51,876 nt of DNA. Origin: Saprospiraceae bacterium. GTDB taxonomy: Bacteria > Bacteroidota > Bacteroidia > Chitinophagales > Saprospiraceae. Below the pieces are notes generated by a model. The model made no database searches and was not told the DNA's origin. It saw nothing but the letters and a program-made list of their open reading frames with translations. The position numbers and the translations under genes were made by a program. The stretch covers positions 1 to 51,876 of the forward strand of contig JAHDCJ010000025.1 in the NCBI GenBank assembly GCA_020629935.1. Reading direction: 5' to 3'. Of the stretch, positions 1-51,876 are shown in pieces. Each line of letters starts with the position of its first letter. Positions within the stretch are counted from its first letter, which is position 1.

Positions 1-4
1 TTAG

Positions 5-76
5 GGTGAAACCGGGAATCGAACCCTGTTCCTCGCATTCACAGCGCGACGCATTACCAAATATGCTAATCTCACC
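5..76 (-). tRNA. tRNA-His (GTG)
   Basis: The minus strand folds as a cloverleaf with a GTTCGATTCC T-arm and a CTGTGAA anticodon loop, so the anticodon is GTG. The 5' end begins GG and the 3' end finishes in C, which fits the extra G-1 opposite C73 that marks tRNA-His. The T stem carries one A-G mismatch, so the exact ends could shift by one base. No CCA is encoded. It is the leftmost visible member of the array. Confidence 0.9.
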
Positions 77-90
77 ATTTAAATTATTCG

Positions 91-164
91 TTGTGATGGG
101 TGGTCTCGAACCACCGACCTTTCGGGTATCAGCCGACTGCGCCAACCTACTGCGCCACATCACA
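91..164 (-). tRNA. tRNA-Ile (GAT)
   Basis: Full cloverleaf: the 7-bp acceptor opens with T1-A72, the D stem is GCGC/GCGC, the loop is CTGATAC (anticodon GAT), and the discriminator is A73. The top anticodon-stem pair is G-A. In many bacteria tRNA-Ile(GAT) lies in rRNA operons; here it sits in an array with no rRNA in view. Confidence 0.9.
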
Positions 165-204
165 ATTTTACTTTTTACTTGATTGGGTTAGCGATGTGTA
201 ACCG

Positions 205-284
205 TGGGCTGCAAGCCCAGATTCAGCTTTGCTGAAGCCGAGCGTTTAGCGAGCGGTGAAACGTAGCGCCGAGCTTTAGCTCGG
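205..284. repeat. Cluster of perfect short palindromes between two tRNAs
   Basis: Within 80 bp there are three perfect hairpins: TGGGCT/AGCCCA (205-219, loop GCA), TTCAGC/GCTGAA (222-236, loop TTT) and CCGAGCT/AGCTCGG (269-284, loop TT). Between them lies a CGTTT/AAACG pairing. The stretch is more GC-rich than its surroundings and has no T-tract after any stem, so it does not look like ordinary terminators. It may be a palindromic repeat element or an RNA-processing region. No second copy is seen in this window. Confidence 0.7.
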
Positions 285-304
285 AACCCCCAAATAAAAA
301 ATAG

Positions 305-376
305 AGCGAACAGTGAGGATCGAACTCACTCCTCCGACGTGGCATGCCGGTATACTGCCAATGATACGATATTCGC
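305..376 (-). tRNA. tRNA-Gly (GCC)
   Basis: Acceptor GCGAATA pairs with TGTTCGC, the D stem is GTAT/ATAC, and the anticodon loop ATGCCAC gives GCC. The discriminator is T73, as expected for bacterial tRNA-Gly. The T arm is GTGAG/CTCAC. No CCA is encoded. Confidence 0.92.
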
Positions 377-382
377 TTATCG

Positions 383-454
383 AGCTGTTGGAGGGATTTG
401 AACCCACAATCTCCTGATTACAAGTCAGGTGCAATACCCTTATGCTACAACAGC
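383..454 (-). tRNA. tRNA-Thr (TGT)
   Basis: Acceptor GCTGTTG pairs with CAACAGC, the anticodon arm is CCTGA/TCAGG, and the loop CTTGTAA gives TGT. One T-T mismatch lies in the T stem. Only 6 bp separate it from the preceding tRNA-Gly(GCC) gene. Confidence 0.92.
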
Positions 455-486
455 TTCAAATTATAAACTAATTAACCAAAACCTAG

Positions 487-573
487 CGGAAACGGTGGGA
501 TTCGAACCCACGACTCGAGTCAACGAGCTACCTGTTTTCAAGACAAGCTCCTCATGCCGCCCGGATCATTTCC
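487..573 (-). tRNA. tRNA-Ser (TGA)
   Basis: This is a class II tRNA with a long variable arm (CTCG/CGAG pairing). The anticodon loop CTTGAAA gives TGA, the acceptor GGAAATG pairs with CGTTTCC, and the discriminator is G73. The long arm and G73 fit serine identity. Confidence 0.93.
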
Positions 574-582
574 AATATATTG

Positions 583-670
583 CGGAAGATACAGGATTCG
601 AACCTGTGTCACGGAATGACCGTGAACCGTACCTTTCCAAGGCAGTACAATACCGCTCTGTCAATCTTCC
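583..670 (-). tRNA. tRNA-Ser (GGA)
   Basis: Class II tRNA with a variable arm in which TCACGG pairs with CCGTGA. The anticodon loop TTGGAAA gives GGA, the acceptor GGAAGAT pairs with ATCTTCC, and the discriminator is G73. It lies 9 bp from tRNA-Ser(TGA), and together the two read the UCN box. Confidence 0.92.
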
Positions 671-676
671 GGTTTG

Positions 677-760
677 TGGAAAAGGTAGGACTCGAACCTA
701 CAAGATCAAATGATGCCTGTTTTACAGACAGGTACGCTACCGATTACGTGCTACTTTTCC
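677..760 (-). tRNA. tRNA-Tyr (GTA)
   Basis: Acceptor GGAAAAG pairs with CTTTTCC, the anticodon arm is CCTGT/ACAGG, and the loop CTGTAAA gives GTA. The variable arm is extended, as in bacterial tRNA-Tyr, and the discriminator is A73. Confidence 0.93.
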
Positions 761-770
761 ATTCCTAATT

Positions 771-847
771 TGGTGCCTTCGGTAGGATTCGAACCTACGA
801 CCATCTGGATGTAAACCAGGCACTCTGGCCAACTGAGTTACGAAGAC
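771..847 (-). tRNA. tRNA-Val (TAC), with encoded CCA
   Basis: Acceptor GTCTTCG pairs with CGAAGGC, the loop TTTACAT gives TAC, and the discriminator is A73. This is the only member of the array whose 3' CCA is in the DNA (771-773 on plus reads TGG). All the others need CCA addition. Confidence 0.94.
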
Positions 848-862
848 GATTTAAAATAATTG

Positions 863-934
863 AAGTCATACAAGGAATCGAACCCTAATCTCCGGAGTCG
901 TATTCCGGTATTTTTCCATTTAAACTATACGACC
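863..934 (-). tRNA. tRNA-Arg (ACG), weak D arm
   Basis: The anticodon arm CCGGA/TCCGG with loop ATACGAC gives ACG, which would need A34-to-inosine editing by TadA. The acceptor GGTCGTA pairs with TATGACT using G1-T72 and G5-T68 wobbles. The discriminator is T, unusual for arginine, and the D arm is A/T-rich with little pairing. The gene call is sound, but the molecule looks less canonical than its neighbours. Confidence 0.8.
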
Positions 935-1106
935 ATAAATGGGCTTTTATTTAAGCCCGGATCTAGCGATCTAGAATATGATGTCTTCTGTCATCATGGA
1001 TGTCCGTGAAGTGGACATGCCCATTTCTATTCGCGTAGACACTGCGATTAAAATAATAATTGATGTAATCATTGGTTTTTGGTTTTGTTTTGTAATTAAA
1101 ATTTAG

Positions 1107-1181
1107 TGGACCTCTAGAGAATCGAACCCTACTCAACCGGTATGCAAAACCAGTTCGCCTTGCCTTGGAACATGGAAGCCC
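1107..1181 (-). tRNA. tRNA-Ala (TGC)
   Basis: Acceptor GGGCTTC pairs with GAGGTCC and contains G3-T70, the G3:U70 pair recognised by alanyl-tRNA synthetase. The anticodon arm CTGGT/ACCGG with loop TTTGCAT gives TGC and can extend to 7 bp. The discriminator is A73. The 172-bp spacer before tRNA-Arg holds several small hairpins. Confidence 0.9.
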
Positions 1182-1206
1182 TTGTTTAATTTTTTTTAAA
1201 AAATAT

Positions 1207-1242
1207 GGGGAAGTGATCGGAAATTTTCAGATCACATGCCCC
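1207..1242 (-). terminator. Intrinsic terminator inside the tRNA array
   Basis: Read on minus, GGGG and GTGATC pair with GATCAC and CCCC around an 11-nt loop, and a run of T follows (plus-strand A-run just below 1207). It lies between tRNA-Leu and tRNA-Ala. If active, the array is split into at least two transcription units. Confidence 0.6.
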
Positions 1243-1378
1243 TTGAATTTATAGTGATTACTTACTCAGTACATTCGATTAAATTAATCGATAGTCCTAG
1301 GTAAGAAGTTTGTCAATGAACAATGTTCAAAATGTGAAAACCGGAAAATTTCGGGTTTCCAACATTCTTAAAAAATAG

Positions 1379-1459
1379 TACCAATGGTGGGAGTCGAACC
1401 CACAATCCTTGCGGACACGGTTTCTAAAACCGCTACGTATACCGTTTCGCCACACTGGC
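1379..1459 (-). tRNA. tRNA-Leu (TAG)
   Basis: Class II tRNA: acceptor GCCAGTG pairs with CATTGGT (G1-T72 wobble), the loop TTTAGAA gives TAG, a long variable arm is present, and the discriminator is A73, as expected for leucine. Confidence 0.92.
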
Positions 1460-1489
1460 ATTTAAGAATAATAATACCTCATTTTGTAG

Positions 1490-1539
1490 GGAGCCGGTTG
1501 TTTGCAAAATCTATTTTATGCTAAACCTCTACCGGCTCC
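1490..1539. repeat. 9-bp inverted repeat in a tRNA spacer
   Basis: GGAGCCGGT (1490-1498) pairs perfectly with ACCGGCTCC (1531-1539) around a 32-nt A/T-rich loop. No T-tract follows on either side, so it is a stable stem rather than a clear terminator. It lies between tRNA-Leu(TAG) and the first tRNA-Pro copy. Confidence 0.6.
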
Positions 1540-1566
1540 GTCAATTTTGAAGGCATTGTCTTTTAG

Positions 1567-1643
1567 TCCAAATTGTAGGATTCGAACCTACATCTCCTGG
1601 AGTCCAAGTCCAGCGCTTTAAAACCTTATTAAGCTAAATCTGG
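1567..1643 (-). tRNA. tRNA-Pro (TGG), copy 1
   Basis: Acceptor CCAGATT pairs with AATTTGG, giving C1-G72 with A73, the bacterial prolyl-tRNA synthetase identity set. The D stem is GCTT/AAGC and the loop CTTGGAC gives TGG. It is one half of a near-duplicate pair with 1791-1867. Confidence 0.88.
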
Positions 1644-1673
1644 AGATTTAAATAAACGATACATTTATCGTTT
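1567..1673 (-). repeat. Duplicated tRNA-Pro plus hairpin unit, copy 1
   Basis: The tRNA-Pro gene and the AAACGATA/TATCGTTT hairpin on its 5' flank (1654-1673) recur together at 1791-1896 with most bases unchanged. This indicates a segmental duplication of about 105 bp within the array, with tRNA-Asp left between the copies. Confidence 0.75.
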
Positions 1674-1675
1674 AG

Positions 1676-1748
1676 CGGTCCAGACGGGACTCGAACCCGC
1701 ATAACCCAGATAGACAATCTAGTCGGCTTCCATTGCCATCACAAGACC
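1676..1748 (-). tRNA. tRNA-Asp (GTC), unusual
   Basis: Acceptor GGTCTTG pairs with CTGGACC apart from one T-T mismatch. The anticodon arm CTAGA/TCTGG with loop TTGTCTA gives GTC, and the discriminator is G73, as for Asp. Two things are odd: base 37 is T where a purine is nearly universal, and the D arm is a shifted 3-bp GGC/GCC stem. It may be a diverged but working gene or a decaying copy. Confidence 0.78.
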
Positions 1749-1790
1749 ATTGTTGTTGCTTCTCATCATAAAGAGAAGGCTAGTTTTTTG

Positions 1791-1867
1791 TCCAAATTGT
1801 AGGGTTCGAACCTACATCTCCTGAATTCCAAATCCAGTGCTTTTAGTCCTTATTAAGCTAAATCTGG
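1791..1867 (-). tRNA. tRNA-Pro (TGG), copy 2
   Basis: Same architecture as copy 1, with acceptor CCAGATT/AATTTGG, C1-G72, A73, and loop TTTGGAA giving TGG. The differences from copy 1 fall in the anticodon stem and the D loop. Confidence 0.86.
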
Positions 1868-1896
1868 TGATTGATTTAAACGATACCTTTATCGTT
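1791..1896 (-). repeat. Duplicated tRNA-Pro plus hairpin unit, copy 2
   Basis: Second copy of the unit described at 1567-1673, again ending in an AACGATA/TATCGTT hairpin (1879-1896). The shared flank shows that more than the tRNA itself was duplicated. Confidence 0.75.
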
Positions 1897-1909
1897 AATT
1901 TTAATATAG

Positions 1910-1983
1910 AGCGAGTAGTCGGATTCGAACCGACATCACCAGGGTGGAAGCCTAGCATCTTAAACCATTAATACGATACTCGC
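1910..1983 (-). tRNA. tRNA-Gly (TCC)
   Basis: Acceptor GCGAGTA pairs with TACTCGC, the loop CTTCCAC gives TCC, and the discriminator is T73. The acceptor and D arm resemble tRNA-Gly(GCC) in the same array, suggesting a shared origin. Confidence 0.92.
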
Positions 1984-2184
1984 TTAAACGGAGAGGTTGT
2001 GTGCACTTTTCCCTGTGAAACAATCCTCCTCCGAGGAAGTGACTTTGATGCCTCGAAATCACTTTAAAATAGAGACTTATCTACCGCAAATAAGAGGTCT
2101 CTTGGATATCGGTTTCCATACCGAATCCGTTCAGCAATCCTTTGAAAGCTGTTTAATTTTCTAGTACAAAAAGTAATAGATAAG
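1984..2184. other. Hairpin-rich 201-bp tRNA spacer
   Basis: No gene is seen here. The stretch is filled by successive stems: a bulged GGAG(A)GGTTGT / ACAATCCTCC stem, AAGTGA/TCACTT, CTTAT/ATAAG beside GAGAC/GTCTC, and GGAT+TCGGT / ACCGA+ATCC. It lies between tRNA-Gly(TCC) and tRNA-Lys. Confidence 0.55.
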
Positions 2185-2257
2185 TGGACGTAGTAGGACT
2201 CGAACCTACGACTCCCTGATTAAAAGTCAGGTGCTCTACCAACTAAGCTATACATCC
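2185..2257 (-). tRNA. tRNA-Lys (TTT)
   Basis: A textbook cloverleaf. The acceptor GGATGTA pairs with TACGTCC, the D arm is AGCTTAGTTGGTAGAGC, the loop CTTTTAA gives TTT, and the discriminator is A73. Confidence 0.95.
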
Positions 2258-2358
2258 ATCTTGCGGTTATAAAATACCAATGAAGGTTTAAGGTAAGTAC
2301 ATTTGCCTTTGTCTTAACTTGTTGATATACAGCGTAAGTGTATATCAAAAAACCTTTG

Positions 2359-2430
2359 CGGGCCCGGTAGGGGTTGAACCTACGACCTGACGGTTAACAG
2401 CCGCCTGCTCTACCGCTGAGCTACAAACCC
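2359..2430 (-). tRNA. tRNA-Asn (GTT)
   Basis: Acceptor GGGTTTG pairs with CGGGCCC through three T-G wobbles. The anticodon arm GGCGG/CCGTC with loop CTGTTAA gives GTT, and the discriminator is G73. It is the first gene of the array in transcription order. The spacer to tRNA-Lys carries a GATATAC/GTATATC hairpin. Confidence 0.94.
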
Positions 2431-2881
2431 GTTAGTAAGTTTCCGATAAATCGGTTTCCCTTTGCGGGATAAAAATGGTTGAAAATTCCGGGGAGTTCCG
2501 GCTTAGGAAAGTAAACGATGATCGCCTCTCAGGGCGGCCACGTTCTGTTTCCCTTTGCCTGTCGAATTCCCCTTAATATCCCGACGATAGCCGTTTGGAT
2601 TTATGGGCGAATCACAGGGGGTAAAACCGTAGACCGAAATGCTGATATGTTGCATGAGGCGATTCATGATAATTAATTTAAGTGATATTAATTTTTACTT
2701 TTTATTGATTAATATACTATGCATTTTATTTGTTTGCGCAGTACGTGAATATAAACTACAAGTCGTTTTGATTAGTTCCGAAGCGGTTCGTTTTTTTTAT
2801 AAAAAAATAAAATTATTAATTACGACTTGTTTCAAGTTGTTGATTTATAGACAATTGTATCTGGTCTTTTTTTTGAAAAAA
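2431..2881. other. 451-bp intergenic region with a structured segment
   Basis: No convincing protein gene is seen. The half nearest the tRNA array is GC-richer and folds strongly (see 2490-2572). The 12-mer GTTTCCCTTTGC occurs twice, at 2454-2465 and 2547-2558. The half nearest the helicase gene is A/T-rich and holds a 9-bp inverted repeat ACAAGTCGT/ACGACTTGT (2758-2766 and 2822-2830). The promoter of the tRNA array should lie here, but no good TAnnTTTG box was found. Confidence 0.5.
2490..2572. ncRNA. Candidate structured RNA upstream of the tRNA array
   Basis: Nested pairings enclose one another: GGGGAGTTC(C)G (2490-2500) with CGAATTCCCC (2563-2572), GGAAA (2506-2510) with TTTCC (2548-2552), AACG (2514-2517) with CGTT (2541-2544), and CGCC (2523-2526) with GGCG (2533-2536). 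The outer stem has one G-T pair that is a wobble if the RNA is read on plus and a mismatch on minus, which is weak evidence for strand. I do not recognise an RNA family. It could be a separate small RNA or a leader of the tRNA transcript. Confidence 0.4.
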
Positions 2882-5800
2882 TTATCCATTTATTATATTG
2901 ATCTTTTGGATGAGTTGTTTACAAGTGTCTTTTGGATGCTTCCACCAATCTACAGACCAAGTGGTTATATAATGGTAACCTGTTTCTTTTAATACTTTTT
3001 TAATGTAACTATTCCAATAGGGAGCATGTTTAAATTGATCTAAAAAGTCATCTACTTGAATTAAGATGGGTTGGCTTAGATTATCTTTTGGTTCAATATA
3101 GATATCAAAACAAAGGTCAGCGAGTTTTGGAAAAACTTTTATTCTGGTGGGTTCTAATTTTTCTTTTAGTCGGTGGACTATTTCCATGACCATTTCATTT
3201 CTTAGGGGTTGGGAATTTTCAAAAGAGAGGAAAGGTGTCATGTTTTTTGAAAACAGATTTCTTTCTTTGTGCGCGATAAATAAATAATCAGCTAATAGTT
3301 GTAGGCCTTGTTGATTTTCTAATTGGTTGATTTGTTGATATAAATAATCTACTTCAATAGAAGAGAATACGGTAATTTTTTGTGCGGGATAAAAAGAAAG
3401 GTATTGGAGGTGTTGAATATTATCTTCTTGATTGAGTCGAAGAAGATTAGGATGCAATCCTTGTGTTTTACTATCAAAAGTAAAAGAGATAAATAAGGTT
3501 GAAAAATTAAATCGCATCAAATCTTTAGGGAGACAAAGTTGATATTCGATGCCTTTGTTTTCTAGGCTTTTTTTGTAAATATTTAATGCTTTGTTGGCGG
3601 CTTTTAATTGACCTTCAGAAAAGCAAAGAATTCCTAATTTACTATTGGCAGGTAGTTTGTGTATGGCAATTAGTATGGCTTCAATTTCTTTTGGATTATC
3701 TTCATTTTCTGAAGAATAATTGCCATCTACTTGATAGACTCTCACTTGCGTATTTTCCTTTGATAAGGGATAATAGACCAATTGATCTTTCCACGCTTTA
3801 TCTCTTGCAAATAGAGCAAAAGGTGTTGGGCTTTGGTGGTTAATAATTAATGAGATTTGGTGGAAATGTTGAAAGGAGGTAGGCGGATTTTTTTTATCTA
3901 AATTTCCAAAAGCAATGATATTGGAAAATTTTCCTAGATTATTTTCTAAAGATTTTTGTTCGATTTTTTCTAGATTATCTATAAGTAGTACGTTGGGTGT
4001 TTCTAAGTCTTTGGGTAATAATTTAGTAGCACATTCTGGGCTTAGTAATAAAATTGGAAAGCATTGATGGATGAAATTAAAGTCTTTAGTAGCGAGTTCT
4101 TTTAGTGTAGATTCAGCGACAAAAGCGCTGGACTGATTGCCAAATAATTGTTGATATCGGGTTTTGTTGTTTTGTTTGAGTTGATTAATATAAAAGGCTC
4201 TAGAATGATTAAAGTCATTTTTTACTTGCGATGCAATTTGGGAATTTTGAGTGGCTAATTGTGTCTCGAAAGATTTCAATAGATTTTCATCATGTGGAAT
4301 TTCTTTCCGATAGCGCGTATCGAGCACATGATGTAAATACCAACTTTTAAAAGCTGCGATCCAGTGATTAGAGTGGACTTGAATTAAGGCTTGAAAAACC
4401 AATTTTGTTGGTTCAGAGCAAGCAAGCCAAAATTTGTTCCAAGGATAAAGATCTTGAAAAGCGCCCCGATTAGAATCAACAATTTCGAGTTGATGTAGAA
4501 GTTGTTTGAGATGAATTTGTTTTTCTTGTAATCCTTTTTCTTTTTCTTCGATTTCTATGATGTGCGCGGTATTTATTTTCTGAATAAGTTGACTATATTC
4601 TTCTTCAAAAATATTGATTTTGGATTTATAATTTGGTGGACTAAACTGGGTAGAGTTGTTTTCAATAATGGTTTGTACGTGATTAGGAATACGAACTTTC
4701 CAATCATTTAAAGCATCAATAAAACGGTTGATGTTGAGCACCATTTCGTCAATTTGATTGCTGTCTTCATTTTCAAAAATAAAAGGAATGAATCGATGAC
4801 TTTTGTGTTCTTTAACTAATTCAGTATAGCTTTTTTTGATTGCATTTTGTGCCTGAATAATATTCTTTTGTCTTTTTTGAAAAATACTTTTTATACGAAG
4901 TTTAGTTTGTTTATAGGCCGTGTTTCCAGAAAATTCGGTTCCATATTGGAGATCATAATCTTGAATTTCTTCTTTTAAATTTTGTGCTTTTAGTAGACAA
5001 GATTCAAAATGGGTTTCATAAAGATTTTTTAAATCGGTGGCATACGATTGATTTAGGGCAATGGCTTCGTGGTATAAAGCAGCGGCTTCTTTTTGGAGTA
5101 TAGGTAGATGCTTGTCTAATTGATTTTGTGCTTGATCTAAGTCAAATGTTTGGAATAGATTAGGATGTAAAATTTGCAAGGGATGATCTAGGCGATTGAC
5201 CTTTTTATATAAGGATTCTCCATCTTGGATATCTTGGCTAATACGTTCAAATTCAAGGAGATTGAATTGGAATTGTTTGGGATTTAGTTCGCTGTTAAGG
5301 AGTTCTCGTTGTTCTATTTTTTGAAAAGATAAAAAATGACTAACTACTTCAATCCATCGTTTGCTACCAAAGACTAAGTGATCTAATTGATGAAGTCCAA
5401 TTTGGAGATGTTGTTCATTCCTTTGGTTTTGATTAAGTAAAACTTCCCAATCTACAGGATCTTCTTGGGGATTATTTGGACTAAGATTTATTTGTTTAAA
5501 TTGTTGGATGACTTTATTGAAATCATAACTATCGTTGGCAATAAGAAGGCTTAAATCTTTAATTCCAATTTCGTGCAAATATTCTTGAATTTTGGATAGC
5601 GTTTCTTCTACCTCTGCTATAATAACAACCTTTTGTTGATTATAGAGTAAGGTAGTGGCGAGATTGGCAAGGGTATAGGTTTTCCCTGTTCCTGGAAGTC
5701 CAGAAACCAAAATATTTGGATGCGTATTAAATAAATGAAAAAGTTGTCCTTGATCTGGACTTACATTTAATGCTTGGAAGAGATGTCGAATATGGAGGGT

Positions 5801-5908
5801 AGATTGATGGGGTTGAGGTAAAGCTGATTCTATATCTTTTGCTTCACTTATTGGGTGATCATGTCCAAAACCGACTTGAATATCATTTGGTATATCTTCT
5901 TTTTCCAT
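2882..5908 (-). CDS. SF1 helicase-like P-loop protein with C-terminal Vsr-like nuclease domain
   Basis: This 1008-residue protein has a clear Walker A (GLPGTGKT, about residues 70-77) after a short N-terminal region. The middle is long and helix-rich. A weak Walker B-like stretch reads VLLIDNLEK. Where Upf1-type helicases carry the arginine-finger motif (SRAR before VFSS), this one reads SFYPAQKITVFSS, so the helicase core looks degenerate. The last ~100 residues resemble the Vsr/MTES_1575 nuclease fold fused to large SF1 helicases: FDIYI, ILIQVDD and TTWSVDWW match the usual IDLAV, IECDG and RIWSxDW. The start is the ATG at 5908; a TTG two codons earlier is also possible. Such fusions are common in bacterial defence genes, but nothing else defence-related is adjacent. 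The function is inferred. Confidence 0.7.
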   Translation of the reverse strand: MEKEDIPNDIQVGFGHDHPISEAKDIESALPQPHQSTLHIRHLFQALNVSPDQGQLFHLFNTHPNILVSGLPGTGKTYTLANLATTLLYNQQKVVIIAEVEETLSKIQEYLHEIGIKDLSLLIANDSYDFNKVIQQFKQINLSPNNPQEDPVDWEVLLNQNQRNEQHLQIGLHQLDHLVFGSKRWIEVVSHFLSFQKIEQRELLNSELNPKQFQFNLLEFERISQDIQDGESLYKKVNRLDHPLQILHPNLFQTFDLDQAQNQLDKHLPILQKEAAALYHEAIALNQSYATDLKNLYETHFESCLLKAQNLKEEIQDYDLQYGTEFSGNTAYKQTKLRIKSIFQKRQKNIIQAQNAIKKSYTELVKEHKSHRFIPFIFENEDSNQIDEMVLNINRFIDALNDWKVRIPNHVQTIIENNSTQFSPPNYKSKINIFEEEYSQLIQKINTAHIIEIEEKEKGLQEKQIHLKQLLHQLEIVDSNRGAFQDLYPWNKFWLACSEPTKLVFQALIQVHSNHWIAAFKSWYLHHVLDTRYRKEIPHDENLLKSFETQLATQNSQIASQVKNDFNHSRAFYINQLKQNNKTRYQQLFGNQSSAFVAESTLKELATKDFNFIHQCFPILLLSPECATKLLPKDLETPNVLLIDNLEKIEQKSLENNLGKFSNIIAFGNLDKKNPPTSFQHFHQISLIINHQSPTPFALFARDKAWKDQLVYYPLSKENTQVRVYQVDGNYSSENEDNPKEIEAILIAIHKLPANSKLGILCFSEGQLKAANKALNIYKKSLENKGIEYQLCLPKDLMRFNFSTLFISFTFDSKTQGLHPNLLRLNQEDNIQHLQYLSFYPAQKITVFSSIEVDYLYQQINQLENQQGLQLLADYLFIAHKERNLFSKNMTPFLSFENSQPLRNEMVMEIVHRLKEKLEPTRIKVFPKLADLCFDIYIEPKDNLSQPILIQVDDFLDQFKHAPYWNSYIKKVLKETGYHYITTWSVDWWKHPKDTCKQLIQKINIING

Positions 5909-5920
5909 GAGCAAAAACTT

Positions 5921-5973
5921 AAGGAGGTTATCTTATGAAATTTAGGTTAATTGGTCAAGATAACATCAGTTAA
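5921..5973 (+). promoter_or_regulatory. Strong Shine-Dalgarno site with 12-codon leader ORF
   Basis: AAGGAGG (5921-5927) stands 7 nt before an ATG (5935) that opens a 12-codon reading frame ending in TAA at 5973, MKFRLIGQDNIS. Such perfect ribosome sites are otherwise absent in this window, as is usual in Bacteroidota. It lies 69 bp before the glycosyltransferase start and could be a leader peptide. It lies upstream of the apparent TACCTTTG box, which argues against that, so it may be fortuitous. Confidence 0.3.
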
Positions 5974-6029
5974 AAAAGTGAATATAAGTAATTTGTTTAG
6001 ACTAGACCTAATAATTTACGCATAATCCT

Positions 6030-6037
6030 TACCTTTG
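6030..6037 (+). promoter_or_regulatory. Bacteroidota -7 box (TACCTTTG)
   Basis: TACCTTTG matches TAnnTTTG exactly and ends 5 bp before the ATG at 6043, implying a very short or absent 5' leader. No TTG element is seen at the usual -33 distance, so the call rests on the -7 box alone. Confidence 0.45.
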
Positions 6038-6042
6038 ATTTA

Positions 6043-7698
6043 ATGGAAAATTTGATTCGAGATAAGCGGTTTTGGATTTTGATAATTGGACTTTTGTTGT
6101 TCAATTTATTAATTGGGAATTGGAGCACAGTTTTGTGGGATGAGGATGAAGCGGCATATGCTGGATTTGCATTAGAAATGGTGGAATCTGGAGATTGGTT
6201 GATTCCTGATTTTATTTGGTCGGATCATCATCGTAAACCTCCCTTCCATTTTTGGAGTATTGCGGTAAGTTATCATGTTTTTGGAGTGAATGAATGGGCT
6301 ACACGTTTTCCAATGATCTTGTTTTTTCTACTGTTTTTATGGTCGTTTCGTCGGATGGCTGCGCCTGTTTTTGGTGCATCTGTTAGTCTTTGGGCTACGG
6401 TCTTTTTGATGTCGAATATCATGTTGATCAATGTAGCTAAAATTGCATTTACAGATACGACTTTATTGTGTTTTCAGACGATTTGTATTTTGGCGTTGTT
6501 TAATTATATGAAAAATCCCCATTGGAAATGGAATGTAATTTTTTGGGGAGCGATTGCATTGGGGATGTTAACAAAAGGGCCTCCAGTACTTATTTTAGGA
6601 TTAGGAGCCTTTGGTTTTTTATTTGTATTTCATAAATCGCGTAAGCGATTGCTCGGAATGCATCCTTGGTTTTTCTTGCCATTAGCCGCATTGCCTTTAT
6701 TTCTTTGGGGATATTTGGCTTGGCAAAAAGATGGGGGAGAGATGGTTCAGTATATGATTGATTTTTATGTTTTTAAGCGAGTGAGTGGCGATGCCCATGT
6801 CTTTGGACAAACAGGACCTCCAGGTTATTTTTTAGTGGTTGTATTGTTGGCATTTTTACCATTTTTGAGTGTGTTATTTGCTGGAATTCGTCAATTTATT
6901 TCGAAAATAAAAAAGCCAGATGAGGAAAGTTTGTTTCTAATTTCTTGGTTGCTTTTTGGGTGGTTTTTTTATGAAATTATGCCAAGTAAACTGCCTTCTT
7001 ATGTAATGGGAGGAATTCCTGCATTTGCGATTATTGCTGGACAAGCTGCGGTGCGTATTGATGAAGAAAATTATCCTTGGATTAAATGGGTAAAAGGGGG
7101 GAGTGGTTTGTTCTTTATTTTAAGTTTTGGGATATTGGTCGGTTTGATCTTTTTTGGATGGGAATTTGGCGGAAGAGGCGCTTTATTACGTAGTATGTTT
7201 GTAGCTACTATTTTGTGGGGGCTTGCTATCGTAGGGGCGATTGGTGTATTTGCTAGAAGGAATTCGGTGGGAATGACTAGTTCGGTTTTATTTGGGATGT
7301 TATTGACAGGTTTGTTTTATTTAATGTTATTGCCTTTGTTAAATAATCAACGAGGGATCAATAAAAAAGTAGCATTAGAAATCAGCCAAACCGTAGCCAA
7401 AGGAACACCTATTATTTTTGGAGAAGACTTACCTTTTGATCCAGGCTTAGGCTTTTATATACAAAAGTATTGTGGAAAAGTATATCGACATGAACCTATG
7501 GAAGTAGATGCGATAAAAGCGTATTTTTCTGAGGAATCCCCTTTGATTATTATGACTGATGCATGGCGAAATAGCATCGCTAAGCGATTGGAGGAGACGG
7601 GACAATCTTTTTCTTTAGAAAAGAAAATAGAAGGACTACGATCTGAAGATTTCAGACCAATAAATTATTGGATAGTATATCCCAAGGAAATGGAATAG
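6043..7698 (+). CDS. ArnT/GT39-type membrane glycosyltransferase
   Basis: This 551-residue polytopic protein has an N-terminal transmembrane helix followed by WDEDEAAYA (residues 32-40). That is the acidic first-loop motif of GT39/PMT/ArnT enzymes, which move a sugar from a polyprenyl phosphate donor onto lipid or protein on the periplasmic side. The segment SDHHRKPPFHFW fits the conserved region after the motif, and about 10 to 12 hydrophobic helices follow, then a soluble C-terminal tail. Length is typical of the family. It stands alone between a divergent helicase gene and convergent small genes, so the acceptor (lipid A, protein or other) cannot be told from context. Confidence 0.85.
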   Translation: MENLIRDKRFWILIIGLLLFNLLIGNWSTVLWDEDEAAYAGFALEMVESGDWLIPDFIWSDHHRKPPFHFWSIAVSYHVFGVNEWATRFPMILFFLLFLWSFRRMAAPVFGASVSLWATVFLMSNIMLINVAKIAFTDTTLLCFQTICILALFNYMKNPHWKWNVIFWGAIALGMLTKGPPVLILGLGAFGFLFVFHKSRKRLLGMHPWFFLPLAALPLFLWGYLAWQKDGGEMVQYMIDFYVFKRVSGDAHVFGQTGPPGYFLVVVLLAFLPFLSVLFAGIRQFISKIKKPDEESLFLISWLLFGWFFYEIMPSKLPSYVMGGIPAFAIIAGQAAVRIDEENYPWIKWVKGGSGLFFILSFGILVGLIFFGWEFGGRGALLRSMFVATILWGLAIVGAIGVFARRNSVGMTSSVLFGMLLTGLFYLMLLPLLNNQRGINKKVALEISQTVAKGTPIIFGEDLPFDPGLGFYIQKYCGKVYRHEPMEVDAIKAYFSEESPLIIMTDAWRNSIAKRLEETGQSFSLEKKIEGLRSEDFRPINYWIVYPKEME

Positions 7699-7714
7699 GG
7701 CGAAAAATAATTGC

Positions 7715-7876
7715 TTATACAGTGAAATTACTTCTAAAGATAAAGTATAAGATAATTAAGGCTATAATAACAACCCCTATGGTAATGTAAGCAATCTTTC
7801 TACCTTCTGTAGAATCAACTACTTGTTGTTTTTTGCTTAATTCTTTTCTTTTTTGACGAGCTTCTTCTCTATTCAT
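7715..7876 (-). CDS. 53-residue single-pass membrane protein
   Basis: A short frame begins MNREEARQKRKELSKKQQ, carries one hydrophobic helix (IAYITIGVVIIALIILYFIF, about residues 28-47) and ends FRSNFTV. The charged, lysine-rich N terminus before the helix predicts an N-in anchor. Codon use matches its neighbours. It ends 16 bp from the convergent glycosyltransferase stop and starts just beyond the hairpin at 7891-7942. Its function is not recognised; small proteins of this form are conserved but often missed in Bacteroidota. Confidence 0.7.
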   Translation of the reverse strand: MNREEARQKRKELSKKQQVVDSTEGRKIAYITIGVVIIALIILYFIFRSNFTV

Positions 7877-7890
7877 AATATAACTAAATT

Positions 7891-7942
7891 AAAAAAGTAA
7901 TGCACCAAAATAATCAAAATTATTTAAGTGCATTACTTTTTT
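7891..7942. terminator. Bidirectional terminator after the prohibitin gene
   Basis: A perfect 15-bp inverted repeat, AAAAAAGTAATGCAC (7891-7905) with GTGCATTACTTTTTT (7928-7942), gives a U-tract in either direction. It lies just past the 3' end of the minus-strand prohibitin gene and separates it from the small membrane-protein gene. Confidence 0.85.
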
Positions 7943-7966
7943 AAAGTTTTTTCAATAGATGGAGTA

Positions 7967-8782
7967 TTAATTTCCTAAGATAAGTGGTAATCCACCACCT
8001 TCTCCACCTACAATGACTACTTTCGAGTTGGGTGATTGAGACAGTTCTAGTGTAGCTTCAATTCCTTTATCTTTAAGAATTTTGTCTGTCAAACTTTGAT
8101 TTAAGATTCTGTTTGCATCTGCTTTCGCTTGTGCTTCAATCACTTTACGCTCTGCTTCTTTACGTTCCTTGTCTAATCGGAATTCGTATTGCAAAGACTC
8201 TTGTTCTTCTTTTAATTTACGTTCAATTGCTGCTTGTAAGGATTGTGGAAGTGCAACCTCTCTAATCAATACGGCATCAATGGTTAAATATTTTTTGGTA
8301 ACTGCAGTAGAGGTGCGTGTAAAGATCTCATCTTGAATGGCTTCTCTTTTTGTAGAGTAAAGTTCTTCAGGTAGGTATTTACCAATAACTTCCCGAGTTG
8401 CCGAACGAATTTCTGGTTTAATGATCCGTTCTAAGTAGCTCGTTCCAATTTGATCATGTAGATAACCTACTTTATCTCCAATCGGTTGGTATCGATAAGA
8501 AAGTTCTACTTTAATGGTCAAACCATTTTTAGATAATACTTGCATAGATTCAAAAGCCTCATTGGTTCGAATATCATATCTAAAAATTCGATTCCATGGG
8601 GCGATCATGTGAAATCCTTGATCAAGGACTGCGTCTTTTTGAATACCACCTCCAAAACGTTTAAATATTACGCCTTTTTCACCCGCATTAATGGTATAAA
8701 AAATGCTGTTGGATAAGGCCACAATAACAAACAAGGAGATGAATACAATAACTCCTAATGTGGCTAATTTATTTTTTTTCAT
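7967..8782 (-). CDS. Prohibitin family protein (SPFH/band 7)
   Basis: The 271-residue protein starts with one transmembrane helix (about 9-29), then the SPFH/band 7 domain opening with AGEKGVIFKRFGGG and GFHMIAPW. A charged coiled coil follows around residues 190-230 (KLKEEQESLQYEFRLDKERKEAE), and the C-terminal stretch ends GGGLPLILGN. This order and length match bacterial and mitochondrial prohibitins, which form ring-like membrane scaffolds and modulate membrane proteases. It appears monocistronic, ending at the strong hairpin at 7891-7942. Confidence 0.93.
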   Translation of the reverse strand: MKKNKLATLGVIVFISLFVIVALSNSIFYTINAGEKGVIFKRFGGGIQKDAVLDQGFHMIAPWNRIFRYDIRTNEAFESMQVLSKNGLTIKVELSYRYQPIGDKVGYLHDQIGTSYLERIIKPEIRSATREVIGKYLPEELYSTKREAIQDEIFTRTSTAVTKKYLTIDAVLIREVALPQSLQAAIERKLKEEQESLQYEFRLDKERKEAERKVIEAQAKADANRILNQSLTDKILKDKGIEATLELSQSPNSKVVIVGGEGGGLPLILGN

Positions 8783-8927
8783 AATTTTTGGTTTTTATAA
8801 TTTGCTTTACCTTCTGAACAGGGAAGTTAAGGATTTAGTTGCTTAAATGCCTAATTCTAGCCAGTTTTAATATTAACATCCATAAAAAATCGACGAAAGG
8901 AAGCGATTGGAGTATAATCTTTTTTTA

Positions 8928-10220
8928 TTAAAAATGGCTATCGTAATATTCAATTACTGTAGGATCTAGCATGATATCTCTTGGGTGGATTCTTTTCTTC
9001 AAAATAATACCTTCTAAACTGGTACATCGACTAAGTGCTACATAGGTTTGACCATGAGCAAATGCCCCTTTACCTAAATCAATGATTACATTTTCAAATG
9101 TTTTTCCTTGGCTTTTATGTATGGTTATTGCCCAAGCCAATCGCACAGGATATTGCTTGAAGGTACCAATGGTATCTGTGATAAGTTCGCCTTTTAGGTC
9201 GATTTTATGTCGAATCATTTCCCAAGAGGCGGGTTTAATTTTTAATATATCTTCTGTACCATCGTCACGAATGACTTTGACTTTTAGTTTTTCTCTATCT
9301 AAATCAATCACTTTTCCTAATGTGCCATTAACATATTTTTTGTTGACATCATTTTTTATAAACATGACCTGAGCCCCTTTTTTTAATTGAAGAATAGGTG
9401 CTGTAGGAAAAAGATTTTCTTTAAAATTGCCACTTACTGTGGCTACAAATTGATGAGACACTTCATCTAATGCCTCTAACCTTGACGAATTGATTTTGTT
9501 TACCGTGTCGTTTCTTGCAGAAAGTGTGATGAAGTCGGTATGCAAGGTAAGTTCTTCTGTATCTTCAATGTATCGTTCGTTTAGGGCTTCTAGGTCATCA
9601 TAATCTAGGGAATTGGTTCGAATTGCATCAAGTAGATTAACAAAACCTCTATTTTTTTGTCTAAAGACTTCTCGTAATTCTAAGCCTTCTAATTCGAATT
9701 CGTCAAATACTTCAGCAGAGAAGAAATAAGGGGTTTGGTATTGCGTTTTAAAAAACAACATTTCATCTTGCCGAACCACAGGTGGAAGTTGAAATAAATC
9801 ACCAAAAAAGATCATTTGAGCTCCACCAAAAGGTAAGTTTTCATCACGGCCATTGATACGCAGAAACTGATCTATATGGTCAATTAAATCTGCTCGAACC
9901 ATAGAGATTTCATCTATGATAAAGGCATCGGGTTTTTGATAGATTTTCTTGTAGGGTTTTGACTTAATTTGATCTCTGGTAAGTGTTTTGGGAGGGAATC
10001 CAAAAAAGGAATGAATGGTTTGTCCTTGGATATGTAATGCAGCGATTCCGGTAGGTGCAAGAACGACGACTTTTTTTCGAGTCGTTTTTTTAAATAGTTT
10101 TAAAAGGGTAGATTTTCCTGTACCTGCACGTCCTGTGATGAACATGCTCGTTCCTTTTTCCAATTCATCTAAAACATGTTGGAAATCGTCATTTAATATC
10201 ACTGGAGGAAGATCAGACAT
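8928..10220 (-). CDS. PIF1-like SF1B DNA helicase
   Basis: This is a complete 430-residue helicase. Walker A is GRAGTGKS (30-37), followed by APTGIAA (motif Ia), IIDEISMV (motif II, about 101-108), GDLFQLPPV (motif III) and the C-terminal QTYVALSRC (motif VI), preceded by AITIHKSQGKTF (motif V). These are hallmarks of PIF1/RecD-type 5'-3' DNA helicases, which act on replication barriers and G-quadruplexes. No accessory domain is fused, so it is a minimal PIF1. The ATG at 10220 directly precedes the helicase core. Confidence 0.93.
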   Translation of the reverse strand: MSDLPPVILNDDFQHVLDELEKGTSMFITGRAGTGKSTLLKLFKKTTRKKVVVLAPTGIAALHIQGQTIHSFFGFPPKTLTRDQIKSKPYKKIYQKPDAFIIDEISMVRADLIDHIDQFLRINGRDENLPFGGAQMIFFGDLFQLPPVVRQDEMLFFKTQYQTPYFFSAEVFDEFELEGLELREVFRQKNRGFVNLLDAIRTNSLDYDDLEALNERYIEDTEELTLHTDFITLSARNDTVNKINSSRLEALDEVSHQFVATVSGNFKENLFPTAPILQLKKGAQVMFIKNDVNKKYVNGTLGKVIDLDREKLKVKVIRDDGTEDILKIKPASWEMIRHKIDLKGELITDTIGTFKQYPVRLAWAITIHKSQGKTFENVIIDLGKGAFAHGQTYVALSRCTSLEGIILKKRIHPRDIMLDPTVIEYYDSHF

Positions 10221-10252
10221 TCAAATTATTTTGAGGGTGTTTTTTAAAGACC

Positions 10253-10906
10253 TTATTGAAAAGGCTGCATTCTTTTTTCAAGTGCAAGATACAATTCCAA
10301 ATACCAATTTGGACAATAAGTACAAGAATTAAAATGTCTGTTTTTATCTAATCGATGAGGAAGAATAATAATATCAGTAGAAGGTTGATTTTTTAACATC
10401 TTTTGTAATGCTGAAAAATCGCTTGGGTTTAATCCGATTTGATTGGCTGTAGGTGGATTTGGGCGAATATAAAAACTAGCTTTATCAAGATTTCGATGAT
10501 CTGCTTTTGCTTTTTTTCGATCAAAGTCATTGGGGAAATCAAGTTGAATTTCATTTTCGTTAATAGCAATAGATTGATAAAACCCTTCAGGTATCTTAGC
10601 TTCTTCAGAAGTTAGTTTGGGCCCATATTGAATTGATCCATATTGAAAGGGAAATGTATTTATTTTTTGATGATTTGGGGTGGTATCCCATATTTCAATC
10701 ACCTTTTCTTTTTTTAAGATTAAAAGAATGAAGGAGGTATTCAAGTCATTTTCTACTTCAGTTATTTTTTCCTTAGCCATTGAATTTTCTTGGTTTTTAG
10801 GGCTATTACAAGTCGAGAAAAGGAAAATATGAACTAAAAAACATATAATAAAAATGAAATTTAGAGAAGATGTAGAAAAATGCGGAGAAATAAGTTTAAA
10901 ATACAT
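10253..10906 (-). CDS. Lipoprotein with degenerate L,D-transpeptidase (YkuD/YafK-like) domain
   Basis: This 217-residue protein has an N-terminal hydrophobic segment ending in a lipobox-like cysteine (FLFSTC, Cys33). The rest follows the YafK pattern: QYGPKLTSEEAKIPEGFYQ resembles the GPK...TPEGFY segment, and LDFPNDFDRKKA the following FPNxxDR segment. Where active enzymes carry HGxxxSxGC, this one reads YIRPNPPTANQIGLNPSD, with no His, Ser or Cys of the catalytic set. It is therefore probably an inactive relative that binds rather than cross-links peptidoglycan. It stands 32 bp upstream of the PIF1 gene on the same strand. The family assignment rests on motif resemblance only. Confidence 0.6.
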   Translation of the reverse strand: MYFKLISPHFSTSSLNFIFIICFLVHIFLFSTCNSPKNQENSMAKEKITEVENDLNTSFILLILKKEKVIEIWDTTPNHQKINTFPFQYGSIQYGPKLTSEEAKIPEGFYQSIAINENEIQLDFPNDFDRKKAKADHRNLDKASFYIRPNPPTANQIGLNPSDFSALQKMLKNQPSTDIIILPHRLDKNRHFNSCTYCPNWYLELYLALEKRMQPFQ

Positions 10907-10997
10907 AGTTGTTTTTCTGTAAATGTTTTGGGGCTTACTAAAATTAAATTACCTTTACTTTTTTAATATTTGTATCAAAAGTTAATCTTTTAATTCA

Positions 10998-11921
10998 ATG
11001 AAGCAGGTCCTACTTTGCTTTTCCATTTTACTTGCTTGGAACCTATCGGTTTTCGGTAAAAGTACGCCTTTTATTCAAGCTAACCAATGGATATCCGAAA
11101 TGCCTCCACCTCCAGGAGACACCTTAATCTATCAATTGCCAACCAATAACTTGGTGGTCATTTGTTTAGAGCCAGATAACCCTGGTCCTTTCTTTACTTA
11201 TGATACAATTACTTGTAGCTCACCATTGAGTTTTGGAACGATTGTATCGATTGATCAAGCGAATACATGTTTTACCTATGCATCAGGTGCTATTGATGGG
11301 GTTGATGTGGTTTGTGTAGAATATTGTGATGGAGCAGGGAGCTGTGAAGTTTCTCAGTATACGATTTTGATCAATGATGGTCAAATTTCGGCTGAACCAG
11401 ATACCGTATCTACTACCATTGATACTCCTGTATTGGTAGACGCATTGAATAATGATGTGTTTATTGGTGAAACTGAAATTAGTATAGTGAGTTTACCTTC
11501 AGAAGGCGCAGTTGTTGTAAATGGAGATAATACACTAACCTATACACCAGCATTAGGCTTTTGTGGGGTAGATGATTTTATATACCAAATATGTGCACAC
11601 CCTGACATCTGTGATATTACTCAGGTGGTCGTTAATGTAGGATCTAATTGTGAAGGAGCTCCCATTGAAGTTTATAATAGTTTTTCTCCAAATGGAGATA
11701 ATATAAATGATGTATTCGTTGTAGAGGGCTTGGGAGGATTTCCTGACCATGTAGTAAAAGTGTTTAACCGTTGGGGCGTATTGATTTACGAAGCAAGAAA
11801 CTATGATAATAGTTGGCGAGGAGATTGGAATGGAAAAGATCTTCCAGATGGTACTTATTTTTATTTAATAGAAGATGGAAATGGGACTACTTACAGTGGA
11901 TATCTTCAATTGCATCGATAA
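10998..11921 (+). CDS. T9SS-exported protein with type B sorting domain (gliding motility CTD)
   Basis: The 307-residue protein has a signal peptide (first ~20 residues) and an Ig/cadherin-like repeat around residues 130-215 (DTVSTTIDTPVLVDALNNDV to FCGVDDFIYQIC). Its C-terminal domain of about 85 residues opens SPNGDNINDVF, continues VFNRWGVLIYEA and WNGKDLPDGTYFYLI, and ends GYLQLHR. This is the type B C-terminal sorting domain that sends cargo through the type IX secretion system. It is short for such cargo, which can exceed 1000 residues. It is followed 46 bp later by a PorP/SprF gene, the usual partner of type B cargo. Confidence 0.93.
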   Translation: MKQVLLCFSILLAWNLSVFGKSTPFIQANQWISEMPPPPGDTLIYQLPTNNLVVICLEPDNPGPFFTYDTITCSSPLSFGTIVSIDQANTCFTYASGAIDGVDVVCVEYCDGAGSCEVSQYTILINDGQISAEPDTVSTTIDTPVLVDALNNDVFIGETEISIVSLPSEGAVVVNGDNTLTYTPALGFCGVDDFIYQICAHPDICDITQVVVNVGSNCEGAPIEVYNSFSPNGDNINDVFVVEGLGGFPDHVVKVFNRWGVLIYEARNYDNSWRGDWNGKDLPDGTYFYLIEDGNGTTYSGYLQLHR

Positions 11922-11967
11922 CACAGGATGCATGATATTTATTAAAAATGCAAAATCCAATTATAGC

Positions 11968-12978
11968 ATGATTAAAAAATATGGCTTGGTACTTTGTAGT
12001 TTTTTCTTGTTCTTCGGATGGAGTAATCTTTCCTTTGGACAACAAGATGCCATGTACACACAATATATGTTCAATACCTTAGCTTATAATCCAGCTTATG
12101 CAGGGAGTAAGGACTATATGAGTATTGATTTGTTGCATCGTCAACAATGGCTTCAATTAGAAGGAGCGCCAAACACCCAAGTGTTCAACATTCATTCTCC
12201 TTTACGAAGTGAACGCATTGGCCTTGGTTTTTCTGCGTTTCGAGATCAAATTGGTCCCACACAACAAATTGGGATTAATGCGAGTTATGCTTATCGAATA
12301 CCTATTGGAAAAGGAAAATTGGCTTTAGGATTACAAGGTGGAATTACGAATTGGAGATCAGATTTTACCGAGTTGACACAAGCAAACCCTAATGATCCTG
12401 TATTTCAAGCGGCACCTACTCCTGTATTGTGGTTGCCTAATTTTGGAGCTGGGGTATATTATTCTTCTAATCTGTTTTATGTAGGGGCTTCTATTCCTCG
12501 TATTTTAGATCCTAATTTACGAACAGAAGGAGTGGACCCAACAACTCAAGATATCATTGCTAGACAGTATCGTCATTTTTATTTGATGGGAGGTGTAGCA
12601 CTTAAATTAAGTCAAAATTTAGTTTTCAAACCCTCTTTCTTAATTAAAAATGTAGGGTTGTTTGGGGAATTTACTAAACGAGGAAATGATGTAACGGCAC
12701 CTTCAGAATATGATATTGATATTGCCCTTTTGATTAGAGAAGTATTCTGGATTGGAACCTCTTACCGAGCTGGTTTTTCTTCTGTTGGAGATGCAGCCTC
12801 ATTTGATTCTGTAGATTTTTTAATTGGTATCCATTTAAAAAATGGTTTACGAATTGGAGCTGGGTATGATTATACGTTAACTAAATTACGTACTGTTTCG
12901 AATGGCTCGTATGAGGTAATGATAGGCTATGATTTTTTCTATGAAAAAGGTAAAGTGGTTACCCCACGGTATTTTTAA
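11968..12978 (+). CDS. PorP/SprF family type IX secretion outer-membrane protein
   Basis: A signal peptide (MIKKYGLVLCSFFLFFGWSN, then LSFGQQ) precedes the hallmark start QDAMYTQYMFNTLAYNPAYAGS, and a beta-barrel pattern runs to the C terminus. PorP/SprF proteins receive specific type B cargo in the outer membrane. The ATG at 11968 is chosen because it begins the signal peptide; upstream in-frame ATGs at 11875 and 11932 add residues that fit no signal. The gene lies between its likely cargo (10998-11921) and a PorE-like gene starting 61 bp later. Confidence 0.93.
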   Translation: MIKKYGLVLCSFFLFFGWSNLSFGQQDAMYTQYMFNTLAYNPAYAGSKDYMSIDLLHRQQWLQLEGAPNTQVFNIHSPLRSERIGLGFSAFRDQIGPTQQIGINASYAYRIPIGKGKLALGLQGGITNWRSDFTELTQANPNDPVFQAAPTPVLWLPNFGAGVYYSSNLFYVGASIPRILDPNLRTEGVDPTTQDIIARQYRHFYLMGGVALKLSQNLVFKPSFLIKNVGLFGEFTKRGNDVTAPSEYDIDIALLIREVFWIGTSYRAGFSSVGDAASFDSVDFLIGIHLKNGLRIGAGYDYTLTKLRTVSNGSYEVMIGYDFFYEKGKVVTPRYF

Positions 12979-13039
12979 TATATTCATTTTAGCATAATTG
13001 TAGATAAGGAAACTTAACCAAAAAACACTTCCGTATATA

Positions 13040-15355
13040 ATGAAATTTAAGTCGATAATATCTGTTCTCTTTTTAGTCCTTATGGCCAGCAATTTAGTTT
13101 TTGCACAAAAAGCAAAACTGAGTAAGGCGAATAAATATTACGAGAACCTTAATTATCAGGATGCGGTTGAACTGTATCTTGATATATTAGATAAACGAGA
13201 TCTTTCTGAAGCAAAATTTAAACTGGCAGATTGTTACCGAAAAATAGGAAATACTAGTGAGGCTGAATATTGGTATGGTCAAGTGGTTCGCTTAAAAGAA
13301 GTTGAACCTATTCATAAGCTTTATTATGGAATGGCTTTGCAGAGTAATGGAAAATGTGAACAGGCTCAACGTTGGTATGATGAATATGCGCAATTATTGC
13401 CAGAAGAAATGCGTGGTCAATTTTTAAAACAATCTTGCGCGTCAGAAAATGTAGATGATTTGATGACTGCAAATTCTGCATTTTATGAGATAGAAAGAAT
13501 CCCAATGATCAATTCTGATTTGGATGATTTTGGGGCCGTATTCTTTAAACAAGGAATTATTTTCGCTTCGGAAAGAGATAAAGGTGGTCCAATCAAACGA
13601 ATCTCTTCTTGGACAGGAAATCCTTTTTTAGAATTATACTACGCAGAAATTTATGCAGAAGAGGAAGGGGAATTTAATTTTTCTTATGGATCACCTGAAA
13701 AATATGCCTCTAAATTAAATACTAAATTACATGATGGTCCTGTGGCTTTTTCAAGAGATCAAAATACCATTTACTTTACACGAAATAATATAGTTGGTGG
13801 TAAAGTAGGGAAGGATGATGAAGGCATAGTAAGATTAAAAGTTTTTTCCGCGGAATTAGTGGATAACCAATGGACTGCACTTAAAGGCTTGCCTTTTAAT
13901 AGTGATGAATATTCTGTTGCTCATCCTACTTTATCCGCTGATGGTAATAGTTTATACTTTTCCTCTGATATGCCAGGAGGCGCAGGAGGAATGGATCTTT
14001 ATGTTTCAAAAATGGTCAATGGTCGTTGGTCTCCAGCGGTAAATTTAGGGGTTTATATTCCTGAAATTAATACAGAAAGTGATGAAGTCTTTCCTTTTAT
14101 TCATTCGGATGGAACCTTATATTTTTCTACGAATGGACATAATGGTCTGGGTGGATTAGATGTTTTTTATTCTAAAAAAATAGGTGAAACTTGGGGACCA
14201 ATAACTAATATGGGCTATCCAATTAATTCCATTAATGATGATTTTGGTATTAGCCTAAACGAAGGTAAAAACTTTGGTTATGTGGCCTCTAATAGAGAAG
14301 GTGGCGCTGGAAATGATGATATCTATAGTTTTAAACGTTTAGTTGTTGATGTAGATGTAATCGTAATTGATGAACAGTCAGGTTTACCTATCGAAGATGC
14401 TATTGTAACTTATAATTGTGCTGGAGGATCTCCAGTAACCACCGATGCTTCAGGAATGATATACCTTGAAGTGGCTTTAGAAAAAGTTTGTGATTTTACC
14501 GCAAATAAAGAAGGATACGAAGTGGGAATGGGATCTACAAGTTCTAAAGGTTATAAATCTGGAGATCGATTACTCGTACAAATCCCCCTTTCAAGACCAC
14601 TTGAATTTGATCTTGTAGGGACAGTAGTTGATGATTTAGGTCGCCCAGTTTCTAATGCGAATGTAGTTATTACCTCTGATTGTAATGATGAGCCTATAAG
14701 ACTTCAAACAGACATCAATGGAAATTATGATACTAAATTAGACCCCGACTGTTGTTATTTGGTTAAATCAGAAAAAGATGATTATTTGATTCAGACTACC
14801 GATGTATGTACACGGGGAATGAATGAATCGACAAGTTTAACAGCTGATGTAACAATGGTTCCTTATAAAGATCCTTCTACTGTAATCACAACGACCACAA
14901 ACCCAACGGTGATTACTACAGAAACAGAAACTGGAGATCCAGTGACTACGGTGATTACCAATGAAGTAGTTACGATTCAGTTACCTAAAATATACTATGA
15001 TTTTGATCGAGCGAATATTAGACGCGATGCCTCTTTGGACCTAGAAACGGTTTATAATGTAATGACTGCAAATTCAGATATCATTATCGAAATTGCTTCA
15101 CATACCGATTCGAGAGGGCCCGCTCGTTATAATTTAAAACTTTCTAATAGACGTGCAGAAGCGGTTGTCCGTTACCTTATTAAAAAAGGAATTGATCGTA
15201 ATCGATTAGTAGCCCAAGGTTATGGAGAATCACAAATAATAAATGGTTGTGTAGATGAGGTGCCTTGTTCTACCCCTCAACATCAGGAGAACAGAAGGAC
15301 AGAAATGCGTGTTATTGGAACACTATCAGGTGGAATGTTTCCTGGATACCTATAA
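13040..15355 (+). CDS. PorE-like TPR/PD40/carboxypeptidase-regulatory/OmpA protein
   Basis: The 771 residues run in order: signal peptide (1-22), TPR-like helices (about 25-140), PD40/WD40-like beta-propeller (about 150-440, with repeats such as LYFSSDMPGGAGGMDLYVS), two carboxypeptidase-regulatory-like Ig folds (about 445-620) and a C-terminal OmpA domain (about 650-765: YYDFDRANIRRDA, ASHTDSRGPARYN, LSNRRAEAVVRYL). This is the PorE layout, a peptidoglycan-binding anchor of the type IX secretion machine. PorP/SprF-PorE pairs next to type B cargo are a known arrangement. It is probably co-transcribed with the preceding genes. Confidence 0.92.
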   Translation: MKFKSIISVLFLVLMASNLVFAQKAKLSKANKYYENLNYQDAVELYLDILDKRDLSEAKFKLADCYRKIGNTSEAEYWYGQVVRLKEVEPIHKLYYGMALQSNGKCEQAQRWYDEYAQLLPEEMRGQFLKQSCASENVDDLMTANSAFYEIERIPMINSDLDDFGAVFFKQGIIFASERDKGGPIKRISSWTGNPFLELYYAEIYAEEEGEFNFSYGSPEKYASKLNTKLHDGPVAFSRDQNTIYFTRNNIVGGKVGKDDEGIVRLKVFSAELVDNQWTALKGLPFNSDEYSVAHPTLSADGNSLYFSSDMPGGAGGMDLYVSKMVNGRWSPAVNLGVYIPEINTESDEVFPFIHSDGTLYFSTNGHNGLGGLDVFYSKKIGETWGPITNMGYPINSINDDFGISLNEGKNFGYVASNREGGAGNDDIYSFKRLVVDVDVIVIDEQSGLPIEDAIVTYNCAGGSPVTTDASGMIYLEVALEKVCDFTANKEGYEVGMGSTSSKGYKSGDRLLVQIPLSRPLEFDLVGTVVDDLGRPVSNANVVITSDCNDEPIRLQTDINGNYDTKLDPDCCYLVKSEKDDYLIQTTDVCTRGMNESTSLTADVTMVPYKDPSTVITTTTNPTVITTETETGDPVTTVITNEVVTIQLPKIYYDFDRANIRRDASLDLETVYNVMTANSDIIIEIASHTDSRGPARYNLKLSNRRAEAVVRYLIKKGIDRNRLVAQGYGESQIINGCVDEVPCSTPQHQENRRTEMRVIGTLSGGMFPGYL

Positions 15356-15752
15356 GTAGGAAATCAGGCATTTTTACTTTGCAAATTTGAATACAAAACA
15401 AAACCAAGGTTTTAAATTTTTTAAAACCATAATACAATTAAGAATCCATACATTTAAGACCTTTTCAAAGGTTGGCACTATTTTATTAGTAAACAAACTA
15501 CGGATAGTTATAATTACTATCCTTTACTAAAATAGGGAACTATAACGTTAGAAATCCTATTTTAAACAATAAAAGACGAAAATAAGAGTTTTGCAAAGAG
15601 TTAGTTTAAGAGAAAATACTCGAAAAAGAACTTGTTTTTGAAACTTATTTGCGTATTTTTATTGAATTTGTAAACTTTTTGATTGAATTATTGCGAATAA
15701 CTTGATATGATTAAAGATTATCTTTAGCTTTGAGTTATTATTATTCTAAATA
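15356..15752. other. 397-bp gap with two plus-strand hairpins
   Basis: No gene is seen. Two successive stems stand out: TTAGTAAA/TTTACTAA enclosing GGATAGT/ACTATCC (15486-15530), and AAAATAGG/CCTATTTT directly after. They may end the upstream secretion transcript. A TATCTTTA box at 15719-15726 could start the next gene, but it has TTG elements only at imperfect distances (14 and 25 bp). Confidence 0.4.
15486..15530. terminator. Composite hairpin downstream of the PorE-like gene
   Basis: TTAGTAAA (15486-15493) pairs with TTTACTAA (15523-15530), and GGATAGT (15502-15508) with ACTATCC (15516-15522) around a TATAATT loop. There is no strong T-run after it, so termination is possible but unproven; it could also be an mRNA-stabilising 3' stem. 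Confidence 0.4.
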
Positions 15753-18197
15753 ATGTATAGGATGAAAAGATCGAGTACTCAACACAAGTCGAAAAAATCT
15801 ATTCTCTCCTTATTGACAATTGGGATACTTTTTATTTCTCAATTTGCAATAGCACAGCCCCAATCATTAATGAAAGCAGATAAATACTATGAGTTATTTG
15901 CTTTCGAACAAGCAATTCCTTTTTATTTGGATGCGTTAAAAATTGATGAAAATAATACACGGGCATTGAGTAGATTAGGTGATTGTTATCGCCTAACTGG
16001 AAATTTGGACAATGCATCTTCTTGGTATGGAAAAGCCATGAATAGAGCAGACAAAAAGCCAATGGACATTTACCATTATGCCCAAATGCTAAAATCTACA
16101 GGAATGTATGATGAAGCAAAATTGTGGTTTAATGATTATGCTCGTTTTGAATTAGAAAAGGGTTCCCATTTTGCAAAGTCTTGTGATTTTGCAAAATCGA
16201 ATAAAGATGGAAATCCTCCTTTTGAGGTTCAAAAAGTAGCAACAAACTCTACAGCATCTGACTTTGGCCCTGCATTCTTTGGGGATCAAGTGGTGCTTTC
16301 TTCTTTTAGAAAAGATAAAATTAATCCATCTGGAAATGATGAGATCATTAAAGATTCTTATAATATGCTTTATATTACGAATCGCCTTTCTGATGGAGGA
16401 CTTAGTAGTTTGAAGGTCTTAAAAACAGAATATCGCTCAGAATCTAATCAATGTTTCGTTAGTTATAGAAATGGTAAGGTGGCTTTCGTGAAAAACAATA
16501 ATAATTTTACGAATGGAGTTTTACCATTGGCAGAAACTGGAGTTAAGATGGATATTTATCTAGCCAATGCGAATACTGCAGGTATTTGGGAAGAAGTTAT
16601 CCCTTTTACTTTTAATGGTGTTCGATATTCCAATTCTTGGCCTTTCTTAGCAAAAGATGGAAAAACAATGTATTTCGCATCGAATGCACCAGGAGGTTAT
16701 GGTGGATATGATATTTATACAAGTACGTATCAAAATGGTACTTGGTCTGAACCTAAAAATTTAGGTTCTCGTGTCAATTCTGCCGGAAATGAAATTAGTC
16801 CTTTCTTAGAAAATGGTGTCTTATACTTTTCTTCAGATTGGCATATGGGATTTGGAGGTTTAGATATCTTCAAAAGCCAATTGGTTGATGGAGTATGGAG
16901 TAAGATCACCAATATGGGTGATGGAATTAATGGCCCACAAAATGACTATTCATTTATTTTTGATGCGAATAAAGAGCAAGGATATTTTACCTCTAATCGA
17001 AAGGGGAGTCGTGGAAATGATGATATCTATAAGGTGACTTTTGATGGATCATTCGCTTTCTCTCCAGTAACAGAAGCAAGTCCTTCTCCAATTACTGATA
17101 CCGCCATAGAGCCAGGACCTTCTTCTTCTGCTCCTATTACGACGACTTCCACGCCTAGTGTACCATTCTATACGGGGAAAATTGTGAATTCAGAAACAGA
17201 AGATGCGCTTGCAGGAGTTCGAGTGCTTGCTAAGAATAAACAAACGGGTACTGAAATCCAAACGACTACAAATAGTAAAGGGATTTATGATTTACCATTG
17301 AAAAAAGATTTTTCTTATTTGGTTGGTTTTTCTAAAGTGGGCTATTTAAATACAGATAAAACAGTAAATGTCGATGCAAATACAAAGTTGAACTTCCTAG
17401 GAAGTTTGGAAATGGAGCCTTCTCCAATCTCTACTGAAAAACCAGAGACTGAAGTTACTAGCTCTAAACCCTTATTTGAAGAAACGGTAAAAGGGGTCAA
17501 CCCAATTACTTCTACTGTAGATATGGGAACGAAACCTATAATACCAGATGTAACGCCAAAAGGTGGAGGAACAACGACTACAACCGAGACCAACAAAGTG
17601 GTCTTGAAAAGTAATGTGTTTGAAGTACAAGTAGGTGTTTATAAAAGTCCAAGTATGTCTAAATTGCGTAGTTTAGGTGATTTAGGTATGGTGTATGGAG
17701 ATGAACGAGGTGATGTAACTGCTTATAAAGTAGGAACGTTTGAAAAGCGGGAAGATGCTGCAAAGGCTCAAAAAGAAATTGTAAAACGAGGATTTAAAGG
17801 TGCTTTTGTACGAAAAGTAACCGAAAATAATCCTATAGTTAATGCCATTACGAGTATGACTAATGCTAAGGACGAACCCGTAACAAGTGGACCATCAACC
17901 TCTACGCCTTCTTCAAGCCCTTCGGCTAGCAACGAAAAAGGTCTCGTTTTTAAAGTACAATTAGGAGCTTACAAAGATCCAGCAAAAATTGCTATTGATA
18001 ATCGATTGAACAATTGGGGAGATATCCAAATGGAAAAGATTTCTAATGGATTGACTCGAATATTATTAGGGAACTTTGAAAATAAAAAAGCAGCTGATAA
18101 AGCAAAAGTAAAGGCTATTGAGTACGGAGTGCAAGGAGCTTATGTAGTTGCTTACCGCGATGGTAGAAAAATATCAATGAAAAGTCTTCCTCAATAG
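15753..18197 (+). CDS. PorE-like TPR/PD40 protein with two C-terminal SPOR domains
   Basis: The 814 residues start with a signal peptide (to about residue 34, IAQPQ), then TPR-like helices (MKADKYYELFAFEQAIPFY), then a PD40 propeller (FASNAPGGYGGYDIYTS and related repeats). A carboxypeptidase-regulatory-like domain lies at about 470-550, after a Ser/Thr/Pro linker. The first half parallels the protein at 13040-15355, but instead of OmpA it ends in two SPOR domains (about 621-692, VFEVQVGVYK; and 731-800, VFKVQLGAYK). SPOR domains bind glycan strands stripped of stem peptides, so this looks like an alternative cell-wall anchor of the PorE type. The ATG at 15762 is an alternative start. Confidence 0.88.
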   Translation: MYRMKRSSTQHKSKKSILSLLTIGILFISQFAIAQPQSLMKADKYYELFAFEQAIPFYLDALKIDENNTRALSRLGDCYRLTGNLDNASSWYGKAMNRADKKPMDIYHYAQMLKSTGMYDEAKLWFNDYARFELEKGSHFAKSCDFAKSNKDGNPPFEVQKVATNSTASDFGPAFFGDQVVLSSFRKDKINPSGNDEIIKDSYNMLYITNRLSDGGLSSLKVLKTEYRSESNQCFVSYRNGKVAFVKNNNNFTNGVLPLAETGVKMDIYLANANTAGIWEEVIPFTFNGVRYSNSWPFLAKDGKTMYFASNAPGGYGGYDIYTSTYQNGTWSEPKNLGSRVNSAGNEISPFLENGVLYFSSDWHMGFGGLDIFKSQLVDGVWSKITNMGDGINGPQNDYSFIFDANKEQGYFTSNRKGSRGNDDIYKVTFDGSFAFSPVTEASPSPITDTAIEPGPSSSAPITTTSTPSVPFYTGKIVNSETEDALAGVRVLAKNKQTGTEIQTTTNSKGIYDLPLKKDFSYLVGFSKVGYLNTDKTVNVDANTKLNFLGSLEMEPSPISTEKPETEVTSSKPLFEETVKGVNPITSTVDMGTKPIIPDVTPKGGGTTTTTETNKVVLKSNVFEVQVGVYKSPSMSKLRSLGDLGMVYGDERGDVTAYKVGTFEKREDAAKAQKEIVKRGFKGAFVRKVTENNPIVNAITSMTNAKDEPVTSGPSTSTPSSSPSASNEKGLVFKVQLGAYKDPAKIAIDNRLNNWGDIQMEKISNGLTRILLGNFENKKAADKAKVKAIEYGVQGAYVVAYRDGRKISMKSLPQ

Positions 18198-18227
18198 GAT
18201 CTTTCATTATTAAGTTATTTAAAAATT

Positions 18228-18255
18228 GGCCTTCTTTTATAAGAGGGCCTTTTTT
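18228..18255 (+). terminator. Intrinsic terminator after the SPOR-domain gene
   Basis: GGCCTTCTT (18228-18236) pairs with AAGAGGGCC (18241-18249) over a TTAT loop, and six T follow. The T-run overlaps the stop codon of the convergent DUF434 gene. Confidence 0.92.
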
Positions 18256-18976
18256 ATGCATCGAAGTCTGTGAAATTGACTGTATTCGCTGAAGGAATAT
18301 GTGGTACGATATCATTTGCTAGATTATACCAAGAGCTAGAAGCCATTATCCAATGATCAGAAGTGATGGCTATAGCTGTAGATTCTATTATGGCTCGATC
18401 CGCATCTGGAACAAGTTCTATTTGCCAATCCCATTGATTATCTATGGAGAATTGTGTTAGCCATGTTTTAAGACGTATACTATTTGATACAGGCTCATCA
18501 ATAAACCATATCACTTTTTCCACATCATGTTTAACTAGAGCCTTTCCAATGGCATGTATAGCAGGAAAGGTTTCTTCTACCTTTCGGTATGTTCCATGAA
18601 TACCTGCAATGTCTCTAAAAATTTGATCGTGCCCTTTAAATAAATAAGCTCCAGCCAAGGCACTTTCTATAGTAATAAGGAGATTAAAAGCATCCACTGC
18701 AATGATCTTCCCTTTAAGGATATCTGCTTGAATTTCTTGTTGTTGTATGGCGGATAAATCTTTCACACTACATGCTGTTCGCTTTAAGGCTTGTGCTTGT
18801 CTTTTATTTAATCGGTACCGATTACAAACTATAGTTGATGCTGCGTTTTCCCCATATCCTCTTTGATAGAGATAAGTTAAATCTTTAAAGGCTTCTTTCA
18901 ATTGGTCGATATGTTTTATTCCAAAAAAAAGATCATCTTTTGGTGCAGGTCCACGATGTTTAGGTTTATTACTCAT
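18254..18976 (-). CDS. DUF434 domain-containing protein
   Basis: The 240-residue soluble protein starts near KHRGPAPKDDLFFG and continues with the helical DUF434 signature (LTYLYQRGYGENAAST, NRYRLNKRQAQALKR). A C-terminal half follows with IIAVDAFNLLITIESAL and VIWFIDEPVSNS. The VDAFN and DADRAIIEST patches carry acidic residues spaced as in PIN/nuclease-like folds, but no activity is established. It is convergent with the SPOR-domain gene and divergent from the fatty-acid transporter gene 86 bp away. Confidence 0.8.
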   Translation of the reverse strand: MSNKPKHRGPAPKDDLFFGIKHIDQLKEAFKDLTYLYQRGYGENAASTIVCNRYRLNKRQAQALKRTACSVKDLSAIQQQEIQADILKGKIIAVDAFNLLITIESALAGAYLFKGHDQIFRDIAGIHGTYRKVEETFPAIHAIGKALVKHDVEKVIWFIDEPVSNSIRLKTWLTQFSIDNQWDWQIELVPDADRAIIESTAIAITSDHWIMASSSWYNLANDIVPHIPSANTVNFTDFDA

Positions 18977-19062
18977 TAGAAAAAAGAATATTGAAAAATT
19001 AACTCTACTCTACATTTAATCTTTTAAATTAGTGATTAGTTCAACAACCACACAAAAATCCT

Positions 19063-20406
19063 ATGAGCATTTCAGAAAAATTTATTGGAGTCATAAAAAA
19101 AATATTGCCTTCTCCTTTTACTATCGCAGTACTATTGACCCTATTTACGGTATTTCTTGCGTTGATTTTAACGCCTCCAAAACCAGACGGAGGAATGCAT
19201 ATCTTGCAATTAGGAGGCTATTGGCAGGATGGTTTTGACGACTTTTTTAAGTTTGGAATGCAAATGATGTTAATTCTTGTTTTAGGGCATGCTTTAGCCT
19301 TGACCAAGCCATTTACAAGTTTAATAAATAGTACGCTGAAATATTGTACCTCTACGGCAAATGCCGCGTTATTAGTGACCTTTATTACGGTGGCGATGGC
19401 TTTGTTTAATTGGGGATTGGGTCTTATTATTGGAGCATTATACGCTCGGAAAGTGGCAGAATATGCCCAACAAAATAAAATACCTCTCAATTATCCTTTA
19501 ATTGGAGCAGCGGGTTATTCTGGACTTATGGTATGGCATGGAGGATTATCGGGTTCTGCACCTGCTGCGGTGGCGAATAAAAGCGATGATATTGTTGGGT
19601 TAGAATCGGCAATCTCGATGAGTGAAACGGTGTTTTCTTCCATGAATTTGGTGACTTCTATTTTGCTTTTGATTATTCTTCCTTTAGGCATGTATTTTAT
19701 GGGGAAAAGGGTAGAGCCACAAAAGATCAACCTACCAAGACGACCTAAAAAAGAAAAAATGAATCCAGCAGTTGGAGCGGAAAAATTAGATGATGCGGGT
19801 TGGTTAGCCTTGCTTTTTAGTTTAATTGTGATTAGTATTATTGCCTATTTTGCTTTTATTAAACCCGAAGTTATTAGCCTTGATTTTTTAAATCTCAATT
19901 TTATCATTCTCATGCTTTTTGGCTTTGCTATTTTATTGCATGGTAGTTTTCGAAAATTTAATATGGCGATTCAAGAAGCGATTGGTGGGGCAGCAGGTAT
20001 TATGATTCAATTTCCACTATATGCAGGTATTATGGGAATTATGAAAGGATCGGGATTGATAGGCGTTTTTTCTGAGTTTTTTATATCCATTTCGAATCAA
20101 GTGACTTTTCCTTTATTTACTTTTCTTAGTGCGGGATTAGTCAATTTATTTGTGCCTAGTGGTGGTGGACAATGGGCAGTACAAGGCCCAATCATTATAG
20201 AAGCAGCGAATGAACTACAAATACCGCTTAATAAATGTATAATGGCTTTAGCCTATGGAGATCAAATTACCAATATGTTACAACCATTTTGGGCTCTGCC
20301 TTTACTTGGAATTACTGGATTAAAAGCTAAAGAAATTCTTCCTTACTCTGCTTATCTCTTATTGTTGGGGCTTTTTATCTTCATAAGCATGTTATTAATT
20401 TTTTAA
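19063..20406 (+). CDS. AtoE-type short-chain fatty acid transporter
   Basis: This 447-residue polytopic protein has about 12 hydrophobic segments. Its features fit the AtoE/TIGR00366 family of short-chain fatty-acid (acetoacetate/butyrate) permeases: KILPSPFTIAVLLTLFT at the N terminus, NWGLGLIIGALYAR, a GHGGLSGSAP-like stretch (WHGGLSGSAPAAVANK), and VPSGGGQWAVQGP near residue 370. It stands alone. The acyl-CoA dehydrogenase and FabG genes a few kb on suggest use of fatty acids, but this link is an inference. Confidence 0.9.
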   Translation: MSISEKFIGVIKKILPSPFTIAVLLTLFTVFLALILTPPKPDGGMHILQLGGYWQDGFDDFFKFGMQMMLILVLGHALALTKPFTSLINSTLKYCTSTANAALLVTFITVAMALFNWGLGLIIGALYARKVAEYAQQNKIPLNYPLIGAAGYSGLMVWHGGLSGSAPAAVANKSDDIVGLESAISMSETVFSSMNLVTSILLLIILPLGMYFMGKRVEPQKINLPRRPKKEKMNPAVGAEKLDDAGWLALLFSLIVISIIAYFAFIKPEVISLDFLNLNFIILMLFGFAILLHGSFRKFNMAIQEAIGGAAGIMIQFPLYAGIMGIMKGSGLIGVFSEFFISISNQVTFPLFTFLSAGLVNLFVPSGGGQWAVQGPIIIEAANELQIPLNKCIMALAYGDQITNMLQPFWALPLLGITGLKAKEILPYSAYLLLLGLFIFISMLLIF

Positions 20407-20443
20407 ATATTCCAGTCGATTTAACGAACAAGATTATAAATCT

Positions 20444-20451
20444 TACCTTTG
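20444..20451 (+). promoter_or_regulatory. Bacteroidota -7 box before surE
   Basis: TACCTTTG matches TAnnTTTG. Transcription would start around 20458 and leave a leader of about 43 nt before the ATG at 20501. No clear TTG lies at -33. Confidence 0.5.
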
Positions 20452-20500
20452 TGGATCAATTTAGATAGTAATAATTGATTTTACATTGAAAACAAACGTA

Positions 20501-21295
20501 ATGATGATAAAGAAGCCAACGATATTAGTAACGAATGATGATGGGGTAACTGCTCCAGGAATAAAAGCTTTAGTGGAAGCTGTAAAGCCTTTTGGAAATG
20601 TGGTTGTCGTGGCACCTGATAAACCACAATCTGGGCAAGGCCATGCATTAACCTTAGAACATCCTGTTCGCTTAAAAGCAGTCAATATTTTTGAAGGAGT
20701 AGAAGCGTATAAATGTACAGGAACACCTGTAGATTGTGTGAAATTGGCTAAAGCGGTGGTCTTAGAAAATCGAACAGCCGATCTTTGTGTTTCGGGAATC
20801 AATCATGGTTCTAATGCTTCTGTAAATATTTTGTATTCAGGTACGATGTCGGCTGCCATGGAAGCTTCTTTAGAAGGGATTCCGTCTATTGGTTTTTCTT
20901 TGTTGGATTTTGCTATGGATGCAGATTTTAATCCTTGTGTGCCTTTTGTCCAAAAATTGGTGAAAGAGATATTGGAAAATGGAATGGGGAAAGCGAATCT
21001 TTTTAATGTAAACTTTCCCAAATTGCCTCTAGCGGAAATTAAAGGAATGAAGATTTGTCGTCAATCTAAGGGCAATTGGAAAGAAGATTATTTAATTCAA
21101 CAAGATCCAATGGGGCGAAATGTGTATTGGCTGAAAGGAGAATTTATCAATTTTGATACAGGAGAAGATACCGATATTTGGGCTTTAGAAAATGGTTATG
21201 TATCCATTGTACCTTCCCAACATGACTTAACAGATTATCAGTCTATGGAAGGACTCCAACATTTTGAAACTGGAAAATTAAATGAAATATGCTAA
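20501..21295 (+). CDS. surE: 5'/3'-nucleotidase SurE
   Basis: SurE is a metal-dependent phosphatase of nucleoside monophosphates. The N terminus ILVTNDDGVTAPGI carries the metal-binding NDDG motif, followed by VVVVAPDKPQSGQGHALT and CVSGINHGSNAS, both family signatures. Length (264 residues) is normal. The ATG at 20501 (or 20504) is preferred over an in-frame TTG at 20486, because homologues begin shortly before ILVTNDDG. The 3' end overlaps the next start by 7 bp, and the order surE-membrane protein-lpxB suggests one transcript. Confidence 0.94.
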   Translation: MMIKKPTILVTNDDGVTAPGIKALVEAVKPFGNVVVVAPDKPQSGQGHALTLEHPVRLKAVNIFEGVEAYKCTGTPVDCVKLAKAVVLENRTADLCVSGINHGSNASVNILYSGTMSAAMEASLEGIPSIGFSLLDFAMDADFNPCVPFVQKLVKEILENGMGKANLFNVNFPKLPLAEIKGMKICRQSKGNWKEDYLIQQDPMGRNVYWLKGEFINFDTGEDTDIWALENGYVSIVPSQHDLTDYQSMEGLQHFETGKLNEIC

Positions 21296-21594
21296 AAAAG
21301 GATTCTGTATTATTTGGTATTATTATAGGATTGGTTATCCCCTTTGTAGCTTACGCTTTAATCATGGAAATTAATGATTTGATTGTCAATAAAAAATTAA
21401 TTTCTTTAGGAGAAGATCGCTATTTTGAAGGATTTACAGATGCGCTTAAAGCGCTTACTGCCTTATGTTTTAATGTGATTCCGTTTCAATATTTTACAAG
21501 AAGATATTTGGATGATGCGATGCGCGGGATGGTAATCGTTACAGTGGTTCTAGTAGTTGCCTGGGTGGTATATTTCGATAAATTACCAATCTAA
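21289..21594 (+). CDS. Small three-helix membrane protein between surE and lpxB
   Basis: A 101-residue protein with hydrophobic stretches at about 8-28 (FGIIIGLVIPFVAYALIM), 50-68 and 78-95. Its start overlaps the surE stop by 7 bp and it ends 15 bp before lpxB, so translation is probably coupled. I do not recognise a family with known function. Its position between surE and lpxB suggests an envelope-related role, which is an inference from context. Confidence 0.8.
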   Translation: MLKKDSVLFGIIIGLVIPFVAYALIMEINDLIVNKKLISLGEDRYFEGFTDALKALTALCFNVIPFQYFTRRYLDDAMRGMVIVTVVLVVAWVVYFDKLPI

Positions 21595-21609
21595 ACACCT
21601 AGGGAAACG

Positions 21610-22716
21610 GTGAAATATTATATCATAGCAGGAGAAGCATCAGGAGATTTGCATGGAGCTAATTTAATCAAAGCCTTAAGCAAAAAAGACAATCAGGCCA
21701 ATTGCCGTGCTTGGGGAGGAGATCTAATGGAAGCCGAAGGGGCTACCTTGGTCAAGCATTATAGAGATTTAGCTTTTATGGGGTTTATTGAGGTGGTGAA
21801 AAATTTAAAAACCATTTTATCCAACTTCAAACTATGTAAATCTGATATCTTAAATTTCCAGCCCGACGTATTAATTCTTATTGATTATCCTGGTTTTAAT
21901 TTGCGCATGGCTAAGTGGGCAAAGGCAAATGGGATACCAGTCTTTTATTATATTTCGCCTCAAATTTGGGCATGGCATACGAGTCGAGTACATAAAATAA
22001 AGAAAGTAGTAGATCGAATGTTTGTCATTCTACCTTTTGAAAAATCCTTCTATCAAGATTACGATTATGAAGTAGATTTTGTAGGACATCCTTTGCTTGA
22101 TGTTTGTGCTTCTTTTTCTCAAAAAGAACCTCCTAGATGGCTTAATAAAACAGAAAATAAACCCATCATAGCGCTAATGCCAGGAAGTAGGAAACAGGAG
22201 ATAAAACGTATGCTTCCCCAAATGTTAGATATGGTTATTCATTTTCCAAATTATCAATTTATCTTGGCTGGTGCACCTTCTATAGAGCGAAGTTTTTATG
22301 ATGAAATTATACAAGATGAACCAGTGATTTTTGTTTCTAATGAAACCTATGCGGTACTCCATGAAGCAGAAGCGGCTTTGGTTACTTCGGGAACTGCCAC
22401 ATTAGAAGCGGCCTTGTTTGATGTGCCACAAGTTGTTTGTTATCAAGGAAATGCTTTATCTTTTTTATTAGCTAAGCGATTAGTGAAAGTAGAATATATT
22501 TCATTAGTCAATTTGATTGCCGATCGAGAAGTTATCAAAGAATTAATCCAAGAAGCCTTTAATTTTTCTAATTTGAAAGATGAACTTAATCGTATTTTGA
22601 CAGTTAATAAAGCCAAGATTCAAGCTGATTATTTATTGATAAAAGAGGAGCTTGGTGGAGTCGGTGCTTCTGAGCGTGCTGCTTCATTGATGTACAATTA
22701 TTTAAATAAAAAATAG
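21610..22716 (+). CDS. lpxB: Lipid-A-disaccharide synthase LpxB
   Basis: LpxB joins UDP-2,3-diacylglucosamine and lipid X to make the lipid A disaccharide at the inner membrane. The protein (368 residues) opens IIAGEASGDLHGA and contains LIDYPGFNLR, YYISPQIWAWHTSR, FVGHPLLD, ALMPGSRKQEI and TSGTATLEAAL, the expected GT19 signatures in order. The start is a GTG at 21610. It shows that the organism makes lipid A. Confidence 0.96.
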   Translation: MKYYIIAGEASGDLHGANLIKALSKKDNQANCRAWGGDLMEAEGATLVKHYRDLAFMGFIEVVKNLKTILSNFKLCKSDILNFQPDVLILIDYPGFNLRMAKWAKANGIPVFYYISPQIWAWHTSRVHKIKKVVDRMFVILPFEKSFYQDYDYEVDFVGHPLLDVCASFSQKEPPRWLNKTENKPIIALMPGSRKQEIKRMLPQMLDMVIHFPNYQFILAGAPSIERSFYDEIIQDEPVIFVSNETYAVLHEAEAALVTSGTATLEAALFDVPQVVCYQGNALSFLLAKRLVKVEYISLVNLIADREVIKELIQEAFNFSNLKDELNRILTVNKAKIQADYLLIKEELGGVGASERAASLMYNYLNKK

Positions 22717-22720
22717 AAAA

Positions 22721-23158
22721 ATGGAAAATCCTATAGTAGAAATGCTTCGTGGTCAAATTGGAGGAGATGCTAAAATGAATCCATCTCCAGCAGGAAAATG
22801 GTTGAATGGAACGATACGAAAAGTAGAGGAAGGAATGACCGAAGTGGAATTTGTGGTGAGAGAAGAAATGACGAATCTTGTGGGCGGATTACATGGAGGA
22901 ATGCTTTCATTAATCATGGATGAAGTAATTGGTATGACGCTATTTACCATGAATAATGAATACCTTTACACTTCTATTAATCTGAATGTTGATTTTTTGC
23001 GCCCCGCTTTTAAAGGCAATAAATTAACGGCTAAAACTAAGGTCGTTCGTTTAGGCCGAAATGTTTCTTATGTGGCTTGCGAAGTCGTGAATGAAGAAAA
23101 TAAAATTGTTGGTGTTGGTCATTCGAATATGGCAGTAACAAAAAATAAAATTCGATAA
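22721..23158 (+). CDS. PaaI-type hotdog thioesterase
   Basis: The 145-residue protein has the single hotdog fold of the PaaI/YbgC group. GGLHGGMLSLIMDEVIG forms the active-site helix and YTSINLNVDFLRPA the following strand. These enzymes hydrolyse acyl-CoA thioesters. It lies 4 bp after lpxB and 2 bp before the haloalkane dehalogenase gene, so the three are likely on one mRNA. The substrate is unknown. Confidence 0.9.
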   Translation: MENPIVEMLRGQIGGDAKMNPSPAGKWLNGTIRKVEEGMTEVEFVVREEMTNLVGGLHGGMLSLIMDEVIGMTLFTMNNEYLYTSINLNVDFLRPAFKGNKLTAKTKVVRLGRNVSYVACEVVNEENKIVGVGHSNMAVTKNKIR

Positions 23159-23160
23159 CT

Positions 23161-24057
23161 ATGGAAGTTTTAAGAACGCCCGATCATTGCTTTGATCAAT
23201 TAGTTGATTATCCATTTAAACCAAATTATATTGATTTAAATGGTATTCGTATGCATTATGTAGACGAAGGAAATGCCGATAATGGCACTGTGCTACTTTT
23301 ACATGGAGAACCTACTTGGTCTTATTTATATCGAAAAATGATTCCTGTATATGTGGATGCAGGTTTTCGTGTTATTGCACCAGATCTTATCGGTTTTGGT
23401 AAATCAGACAAACCGGATGATCCGAATTATTATACCTATGCTTTGCATGAAAAATGGCTTAGTGATTTAATTTTAAATTTGGATTTAAAAGGGATCAATA
23501 TGTTTTGCCAAGACTGGGGCGGTTTATTGGGCTTACGGGTAATAACCAAACTTGGAGATCGTTTTGATCGAGTAGTCGCTTCTAATACTTTTTTGCCTAC
23601 AGGTGCTTTGCCTACCAATGAAGCTTTTTTAAAATGGCGTAAATTTTCATTAGAAACGGAAGTCTTTGATATAGGTCGATTAATCAGTCGAGCTACAGTT
23701 ACAGAAATATCTGAACAAACTTTGGCGGCTTATGATGCGCCTTTCCCAGAAGAAAAATATAAAGCGGCGGCACGTATATTCCCTTCTTTGGTTCCTATTG
23801 ATACCGAAGATCCAGCACATTTACCGAATATGAAAGCTTGGGAGGTGTTGATGCAATGGAAGAAACCTTTTTTAACTTTGTTTGGAGATGCTGACCCAAT
23901 TACTAAAGGTGGAGATCGTTTTATGCAGGGAATGATTCCAGGGACAAAAGGGCATCCGCATGAGATTATAGAAGGGGGAGGACATTTCATCCAAGAAGAT
24001 CATGGGGTAGTATTAGCCAATAAAATGATTGACTTTATTCAAACTACTTCTGTCTAA
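23161..24057 (+). CDS. Haloalkane dehalogenase, DhlA-like (HLD-I)
   Basis: The 298-residue alpha/beta hydrolase cleaves carbon-halogen bonds by hydrolysis. It has the oxyanion segment HGEPTWSYLYRKM, the nucleophile in CQDWGG (Asp118 followed by halide-binding Trp119), a candidate catalytic acid in FGDADPIT (about Asp245) and the general base in GGGHFIQED (His275). A second Trp (about 159, in FLKWRKF) aligns with the cap-domain halide-binding Trp of DhlA. The set is therefore complete for an active HLD-I enzyme. It is the last gene of the surE-lpxB run. Confidence 0.88.
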   Translation: MEVLRTPDHCFDQLVDYPFKPNYIDLNGIRMHYVDEGNADNGTVLLLHGEPTWSYLYRKMIPVYVDAGFRVIAPDLIGFGKSDKPDDPNYYTYALHEKWLSDLILNLDLKGINMFCQDWGGLLGLRVITKLGDRFDRVVASNTFLPTGALPTNEAFLKWRKFSLETEVFDIGRLISRATVTEISEQTLAAYDAPFPEEKYKAAARIFPSLVPIDTEDPAHLPNMKAWEVLMQWKKPFLTLFGDADPITKGGDRFMQGMIPGTKGHPHEIIEGGGHFIQEDHGVVLANKMIDFIQTTSV

Positions 24058-24070
24058 AATTTACCTTAGA

Positions 24071-24102
24071 TTGGGCAGTATCCTGAAAAAAGGATATTTT
24101 TG
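24071..24102 (+). promoter_or_regulatory. Promoter of the acyl-CoA dehydrogenase gene
   Basis: TTG (24071-24073) stands 21 bp before TATTTTTG (24095-24102), matching the Bacteroidota TTG/TAnnTTTG pattern. A weak TATCC/GGATA stem with a T-run (24079-24101) overlaps the same stretch and may end the upstream transcript. Confidence 0.6.
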
Positions 24103-24137
24103 TATTTAATTCAATAAAAACACCAAAAGCCATTCCT

Positions 24138-25298
24138 ATGCAAGTTATACCACGTTCGATTTATGATGAAGAACATATCATGTTTAAAAAATCATTAGAA
24201 GAGTTTGTTCAAAAGGAATTGGTGCCTCATAATACCCAATGGGAAAAAGATCAAATGGTCTCTAGAGAAAGTTGGTTGAAACTCGGAGAAAATGGATATC
24301 TCGTGATGCAAGCTCCCGAAGAATATGGTGGTTTGGCAATTGACGATTTTCGGTATAATGCGATTTTTACAGAAGTGTTATCTCAAGCAGGACTTGCTGG
24401 TCCAGCAGTAGGATATCCTTTGCATAATGATATTGTGGCGCCATATATTTTACATTATGGTTCTAAAGCTACTTTAGAAAAATATGTACCTAAGATGATT
24501 TCTGGTGAAATGATTTTAGCAATTGCGATGACAGAGCCTGGAGCTGGAAGTGATTTGCAAGGTATTCGAACAACCGCAGAAGATAAAGGGGATCATTATT
24601 TAGTTAATGGTTCTAAAACTTTTATTACCAATGGTTATCTAGCGGATTTAGTGGTGGTCGCTGTTAAAACAAATCCTGCGCTTGGGGCAAAGGGCATTAG
24701 TTTATTGGTAATGGAAGCGGATGCCGAAGGTTTTAGTAAAGGCCAACCTTTTGAAAAAGTAGGTTTACATGCACAAGATACTTGTGAACTTTTCTTTGAT
24801 AATGTGCAAGTACCTAAAGAGAATTTACTTGGTGGGGAAGGCGAAGGATTTAAATATTTAATGACCGAATTGGCACAAGAACGATTGGTCGTAGGGCTAG
24901 GAGCAATTGGTGCAGCAGAGGGTGTATTAAGAGAAACCATTCAATATGTTCAAGATCGACAAGCCTTTGGAAAGTCAATTGGAAAATTTCAAAATACGCG
25001 ATTTAAAATAGCAGAAATGAGCACTGATATTGCTATGGGGCGCGTCTTTGCCGATCATTGTTTAGCCTTACATAATAAAAAAGAATTGGATGCCGCTACG
25101 GCTTCCATGATAAAATATAGACTGACGGATATGCAATGCGATATAGCAGACGAAGGCGTACAATTGCATGGAGGGTATGGCTATATTTGGGAATATCAAG
25201 TTGCCCGATCTTGGGCAGATGCTCGGGTGCAACGAATTTATGCAGGGACAAATGAAATCATGAAGGAGTTGATTGCGCGTAAATTTTTAGGTAAATAA
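24138..25298 (+). CDS. Acyl-CoA dehydrogenase
   Basis: This FAD enzyme of 386 residues carries out the first step of beta-oxidation-type pathways. It has AMTEPGAGSDLQGI and VNGSKTFITNG (FAD/substrate binding), DRQAFGKSIGKFQ, and the C-terminal HGGYGYIWEYQVARSWADAR with IYAGTNEIMKELIAR. The usual MCAD catalytic Glu position reads YAGT. QERLVVG instead carries a Glu where LCAD and isovaleryl-CoA dehydrogenases keep their base, so it belongs to that branch. The FabG-like gene starts 15 bp after its stop, suggesting co-transcription. Confidence 0.94.
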   Translation: MQVIPRSIYDEEHIMFKKSLEEFVQKELVPHNTQWEKDQMVSRESWLKLGENGYLVMQAPEEYGGLAIDDFRYNAIFTEVLSQAGLAGPAVGYPLHNDIVAPYILHYGSKATLEKYVPKMISGEMILAIAMTEPGAGSDLQGIRTTAEDKGDHYLVNGSKTFITNGYLADLVVVAVKTNPALGAKGISLLVMEADAEGFSKGQPFEKVGLHAQDTCELFFDNVQVPKENLLGGEGEGFKYLMTELAQERLVVGLGAIGAAEGVLRETIQYVQDRQAFGKSIGKFQNTRFKIAEMSTDIAMGRVFADHCLALHNKKELDAATASMIKYRLTDMQCDIADEGVQLHGGYGYIWEYQVARSWADARVQRIYAGTNEIMKELIARKFLGK

Positions 25299-25312
25299 GA
25301 CCACACAGAAAC

Positions 25313-26656
25313 ATGAGTAAACTCACCGATCAGTTATTTAAAATGGCAGGTTTTCCGCCAGCCATTGATTTAAATCGTAGTCATAACCCTTGGACTCCAA
25401 CACCGATAGATAATGAGAAAGTAGACTGTTTTGGATCACCTGAACAGATTATTTTTTTAAATGAAATAGTAAAAGATTTAGGAGGTAAAATCTTTGCTCC
25501 AAAATCAATTGATGCCGCTTGTAATTATTTTGTATTAGATGCTACAGGTTTTGAAAGCTTATCGGATATCAATAAACTCTATGGCTTTTTTCAAGGTCGA
25601 ATGAAAAATTTACGGAGTCATGGACGACTTATTATTTTGTCTAAAAAAGATCAAGAAGTAGAAAATCCAGCAGCACGCATTGCGCAAAAAGCCATTGAAG
25701 GTTTTATGCGTTCGATGAGTAAAGAGGTTGGGCGTAAAGGAACAACGGTCAATCAATTGCGTATTTCAAAAGCACTTTTAGCGGATAAAGAAAACTATAA
25801 GACCTATTTAAAATCTGCCCTTCATTTTTTATTTTCTACTGGTTCTACTTTTATTACAGGACAACAAATTGATCTTGATGTTCCTGCAAAAAGGAACGAG
25901 GATTCTATTCCATTAACTCAATCTTTAAAAGGAAAAACAGCATTAGTTACTGGTGCAGCTCAAGGAATAGGAGAGGCTATTGCTCGATGTTTAGCCAAAG
26001 AAGGAGCGCATGTTGTTGTATTGGATCGTCCAGCGGATGAAGACAAAGCCAAAGCGGTGGCCGAGGCCATTGACGGTGTGGTTTTACTTCAAGATGTAAG
26101 TAGCGAAGATGCAGGAAAAGCGATTGGTGAATTTGTTCAAAAGAATTTTGATGGCTTAGATATTCTTATTCATAATGCGGGTATTACGCGCGACAAGACG
26201 TTGAAAAATATGACTCGTGAGCAATGGGATATGGTATTAAATATTAACCTCCATGCGCTCTATAACATTACGAATACACTATTAGACGCTAATCTTTTGA
26301 ATACCCAAAGCCGCGTGGTTTGTATGTCTTCTATCATGGGAATAGGTGGCAATTTTGGACAAACCAATTATGGTGCAACCAAAGCAGGCGTAATAGGATT
26401 AGTAGAAGCTTTCGCTGGTAAAATGGCTACAAAACAAAGCACCATTAATGCCATTGCTCCAGGATTTATACAAACTCGAATGACCGATAAAATTCCATTT
26501 TTCACTAGAGAAATAGGGAAGAAAATGGCTAGCCTAAATCAAGAAGGTTTACCTGTTGATATCGCAGAAACGGTAACTTTTCTTTGTTCTCCAGGAGCTG
26601 CTTCTATCAACGGGCAAACGATACGAGTTTGTGGAGGAAGTGTTGTTGGGAAGTAA
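25313..26656 (+). CDS. High-molecular-weight FabG-type 3-oxoacyl reductase (two SDR domains)
   Basis: At 447 residues it is about twice the size of normal FabG. The C-terminal SDR domain is complete: TGAAQGIGEA (NAD(P) binding), NAGITRDKT, SSIMGIGGNFGQTNYGATKAG with the Ser-Tyr-Lys set, and PGFIQTRMT. The N-terminal ~200 residues form a degenerate Rossmann-like flavodoxin-type domain, as in mycobacterial FabG4. Such enzymes usually act on CoA-linked substrates, which fits the adjoining acyl-CoA dehydrogenase. It ends 6 bp from a convergent gene. Confidence 0.88.
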   Translation: MSKLTDQLFKMAGFPPAIDLNRSHNPWTPTPIDNEKVDCFGSPEQIIFLNEIVKDLGGKIFAPKSIDAACNYFVLDATGFESLSDINKLYGFFQGRMKNLRSHGRLIILSKKDQEVENPAARIAQKAIEGFMRSMSKEVGRKGTTVNQLRISKALLADKENYKTYLKSALHFLFSTGSTFITGQQIDLDVPAKRNEDSIPLTQSLKGKTALVTGAAQGIGEAIARCLAKEGAHVVVLDRPADEDKAKAVAEAIDGVVLLQDVSSEDAGKAIGEFVQKNFDGLDILIHNAGITRDKTLKNMTREQWDMVLNINLHALYNITNTLLDANLLNTQSRVVCMSSIMGIGGNFGQTNYGATKAGVIGLVEAFAGKMATKQSTINAIAPGFIQTRMTDKIPFFTREIGKKMASLNQEGLPVDIAETVTFLCSPGAASINGQTIRVCGGSVVGK

Positions 26657-26662
26657 AGGCCC

Positions 26663-27262
26663 TTAAAATCGCTTACCCATACTAAAGCCTAGAAGAATAA
26701 TAGGACCTTGCCCTACATCTGCTCCGTCATTTGCTATATTGATTTCGAACCCAAAGGCTAAACTGGGAGCAAGAAACCAATCTTCGTTTTGTCCCAATAA
26801 AAATAAATAGCCTCCTTCTAAGGTAGGTTGTAAAACTACAATATTACTGGTTCCGCTAAATTCTATTAAAGTACCAATATTATCTTTCCAATTGACTTTA
26901 TTAAACCAAAGATCACTTCGAATTCCGGCAAAGAATTTTGAAAAAGTTGGACTAAAATAATGGCGATATCCTAAGGTAAAACCAAAGCCTCCTCCGCGTT
27001 CATCCTCATGAACTCCAAGATCACGATGTCGAATGAAATTATGGCCTATGCGAAGATTAATTGCTTCTCGTTGTCCAAATCCTTTTTCCAAATGGATGCC
27101 AGATAATAAACCTGTGGGGTAGGCTTGTAATTCAATACCAATATCAAATGGTTTTTTGTTGTCTTGAGCTTGCAGCCTATTATTTATACCCGTAAAGAGG
27201 AGAATAATTAAGACAACAGCAGACAAAATAAAATGATTGGTAGAAAATTTAGTAAAGTACAT
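26663..27262 (-). CDS. Predicted outer-membrane beta-barrel protein
   Basis: A 199-residue protein with an N-terminal hydrophobic signal (FILSAVVLIILLFTGINN, ending near LQAQD). Alternating strands rich in aromatic residues follow (FDIGIELQAYPTG, INLRIGHNF, FTLGYRHYF, FAGIRSDLWF), ending in Phe (MGKRF). The pattern fits a small 8-strand porin-like barrel. No specific family is recognised. It is divergent from the acyltransferase gene 22 bp away. Confidence 0.75.
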   Translation of the reverse strand: MYFTKFSTNHFILSAVVLIILLFTGINNRLQAQDNKKPFDIGIELQAYPTGLLSGIHLEKGFGQREAINLRIGHNFIRHRDLGVHEDERGGGFGFTLGYRHYFSPTFSKFFAGIRSDLWFNKVNWKDNIGTLIEFSGTSNIVVLQPTLEGGYLFLLGQNEDWFLAPSLAFGFEINIANDGADVGQGPIILLGFSMGKRF

Positions 27263-27284
27263 ATTAAAAAGTTTAACTTAGTGA

Positions 27285-28883
27285 TTGTTTATTTACTTCA
27301 AAGAAAAAAACGAATTGAATTCCAAATACATAGATCAGGTTTTATCCGAATTTGGTGTTGAAATAGAAATCAATGAACAAGATTTATCTCGTATTCCTAC
27401 GGATGCACCCTTTTTATGCATTGCAAATCGGAAATATCCAGGGATAGATGAATTACTTTTATTTAAGTTATTTGAGTCTTATCCACGTGCCTTTAAGATG
27501 TTAACATTTGTAAAGACCATTCATAGTGCAGAGTTAAAAGATTCCTTTTTTCATCTTCCTTTACCTAAGCGACTTACTTCTAAGCCAACCTATGATTTTG
27601 AAGCATTAAAAATGCCTTTGGTAGAAGGAGATAGTCTAGGTATTTTCTTATCTCATCTTCCGAAGAACTTCGGCAATATTAGGAGAAATCATTTACATAA
27701 AAAACTTTTTAAAAAGATAAAAGAGTTAAATGTCTCCATTTTACCTGTTTGTATTGACTTTGAAAACCCAATCGTGAGTGATTTTAATGCCATAAATCAT
27801 ATTAACAGCTCAAGAAAAGTTCCTCCAGTAAAGGTGCGTTTGCGTATTGGGAAGGTGATTAAACCGATAGAATATCAAGGGTTTAAAAGCATTTTGCGGT
27901 TTCGTAAATTTGTGCAATCTGTGATATATGCACTGGGCTCTGCATTAGACGTAAGGAAATTGTATGGTACTTTTCAAGAAGATGAAGAAGAACAGGCGGT
28001 CATTATTGATCCGATAACTGTGGAATTATTAGCAGAAGACATTGCTCAACTTACCTTTGAAAATTTACTATTTTCGTATAATGAATATGATATTTTTGCA
28101 GCGCCTTCAAAAAATATTCCTAATATCTTGAGAGAGATTGGGCGATTACGCGAAATTACATTTCGAGCAGTAGGAGAGGGTTCTGGAAAAGATTGTGATC
28201 TTGACGAGTATGACATTTATTATCATCAGTTATTTATTTGGGATCGGGAAGCTAAAAAAATAGTTGGTGGATACCGACTTGGTAAAGGAGATGAAATATT
28301 CCAACGATTCGGAAAGCAAGGATTTTATGTACATAGTTTGTTTAAGATAAAACCTGGCTTTTATCCAATAATGAATCAATCGGTAGAGTTGGGGCGTTCT
28401 TTTGTGGTTGAAGAATATCAAAAAAAGCGCATGCCTTTGTTTATGCTTTGGAAAGGTATTTTGTATTTCTTAGTAAGTAATCCCAACTATCGATATTTGT
28501 ATGGTCCAATGAGTATAAGTAAATATTATTCTGAAGTATCCAAAAGCATCATTGTCGAATTTGTTCGGAAGAATTACTACGATGAAAACCTTGCGCGATT
28601 TTTAAAACCTAGAAAACCTTTTAAATTTAAAAAAGATAAGATCAACATGAAAGTGGTCTTAGATCAAATGGAAGGTGACCTTAAAAATTTGAATGCTTTT
28701 ATAGAAACTATTGAACCTGACCATATGCGTATTCCAGTGTTATTACGACAATATGTTAAACAAAATGCTCGATTTATTAGTTTTAACTTGGATCCTAAAT
28801 TTTCGGATGTCTTAGATGGATTTATGATCTTAGATTTAAATGATGTGCCTTATGAAACTATAGCGGCACTAAAGAAGAAATAA
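27285..28883 (+). CDS. OlsF/GlsB-like lipoamino-acid N-acyltransferase with degenerate acyltransferase half
   Basis: The C-terminal ~270 residues are an OlsB/GlsB-type GNAT (FRAVGEGSGKDCDLDEYD, KKIVGGYRLGKGDEI, NQSVELGRSFVVEEYQKK), which acylates an amino acid (glycine or ornithine) to start a lipoamino acid. The N-terminal ~200 residues are the PlsC-like half found in OlsF enzymes. The normal NHPxGGID signature reads NRKYPGID, losing the catalytic His, and the usual GIFPAGExS reads GIFLSHLPK, so this half is probably inactive. The first codon is a TTG at 27285 or 27315; no in-frame ATG lies near. An intact PlsC follows 1 bp later. Confidence 0.82.
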   Translation: MFIYFKEKNELNSKYIDQVLSEFGVEIEINEQDLSRIPTDAPFLCIANRKYPGIDELLLFKLFESYPRAFKMLTFVKTIHSAELKDSFFHLPLPKRLTSKPTYDFEALKMPLVEGDSLGIFLSHLPKNFGNIRRNHLHKKLFKKIKELNVSILPVCIDFENPIVSDFNAINHINSSRKVPPVKVRLRIGKVIKPIEYQGFKSILRFRKFVQSVIYALGSALDVRKLYGTFQEDEEEQAVIIDPITVELLAEDIAQLTFENLLFSYNEYDIFAAPSKNIPNILREIGRLREITFRAVGEGSGKDCDLDEYDIYYHQLFIWDREAKKIVGGYRLGKGDEIFQRFGKQGFYVHSLFKIKPGFYPIMNQSVELGRSFVVEEYQKKRMPLFMLWKGILYFLVSNPNYRYLYGPMSISKYYSEVSKSIIVEFVRKNYYDENLARFLKPRKPFKFKKDKINMKVVLDQMEGDLKNLNAFIETIEPDHMRIPVLLRQYVKQNARFISFNLDPKFSDVLDGFMILDLNDVPYETIAALKKK

Positions 28884-28884
28884 A

Positions 28885-29628
28885 ATGGGAAAAATCTTAG
28901 CAATTATACGATTAATTATTTGGGGTCTCGCCTTACTTATTGTAGTCCCTTTTATGATTCTCTTTTCATTAATTAGCCATAAGATTTCTATGTGGCTTCG
29001 AAAAATTTGGTGTCAATTGGGAAACCTAATTTTGGGTGTTCGTATAGAGCGAACAGGGAATTACCCTAAAGACGGTACACTATTCGCTGCGAATCATCGC
29101 TCCTTTTATGACCCTATTATTTTTCTTTCTCGAATGAATATTATGCCTGTATCCAAAGCCGAAGTTCGTAAGTATCCATTGGCAGGTATAGGACTTCATG
29201 TGTCGGGCACTATTTTTGTCCAAAGAGAAAATAAAGATAGTCGAACAGCGACTAAAAAAGCGATTGTAGAAGGTTTGAAAAATGGATCATCAATTGTATT
29301 ATTTCCAGAAGGAACCACTACCGATTTACCTTTAACCAAAGAATTTAAAAAGGGTGCTTTCTTATCTTTAGAGAATACAGGACTTCCAGTTGTACCCGTT
29401 GCCATTGAATACCGAAATCCCGATCAATATTATGTAGGAGATGATACGGTGCTTAGCCATTTTATGCGTTGTTTTTGTAAATGGAAGACAGAGGTGAAAT
29501 TGCATTATGGCGAACCTTTTCTAGTGGAAGATGGTATCGCAGCTAAAGAAAGATGCCAGTCTGAAATCAACGAAAAGCTAAAACAATTTCATAAGGAATG
29601 GGGAATAAAGCGAAATTATGACGCATAA
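28885..29628 (+). CDS. 1-acyl-glycerol/lyso-lipid O-acyltransferase (PlsC/GlsA-like)
   Basis: The 247-residue protein has an N-terminal transmembrane helix, ANHRSFYDP (HX4D catalytic motif, about residues 70-78) and FPEGTTTD (acceptor binding). These identify a PlsC-family acyltransferase. In Bacteroides, glsB and glsA make glycine lipids by N- and then O-acylation. Here it follows the GlsB-like gene by 1 bp, so it most likely performs the O-acylation that the partner's N-terminal half can no longer do. Activity in phospholipid synthesis is also possible. Confidence 0.85.
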   Translation: MGKILAIIRLIIWGLALLIVVPFMILFSLISHKISMWLRKIWCQLGNLILGVRIERTGNYPKDGTLFAANHRSFYDPIIFLSRMNIMPVSKAEVRKYPLAGIGLHVSGTIFVQRENKDSRTATKKAIVEGLKNGSSIVLFPEGTTTDLPLTKEFKKGAFLSLENTGLPVVPVAIEYRNPDQYYVGDDTVLSHFMRCFCKWKTEVKLHYGEPFLVEDGIAAKERCQSEINEKLKQFHKEWGIKRNYDA

Positions 29629-30499
29629 AAAAAAGCGCTCTTGGCTTAAAATTTTAGGCTATGTTTTTTTATTTCTATTCATAGCTTTTATTATCCTCGT
29701 CCAAATTGCTGGGCAGTTTATGAGCAAGAGTGAAGCAGCCCAACAAAAGATTTTAGAAACTTCGGGTTTAGCATTCAAATTTGAGAATTATACTTTTCAA
29801 AATAAGAATGTGCACTATGTTCAAGTGGGTTTTTCAGATCATCTTCCAACCTTAATTTTTGTACATGGATCTCCAGGAGGAGAAGATGCATATCTAGATT
29901 ATTTATGTGATGTTTCGCTTGCAGAAAAAGCCAATATGATTGCTGTAGATCGTCCTGGATTTGGTCTTTCTGACCCTAAGCATCCACCAAAGAACTTAGC
30001 CGAACAATCGGCAAGTTTGCAAGCGATTTTAGAAAGGAATAAACAGAGCCCTAATATCTTGGTGGGGCATTCTTTAGGTGGGCCATTGGTGGCACAAATG
30101 ACGATGGATTTTCCAGATTTAGTACAAGGTATGATTATGCTTGCTCCAAGTATTGATCCTGAATTAGAACCTGCAATTTGGTGGCGTAAAATTGTAAATT
30201 TCCCATTGTTGAGTTGGTTGTGTCCTCGACCATTTTTCAATAGCAATTTAGAAATAATGAATGTCAAACCTGACTTGGAAGCGATGCTTCCAAGATGGAA
30301 AAATATTGATTGTCCTGTAATCGTTTTTCAAGGAGGTGAAGATGGTTTAGTGCCCAAAGAAAATGCAGATTTTGCAGTAGCACAAATGCCTCAGATAGAA
30401 GTAGAAAAAATAATGTTTCCCAGTGAAGGACATTTAATTATTTGGACACAAAAAGAAGCGATTACCGAAAAGGTACTTCAGTTTTTGAATCTATTTTAA
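29618..30499 (+). CDS. Membrane-anchored alpha/beta hydrolase
   Basis: The 293-residue protein has an N-terminal transmembrane helix (about 9-30), then an alpha/beta hydrolase domain with FVHGSPGG (oxyanion), DRPGFGLS, the nucleophile elbow VGHSLGG, an acid in FQGGEDGLVP and a His in PSEGHLIIW. The catalytic triad is complete. The start overlaps the PlsC-type gene by 11 bp, so a role in lipid turnover is likely but unproven. It ends 1 bp from the convergent LysE gene. Confidence 0.87.
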   Translation: MTHKKKRSWLKILGYVFLFLFIAFIILVQIAGQFMSKSEAAQQKILETSGLAFKFENYTFQNKNVHYVQVGFSDHLPTLIFVHGSPGGEDAYLDYLCDVSLAEKANMIAVDRPGFGLSDPKHPPKNLAEQSASLQAILERNKQSPNILVGHSLGGPLVAQMTMDFPDLVQGMIMLAPSIDPELEPAIWWRKIVNFPLLSWLCPRPFFNSNLEIMNVKPDLEAMLPRWKNIDCPVIVFQGGEDGLVPKENADFAVAQMPQIEVEKIMFPSEGHLIIWTQKEAITEKVLQFLNLF

Positions 30500-30500
30500 T

Positions 30501-31118
30501 TTAAAAAAATCCTATTTTGATTCCTTGAATCACCGCGAAAATTAGAAAGATAAACGCAATGATTTTATTGGTCCAAGCCGCCGCTTTTTTAATGCGCTCA
30601 ATAATCTTTAGACTTAAAAAAGAATAGAGCATTAACAAAGAAAATGTGCCCACTAAAACACCAATAGAAAAGATAAATATCCAAGCATCAGTTCGATAAA
30701 TAATTCCTTCTCCAGCAAGGTAAGTGCCATAAAAAATCCAATACGGATAAACCATGACATTGATCAAACTTACTAAAATTCCTTTAGGAAAAGGAGATAG
30801 TGATTTTTTACTTCCTTGCGGTTGTTGCCTACTCGGTGTGGAAAAATAATAATAGATGGCTAAGAGCAAAAAGATAGGAATAGCAATCCATTCAATGGTC
30901 TGTAATAAATTCGGATTTTCATTAAATAGATTGGTAAATTTGACAGAAAAAAAAGCTTGACCCATTTCTACTAATGAAGCGCCAAGTGCAACAAATAAAG
31001 CCGCTCGAATTCCTTTATGAATAGTAGTTTCAGCCACTGTCATATTAATTACTCCTAAGGGCAAAGAGCCAATAAAACTCAATAAAAATCCAGCAGTTAA
31101 ATGAATCAATACTTCCAT
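30501..31118 (-). CDS. LysE family translocator
   Basis: The 205-residue protein has about six transmembrane helices. The N terminus GFLLSFIGSLPLGVINMTVAET carries the GPxxxxN-like opening typical of LysE/RhtB amino-acid exporters, and the final helices are as in the family. It is 7 bp downstream of an ATP-grasp gene on the same strand. The substrate is unknown. Confidence 0.85.
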   Translation of the reverse strand: MEVLIHLTAGFLLSFIGSLPLGVINMTVAETTIHKGIRAALFVALGASLVEMGQAFFSVKFTNLFNENPNLLQTIEWIAIPIFLLLAIYYYFSTPSRQQPQGSKKSLSPFPKGILVSLINVMVYPYWIFYGTYLAGEGIIYRTDAWIFIFSIGVLVGTFSLLMLYSFLSLKIIERIKKAAAWTNKIIAFIFLIFAVIQGIKIGFF

Positions 31119-31125
31119 CTTTAAA

Positions 31126-32205
31126 TTATTTATTGGCTAGTTTTTTTGCCGCTTTGACATAGGCTCTATATTCTTTTACTGCTTGTCGTGCTTCTTTAAA
31201 AGTCATGCTTTTTACACCTCTTGCTTTCTGCGCTTTGGAAAGTTTGTAAATGATTTTCCAATGCTTGAAAATATCTTTATAGGCGCGCCAAACAGGGTAG
31301 GAGGGATCGTAAATATGTGCTGGCTCACTTGCAATTCCATTAAATTCTAAAATCTTAAAACCTTCTCCTTTCTTTAAGGCTTCTATACTTGTACATTTCA
31401 TGTCATACCGACCATAATACATCCCTTCAAGTTGATTGCTAATTTTGTCAAAGACTGCGGTTAGTTCCGCATCAATATGTGCATTGCCATTTAGAAAAGT
31501 AGTACCGCGCGAATGATTTCCAATAGGTTCTAAGATGACTGTTTTATCTTTAAGAGGAATCTCTTTTAAAAGATCAGGGTATTGTTTTTTAAAACGAGCC
31601 ACTTGTAGTTTCGCTCTTGGATAAGCTAACATTAAATCTAAAATAGTAGAGCTGCCATCTCCTGTTACTTGTAGCATATCTTTTATACAAACTGAAGTGA
31701 TCTCTCCTTGTTGTTGATCTGGAAAGCGGTAATGTAAAATGCTTACTTCTACTGGATAATCCACTAAGTCTTGTATAAGGATATTGGTGTTTACTTCTTT
31801 TAAATAATGGCGTAATTCTTCTTTCGATTTTATCTTCTCTACAAGAAAACCTCGCTCTCCAATATCTGGTTTTAAAATGGTAGGAAAATGAATTTGCGCT
31901 TCTTCCATTTTAGATAAAATCAAATCTTCATTCGCTTCGTTGGCTTCAAAAAATAATGTCTTTGGGATTAAATCTTGAGGGAGCCTTCTTAAGATATTTA
32001 TCTTAGATTCGCCTAGTACACCACCTGTTTCGATAACTGGATTTACTCGACTAAAATAGAACAAGTTTAACGATCGAATGCCGTACCAAATCCAAACCAT
32101 GAAGACAGGGATATTGGCTAACCAAGAGGGCCAATATTCCCAACTACTCCATCGTATCCAAAAGGTCGAACGAATTGATTTTGTTTTTTGATTTTTTGAG
32201 GACAT
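31126..32205 (-). CDS. ATP-grasp domain protein
   Basis: The 359-residue protein lacks an obvious leader but has a Trp-rich N terminus (FWIRWSSWEYWPSWLANIP). The ATP-grasp core has FPTILKPDIGERGF (lysine of the A-domain), NILIQDLVDYPVEVSILHYR, SRGTTFLNG and the Mg-binding end YGRYDMKCTS with ILEFNGIASEP. ATP-grasp enzymes ligate carboxylates to amines or thiols via acyl-phosphate. It lies between LysE and a metallopeptidase on the same strand (17-bp gap), which would fit a peptide or amino-acid conjugate made and exported. That is only a hypothesis. Confidence 0.82.
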   Translation of the reverse strand: MSSKNQKTKSIRSTFWIRWSSWEYWPSWLANIPVFMVWIWYGIRSLNLFYFSRVNPVIETGGVLGESKINILRRLPQDLIPKTLFFEANEANEDLILSKMEEAQIHFPTILKPDIGERGFLVEKIKSKEELRHYLKEVNTNILIQDLVDYPVEVSILHYRFPDQQQGEITSVCIKDMLQVTGDGSSTILDLMLAYPRAKLQVARFKKQYPDLLKEIPLKDKTVILEPIGNHSRGTTFLNGNAHIDAELTAVFDKISNQLEGMYYGRYDMKCTSIEALKKGEGFKILEFNGIASEPAHIYDPSYPVWRAYKDIFKHWKIIYKLSKAQKARGVKSMTFKEARQAVKEYRAYVKAAKKLANK

Positions 32206-32222
32206 GATAATCAGAACTAAAT

Positions 32223-32978
32223 TTAGGGCTTTAAAAGATAAGCAGGATTTTTACGCATCAATGCCTCAATTTTTTCAGGACTCAAATAACCCCCATCTTT
32301 AATAATGGCATTCACTTCTTTGCTCCAAGATAATAATTGAAAACCTAAATGATGATCAACGGTACTTTGATCGGTTTCTACTTCTAATCGTTTTTTAAAA
32401 GAAGCAAAAGAATAGGCAATACCCGTAAGCATGATCTCTGTATTACTCTTATAAAAATAATCTAAACTATGGGAAAGCTCATGACCTAAAACACCAATTT
32501 GAGCATTTAGACTCAGGTTGTCAAATTTGGTGGGCTCACGTTCAGGCGGTAATTGGTTACTAATTGCAATCAAGTATTTTCTAGTCAAAAAGGGTAGGAG
32601 TAAGGTATACCAAATTGGACGAGAGCTATGGGCATAATCAGTCTTTACTCGCTTAACGAAAAAACGACCATGATGGATTTCTGGATAATGATGGAGTGCT
32701 GCAAAAAACTGATCGGTAACGGAAGCATCACAAATTTTATGTTTCCCAAATTGCTGCTCCCATTGGCTTTTGTTTTTAGCTAAATCTTCTAAGGTATATT
32801 CTTGAACAGGTTTTGGTATTTCCTGTTTGCCTTCACGTGGAAAATGAATCGCATTGATCAAGAAAAAACCTAATATCCCAGCTAAAATATATTGAACTAA
32901 AGATACAGGAATGAAATACATGCCTAGACATAAAACCAGGATTAATCCAAAGAGGAAAAGATCTACAGTATTCTTCAT
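32223..32978 (-). CDS. Membrane-anchored metallopeptidase-like protein (HELSH)
   Basis: The 251 residues start with two transmembrane helices (about 5-45), followed by a soluble domain with GVLGHELSHSLDYF, a HExxH zinc motif (166-170). A downstream acidic segment RLEVETDQSTVDHHLG likely contains the third ligand. The C terminus GGYLSPEKIEALM is also typical of this uncharacterised group. I do not recognise a named family. It is the first gene of a minus-strand run with the ATP-grasp and LysE genes. Confidence 0.7.
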   Translation of the reverse strand: MKNTVDLFLFGLILVLCLGMYFIPVSLVQYILAGILGFFLINAIHFPREGKQEIPKPVQEYTLEDLAKNKSQWEQQFGKHKICDASVTDQFFAALHHYPEIHHGRFFVKRVKTDYAHSSRPIWYTLLLPFLTRKYLIAISNQLPPEREPTKFDNLSLNAQIGVLGHELSHSLDYFYKSNTEIMLTGIAYSFASFKKRLEVETDQSTVDHHLGFQLLSWSKEVNAIIKDGGYLSPEKIEALMRKNPAYLLKP

Positions 32979-33002
32979 ATGACTTATGTAATTATCAATT
33001 TA

Positions 33003-33584
33003 TTATTTAGATTTTTTTACATACTGTGTCAGTATCACAATCGTTTGTCCATTTACTTTCCCTTCAATATGGTTTGGATTGTCCATGACTAAAGAAATTC
33101 GGCGAACGGCGGTTCCTCTTTTAGCTACCATACTGGTGCCTTTAACGGCTAGGTCTTTTATCAAAACGACACTATCTCCAGATAACAATGTTACCCCATT
33201 GCTGTCTTTGTGTTTTTCTACCTCTTCTGCATCACGTCCTTCTCCTGTAGCCTGTGCCCATTTACTCGTTTCTTCATCTAGAAATAACATGTCGAGTAAA
33301 TCCAAAGGCCATCCTTCCTGATGTAAACGATTGAGCATTCGCCAAGCAATCACTTGGACAGCGGGAACTTGACTCCACATACTATCATTTAAACAACGCC
33401 AATGATTGGCATCGGTTTTTTCTGGATCTTCAATTTGTGTATGACAAGTATTACAAATGTATGCATAAGCATCTGCGCCAATATTTTGACTAGGCGGTAC
33501 TTCATATACTTTTAGTTCTTTGGTGGAAGAACAGAGTTCACAGGTGTTGTTGCTACGAGATTGTAATTCGTTTTCTACGTTCAT
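33003..33584 (-). CDS. PhnA/YjdM-type zinc-ribbon protein
   Basis: A 193-residue protein with an N-terminal zinc ribbon (CELCSS and ICNTCHTQI) and a C-terminal PhnA domain (LLSGDSVVLIKDLAVKGTS, AKRGTAVRRI). The name PhnA is historic; no phosphonate genes are nearby and the role is not established. The ATG at 33584 is chosen because the in-frame TTG at 33605 lies inside the -7 promoter box. Confidence 0.88.
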   Translation of the reverse strand: MNVENELQSRSNNTCELCSSTKELKVYEVPPSQNIGADAYAYICNTCHTQIEDPEKTDANHWRCLNDSMWSQVPAVQVIAWRMLNRLHQEGWPLDLLDMLFLDEETSKWAQATGEGRDAEEVEKHKDSNGVTLLSGDSVVLIKDLAVKGTSMVAKRGTAVRRISLVMDNPNHIEGKVNGQTIVILTQYVKKSK

Positions 33585-33602
33585 TGGATTTTTTTTGTAT
33601 AC

Positions 33603-33630
33603 CAAAGATAATAGGAAAAACGATATGCAA
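33603..33630 (-). promoter_or_regulatory. Promoter of the PhnA-like gene
   Basis: On minus, TTG (33630-33628) is followed 17 bp later by TATCTTTG (33610-33603), matching TTG/TAnnTTTG. It fixes the start of the gene, since it overlaps the only upstream alternative codon. Confidence 0.6.
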
Positions 33631-33720
33631 GGATATTAGGCCTCAAGGAAGTAATTTTTTTTTAAAAAAATCGATTTGAGTAAATACAAGGGCTTAATTA
33701 CAGTGAAAAAATAATTAAAA

Positions 33721-33752
33721 AAACCTTCGAAAGTTAAATCTTTCGAAGGTTT
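33721..33752 (-). terminator. Intrinsic terminator after the lipoprotein gene
   Basis: AAACCTTCGAAAG and CTTTCGAAGGTTT form a perfect 13-bp stem over a 6-nt loop. On minus it is followed by a T-run, and it lies 38 bp beyond the stop of the lipoprotein gene. Confidence 0.88.
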
Positions 33753-33789
33753 GGAGTAAAAGGTATAGACATTTTAAAAATGGAATAAA

Positions 33790-34380
33790 TTAAAGTGGTC
33801 CTATGGGTAGATCAAATGAACCTTCTGTAACATCGTAGGGCGTATAATCTCCATTAGAACAGCCATCCTTATATAGAATACCCTCAAAAGTCCCCGCAAT
33901 ACGTTCCCCAGTATACGAGTTGATAGTTATTGTGAAAATATATTCTTCTCCAGAAATTGGAGCACATTCTCCGCTTGGAAATGTATAGGTCTCATTTGTG
34001 GTATTATTTATAAAACTTGGATTTAGAATTCCATCAATACAAATGAGGTCAGTAGAAGTACAAATACTATGTGGTAAAGTCCAATTATTAATATTCCCAT
34101 CATCACCAAAACCAAAACTCCATGCACTTATATCACTAAAGGAAACTTGTCTTCGTAAAAAGATACTTGTACTGTTTTCTATTATTTGATAATTATTTAA
34201 AGCGGTAGTGGAAATTGGAGTATAGTTGCAATTATAGGCTTGACCGTTTATTTTAGCATTAATATAACCATCATTATTTGGAGTCATATCTGGTGGAACA
34301 TCATCATCTCCACTACAAGATAAAATAAGTAGAAAAGAACAAAGGGTTAATAATTTTGACAAATAAATTAATACTTTCAT
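33790..34380 (-). CDS. Predicted lipoprotein of unknown function
   Basis: The 196-residue protein has a lipoprotein signal (LLILSCSGDDD, Cys22) with acidic residues after the cysteine, a common surface-export cue in Bacteroidota. The mature part is rich in Asn, Thr and Ser with paired cysteines and beta-strand character (GYINAKINGQAYNC, YIFTITINSYTGERIAGTFEG). It resembles small Ig-like secreted proteins. No function is recognised. It is monocistronic with its own terminator. Confidence 0.75.
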   Translation of the reverse strand: MKVLIYLSKLLTLCSFLLILSCSGDDDVPPDMTPNNDGYINAKINGQAYNCNYTPISTTALNNYQIIENSTSIFLRRQVSFSDISAWSFGFGDDGNINNWTLPHSICTSTDLICIDGILNPSFINNTTNETYTFPSGECAPISGEEYIFTITINSYTGERIAGTFEGILYKDGCSNGDYTPYDVTEGSFDLPIGPL

Positions 34381-34747
34381 TGTTTAAATTTTAAAAGGCT
34401 AAATAATATTAAAAGGGGCAATACAAAAAAACGATTTATTAGAATCAATCGTATCCTAAATCACTTTTCATTCTAAAACCACACTAATCTTATGGTTATA
34501 TGAAATTTTAGATCAATTGTACAATATAAAAAGCTTGTTGTGGCCTTGTATATTGGGTGTTTCTAAAGTGAAGATATGATTTTTTTGTTTTATAAAAACT
34601 AAATGAATGGAAAAAGTGTAGGGAATACGTTTTTATAGGTCGGACCGTATTAATTAGTGCTAGTTAACGAAAAGATAAAATAAACGTTAAGTACGTATGT
34701 TTTCTTCAAAAAAAAGAAACAAGAAATAACTCTATCTATATACTACA
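34381..34747. other. 367-bp gap between the lipoprotein and heme genes
   Basis: A/T-rich sequence without a credible gene. A short palindromic GGTCGGACC lies at about 34638-34646. No terminator is seen after hemF in the minus direction, and no exact promoter box for the lipoprotein gene. Confidence 0.4.
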
Positions 34748-35650
34748 TTAAACCCAAGCTCTAGGTTGTATTAAAATGTCAACTAATTGCTGTTGTTCCT
34801 TATTGTTAGGTATGGCTTGATAAGCCCATTTTACAAGCGGAGGTAAACTCATGAAAATACTCTCAATGCGGCCTTTGGTTTTTAATCCAAATAAAGTCCC
34901 CTTGTCGTGAATTAAATTAAATTCTACATAACGACCTCTACGAATCAATTGCCATTCACGTTGTTCTGGTGTGTAAGTTTGATCTTTTCTATGGGTTAAA
35001 ATAGGAAGATAAGCAGTTAAGAATTGATTGCCCATTTGTTTTACAAAATCAAATTGATCTTGCAAAGACATACTTTCAGTTGGTTTTAAATAATCAAAAA
35101 ATATACCGCCCACGCCTCTGGCTTCTTCCCTGTGGTGGTTCCAAAAATATTGATCACAGGCTTCTTTAAATTTGGGGTAATAATCTTTATGATGTAAATC
35201 ACAGGTCGTTTTACATACCCTATGAAAATGCTTAATATCGGATTCATAAATGATATAAGGCGTTAAATCAATTCCGCCACCTAGCCATTGATTGACGATG
35301 TTTTTATCTTCGTCATAAAGTTCGAAATAACGAAAATTGGCATGTACGGTAGGCGCATGAGGATTTACAGGATGTAAAACCAAACTGATGCCACAAGCAA
35401 AAAAATCATCTTCTTCTACCCCCAATTGTTTGGTCATGGCAGGAGACAATTTACCATGCACCGCAGAAGTGTTGACTCCTCCTTTTTCAATCACTTGTCC
35501 ATCGGATAAAATACGGGTTTTACCACCACCGCCACCTGGTCGATCCCAAAGGTCTTCTTGAAACTTTTTCGAAGGTTCTAGGCCTTCAAGTGCTTCGGTG
35601 ATCTTATCTTGTAGACTATAAATAAATGTTAGAAATTCCGATTTTATCAT
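34748..35650 (-). CDS. hemF: Oxygen-dependent coproporphyrinogen III oxidase
   Basis: HemF decarboxylates coproporphyrinogen III to protoporphyrinogen IX using O2. The 300-residue protein contains WDRPGGGGGKTRILSDG, HGKLSPAM, VHANFRYFE, GGGIDLTPYI, RGVGGIFFDY and GRYVEFNL, the family blocks in order. It is the last gene of the minus-strand heme run and starts 3 bp after hemE. Use of the aerobic enzyme, with no hemN here, indicates an aerobic lifestyle. Confidence 0.97.
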   Translation of the reverse strand: MIKSEFLTFIYSLQDKITEALEGLEPSKKFQEDLWDRPGGGGGKTRILSDGQVIEKGGVNTSAVHGKLSPAMTKQLGVEEDDFFACGISLVLHPVNPHAPTVHANFRYFELYDEDKNIVNQWLGGGIDLTPYIIYESDIKHFHRVCKTTCDLHHKDYYPKFKEACDQYFWNHHREEARGVGGIFFDYLKPTESMSLQDQFDFVKQMGNQFLTAYLPILTHRKDQTYTPEQREWQLIRRGRYVEFNLIHDKGTLFGLKTKGRIESIFMSLPPLVKWAYQAIPNNKEQQQLVDILIQPRAWV

Positions 35651-35653
35651 GGT

Positions 35654-36688
35654 TTATACTTCTAAAGCTTGGTAGTTTTTTACTGTATCAAAAAAGGCCT
35701 TCACATTATCTAATGGGGTCTTTGGTGTAATACCATGTCCTAGGTTAACAATGTAATGTTGATGCCCAAATTCACCAATCATTTGGTTAACTTTATTGGT
35801 GATTAATGTAGGGTTCGATAATAAATACGAAGGATCGAGATTACCCTGTAAAACACGCTTGGAGTCCACTAAACTTCTTGCTGTTTTTGGAGCACAAGTC
35901 CAATCAATACCAATAGCAGATGCTTTACTTTTATTAAATTCATTCATGGCAAACCAACAACCTTTTCCATACATGATCACAGGGACTTGGTCTTCTAATG
36001 CATCAATGATTCGGTTAAGATAGGGCCAAGAATATTTTAAATAATCTTCTGGAGAAAGAATGCCTCCCCAAGAATCAAAGAGTTGAATGACATCTGCTCC
36101 TGCTTTAATTTTTCCTTTTAAATATTCAATGGTGGTTTCTGTTAATTTATCTAAAAGTAGATGTGCGGCTTCTGGTTCGTTGAAACAAAATTGCTTTGCT
36201 AATTCAAAGACTTTACTTCCTCTTCCTTGAACAATATAACATAATAAAGTCCAAGGTGAACCTGCAAAGCCTATTAATGGTACTTGACCTTCTAACTTCT
36301 CTTTGGTCATTTTTATCGCATCAAAAACATAGCCTAAACTTTCATTCACTTCTGGAATAATCACTTGATCTAAATCCTTCAAACTCCGTACAGGATTAGG
36401 AATGACAGGGCCTACATTGGGCACCATTTGTACTTCAATATTCATGGCCTGAGGAATGACTAAAATATCAGAAAACAAAATGGCTGCATCCATTCCATAT
36501 CTACGGATAGGTTGAATGGTAATTTCAGAGGCTAACTCTGGGGTTTGACATCGAGTGAAAAAATCATATTTTTCTCTAATCTTTATATATTCTGGTAAAT
36601 ATCTTCCTGCTTGACGCATCATCCAAACAGGTGGCCGAGAAGTCGCTTCTCCATTTAAGACGCGAAGAAATAAATCATTTTTTATCAT
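35654..36688 (-). CDS. hemE: Uroporphyrinogen decarboxylase
   Basis: HemE removes four acetate carboxyls from uroporphyrinogen III. The 344-residue protein has [17 protein letters not shown] near the N terminus, [30 protein letters not shown] and [10 protein letters not shown]. The arginine and aspartate of the active site are present. The gap from hemL is 35 bp. Confidence 0.97.
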
Positions 36689-36723
36689 GGCTTAAAATTA
36701 TATCGTATAATGAAAAGGGGCAA

Positions 36724-38022
36724 TTAAAATTTGGTTGTACTTAATTTTTTAATGGCTTTGTGAATAGCCATTTGCGTATGCTTTATTTCTTTCTTAGTTA
36801 GTGTGGTACATAAGAACCAAGATTCAAAAGCAGAAGGAGGAAGGAAGATTCCTTCATTCATCATTTCCCAAAAGAACACTTTATAATAATGCGTATGGCT
36901 TTGTTTTACATCATCAAAGTTTCTTACTTTTTTATTGGTAAAGAAAGGGTTAATCATAGATCCAAAGTGATTCACTTGAATCGGAATGTTATTTTGTTTG
37001 CTCGCTTCTTTAAATGTATTTTTAAGTCGTTTTCCCACCTTATTAAAGAAAGGATAAGGGTTAGATTTTTTTAATTCTTTAAGTGTGCTAATACCTGCCG
37101 CCATTGCAATTGGATTTCCACTTAAAGTTCCTGCTTGATACATATTTCCTAAAGGCGCAACTAGGTTCATAATTTTATTACTCGCTGCATAGGCACCTAC
37201 AGGGAAACCTCCTCCAATCACTTTTCCTAAACAAAAAATATCTGGTTTAACATCGTAGAAATCAATAGCAGCACCGAACTTCGCACGGAAGCCTGTCATC
37301 ACCTCATCCGCAATAAGCAAGGCGTCATTTTTCTTTAATAGGGCATGTAATTTTTTGAGGAAATTATTTTGAGGAAGTACCACACCCATATTTCCCGTTA
37401 CGGGTTCTATAATAGCCGCGGCAATATCATCATGTTTTTTGAATAGGGCTTTTACGCTTTCTATATCATTATAATTGGCAACTAAAGTATTACGCACAGA
37501 TTCTTTGGGCACACCCGCGCTTGTAGGCATACTTAAGGTAGCTAATCCAGAACCTGCCTGTACCAAAAGACTATCAGCATGGCCATGATAACAACCTACA
37601 AATTTAATGATTTTTGATTTTTTAGTATAAGCTCTAGCTAATCGCAACGCGCTAAATACCGCTTCTGTTCCTGAGTTGACAAAACGAACCTTATCTACTC
37701 CTGGTAAGGCATTGGCTACGATCTCTGCAAGTTCAATTTCCTTTTCTGTAGAAGCGCCAAAAGTGTATCCTTTGCTTAATGTTTTTCCAATCGCTTTGGC
37801 TACTTTCTTATGTTGATGGCCTAAGATCATTGGGCCATAAGAAAGGACAAAATCGATATATTCGTTTTGATCTACATCATAGATTTTACTTGCCTTCGCA
37901 TGATCAATAAAAATTGGATTTCCTCCCACAGAATTAAAGGCACGGACGGGAGAATTTACTGCGCCTACAAGATGTTTTTTTCCTTTTTTAAAAAGAATAC
38001 TGGATTGATTATACGTTCTCAT
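36724..38022 (-). CDS. hemL: Glutamate-1-semialdehyde 2,1-aminomutase
   Basis: A PLP enzyme converting glutamate-1-semialdehyde to 5-aminolevulinate. The 432 residues include GAVNSPVRAF, NSGTEAVFSALRLAR, CYHGHAD, ADEVMTGFR and LGKVIGGGFPVGAY, where the Lys binds PLP. The family-typical YQAGTLSGNPIAMAAG is present. It lies 11 bp after hemB. Confidence 0.96.
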   Translation of the reverse strand: MRTYNQSSILFKKGKKHLVGAVNSPVRAFNSVGGNPIFIDHAKASKIYDVDQNEYIDFVLSYGPMILGHQHKKVAKAIGKTLSKGYTFGASTEKEIELAEIVANALPGVDKVRFVNSGTEAVFSALRLARAYTKKSKIIKFVGCYHGHADSLLVQAGSGLATLSMPTSAGVPKESVRNTLVANYNDIESVKALFKKHDDIAAAIIEPVTGNMGVVLPQNNFLKKLHALLKKNDALLIADEVMTGFRAKFGAAIDFYDVKPDIFCLGKVIGGGFPVGAYAASNKIMNLVAPLGNMYQAGTLSGNPIAMAAGISTLKELKKSNPYPFFNKVGKRLKNTFKEASKQNNIPIQVNHFGSMINPFFTNKKVRNFDDVKQSHTHYYKVFFWEMMNEGIFLPPSAFESWFLCTTLTKKEIKHTQMAIHKAIKKLSTTKF

Positions 38023-38033
38023 TGATATTATTT

Positions 38034-39002
38034 TTAATCTCGTTTTAATAAACGAGCAATGTCTTTTGCGAAATAAGTAATAATTAAATCGGCCCCTGCA
38101 CGCTTCATGGAGAGATGCGTTTCTAAGATGATTTTTTCTTCATTGAGCCATCCTTTTTCGGCCGCAGCTTTTATCATGGCGTATTCTCCACTCACATGAT
38201 AGCAAGCCAATGGGGTTTGAAATTCATTTTTCAAATCTCGAATCATATCTAGGTAAGAGAGTGCTGGTTTTACCATTAATATATCTGCTCCTTCACTTGC
38301 GTCAATGGCTGCTCTAAGTATCCCTTCATTTCTGTTTGCTGGGTTTAATTGATAGGCATTTCGATCTCCAAAAGAAGGACTAGAATCTGCGGCATCGCGG
38401 AAGGGGCCGTAGTACGCAGAAGCATATTTTACCGCATAAGACATGATGGGTAAATTCACAAATTGATGTTCGTCTAAAATAGATCGAATGGCTTGAATAG
38501 TTCCGTCCATCATTCCTGAAGGAGCAATCATGTCTGCCCCAGCTTGTGCATGAGAAAGCGCCTGTTTTTGAATATTAACCAAAGTTAAATCATTGTCTAC
38601 TTGCTCGTCTTTAATTACCCCACAATGGCCATGATCGGTATATTCACAGAAGCAAACATCGGTGATGATATATAAAGAAGGATAGTGTTTTTTTATCCAT
38701 CGAATCGATTGTTGAATAATACCTTGGTCATCCCAAGTAGAAGATCCACAATCGTCTTTCTTACTTGGAATTCCAAAAAGTAATATTGCAGGAATTTTTA
38801 GTTCGATGACTTGATCTAATTCATTTGCCAATTGATCTAAAGAGTATCGGTGAATGCCCGGCATACTTTCAATAGGCTTATTAATATCATTCCCTTCTTC
38901 AATAAAAATCGGATAAATCAAGTCTTCGACATGCAGCTTGGTTTCTGCTACCATATTTCGAATCGCTTGATTTTTTCGTAGTCGTCTCGTTCGATTAATC
39001 AT
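38034..39002 (-). CDS. hemB: Delta-aminolevulinic acid dehydratase (porphobilinogen synthase)
   Basis: HemB joins two 5-aminolevulinates into porphobilinogen. The 322 residues show DVCFCEYTDHGHCG, the cysteine-rich site of zinc-dependent enzymes, plus the Schiff-base lysines in SYAVKYASAYYGPFR and MVKPALSYLD. Its start overlaps the hemCD stop by 8 bp, suggesting translational coupling. Confidence 0.97.
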   Translation of the reverse strand: MINRTRRLRKNQAIRNMVAETKLHVEDLIYPIFIEEGNDINKPIESMPGIHRYSLDQLANELDQVIELKIPAILLFGIPSKKDDCGSSTWDDQGIIQQSIRWIKKHYPSLYIITDVCFCEYTDHGHCGVIKDEQVDNDLTLVNIQKQALSHAQAGADMIAPSGMMDGTIQAIRSILDEHQFVNLPIMSYAVKYASAYYGPFRDAADSSPSFGDRNAYQLNPANRNEGILRAAIDASEGADILMVKPALSYLDMIRDLKNEFQTPLACYHVSGEYAMIKAAAEKGWLNEEKIILETHLSMKRAGADLIITYFAKDIARLLKRD

Positions 39003-40563
39003 AGTGTGATTTTACTAATTGTAGTACGCCTTCAATACTTGGATCTTTGGGGAAGTGTACGTTGTCGAAATGTTTTCTCGCTTCTTTAGCGGTGGTTTCT
39101 CCAATGCAAAAAGCAATTTTATTTTTGATGTTATTTAAAACATAATAACTTTTTACCGCAGAAGGACTAAAGAATAAAACCGCTTCATGGGCTGCTTCTA
39201 TGGCTATTGGACTAAGAATAGTTTTGTATACATGGATCTCATTGATTTTAATCCCATTGGCAGTTAAAAGTTGAGGAAGCGTAGAAAGTCTTTGTTGGCC
39301 AGAAATAAATGTAAGTGAATGCTCACTTTTGTTTTTAATGACAAAGTCGGCTAATTTTTTAGCATTATTTTCTACATGAATATTTGCTTGGGTTAAGGTA
39401 GATAATGCGTTTTTTGTTTTTTCTCCCACACAATAAATCGTAGTGAATTTTTCAAAGAAATGAGGGGCTTTTTCTAGCACGACTTGAATCGCATTTTTAC
39501 TTGAAATGATCAATGGCAATTGGAAGTCAACAGTGGAAAGATCAAAGTCAAGCGCTTCTATTTTTATGAAATCATTGGCTAATAATTGTAAGGAAGGAGG
39601 GAATAATTCTATTTGTGATTTATGAAGTTTCTTTGTAGAATAGATAGTGGCAGTATGTGCTGATCTTTTAAGTTGGTCTAATATTTTTTGCCCTCCATTT
39701 ATTTTTATTTGATCAACAGCCCATGCGGCTATTTGATTGGCATCTTCTAAAGGAAAATCGCGAGTAACTTCTACTTGTTGTTTTCCGTCTAGCGAATTTA
39801 ATCTACCTTTAAAATAAATAGTTTGTTGTTTAATTTCGGCTAATGCTCCAATAGGGGCAGAGCATCCACCTTCTAAAAGGTTTAAGAATCGGCGTTCAAT
39901 TTGTGTACAGATTTCACTATCCGAATGGTTTAATATCTTTCGAATATTTGCGGTTAAATTAAATGTAGTTAAGGCCGTTACCCCAATCGCGCCTTGTCCT
40001 GGAGCGGGAACCATCCATTCTAAATCTATATATTGGTTACTCGTTATTTCTAAACGATGAATGCCCGCTTTAGCTAAGATAAGTCCATCACATAGGCTTG
40101 CATTTAATTTTTGAATGCGCGTAGGTACATTGCCGCGGATACCTTCGGTTTTATGACTAGGGAAACGATGTAACCATTGTGCGCTTCTTCGGATACTTCC
40201 TGTGGCAATCGTACTATGCGCTGAACATTCGTCTACACCATTTTTCAATACTAAAACATCAGTAGGCGTTGCGCGTTCAAGAATAGCAATTTGTTCGATC
40301 CCTTCTGGAGAAACAGTGGGTAAATCTTTTAGCGAATGGACGGCGATGTCGATTTCATTATTATATAATGCTTGATCTAATCTTTTGGTAAAAACGCCCG
40401 TAAAACCAATTTTATTTAATGGCGTTTTTTGATCTAAATCTCCTGCGGATTTTAGTAAGACCAATTCTGATTCCACACCCAAAACGAATAATTTATCTTT
40501 AACTAAATTGGCTTGGTACAGGGCGAGTTGACTATCTCTTGTTCCAATTCGTATTTTATTCAT
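38995..40563 (-). CDS. hemCD: Fused hydroxymethylbilane synthase / uroporphyrinogen-III synthase
   Basis: The 522 residues hold two enzymes. Residues 1 to about 300 are HemC: IGTRDSQLALYQA, SLKDLPT, LERATPTDVL, GSIRRSAQWL, GIRGNVPTR and EGGCSAPIGA with the dipyrromethane-anchoring Cys. Residues about 300 to 522 are HemD, recognisable by ISSKNAIQ, FISGQQR and LFFSPSAVKSYY. The fusion would pass the unstable hydroxymethylbilane directly to the ring-closing domain. It overlaps hemA upstream and hemB downstream by 8 bp each. HemD is divergent in all species, so its boundary is approximate. Confidence 0.93.
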   Translation of the reverse strand: MNKIRIGTRDSQLALYQANLVKDKLFVLGVESELVLLKSAGDLDQKTPLNKIGFTGVFTKRLDQALYNNEIDIAVHSLKDLPTVSPEGIEQIAILERATPTDVLVLKNGVDECSAHSTIATGSIRRSAQWLHRFPSHKTEGIRGNVPTRIQKLNASLCDGLILAKAGIHRLEITSNQYIDLEWMVPAPGQGAIGVTALTTFNLTANIRKILNHSDSEICTQIERRFLNLLEGGCSAPIGALAEIKQQTIYFKGRLNSLDGKQQVEVTRDFPLEDANQIAAWAVDQIKINGGQKILDQLKRSAHTATIYSTKKLHKSQIELFPPSLQLLANDFIKIEALDFDLSTVDFQLPLIISSKNAIQVVLEKAPHFFEKFTTIYCVGEKTKNALSTLTQANIHVENNAKKLADFVIKNKSEHSLTFISGQQRLSTLPQLLTANGIKINEIHVYKTILSPIAIEAAHEAVLFFSPSAVKSYYVLNNIKNKIAFCIGETTAKEARKHFDNVHFPKDPSIEGVLQLVKSHYD

Positions 40564-41800
40564 TATTGTTTAATGTTGAAAGTTGTTCGCCGAGGTCCTG
40601 AATGGTTTTGGCTAAATGGGTCGCTTCTTGTTTATCGCTTTTAATATTTTTAGCAATTTTAGAAATTACTTTTTGAATATAATCTGAAATTTTATCTTCC
40701 ACTTGTTGATTGAGTTCATCCGAAAGATGGGTCGCATTTTTTTGAGTAGTTTCTATCTTTACTGCATCTAAAAAAGATTTAATTTTTCCGATAGATTGGG
40801 TTTGTTTACGTTCTTGTTTCCAAAGCAAAAATTCTTCAATATGAGATTCAATAATTTCTTTGGCTTTAGGAATATATTTTTTGCGTTCGGCTAAGGTGTC
40901 TTGGACTGCTTTAGAAATAAGATCTAAATCAACAAGACGAATATCTTTTTGCTGACCTAAAGCTTTATCAATGTTATTTGGAATAGAAAGATCAATAAAT
41001 AAACTTCCTTGTTTAATTTGATCTTGCGTCGTAATGATAGGTTCTGGTGCATTGGTACACACAATAACAATATCAAATGTGGAAAGCGTTTCTTTTAACG
41101 CATTGAATTCAAGCACATTCACTTTAGCATGTTGGGCTAGTTTTTTTACCGTATCATTATGTGAACGATTGCAAATGTAGAGTTGATTTAAACCGCTATA
41201 GGTAATCATATTCTCTACTACTTTTTTCCCAATGTTTCCTACACCTAAAATTAGCGCCTTAGTATCGGTATGGATTTGCTTATTGGTAAGTAAGTATTGC
41301 ACTGCCGCATAAGAAACTGAGGTCGTGCCTGTGCTCAATTTGGTATTGTTCTTTACTGCTTTGCTACAAGTAAATACTTTGTTTACTAACTTCTCGGTAA
41401 AAGTGTCTACACCATGATTTTTCTTAGCAGAATAGAAGGCTTGTTTGAATTGACCTACGATTTCATAATCTCCAAGGATTTGACTATCTAAACCAGAAAC
41501 TACACGAAAAATATGTCGAACCGCTTCTTTATCTTTATATATATAGACTTCTTTTTTTAGTTGATCGAGATCAACCTTTAATACCGATTGCCAATAATCA
41601 AGAAGTTGATCACTAGAAATTCCATTACCAATGAGTTCTGTTCGGTTACAGGTAGAAAGGAGGATTAAAGATGACTGACCCTCTTCTTGAGCTTTTGCAT
41701 AAAGTTGGGTTTGAAGCGCAGGAGTAAGACTATAATTAGATCTTACTTGCGTGTCATTATTTCGAAAATTTATTCCCACCACAGAAAAACTACTCATCAT
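40556..41800 (-). CDS. hemA: Glutamyl-tRNA reductase
   Basis: HemA reduces glutamyl-tRNA to glutamate-1-semialdehyde, the entry to the C5 heme route. The 414 residues include LLSTCNRTELIG with the catalytic Cys, GLDSQILGDYEIVGQ, the NADPH fold ALILGVGNIGKKV, CNRSHNDT and a coiled dimerisation tail. It is first in the minus-strand run. Its promoter may use the TACCTTTA box at 41854-41861. Confidence 0.96.
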   Translation of the reverse strand: MMSSFSVVGINFRNNDTQVRSNYSLTPALQTQLYAKAQEEGQSSLILLSTCNRTELIGNGISSDQLLDYWQSVLKVDLDQLKKEVYIYKDKEAVRHIFRVVSGLDSQILGDYEIVGQFKQAFYSAKKNHGVDTFTEKLVNKVFTCSKAVKNNTKLSTGTTSVSYAAVQYLLTNKQIHTDTKALILGVGNIGKKVVENMITYSGLNQLYICNRSHNDTVKKLAQHAKVNVLEFNALKETLSTFDIVIVCTNAPEPIITTQDQIKQGSLFIDLSIPNNIDKALGQQKDIRLVDLDLISKAVQDTLAERKKYIPKAKEIIESHIEEFLLWKQERKQTQSIGKIKSFLDAVKIETTQKNATHLSDELNQQVEDKISDYIQKVISKIAKNIKSDKQEATHLAKTIQDLGEQLSTLNNNE

Positions 41801-42020
41801 AATTTCTATTTTCTACGTCGAAAGTACAATTTCAAATTTCTTCAAAATACCGATAAAGGTACTTTTCAGTATTAACGGAGGTTAATTAGATTTATTCTAA
41901 ACAATTGGACTGGTTATTATTAAAAGCCCCAAAATGTGATGTTTTTATGACTTTTGTTAGTTTTGTGGATTGAAATTAATTGTGTAATGATTTTAAGGCA
42001 AATGTAAAAAATACCGCTAA
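41801..42020. promoter_or_regulatory. Divergent promoter region of the two heme runs
   Basis: The 220-bp region separates hemA (minus) from the AraC regulator (plus). A TACCTTTA box at 41854-41861 reads on minus toward hemA, and TAGTTTTG at 41958-41965 reads on plus toward the regulator. Both fit or nearly fit TAnnTTTG. No TTG element is well spaced from either. Binding sites of the AraC protein would be expected here but no clear direct repeat was found. Confidence 0.5.
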
Positions 42021-42896
42021 ATGGTAAATGACTTTAATTTAGAAGAAGATTTTGTTGTACAAGTAATTGTGAATGAAAAGGGTAGTGCACGTATTTCGAA
42101 TTTTCGAAATGACAAAAAATGTATTTATTTCAAATTTGCAGCCACAGGATCAGTAGTTTATGAATGGCCTGAAAATAAATATATACTAAAGGAAGAGGAC
42201 GGCGATTATCTTATTTTTTATTTTCCTAATGAAAGTATAGCAGTTGAAGAACGATTAAAGGCCAAATCATCGATGATCCGTATTGGCATATCTTACGATA
42301 AATTTCATGCCTTATTAGCCAAGTCGGATGATTATAGCAATCGTTTTTTCTCAGATGTTAAATCAAAAAATTATGTGCATTTACTAAAGACGAATAGTGA
42401 ACCGTTGAAAGTTGTGCTCAATGATATTTTAATGAGTAGTCGTTTGTTGTCTAATCAAGAATTGTTTATCAAAGGCAAAACGTATGAATTATTTAGTTTA
42501 ATTTTTCATCGGCCATTAAAAGCGCAAGAAAACAGTTGTCCCTTTTTAATGGACAATGAATATTTTTTGAAAGTAAAGCAAGCGAAAGATGTATTAATTG
42601 CTAATAAGTCTAGTGCAACACCCATTGCTGAATTGGCTAAAAAAGTAGGCTTGAATACTAAAAAACTGAAAGAAGGTTTTAAGCAAATTTATGGAAAACC
42701 AATCTATCAATATTTTTTAGATTATAAACTTACTTTTGCTTTAGAGCAATTGAATAAAAACAAAGATCAAAGCATAAAGGACTTAAGCTATTTGGTAGGT
42801 TATAGTTCGCCGAGTCATTTTATAGAAGCATTTAAGAAAAAATTTGGAGTTACTCCTAAACAATATTTATTAACCAAATCAAAAGATCTACATTGA
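42021..42896 (+). CDS. AraC family transcriptional regulator next to heme genes
   Basis: The 291-residue protein has a C-terminal double helix-turn-helix domain (about 190-285: PIAELAKKVGLNTKKLKEGF and IKDLSYLVGYSSPSHFIEAF, then KKFGVTPKQYL). The N-terminal sensor resembles PchR-like regulators rather than sugar-binding AraC. Its stop overlaps the hemH start (TGATG), and it faces hemA across 220 bp, so control of heme synthesis in response to iron or heme is a reasonable inference. Confidence 0.88.
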   Translation: MVNDFNLEEDFVVQVIVNEKGSARISNFRNDKKCIYFKFAATGSVVYEWPENKYILKEEDGDYLIFYFPNESIAVEERLKAKSSMIRIGISYDKFHALLAKSDDYSNRFFSDVKSKNYVHLLKTNSEPLKVVLNDILMSSRLLSNQELFIKGKTYELFSLIFHRPLKAQENSCPFLMDNEYFLKVKQAKDVLIANKSSATPIAELAKKVGLNTKKLKEGFKQIYGKPIYQYFLDYKLTFALEQLNKNKDQSIKDLSYLVGYSSPSHFIEAFKKKFGVTPKQYLLTKSKDLH

Positions 42897-43921
42897 TGAA
42901 AGGTGTGTTAGTTATTAATCTGGGTTCTCCAGATTCTTGCGAAGTAAAAGATGTCAAAAAATATTTAGGTGAGTTTTTAATGGACGAGCGAGTTATCGAC
43001 ATGGCCTATTGGAAACGTTTTCTTTTAGTTAAAGGAATCATTTTAAATACACGACCCAAAAAATCGGCTGAAGCCTATAAAAAAATCTGGTGGAAAGAAG
43101 GTTCTCCTTTGGTGGTTTTATCGGAACGATTCACCGAAAAACTGAAAAGTAAAAATGACTTACCCATCGAATTGGCGATGCGTTATGGATCAATGAGTAT
43201 TGAAAAAGGGTTAGCTAATTTAGCAGAAAAGGGATGTAATCAAATTTTTGTGTTACCTATGTATCCTCAATATGCCATGTCTTCTTATGAAACCGTAGTG
43301 GAGCGTGTTAAGGAAGTGCAACAAGCCAATCATAAAGGTATGGGCTTAGATTTTTTACCCGCTTTTTATAATAAAGAAACGTATTTAGATACCTTGGCTA
43401 ATCATATGAAAACCCAGTTGGAAATTCTAGATTATGATCATCTTTTATTTTCATATCATGGAATACCTGAACGACATATTTATAAAACAGATCCTACCAA
43501 AAGCCATTGTAAAATAGATGGAAGTTGTTGTCTAGCAAATAACGAAGAAGCACATAGTAAATGCTATCGACATCAATGTTATTCGGTGACTTATGCCATT
43601 GCCGATCGGTTAAATATCCCTAAAGATAAATATAGTGTTTCATTCCAATCTAGATTATTAAAAGATCCTTGGTTAAAACCATATACCGATTTTGAATTAG
43701 AAAAATTTCCAAAGGAAAACAAGAAAAAACTGGCTGTGGTGGCCCCTGCTTTCGTGACCGATTGTTTAGAAACATTGGAGGAAATTGCGATGGAAGGTAA
43801 GGAAGAATTTATGGAAGCAGGCGGAACAGATTATACCTATATCAAATGTTTAAATGATAGTGAAGCTTGGGTCGATACCGTAAGTGGATGGATTGATCAT
43901 TGGGCGAAAACCGTAAGTTAG
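42896..43921 (+). CDS. hemH: Ferrochelatase
   Basis: HemH inserts Fe2+ into protoporphyrin IX. The 341 residues begin KGVLVINLGSPDSCEVKDVKKYL and include ILNTRPKKSAEAYKKIWW, the catalytic-His segment LLFSYHGIPERH, a cysteine cluster (GSCCLANN, CYRHQC) and VVAPAFVTDCLETLEEIA. The ATG at 42896 overlaps the regulator's stop by 1 bp. Some ferrochelatases use a 2Fe-2S centre, but whether these cysteines do is unknown. Confidence 0.96.
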   Translation: MKGVLVINLGSPDSCEVKDVKKYLGEFLMDERVIDMAYWKRFLLVKGIILNTRPKKSAEAYKKIWWKEGSPLVVLSERFTEKLKSKNDLPIELAMRYGSMSIEKGLANLAEKGCNQIFVLPMYPQYAMSSYETVVERVKEVQQANHKGMGLDFLPAFYNKETYLDTLANHMKTQLEILDYDHLLFSYHGIPERHIYKTDPTKSHCKIDGSCCLANNEEAHSKCYRHQCYSVTYAIADRLNIPKDKYSVSFQSRLLKDPWLKPYTDFELEKFPKENKKKLAVVAPAFVTDCLETLEEIAMEGKEEFMEAGGTDYTYIKCLNDSEAWVDTVSGWIDHWAKTVS

Positions 43922-43925
43922 CATT

Positions 43926-44480
43926 ATGACATATTTATACCTTAAGGCTTTACATATCATATTTATTGTAACTTGGTTTGCAGGTTTATTTTACATCGTC
44001 CGTTTGTTTATTTATTATAAAGAAGCAGAAGAAAAAGAAGGAAGTGCACAAGTAATTTTACAAGATCAATTTCGAATTATGATCCAAAGGCTGTGGTTGA
44101 TTATTACTTGGCCATCGGCAATTTGTGCCACTCTATTTGGTCTTTCTTTACTTCACCTCAATCCCGGTTTGATTCAAATGGAATGGATGTGGATTAAATT
44201 AGGTTTTGTCTCCATCTTATTTTTCTATCATTTTAAATGCCATTTATTTTACAAACAAACCCAGAATAAAACCTTAACTACAAGTTCCTACCATCTCCGA
44301 TTATGGAACGAAGTAGCCACTTTAGTTTTGGTGCCCGTAGTCTTTATTGTTACCCTAAAAAATAGCCTCAGTTGGTTGTGGGGAACCATCGGATTCTTTG
44401 CTTTTGTAATGACTTTGTTTATTGCTATTCGCGGGTATAAAAAGTTTAGGGAAGGGAGCAAAAAACCTGTTTCAAAGTAA
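43926..44480 (+). CDS. hemJ: HemJ-type protoporphyrinogen IX oxidase
   Basis: The 184-residue protein has four or five transmembrane helices. Its N terminus LKALHIIFIVTWFAGLFYI with RLFIYY carries His10 and the Lys/Arg positions typical of HemJ. It oxidises protoporphyrinogen IX to protoporphyrin IX, the step before HemH. It starts 4 bp after hemH, and no hemG or hemY occurs here, so this is the expected enzyme for the step. Confidence 0.92.
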   Translation: MTYLYLKALHIIFIVTWFAGLFYIVRLFIYYKEAEEKEGSAQVILQDQFRIMIQRLWLIITWPSAICATLFGLSLLHLNPGLIQMEWMWIKLGFVSILFFYHFKCHLFYKQTQNKTLTTSSYHLRLWNEVATLVLVPVVFIVTLKNSLSWLWGTIGFFAFVMTLFIAIRGYKKFREGSKKPVSK

Positions 44481-44753
44481 TTAATATTTCTTATGACAAG
44501 TTGGACAACTGAATTGATCGCCATCTTTTTTTAGTTGAATTCCAGATACATGTGTTTCTACAAATTGTTGAACGAAAGCTTTTCGATGTTGCTTATCATG
44601 GTTAATGTTTGATTTGGTTTGATCTTCTACAAAGTCAACAAATTTATTGTCGTATTCCTGTTTTCCCCAACAGTTTGGACAAGCTCCTGCTTCTATTAAT
44701 TCTTGATCATTGACTGCATTCTTTCCTCCGAATAATTTACTAAATAATCCCAT
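44481..44753 (-). CDS. Small zinc-ribbon-like protein
   Basis: A 90-residue protein with two CxxC pairs, ACPNCWGK (about 24-31) and SCPTCHKKY at the C terminus, likely a zinc ribbon with a charged helical insert between. The N terminus MGLFSKLFGGKN is a common amphipathic start. Its stop codon abuts the hemJ stop with no spacer. Function unknown. Confidence 0.75.
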   Translation of the reverse strand: MGLFSKLFGGKNAVNDQELIEAGACPNCWGKQEYDNKFVDFVEDQTKSNINHDKQHRKAFVQQFVETHVSGIQLKKDGDQFSCPTCHKKY

Positions 44754-44866
44754 GTTGTTTTTTCTTTTGTAATTAAATTAGATCTAAGGTAATGAATACT
44801 TAAAGTAATTGTTGTCTTTAAAATGACAAACGAAAGCCTTCTTAAATGCAATGTTCAATGAATATT

Positions 44867-46432
44867 TTAAGAACTACATGATAGCATCGAACAGCCTACT
44901 TTATGCCTTGCCCATTCGGGGCGTTTTGCAAACCATTTTTCCATTTCTGGTTGTTCGTCATATGGTTTTTTGAGTAGCTCGTATAAGGTCTCTATAAGCG
45001 TATAATCTCCTTTGTCGGCTGCATCAATGGCCAATTGTGCCATGTAATTTCGCAATACATATTTGGGGTTGACAAGATTCATTTTATCTTTTCGAAGCGT
45101 AGACGCTATTCCTTCCTCTTGAATTCTTTCTCTATATTTTTCCAACCAATTGATCCACGTTGCTCTAACCTCTGCGTTTAAATCATTGATATGATAAAAG
45201 GCAGGCTGCAATTTTTCTAGGGCTTCTTTAGGCTGATCTTTTCCATCAATGCTAGCCAAGAGTCGAAAGAAAATAGTCATGTCTGTTTCGATCAATGCCA
45301 AGGTGTTTTCTAGTGATTCGATGTAGAGGCCATCATTTTCTTTTTCGGTAAAAAAGCCTAATTTATTTCGCATCATTTTTATTTTCGCTTGCATTAGTCG
45401 AGGCCGATAACTTGCCAAGGCATCTTCTAAAGGTTTGGCTTCTTCAACTAAGAGAAATAATGCGTTGGCAAGTTGGTATAAATTCCAAAGAGCAATCATG
45501 GGCTGGTTGCCAAAGCGATATCTTTTTTGTTGACGGTCGGTGGTGTTGGGTGTCCAATCTCGGTCATAACCTTCCAACCAACCATAAGGCCCATAGTCAA
45601 TGGTTAAGCCTAAGATAGACATATTGTCGGTGTTCATTACTCCATGTACAAAACCGACACGTTGCCATTCGACCACCATCTTTAGGGTACGATCCATTAC
45701 TGCATGGAAAAAATCTAGGTATCGGTTTTTGGTATTATTTTTTATTTCGGGGAAAAAATGGCGGATCGTATAATCACAAAGTTTTTCTAGGTTCTTTTTG
45801 TCTTTTCTACTAGCAAAGATTTGAAAATTTCCAAAGCGAATAAAAGAAGGGGAAACACGACAAACGATAGCTCCTTTTTCGTAGGCTGATCTTCCATCGT
45901 ACATCATATCTCTTAACACTTCATCTCCAGATAAACAAAGAGATAATGATCGGGTAGTGGGAACACCTAAATGATGCATCGCCTCACTACATAAATGTTC
46001 TCTTATGGAAGATCTCAAAACCGCTAAACCATCTGCTCTTCTAGAATAGGGGGTTTCTCCCGCGCCTTTTAATTGTAAAGCCCAACGTTGGTTATTATTT
46101 AATACTTCCATTAAATTGATGGCTCGGCCATCGCCTAATTGTCCTGCCCAATGACCAAATTGATGGCCGCCATAACACATAGCAAAAGGCTGACTGCCTT
46201 CCTGGGTTTTAGCTCCAGTAAATACTTCAATAAAATCTTTGGAGGTCCAATCTTTTTCAGAAAGACCAAGCAGTTGAGCCACTTCTTTTGATACGTGAAC
46301 CAAAGAAGGTTGACTAGGTGTTTTGGGTGTTACATAAGAAAAGCAAGCTTCGAATACTTGTCGAGGTACATTATTATTATTGGGGTCCGCAGGTAATTCT
46401 TTGTTAAATGTATCGTTGATGTTAAGCTTCAT
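44867..46432 (-). CDS. selO: SelO/YdiU protein adenylyltransferase
   Basis: SelO is a pseudokinase-fold enzyme that transfers AMP to protein hydroxyls. The 521 residues show YGGHQFGHWAGQLGDGRA, LQLKGAGETPYSRRADG, HGVMNTDNMSILGLTIDYGP and a C terminus GCSMLSCSS. Eukaryotic SelO has selenocysteine near this end; here two Cys occupy the region, as in most bacteria. It stands alone with an upstream gap. Confidence 0.95.
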   Translation of the reverse strand: MKLNINDTFNKELPADPNNNNVPRQVFEACFSYVTPKTPSQPSLVHVSKEVAQLLGLSEKDWTSKDFIEVFTGAKTQEGSQPFAMCYGGHQFGHWAGQLGDGRAINLMEVLNNNQRWALQLKGAGETPYSRRADGLAVLRSSIREHLCSEAMHHLGVPTTRSLSLCLSGDEVLRDMMYDGRSAYEKGAIVCRVSPSFIRFGNFQIFASRKDKKNLEKLCDYTIRHFFPEIKNNTKNRYLDFFHAVMDRTLKMVVEWQRVGFVHGVMNTDNMSILGLTIDYGPYGWLEGYDRDWTPNTTDRQQKRYRFGNQPMIALWNLYQLANALFLLVEEAKPLEDALASYRPRLMQAKIKMMRNKLGFFTEKENDGLYIESLENTLALIETDMTIFFRLLASIDGKDQPKEALEKLQPAFYHINDLNAEVRATWINWLEKYRERIQEEGIASTLRKDKMNLVNPKYVLRNYMAQLAIDAADKGDYTLIETLYELLKKPYDEQPEMEKWFAKRPEWARHKVGCSMLSCSS

Positions 46433-46537
46433 ACTTTGGGTTTAGTTTCTGGTTAAAGATACTAAAAAAGTGTTGGAGCAAATAATGGACTTGAGATGTA
46501 GGAATTGATCTTTGCTTAGATTTGAAAGTTGTAAAAT

Positions 46538-46580
46538 AAAAAAACGGAATACCTAGGGTTTATAGGTATTCCGTTTTTTC
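46538..46580 (-). terminator. Terminator of the tail-collar gene
   Basis: ACGGAATACCTA and TAGGTATTCCGT form a perfect stem with A/T tails that give a T-run on either strand. It lies just past the stop of the minus-strand tail-collar gene. Confidence 0.9.
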
Positions 46581-46593
46581 GAATATTACATGC

Positions 46594-47130
46594 TTAACTA
46601 CGTGAAGGATAAGTTCCTTCTAAGGCAATGATGTAATTAAGTGCGAGATAAGGTTGCATATTATTATGCGAGCTATTACCTCCAGTGTGTCCTGTAGTAA
46701 TATTTTTGACGGAGTTCGCATTCAGTACTGCGTCTGGTGTTTGATCAGAATAAATTTCACTAGACCCTAATACGTTACCTTCCACATCTTCAGAATCAGC
46801 GGAGCCACTATTACCATGTAATTCTGCACTACCACCAATGTGATGATGTGAAGGAATTTCATTAACGGTAAGTGTTACGTTTTCTTGGCCACTTTTTTGA
46901 CCTAAAGGACGCGGGGTTAATCCAGGGCCGTGACCTGCATGAATAGGCACTCGACCTCTTAATGATGGTAAACCAAAAGTTGTTCGCCCGTCACCACCAT
47001 AAGTAGTTCCTAAAATAGAAAATAAGGCAGAGTTGCTATTAATGTCCATGAGCTGCCCATCGCAAAGTGCCCAACCACGAGGGGCAAAATTTCCAGCAAA
47101 TAAAATAATTTGACCAATAAATGGATCCAT
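46594..47130 (-). CDS. Tail-collar (microcystin-dependent-type) protein
   Basis: The 178-residue protein has the collar domain start FAPRGWALCDGQLMDINSN, then LFSILGTTYGGDGRTTFGLPSLRGRVP, the usual signature, and ends HNNMQPYLALNYIIAL. Such proteins are found as phage tail-fibre parts and also as free-standing exported or contractile-system components in Bacteroidota. No phage gene is near and there is no signal peptide, so prophage origin is not supported. Confidence 0.87.
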   Translation of the reverse strand: MDPFIGQIILFAGNFAPRGWALCDGQLMDINSNSALFSILGTTYGGDGRTTFGLPSLRGRVPIHAGHGPGLTPRPLGQKSGQENVTLTVNEIPSHHHIGGSAELHGNSGSADSEDVEGNVLGSSEIYSDQTPDAVLNANSVKNITTGHTGGNSSHNNMQPYLALNYIIALEGTYPSRS

Positions 47131-47155
47131 AGTTATACGTTTTTTTGAGGTGATC

Positions 47156-47163
47156 CAAAATTA
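47156..47163 (-). promoter_or_regulatory. -7 box of the tail-collar gene
   Basis: TAATTTTG on minus matches TAnnTTTG exactly and predicts a start about 19 nt before the ATG at 47130. There is no TTG at the expected -33 distance. Confidence 0.45.
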
Positions 47164-47405
47164 AATTGAAAAGGATGACTATTTCATTTTTTCAATTAAT
47201 TTTTGGGTTTAATAGGATCAAATTAAGTAATTTTTTTATTTTCTATGATTGATTGGGAATTATGAAGTGACATATTATTTTTATTTATAATGTCAAATTA
47301 TGCACTTTTTAATTGATTGTTATATAGCTTTTTATAGATGTGTTAAAATAGTTATTTTTATATTTTATGTCGCTGTGAGTGACAGAGATTGTTGTTAGAT
47401 GCAAT

Positions 47406-47449
47406 AAAAAAATGTCTAGGTATAGTGACTATATTTAGGCACTTTTTTA
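47406..47449 (+). terminator. Orphan plus-strand intrinsic terminator
   Basis: TGTCTAGGTATA (47413-47424) pairs with TATATTTAGGCA (47430-47441) over a GTGAC loop. Three G-T pairs form wobbles only if the RNA is read on plus; on minus they become mismatches. A T-run at 47443-47448 follows. No plus-strand gene lies upstream within 2.9 kb. Confidence 0.65.
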
Positions 47450-47642
47450 TTAAAGGTATGTTTTTAGTTTTTTTCTTCCCAATCTGATTTATTGGAAGAA
47501 AAGTTGATTTGTTCATTAGCCTATGTTAGGAATTTTTCTTTACCTAACTAGACCTAAGGCCATGTTTCTTGCGCCTATGATTTGAATGACACTTCCATTG
47601 TTAAGGACTTCTAGCTAAGCCAAAGGAGTAAAAAATGAATTG

Positions 47643-47786
47643 ATGATTTCATATTTCGAAAACGAAGAAAATGAAAAAATGTGGTGGCCATCTCTAATAG
47701 GAATGATACTTAGACTTTCTTTTAGTCTTATTTTTTATCTTGGAAATACTTCATTACATTGCAAAAGGCAAATCAGATATCTATGA
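47643..47786 (+). CDS. 47-residue protein coupled to a lipoprotein gene
   Basis: The frame begins MISYFENEENEKMWWPSLIG, continues as a hydrophobic helix (MILRLSFSLIFYLG) and ends HCKRQIRYL. Its TGA overlaps the ATG of the lipoprotein gene (ATGA at 47783-47786), the pattern of translational coupling. It starts on the TGATG that ends a two-codon frame behind AAAGGAG (47622-47628). The function is unknown, and chance cannot be excluded for such a short frame. Confidence 0.45.
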   Translation: MISYFENEENEKMWWPSLIGMILRLSFSLIFYLGNTSLHCKRQIRYL

Positions 47787-48298
47787 AATATTTTGTGGTC
47801 TTATTATTGGGTTCCGTCTTTTTTTTCTCTTCTTGTTTTTCCGCTAGAAAAGCAGGAAAAATAGCAGACTTGAAAGTAGATGCGAAAGAATTTTCTTTTG
47901 GTATAATACGTGCCTACTTTGAGGAAGATTGTGATCGGGTGTATAAATCATTTAGTGATTCTATTATCTTGATGGACGGAGACGGGATATTTTCAATAGA
48001 GGGGATGGAAGATAAAATTTGTGAATCGGTAAAAAGTGCAGTTAGAGATAATTCTAAAACGATTGTCGATTATTTAGCGATGTATCAAATCAAGATGTAC
48101 ACTCCCTTAGAGTTGGAAACTGAATTGGAAGCGCAATTACCCGATTATTATATTCCAGATCCTAGCGATGTTTTTTATGTGGGAGGCGCATTGAAGCCTG
48201 AAGAAGCATTAGGGCCTAATTTTATTTGGGATGACATGTTCGTGTTTATGGTTCGTAGAGAGGGGAGCGTTTGGAAAATTAAAGGAGTGAGTGGGTAA
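47783..48298 (+). CDS. Predicted lipoprotein of unknown function
   Basis: A 171-residue protein with a lipoprotein signal (MKYFVVLLLGSVFFFSSC, Cys18). The mature part is acidic with helices and a C-terminal strand (FVFMVRREGSVWKIKGVSG), a pattern like small NTF2-type folds, although no family is recognised. The ATG at 47783 is preferred to an in-frame TTG at 47759 because it starts the signal peptide. The LRR gene follows 27 bp on. Confidence 0.72.
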   Translation: MKYFVVLLLGSVFFFSSCFSARKAGKIADLKVDAKEFSFGIIRAYFEEDCDRVYKSFSDSIILMDGDGIFSIEGMEDKICESVKSAVRDNSKTIVDYLAMYQIKMYTPLELETELEAQLPDYYIPDPSDVFYVGGALKPEEALGPNFIWDDMFVFMVRREGSVWKIKGVSG

Positions 48299-48325
48299 CA
48301 TTTTAAATAAATAATCAATTGTTTT

Positions 48326-49891
48326 ATGTCTACGTTTTCAGATCAAGAAATAAAAAATTTATCTCATTTATTATTGAGTGTAGATGATTCTAATGCGGAA
48401 ATTGCTTTTGAAATTATAGGAAGTAACGAAGTAGGGGAGGAATTGGTAAGTGAATTATTTGCCATTTATAAATTATCTAAAAGCCGGGTACATCAAAATA
48501 AGGCTGCTCAATTGTTAAGACAATTAGAAGATGAAACGCTCAATCATGCCATGCAACGGAAATCATATTTAGATGGTCATTCTTCTCGGAGTAAAATTAA
48601 AAGCTACTGTGAAGGTACGCCGCTTGATCCAATGAAATTGGCTTTAGCATTATATAATAAATTTGGAAAAGGACTTCAATATTTGATTTCTGAATTAGAT
48701 AGTGAAGATCTTTCGTCGCTACTTAAAAAATTTATGGAAGGCCCTTATGAATTTAAGATGCAAAGAAAAGGAATTACTAAAATTCCTAAAGAACTTTTCG
48801 AATTTGTTGATCTTGAAAAAATTAATATTGAAAGCAATCAAGTAAAAACACTTCCACAAGGAATTACCAAACTGAAAAACTTGAAGGCTTTGGATTTAAG
48901 TCGAAATAAAATAAAAAAAATTCCTAAACAAATTGACAAACTTAAAAAACTAGAATACCTCGATATTTCAAGAAATGATCTGAGAGAGCTGCCTGAGAGC
49001 TTAGTCAATTGTACAAAACTTAAATTTTTAGATTTAAGTCATAGTCGATTTAATGAAACTTTTCCAAGCTTCATTTTTGATTTAGCCAATCTTGAATCCC
49101 TTAATATTAGTTGGATTACAGGAGGTCGTTATTTGGATATGCCTGAAGGAATATCTAAGTTGAAGAAGTTAACTTATTTGGAAGTATCGAGTTCTAACAC
49201 TACCGCTTTACTTCAAGGACTTCCGCGATTTACGAGTGTAACAGGAACAGCTGAAAATCCAATTGATACACATCCTTTAGCTTTGGCAAGACGGGCATAT
49301 AAACAAAACAAAGAAGCTTTAGAATATTTGTTTGCTCATGCCACATCTGAGGAAATTAAAAAGATATTAAATGACTTGGTGAGTGAGGAGAAATTGGTCT
49401 TTGATACTCCAATTATGTTGGGTGCATTGCCCAAAGAACTTGAAGGGTATTCGATAAAAGAATTACGTATTGAAGGTCGGTATTCTAAATTGGACAATTC
49501 CTTTTGGGATTCAATTACTCAACTAAAAGATTTGGAAATATTAGTGATCGGTGATGATGTGCGTCATTTTGATAGTTGGGAAAATGCGATGCCAGTAACT
49601 TTAACTCAATTAGATAAATTGCGGATTTTTAAATCTCATAATTATGGGTTTACAAAAATTCATCCAGACATTGGCAATTTAAAAAATATGGAGGAAATGA
49701 TTATTGGCCTACATCGGGTTGATGTCGAACTTCCTGAAGAAATTAAGCAGCTTAAAAAGCTAAAAAAACTTCATGTCAAGATTATCATGTTGGCGCATAT
49801 GGAAGATGAACAAGAGGCGAAATTGTTGTCAGATATTGGGGCGAAATATCAAGCTTGGTTGCCGAATTGTGAGGTAACGTGTACAAGATAA
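48326..49891 (+). CDS. Leucine-rich repeat protein with duplicated module
   Basis: The 521-residue protein lacks a signal peptide. Typical LRRs (LKNLKALDLSRNKIKKIP, LKKLEYLDISRNDLRELP) fill about residues 160-280 and a second set about 375-505. Each set is preceded by a similar helical segment: about 101-160 (MKLALALYNKFGKGLQYLIS to IPKEL) and about 313-372 (LALARRAYKQNKEALEYLFA to LPKEL), showing internal duplication. It is likely a cytoplasmic binding protein and probably shares a transcript with the lipoprotein gene before it. Confidence 0.85.
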   Translation: MSTFSDQEIKNLSHLLLSVDDSNAEIAFEIIGSNEVGEELVSELFAIYKLSKSRVHQNKAAQLLRQLEDETLNHAMQRKSYLDGHSSRSKIKSYCEGTPLDPMKLALALYNKFGKGLQYLISELDSEDLSSLLKKFMEGPYEFKMQRKGITKIPKELFEFVDLEKINIESNQVKTLPQGITKLKNLKALDLSRNKIKKIPKQIDKLKKLEYLDISRNDLRELPESLVNCTKLKFLDLSHSRFNETFPSFIFDLANLESLNISWITGGRYLDMPEGISKLKKLTYLEVSSSNTTALLQGLPRFTSVTGTAENPIDTHPLALARRAYKQNKEALEYLFAHATSEEIKKILNDLVSEEKLVFDTPIMLGALPKELEGYSIKELRIEGRYSKLDNSFWDSITQLKDLEILVIGDDVRHFDSWENAMPVTLTQLDKLRIFKSHNYGFTKIHPDIGNLKNMEEMIIGLHRVDVELPEEIKQLKKLKKLHVKIIMLAHMEDEQEAKLLSDIGAKYQAWLPNCEVTCTR

Positions 49892-49897
49892 AATAAA

Positions 49898-49941
49898 AAA
49901 GATATACAGCGACATGAAGAATCACATTGCTGTATATCTTT
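49898..49941. terminator. Bidirectional terminator between convergent genes
   Basis: AAAGATATACAGC (49898-49910) pairs with GCTGTATATCTTT (49929-49941) over an 18-nt loop. It serves the LRR gene on plus and the DUF2490 gene on minus. Confidence 0.85.
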
Positions 49942-49951
49942 GATTAAAACA

Positions 49952-50650
49952 TTAAAACGTTTGATGCACACTCATTTGCATTTGATTTTTTGTCCAATTG
50001 TCAGTGGTTTGATTCATAAACCCGAGTTGTACTTTAAGTCCTTTTTTGATGATATAACCTAAAGCAGTATACAATCGATTTCTATCAAACACCTCTACGG
50101 TATTTCCGTTTCCAGTTTTTCGTTGGCCGTTAATAAACAATTCATTATACAATGCGAGATAAACCGTGTTTTTCTCCATTGCCGCTTTGTTTAAAGCTAC
50201 ATTGACAAAAAGATTATATCGGTATCGAGTTCTAAAATTTTGATTTTCTACGAATCGTTGTTCGTATCGAAATCGATGATTGGTGTAAAAACGATTACCA
50301 AATTGTACAGGGAATAGGGCTTCCTGATAAATTCGACTTTCTTGGCTTTTTGATTTGCTCGAGCCAAATTGACCTGTAGTAATATTTCCATAACCTAAGG
50401 TAAATTTAATATTCGCTTTTTTAGGTTTATAAGTTACCCCTCCTCGAACGAGGAGTTGTTCTAGATCACCAATGAGGTTCCAGTTTCGATATTGTAAGTC
50501 ACCTTGTACACCCCAAGGACTTTCTTTAAAGGTGGTGTTTACAAAGTACATATACCATCCACCTAATTTTTTTTGATTAAATTGAGCTTCTCCGTTTTTG
50601 GGAAACAATGCGGCGATAATAAAGACAGATAAGAATAGAATTTTTTTCAT
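49952..50650 (-). CDS. DUF2490 outer-membrane barrel protein
   Basis: A 232-residue protein with a signal peptide ending NGEAQ, then GGWYMYFVNTTFKESPWGVQGDLQYRNWN, the DUF2490 opening. Alternating amphipathic strands run to a terminal Phe (MSVHQTF). The fold is a predicted outer-membrane beta-barrel of unknown role. It is convergent with the LRR gene over a shared hairpin. Confidence 0.87.
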   Translation of the reverse strand: MKKILFLSVFIIAALFPKNGEAQFNQKKLGGWYMYFVNTTFKESPWGVQGDLQYRNWNLIGDLEQLLVRGGVTYKPKKANIKFTLGYGNITTGQFGSSKSKSQESRIYQEALFPVQFGNRFYTNHRFRYEQRFVENQNFRTRYRYNLFVNVALNKAAMEKNTVYLALYNELFINGQRKTGNGNTVEVFDRNRLYTALGYIIKKGLKVQLGFMNQTTDNWTKNQMQMSVHQTF

Positions 50651-50787
50651 TTCAATTAATTTTGCCAGTTTCTAATTTTTAAAAGAAGTTGTTTTAAATA
50701 AAAGAGGATCATTTTAATAAAGTGAGTTAACAATCCATTTTTATTTTTGTTTGGCGAAAGTATTATTTTTTCTCAAATTTAGTCCTC

Positions 50788-51513
50788 TTACCATCTTTTT
50801 TTCAAGGCCCCCAATACGGTTAGAGAAATATTTTTAAAGGTATAGGGTATGACTACTGCAATGCCTTCTCCTGTTAAGAAATTAATATCATGTGCTAGGA
50901 AGAATTGGATATTCGGTTTTTTTGATTGGTAAATTTGGTCAATTTGTGCTTTGGAATAGATTGGGGCAACGCCTGTAGTTATTTTTAAAACTTGTTTGGT
51001 TTGAACTAGATTATAATTATTTAATTCGGCATACTTTTTTATGAGTGCTGTGGTTTTAGGAGTTAGTGGAGTATCAAATCTAGGGAATACTATTTTGCAA
51101 GCACTGGCTACTCCATGATAAGAAATAGGATTCACCATGTTGGATACCCAATATCCTCCTTTTCGTAAAGCGACCATTCCAAAGGCTTTAAATTGGGCGA
51201 TAAATGTTTCTGTGAAAAATGAATTTCCTTGGTAGGCTGGACTTACTGCAAATCTGGAATTATAGAGATATTCTTTTTTGTTATTGATGCTTACGATTTG
51301 ATAATATCCACAGAAGAAAGCAATTAATTTCCCTTCTTTATTTTGAGTGAAAAAATGGCGGAAGGTTTCTATTTTTTCATCAAAAAAATAAGTTTCAGAA
51401 TGTATTCGTTCTAACTTTGGCGCAACTTCTCGAAGGAGATTAAACACATTGGCCTTCCATTTTTCTTGCTCTTCTGTGCTTAAACTATTAAAATGTAATC
51501 GTTTGAATTTCAT
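50788..51513 (-). CDS. GNAT-like protein of unknown function
   Basis: The 241-residue soluble protein contains YNSRFAVSPAYQGNSFFTETFI, which resembles the acetyl-CoA-binding motif A of GNAT acyltransferases (V.P.YQG.G), although the second Gly of QGxG is replaced. No close family is recognised, so acyltransferase activity is unproven. It ends 137 bp before the DUF2490 start on the same strand. Confidence 0.6.
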   Translation of the reverse strand: MKFKRLHFNSLSTEEQEKWKANVFNLLREVAPKLERIHSETYFFDEKIETFRHFFTQNKEGKLIAFFCGYYQIVSINNKKEYLYNSRFAVSPAYQGNSFFTETFIAQFKAFGMVALRKGGYWVSNMVNPISYHGVASACKIVFPRFDTPLTPKTTALIKKYAELNNYNLVQTKQVLKITTGVAPIYSKAQIDQIYQSKKPNIQFFLAHDINFLTGEGIAVVIPYTFKNISLTVLGALKKRW

Positions 51514-51555
51514 CTTTTGTTTTATTTTGGGGAATCAAACAAATTAGATTTTTCT

Positions 51556-51876
51556 TTACCATTTGGGAATTTGAAAATCTGGAATTATGTGCGCTAAGCC
51601 TCTTAATGAAGGACAACAATCAAATGGTTTAGTATAAAATTCATCTTTGTATAATTGACTTCTAAATCCTTCGACTCCATAATAACTAGTAACTATGTGC
51701 ACATATTGAGGAAGAGAAAGCGGAATTTCTTTTTGGAGATTAATATCAGTTATGTTGCCTCCGCCTTCAGGCATATAAAATATTTTATAATTCCCATTGG
51801 CGTCAATTTTCATGATGATATAAGTATCTGTTCCTAAAATATGCTCAAGAAGAAAATACTTTTGGACTTCCTTTTT
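51556..51876 (-). CDS. Partial protein of unknown function, cut at window edge
   Basis: The reading frame stays open from the stop at 51556 to the last base (107 codons: KKEVQKYFLLEHILGTDTYI at the edge, then MKIDANGNYKIFYMPEGGG, ending IPDFQIPKW). The ATG at 51813 is therefore probably internal and the true start lies outside the window. Codon use is as in neighbours. No family is recognised. Confidence 0.6.
   Translation of the reverse strand, partial: KKEVQKYFLLEHILGTDTYIIMKIDANGNYKIFYMPEGGGNITDINLQKEIPLSLPQYVHIVTSYYGVEGFRSQLYKDEFYTKPFDCCPSLRGLAHIIPDFQIPKW

Follow-up and report, generated by a model that had tools for sequence, protein, structure and literature searches.

Ro60 is an RNA-handling protein and GOLLD is a giant RNA. 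Dense tRNA arrays have been described in several lineages. The trn operon of Anabaena sp. PCC 7120, which has 26 tRNAs and a repressor, TrcR, lies on a megaplasmid, is silent until translational stress and is co-regulated with rtcB (PMC10272220). In Mycobacterium, the tRNA array units are chromosomal and redundant, and a small number of their members closely resemble housekeeping copies (PMC5966550), and GOLLD is found in mycobacterial arrays (Morgado 2020, as cited in PMC12286853). Of 29 archaeal, mostly haloarchaeal, tRNA gene clusters, 20 include a TROVE gene, which was reported without interpretation (PMC6333295). Similar arrays, as well as GOLLD and TROVE, are also known from phages (PMC6409571, PMC7824862, PMC12286853), and some phage tRNAs have anticodon-loop changes that are thought to evade nucleases (PMC10264068). 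Here, we analysed a window of 51,876 bases, which is the whole contig C43 of a Saprospiraceae genome (hereafter G000), and which begins with a tRNA array.

The array in the window is dense, lies on one strand and is redundant with housekeeping tRNAs, as is the Anabaena operon. It is, however, located on a chromosomal contig, and the text of the Anabaena paper mentions neither TROVE nor Ro60 (PMC10272220). The Mycobacterium units resemble it in being chromosomal, redundant and mostly distant from housekeeping copies, and GOLLD inside arrays is common to Mycobacterium, according to the citing paper, and to the arrays of relatives of G000. The lineage differs, being Bacteroidota here, and Ro60 and a YrlA-like RNA also occur in related arrays. 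A TROVE gene adjoining a tRNA cluster is shared by the haloarchaea and these relatives, whereas the hosts here are bacterial and GOLLD is often also present. The array tRNAs and the phage tRNAs both have loops that are altered relative to host or housekeeping tRNAs; the latter are phage-encoded and were compared with known nucleases (PMC10264068). The bacterial rsr-yrlBA-rtcBA RNA repair operon (PMC7790460) likewise combines a Ro60 family protein with a Y RNA and is connected with tRNA damage, but the Ro60 gene of the relatives comes after tRNA arrays, with no adjacent rtcBA noted. RtcB, whose gene is co-regulated with the Anabaena operon, is also encoded in G000, on contig C24, without tRNAs nearby, and was rejected as a partner of the array.

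The array occupies positions 4-2430 and comprises 17 genes, all on the minus strand, at about 7 per kb. This is the union of two predictions of 16 genes each; ARAGORN missed an Asp-like gene at 1676-1748 and Rfam missed the tRNA-Ala at 1106-1181. For comparison, two whole relatives of 5.1 Mb and 7.0 Mb have 48 tRNA matches each. The genes carry 16 anticodons for 14 amino acids; none is for Met, Phe, Trp, Cys, Glu or Gln. Clusters in a viral survey were defined by at least 15 tRNA genes at no fewer than 2 per kb (PMC6409571), and there are 17 in 2.43 kb here. Array units were elsewhere defined by at least 20 tRNAs at the same minimal density (PMC5966550); 17 are visible up to the contig end, and the related loci L419 and L420 have 25 and 26. 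The contig ends only 4 bases beyond the tRNA-His that forms the left edge of the array, and it is plausible that the array extends past it.

Read from the right, the visible array starts with accessory tRNA-Asn (GUU; 2358-2430) and tRNA-Lys (UUU; 2184-2257), the latter 87% identical to Lys of the L055 array. A hairpin-rich spacer of 200 nt (1984-2183; z -3.0) separates them from tRNA-Gly (UCC; 1909-1983) and from two copies of tRNA-Pro (UGG), copy 2 at 1790-1867 and copy 1 at 1566-1643. Between these copies lies the tRNA-Asp (GUC; 1676-1748), whose loop UUGUCUA is shared with other Saprospiraceae arrays. The tRNA-Leu (UAG; 1378-1459) is followed by a second hairpin-rich spacer, of 196 nt (1182-1377; z -4.7), and by tRNA-Ala (UGC; 1106-1181), which has the signature D arm ATGTNCCAAGGCAAGGCGA. 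The D arms of the Ala and Asp tRNAs are unusual, and other Saprospiraceae arrays share them. Next come tRNA-Arg (ACG; 862-934; 63% identical to the housekeeping Arg-ACG on contig C71), tRNA-Val (UAC; 771-847), which has an encoded CCA, and tRNA-Tyr (GUA; 676-760), which is 84% identical to Tyr of the Ro60-linked array of the relative G140. They are followed by tRNA-Ser (GGA; 582-670; 57% identical to the housekeeping Ser-GGA on C65), tRNA-Ser (UGA; 486-573), tRNA-Thr (UGU; 382-454), which is 81% identical to Thr of the array of the complete relative G003, and tRNA-Gly (GCC; 304-376). A strongly folded spacer (165-303) is a palindromic intergenic repeat with an 85% identical copy at C28:50066-50184 of G000. 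The last genes are tRNA-Ile (GAU; 90-164) and tRNA-His (GUG; 4-76), with a CUGUGAA loop against UUGUGGU in the housekeeping copy. The identity elements read from these sequences are G3:U70 in Ala, C1:G72/A73 in Pro, G73 in Ser and Asp, and U73 in both Gly.

Upstream of the first tRNA, also on the minus strand, there is a folded leader (2431-2700; z -2.9), in which no promoter consensus was recognised; sigma-70 and Bacteroidota-type patterns were not above chance. The neighbouring gene (2882-5914, minus strand) encodes a 1010-residue ATPase/helicase-like protein with weak C-terminal similarity to the MTES_1575 nuclease. It was rejected as a partner, as tRNA genes adjoin none of the 10 homologues that were checked, and no evidence was found for the SPFH protein at 7967-8782. 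The genes to the right of the array, the only side visible on the contig, are ordinary chromosomal genes; a tail-collar-like protein is encoded 44 kb away. An Rfam search of all 51,876 bases found no rRNA. A preliminary description of the locus had been accurate as to the number, strand and coding range of the genes, the missing amino acids, the identity features and, on the visible side, the setting outside rRNA and phage genes.

The same description treated the array as a lone locus, which is incomplete. Smaller blocks of such odd tRNAs are found in G000 on contigs C77 (Phe, Gln, Met, Trp, Gln), C16 (Ser-GCU, Leu-UAA) and C37 (one Glu), and those on C77 and C37 cover the amino acids absent from the array, Cys excepted. 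Moreover, a search with a single tRNA signature retrieved arrays in seven other Saprospiraceae genomes. A Ro60/TROVE gene often comes after related arrays in this family, on the same strand, and several of these arrays contain GOLLD. Gene order in the window and in L419 gives an LCS of 10 (shuffled mean 6.4, p 0.003), while the window array, the C77 block and the C16 block share no flanks with G003. The same order in relatives with no duplicates, which would have indicated an ordinary conserved locus, was therefore not seen: the order is conserved only in part, and the relative that was checked shows no synteny in the flanks.

At Ro60 loci, 328 tRNAs are co-oriented with the Ro60 gene and 12 are opposed; 30 of 80 such loci have at least three co-oriented tRNAs upstream. 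GOLLD, Ro60 and a tRNA array form one operon-like row on bacterial chromosomes at L054, L092, L150 and L174, and in Verrucomicrobia, GOLLD, a tRNA array, a YrlA-like RNA and Ro60 stand in one row. No Rfam family reached the gathering threshold at Ro60 loci without tRNAs. A 482-residue vWA protein of L055 was considered as a Ro60 candidate; its profile match (probability 88) spans the vWA part only. No Ro60/TROVE gene was found in G000, whose assembly lacks about 5% of the genome and whose contig C43 ends before the 3' side of the array, nor in the complete G003, so Ro60 is not essential to arrays. No GOLLD (RF02032) was found within the window array or around the blocks on C16, C37 and C77.

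Identity between array tRNAs and housekeeping copies is just 51-74%. Housekeeping copies are conserved between genera, with identities of 80-99% for nine pairs in one comparison and a median of 84% in another. Most array tRNAs are nearer to tRNAs of other Saprospiraceae arrays, at mostly 67-87% identity, in a best-of-many comparison that favours the larger set; for Val and Leu-UAG, array tRNAs are no nearer than housekeeping ones. By these identities, the shared D arms and the signature search, the tRNAs are related to those of Ro60-linked arrays, more weakly in a single-genome test with G140, where 12 were nearer to array tRNAs and 4 to housekeeping ones. Stem pairs are intact in 399 of 408 cases, and where both bases differ from an array tRNA with the same anticodon, 1339 of 1372 still pair (40% expected at random). 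With stems intact and compensated, the genes are under selection, and the earlier impression that they look functional is supported. Many anticodon loops differ recurrently from housekeeping copies at positions 37/38. The housekeeping bases are kept in eight array anticodons, those of Lys, Asn, Thr, Tyr, Trp and three Ser. Lys tRNA is the classical PrrC target. The T loop is normal in Saprospiraceae arrays, whereas G replaces U at T-loop position 55 in about 116 of 161 tRNAs of Verrucomicrobia arrays, across isotypes.

Redundancy was tested by search in G000 and through the relatives G140 and G003. The G000 assembly holds four exact housekeeping anticodons elsewhere (His-GUG, Leu-UAG, Arg-ACG and Ser-GGA) and a truncated Thr-UGU; in G003, eight of the nine anticodons of its similar array have housekeeping copies elsewhere. 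These results support that the array is accessory, being redundant with housekeeping tRNAs where such copies were found. The preliminary description had left a redundant array and the main tRNA locus as alternatives, and only the former agrees with these copies. If the array were the main, essential locus, its genes would be the sole source of their isoacceptors. Consistent with this, the 150 of 428 candidates scored in G000 yielded, apart from the odd blocks, about 15 housekeeping tRNAs; Lys, Asn, Gly, Tyr and Ile are among the isotypes not represented, and direct redundancy in G000 is therefore seen only for some isoacceptors. However, a housekeeping Thr-Tyr-Gly-Thr-tuf cluster is broken at contig ends (C142:1-65 and C44:51575-51653), so that the missing isotypes look like assembly gaps, and given the copies in both genomes, an essential locus is very improbable. 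Compensation for codon usage or dosage, in which extra tRNAs just increase translation capacity, would agree with genes that look chargeable and redundant. We consider it quite unlikely, as ordinary anticodons are duplicated across nearly all amino acids instead of rare codons, and the tRNAs are strongly diverged rather than amplified from housekeeping copies.

A phage or mobile-element remnant, passively kept or decaying, is unlikely, though it draws on the arrays, GOLLD and TROVE of phages, on IMG/VR contigs where up to 37 tRNAs accompany Ro60, and on the lack of synteny of the array site between G000 and G003. The compensated stems, the chromosomal flank on the visible side and the recovery of arrays in seven genomes by one signature argue against it, and the phage and plasmid collections gave single-tRNA matches only, covering at most 6% of the array among the matches listed. 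A prophage tRNA cluster was rejected, phage genes not being found beside the array on the visible side. The array may have come from phages long ago. The tRNAs might also be non-translational, either decoys or RNA ligands or cargo of Ro60 and GOLLD, acting as a nuclease sponge. The linkage to Ro60, YrlA-like RNA and GOLLD and the altered position 55 in Verrucomicrobia fit this idea, but a decoy would not need the anticodons and identity elements retained here for nearly every amino acid, the T loops of Saprospiraceae arrays are normal and G000 has no detected Ro60; we regard it as quite unlikely.

The accessory array, whose 5' part presumably lies in the window, forms with the smaller blocks on C77, C16 and C37 a second tRNA set, divergent and intact, and we consider it about evenly probable that this set serves as a reserve. 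Against this count the eight anticodons with unchanged 37/38 bases, Lys included, and the failure to find Ro60 in G000 and G003. The kinship with GOLLD- and Ro60-adjoining arrays points to a spare kit for translation that may resist damage. In such a reserve, the array would be transcribed leftwards as a single precursor and cut at the hairpin-punctuated spacers, and the released tRNAs, retaining synthetase identity elements, would be charged. They would take over when housekeeping tRNAs are cleaved, for example by an anticodon nuclease from a phage, a defence system or a rival, or under other stress on translation. In genomes that have them, Ro60 with YrlA-like RNA and a GOLLD cage may be quality-control and storage partners; in G000, these partners may have been lost, or GOLLD may be carried past the contig edge. 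More tentatively, and with rather less likelihood than the reserve itself, the array could belong to a widespread ribonucleoprotein module of accessory tRNA set, GOLLD cage, YrlA-like RNA and Ro60, in which nuclease-resistant spares would be stored, checked and released upon destruction of housekeeping tRNAs. Such a module would be distributed over Bacteroidota and Verrucomicrobia, and some of its components would be shared with mycobacteria, haloarchaea and phages. In G000 it would be split into blocks, without Ro60, and GOLLD is predicted just past the tRNA-His.

Separate publications already describe tRNA arrays, mycobacterial arrays that contain GOLLD and haloarchaeal clusters that contain TROVE. 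The Bacteroidota array family and the presence of GOLLD together with Ro60 in single arrays are new. GOLLD, bacterial Ro60 and tRNA arrays have functions that are at best partly known, and their occurrence in one row points to one shared job, to which the matching spare tRNA set of G000 adds a further pointer. This makes the job testable, namely whether the module sustains translation during an attack on tRNAs.

ARAGORN identified 16 minus-strand tRNA genes at positions 4-2430 of the window, and Rfam, which missed the Ala gene, added an Asp-like tRNA at 1676-1748; the union of the two is 17 genes with 16 anticodons for 14 amino acids, in agreement with the preliminary description. Since the window is the whole of contig C43 of the source genome (G000), the array lies at a contig end, with tRNA-His 4 bases from it. 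The right-hand neighbours of the array are ordinary chromosomal genes (SurE, LpxB, PorP-type secretion and others). A tail-collar-like protein (PHROG tail families) is found among chromosomal genes at 46594-47130, and a minus-strand run of haem biosynthesis genes, identified by eye from reading frames only, occupies 34748-41800. The array spacers fold more strongly than shuffled sequences, with z of about -2 to -5; spacers in other Bacteroidota arrays have means of -2.6 to -3.1, as against a mean of -0.9 for ordinary intergenic regions of the window. A palindromic intergenic repeat within the array (165-303) has an 85% copy at G000:C28:50066-50184 and weaker matches in other Saprospiraceae.

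Housekeeping tRNAs, the ordinary non-arrayed copies, are 80-99% identical between G000 and the relative G140, but the array tRNAs of the window reach only 51-74% identity with housekeeping tRNAs. Their identity to the best-matching tRNA from other arrays of the family or order is mostly 67-87%, and the contrast between array and housekeeping comparisons is smaller against a single array genome, G140 (12 to 4). The unusual arms of the Ala, Asp, Tyr and Trp tRNAs are common to the G140 array. Stem pairs are intact in 399 of 408 cases, and where both bases have changed between array tRNAs of the same anticodon, pairing is kept in 1339 of 1372, when 40% would be expected. The array tRNAs are not pseudogenes. 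In the anticodon loop, the tRNAs for His, Arg-ACG, Gln, Phe, Leu-UAG, Asp, Pro, both Gly, Val and Met depart from their housekeeping counterparts at positions 37/38; those for Lys, Asn, Thr, Tyr, Trp and the three Ser do not.

A search of the whole G000 assembly, in which 150 of 428 candidates were scored, gave at least 38 tRNA matches: 16 in the array, about 15 housekeeping and the remainder in further odd blocks. These are Phe, Gln, Met, Trp, Gln at C77:8204-8619, Ser-GCU and Leu-UAA at C16:6186-6364, and one odd Glu adjoining a housekeeping Glu from C37:28267 onwards. Together with the array, they bring the spare set to 19 of the 20 amino acids, without Cys. The second copies elsewhere in G000 proposed as a mark of an accessory array were found, with the same anticodon, for His, Leu-UAG, Arg-ACG and Ser-GGA; Phe, Gln, Met and Trp of the C77 block likewise have same-anticodon housekeeping copies. 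The assembly is incomplete, and absences of housekeeping genes from it are at least partly gaps, because the Thr-Tyr-Gly-Thr-tuf cluster is broken at two contig ends. The relative G003, whose genome is 100% complete, carries an array of 9 genes and two blocks, Phe-Gln-Glu-Met-Lys and Leu-Leu-Ser; housekeeping copies exist there for 8 of the 9 anticodons in the array. Several G000 contigs (C142, C44, C157, C146, C158, C80) have an end inside a housekeeping tRNA gene or next to one. A number of array loci likewise stop at contig ends, and together this suggests that strains vary, or that elements integrate, at tRNA genes.

BLAST with the array against 100 relatives led to other arrays, two of which contain vWA/TROVE genes, and gene order is partially conserved among arrays. 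Of 398 Saprospiraceae genomes, 13 carry the D-arm signature of the array Ala (3 for a reversed control pattern), and 7 of the 12 relatives among these have a tRNA array at the signature site. TROVE, the RNA-handling protein Ro60, was found in 21 of 150 Saprospiraceae genomes, many of the genes having a tRNA array immediately upstream on the same strand (23 tRNAs in locus L098, 25 in L092, 10 each in L105 and L112). Scanning species genomes with the TROVE alignment gave 80 loci, with tRNAs within the fetched stretch in 41 and at least three co-oriented upstream tRNAs in 30; overall, 328 tRNAs were co-oriented and 12 opposed. The TROVE-linked arrays belong to Saprospiraceae, Chryseobacterium and Verrucomicrobia, and the association is also seen in IMG/VR contigs. 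Ro60 was not found in the incomplete G000 assembly. In another family of the order, a 482-aa vWA protein (L055:11143-12591) adjoins a 15-tRNA array; it is possibly a divergent Ro60-like partner of which only the vWA part was matched. Burroughs and Aravind reportedly reviewed RNA repair in 2016.

The giant RNA GOLLD (RF02032) was matched by Rfam within arrays L051, L054 (two), L059, L092, L419, L420 and L422, mostly slightly under the curated cut-off, with E-values of 1e-29 to 1e-42, and was not found by Rfam in L052, L053, L055, L057, L098, L401, L421, L423 and L424. Both L054 and L092 combine tRNAs, GOLLD and Ro60. L419 and L420, with 25 and 26 genes, cover all 20 amino acids and include GOLLD, with no Ro60 match within the fetched 13 kb; in these two accessory arrays, from one Saprospiraceae genus, GOLLD lies mid-array (L419:6835-7356, L420:7133-7653), with an embedded tRNA of UCA anticodon. 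In L051, L054, L419, L420 and L422, the array tRNA closest to GOLLD on one flank is His. Since His is also the outermost gene of the window array, at the contig end, we predict a GOLLD just past tRNA-His, beyond that end. Verrucomicrobia arrays L150 and L174 have GOLLD, with YrlA-like Y RNAs immediately before Ro60. In the Ro60-linked arrays of this phylum, T-loop position 55 is G in about 116 of 161 tRNAs; this replacement of U affects most tRNAs of all isotypes in L148, L150, L152, L154, L157, L158 and L174, where examples read by eye also have A instead of G at D-loop position 18 and a short variable loop in Leu tRNAs.

In the literature, of which coverage was partial, no link of Ro60 to bacterial chromosomal tRNA arrays was found. 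TROVE genes accompany 20 of 29 archaeal tRNA clusters (PMC6333295), tRNA arrays have been described in mycobacteria (PMC5966550), and GOLLD is an RNA cage, often close to tRNA islands, with tRNAs as possible cargo (PMC12286853). Loop changes in phage tRNAs have been proposed as an escape from anticodon nucleases (PMC10264068), and the 26-tRNA array of the Anabaena trn operon, normally silent, helps survival in translational stress (PMC10272220). By analogy, the best-supported reading is that the array would serve as a reserve tRNA set.
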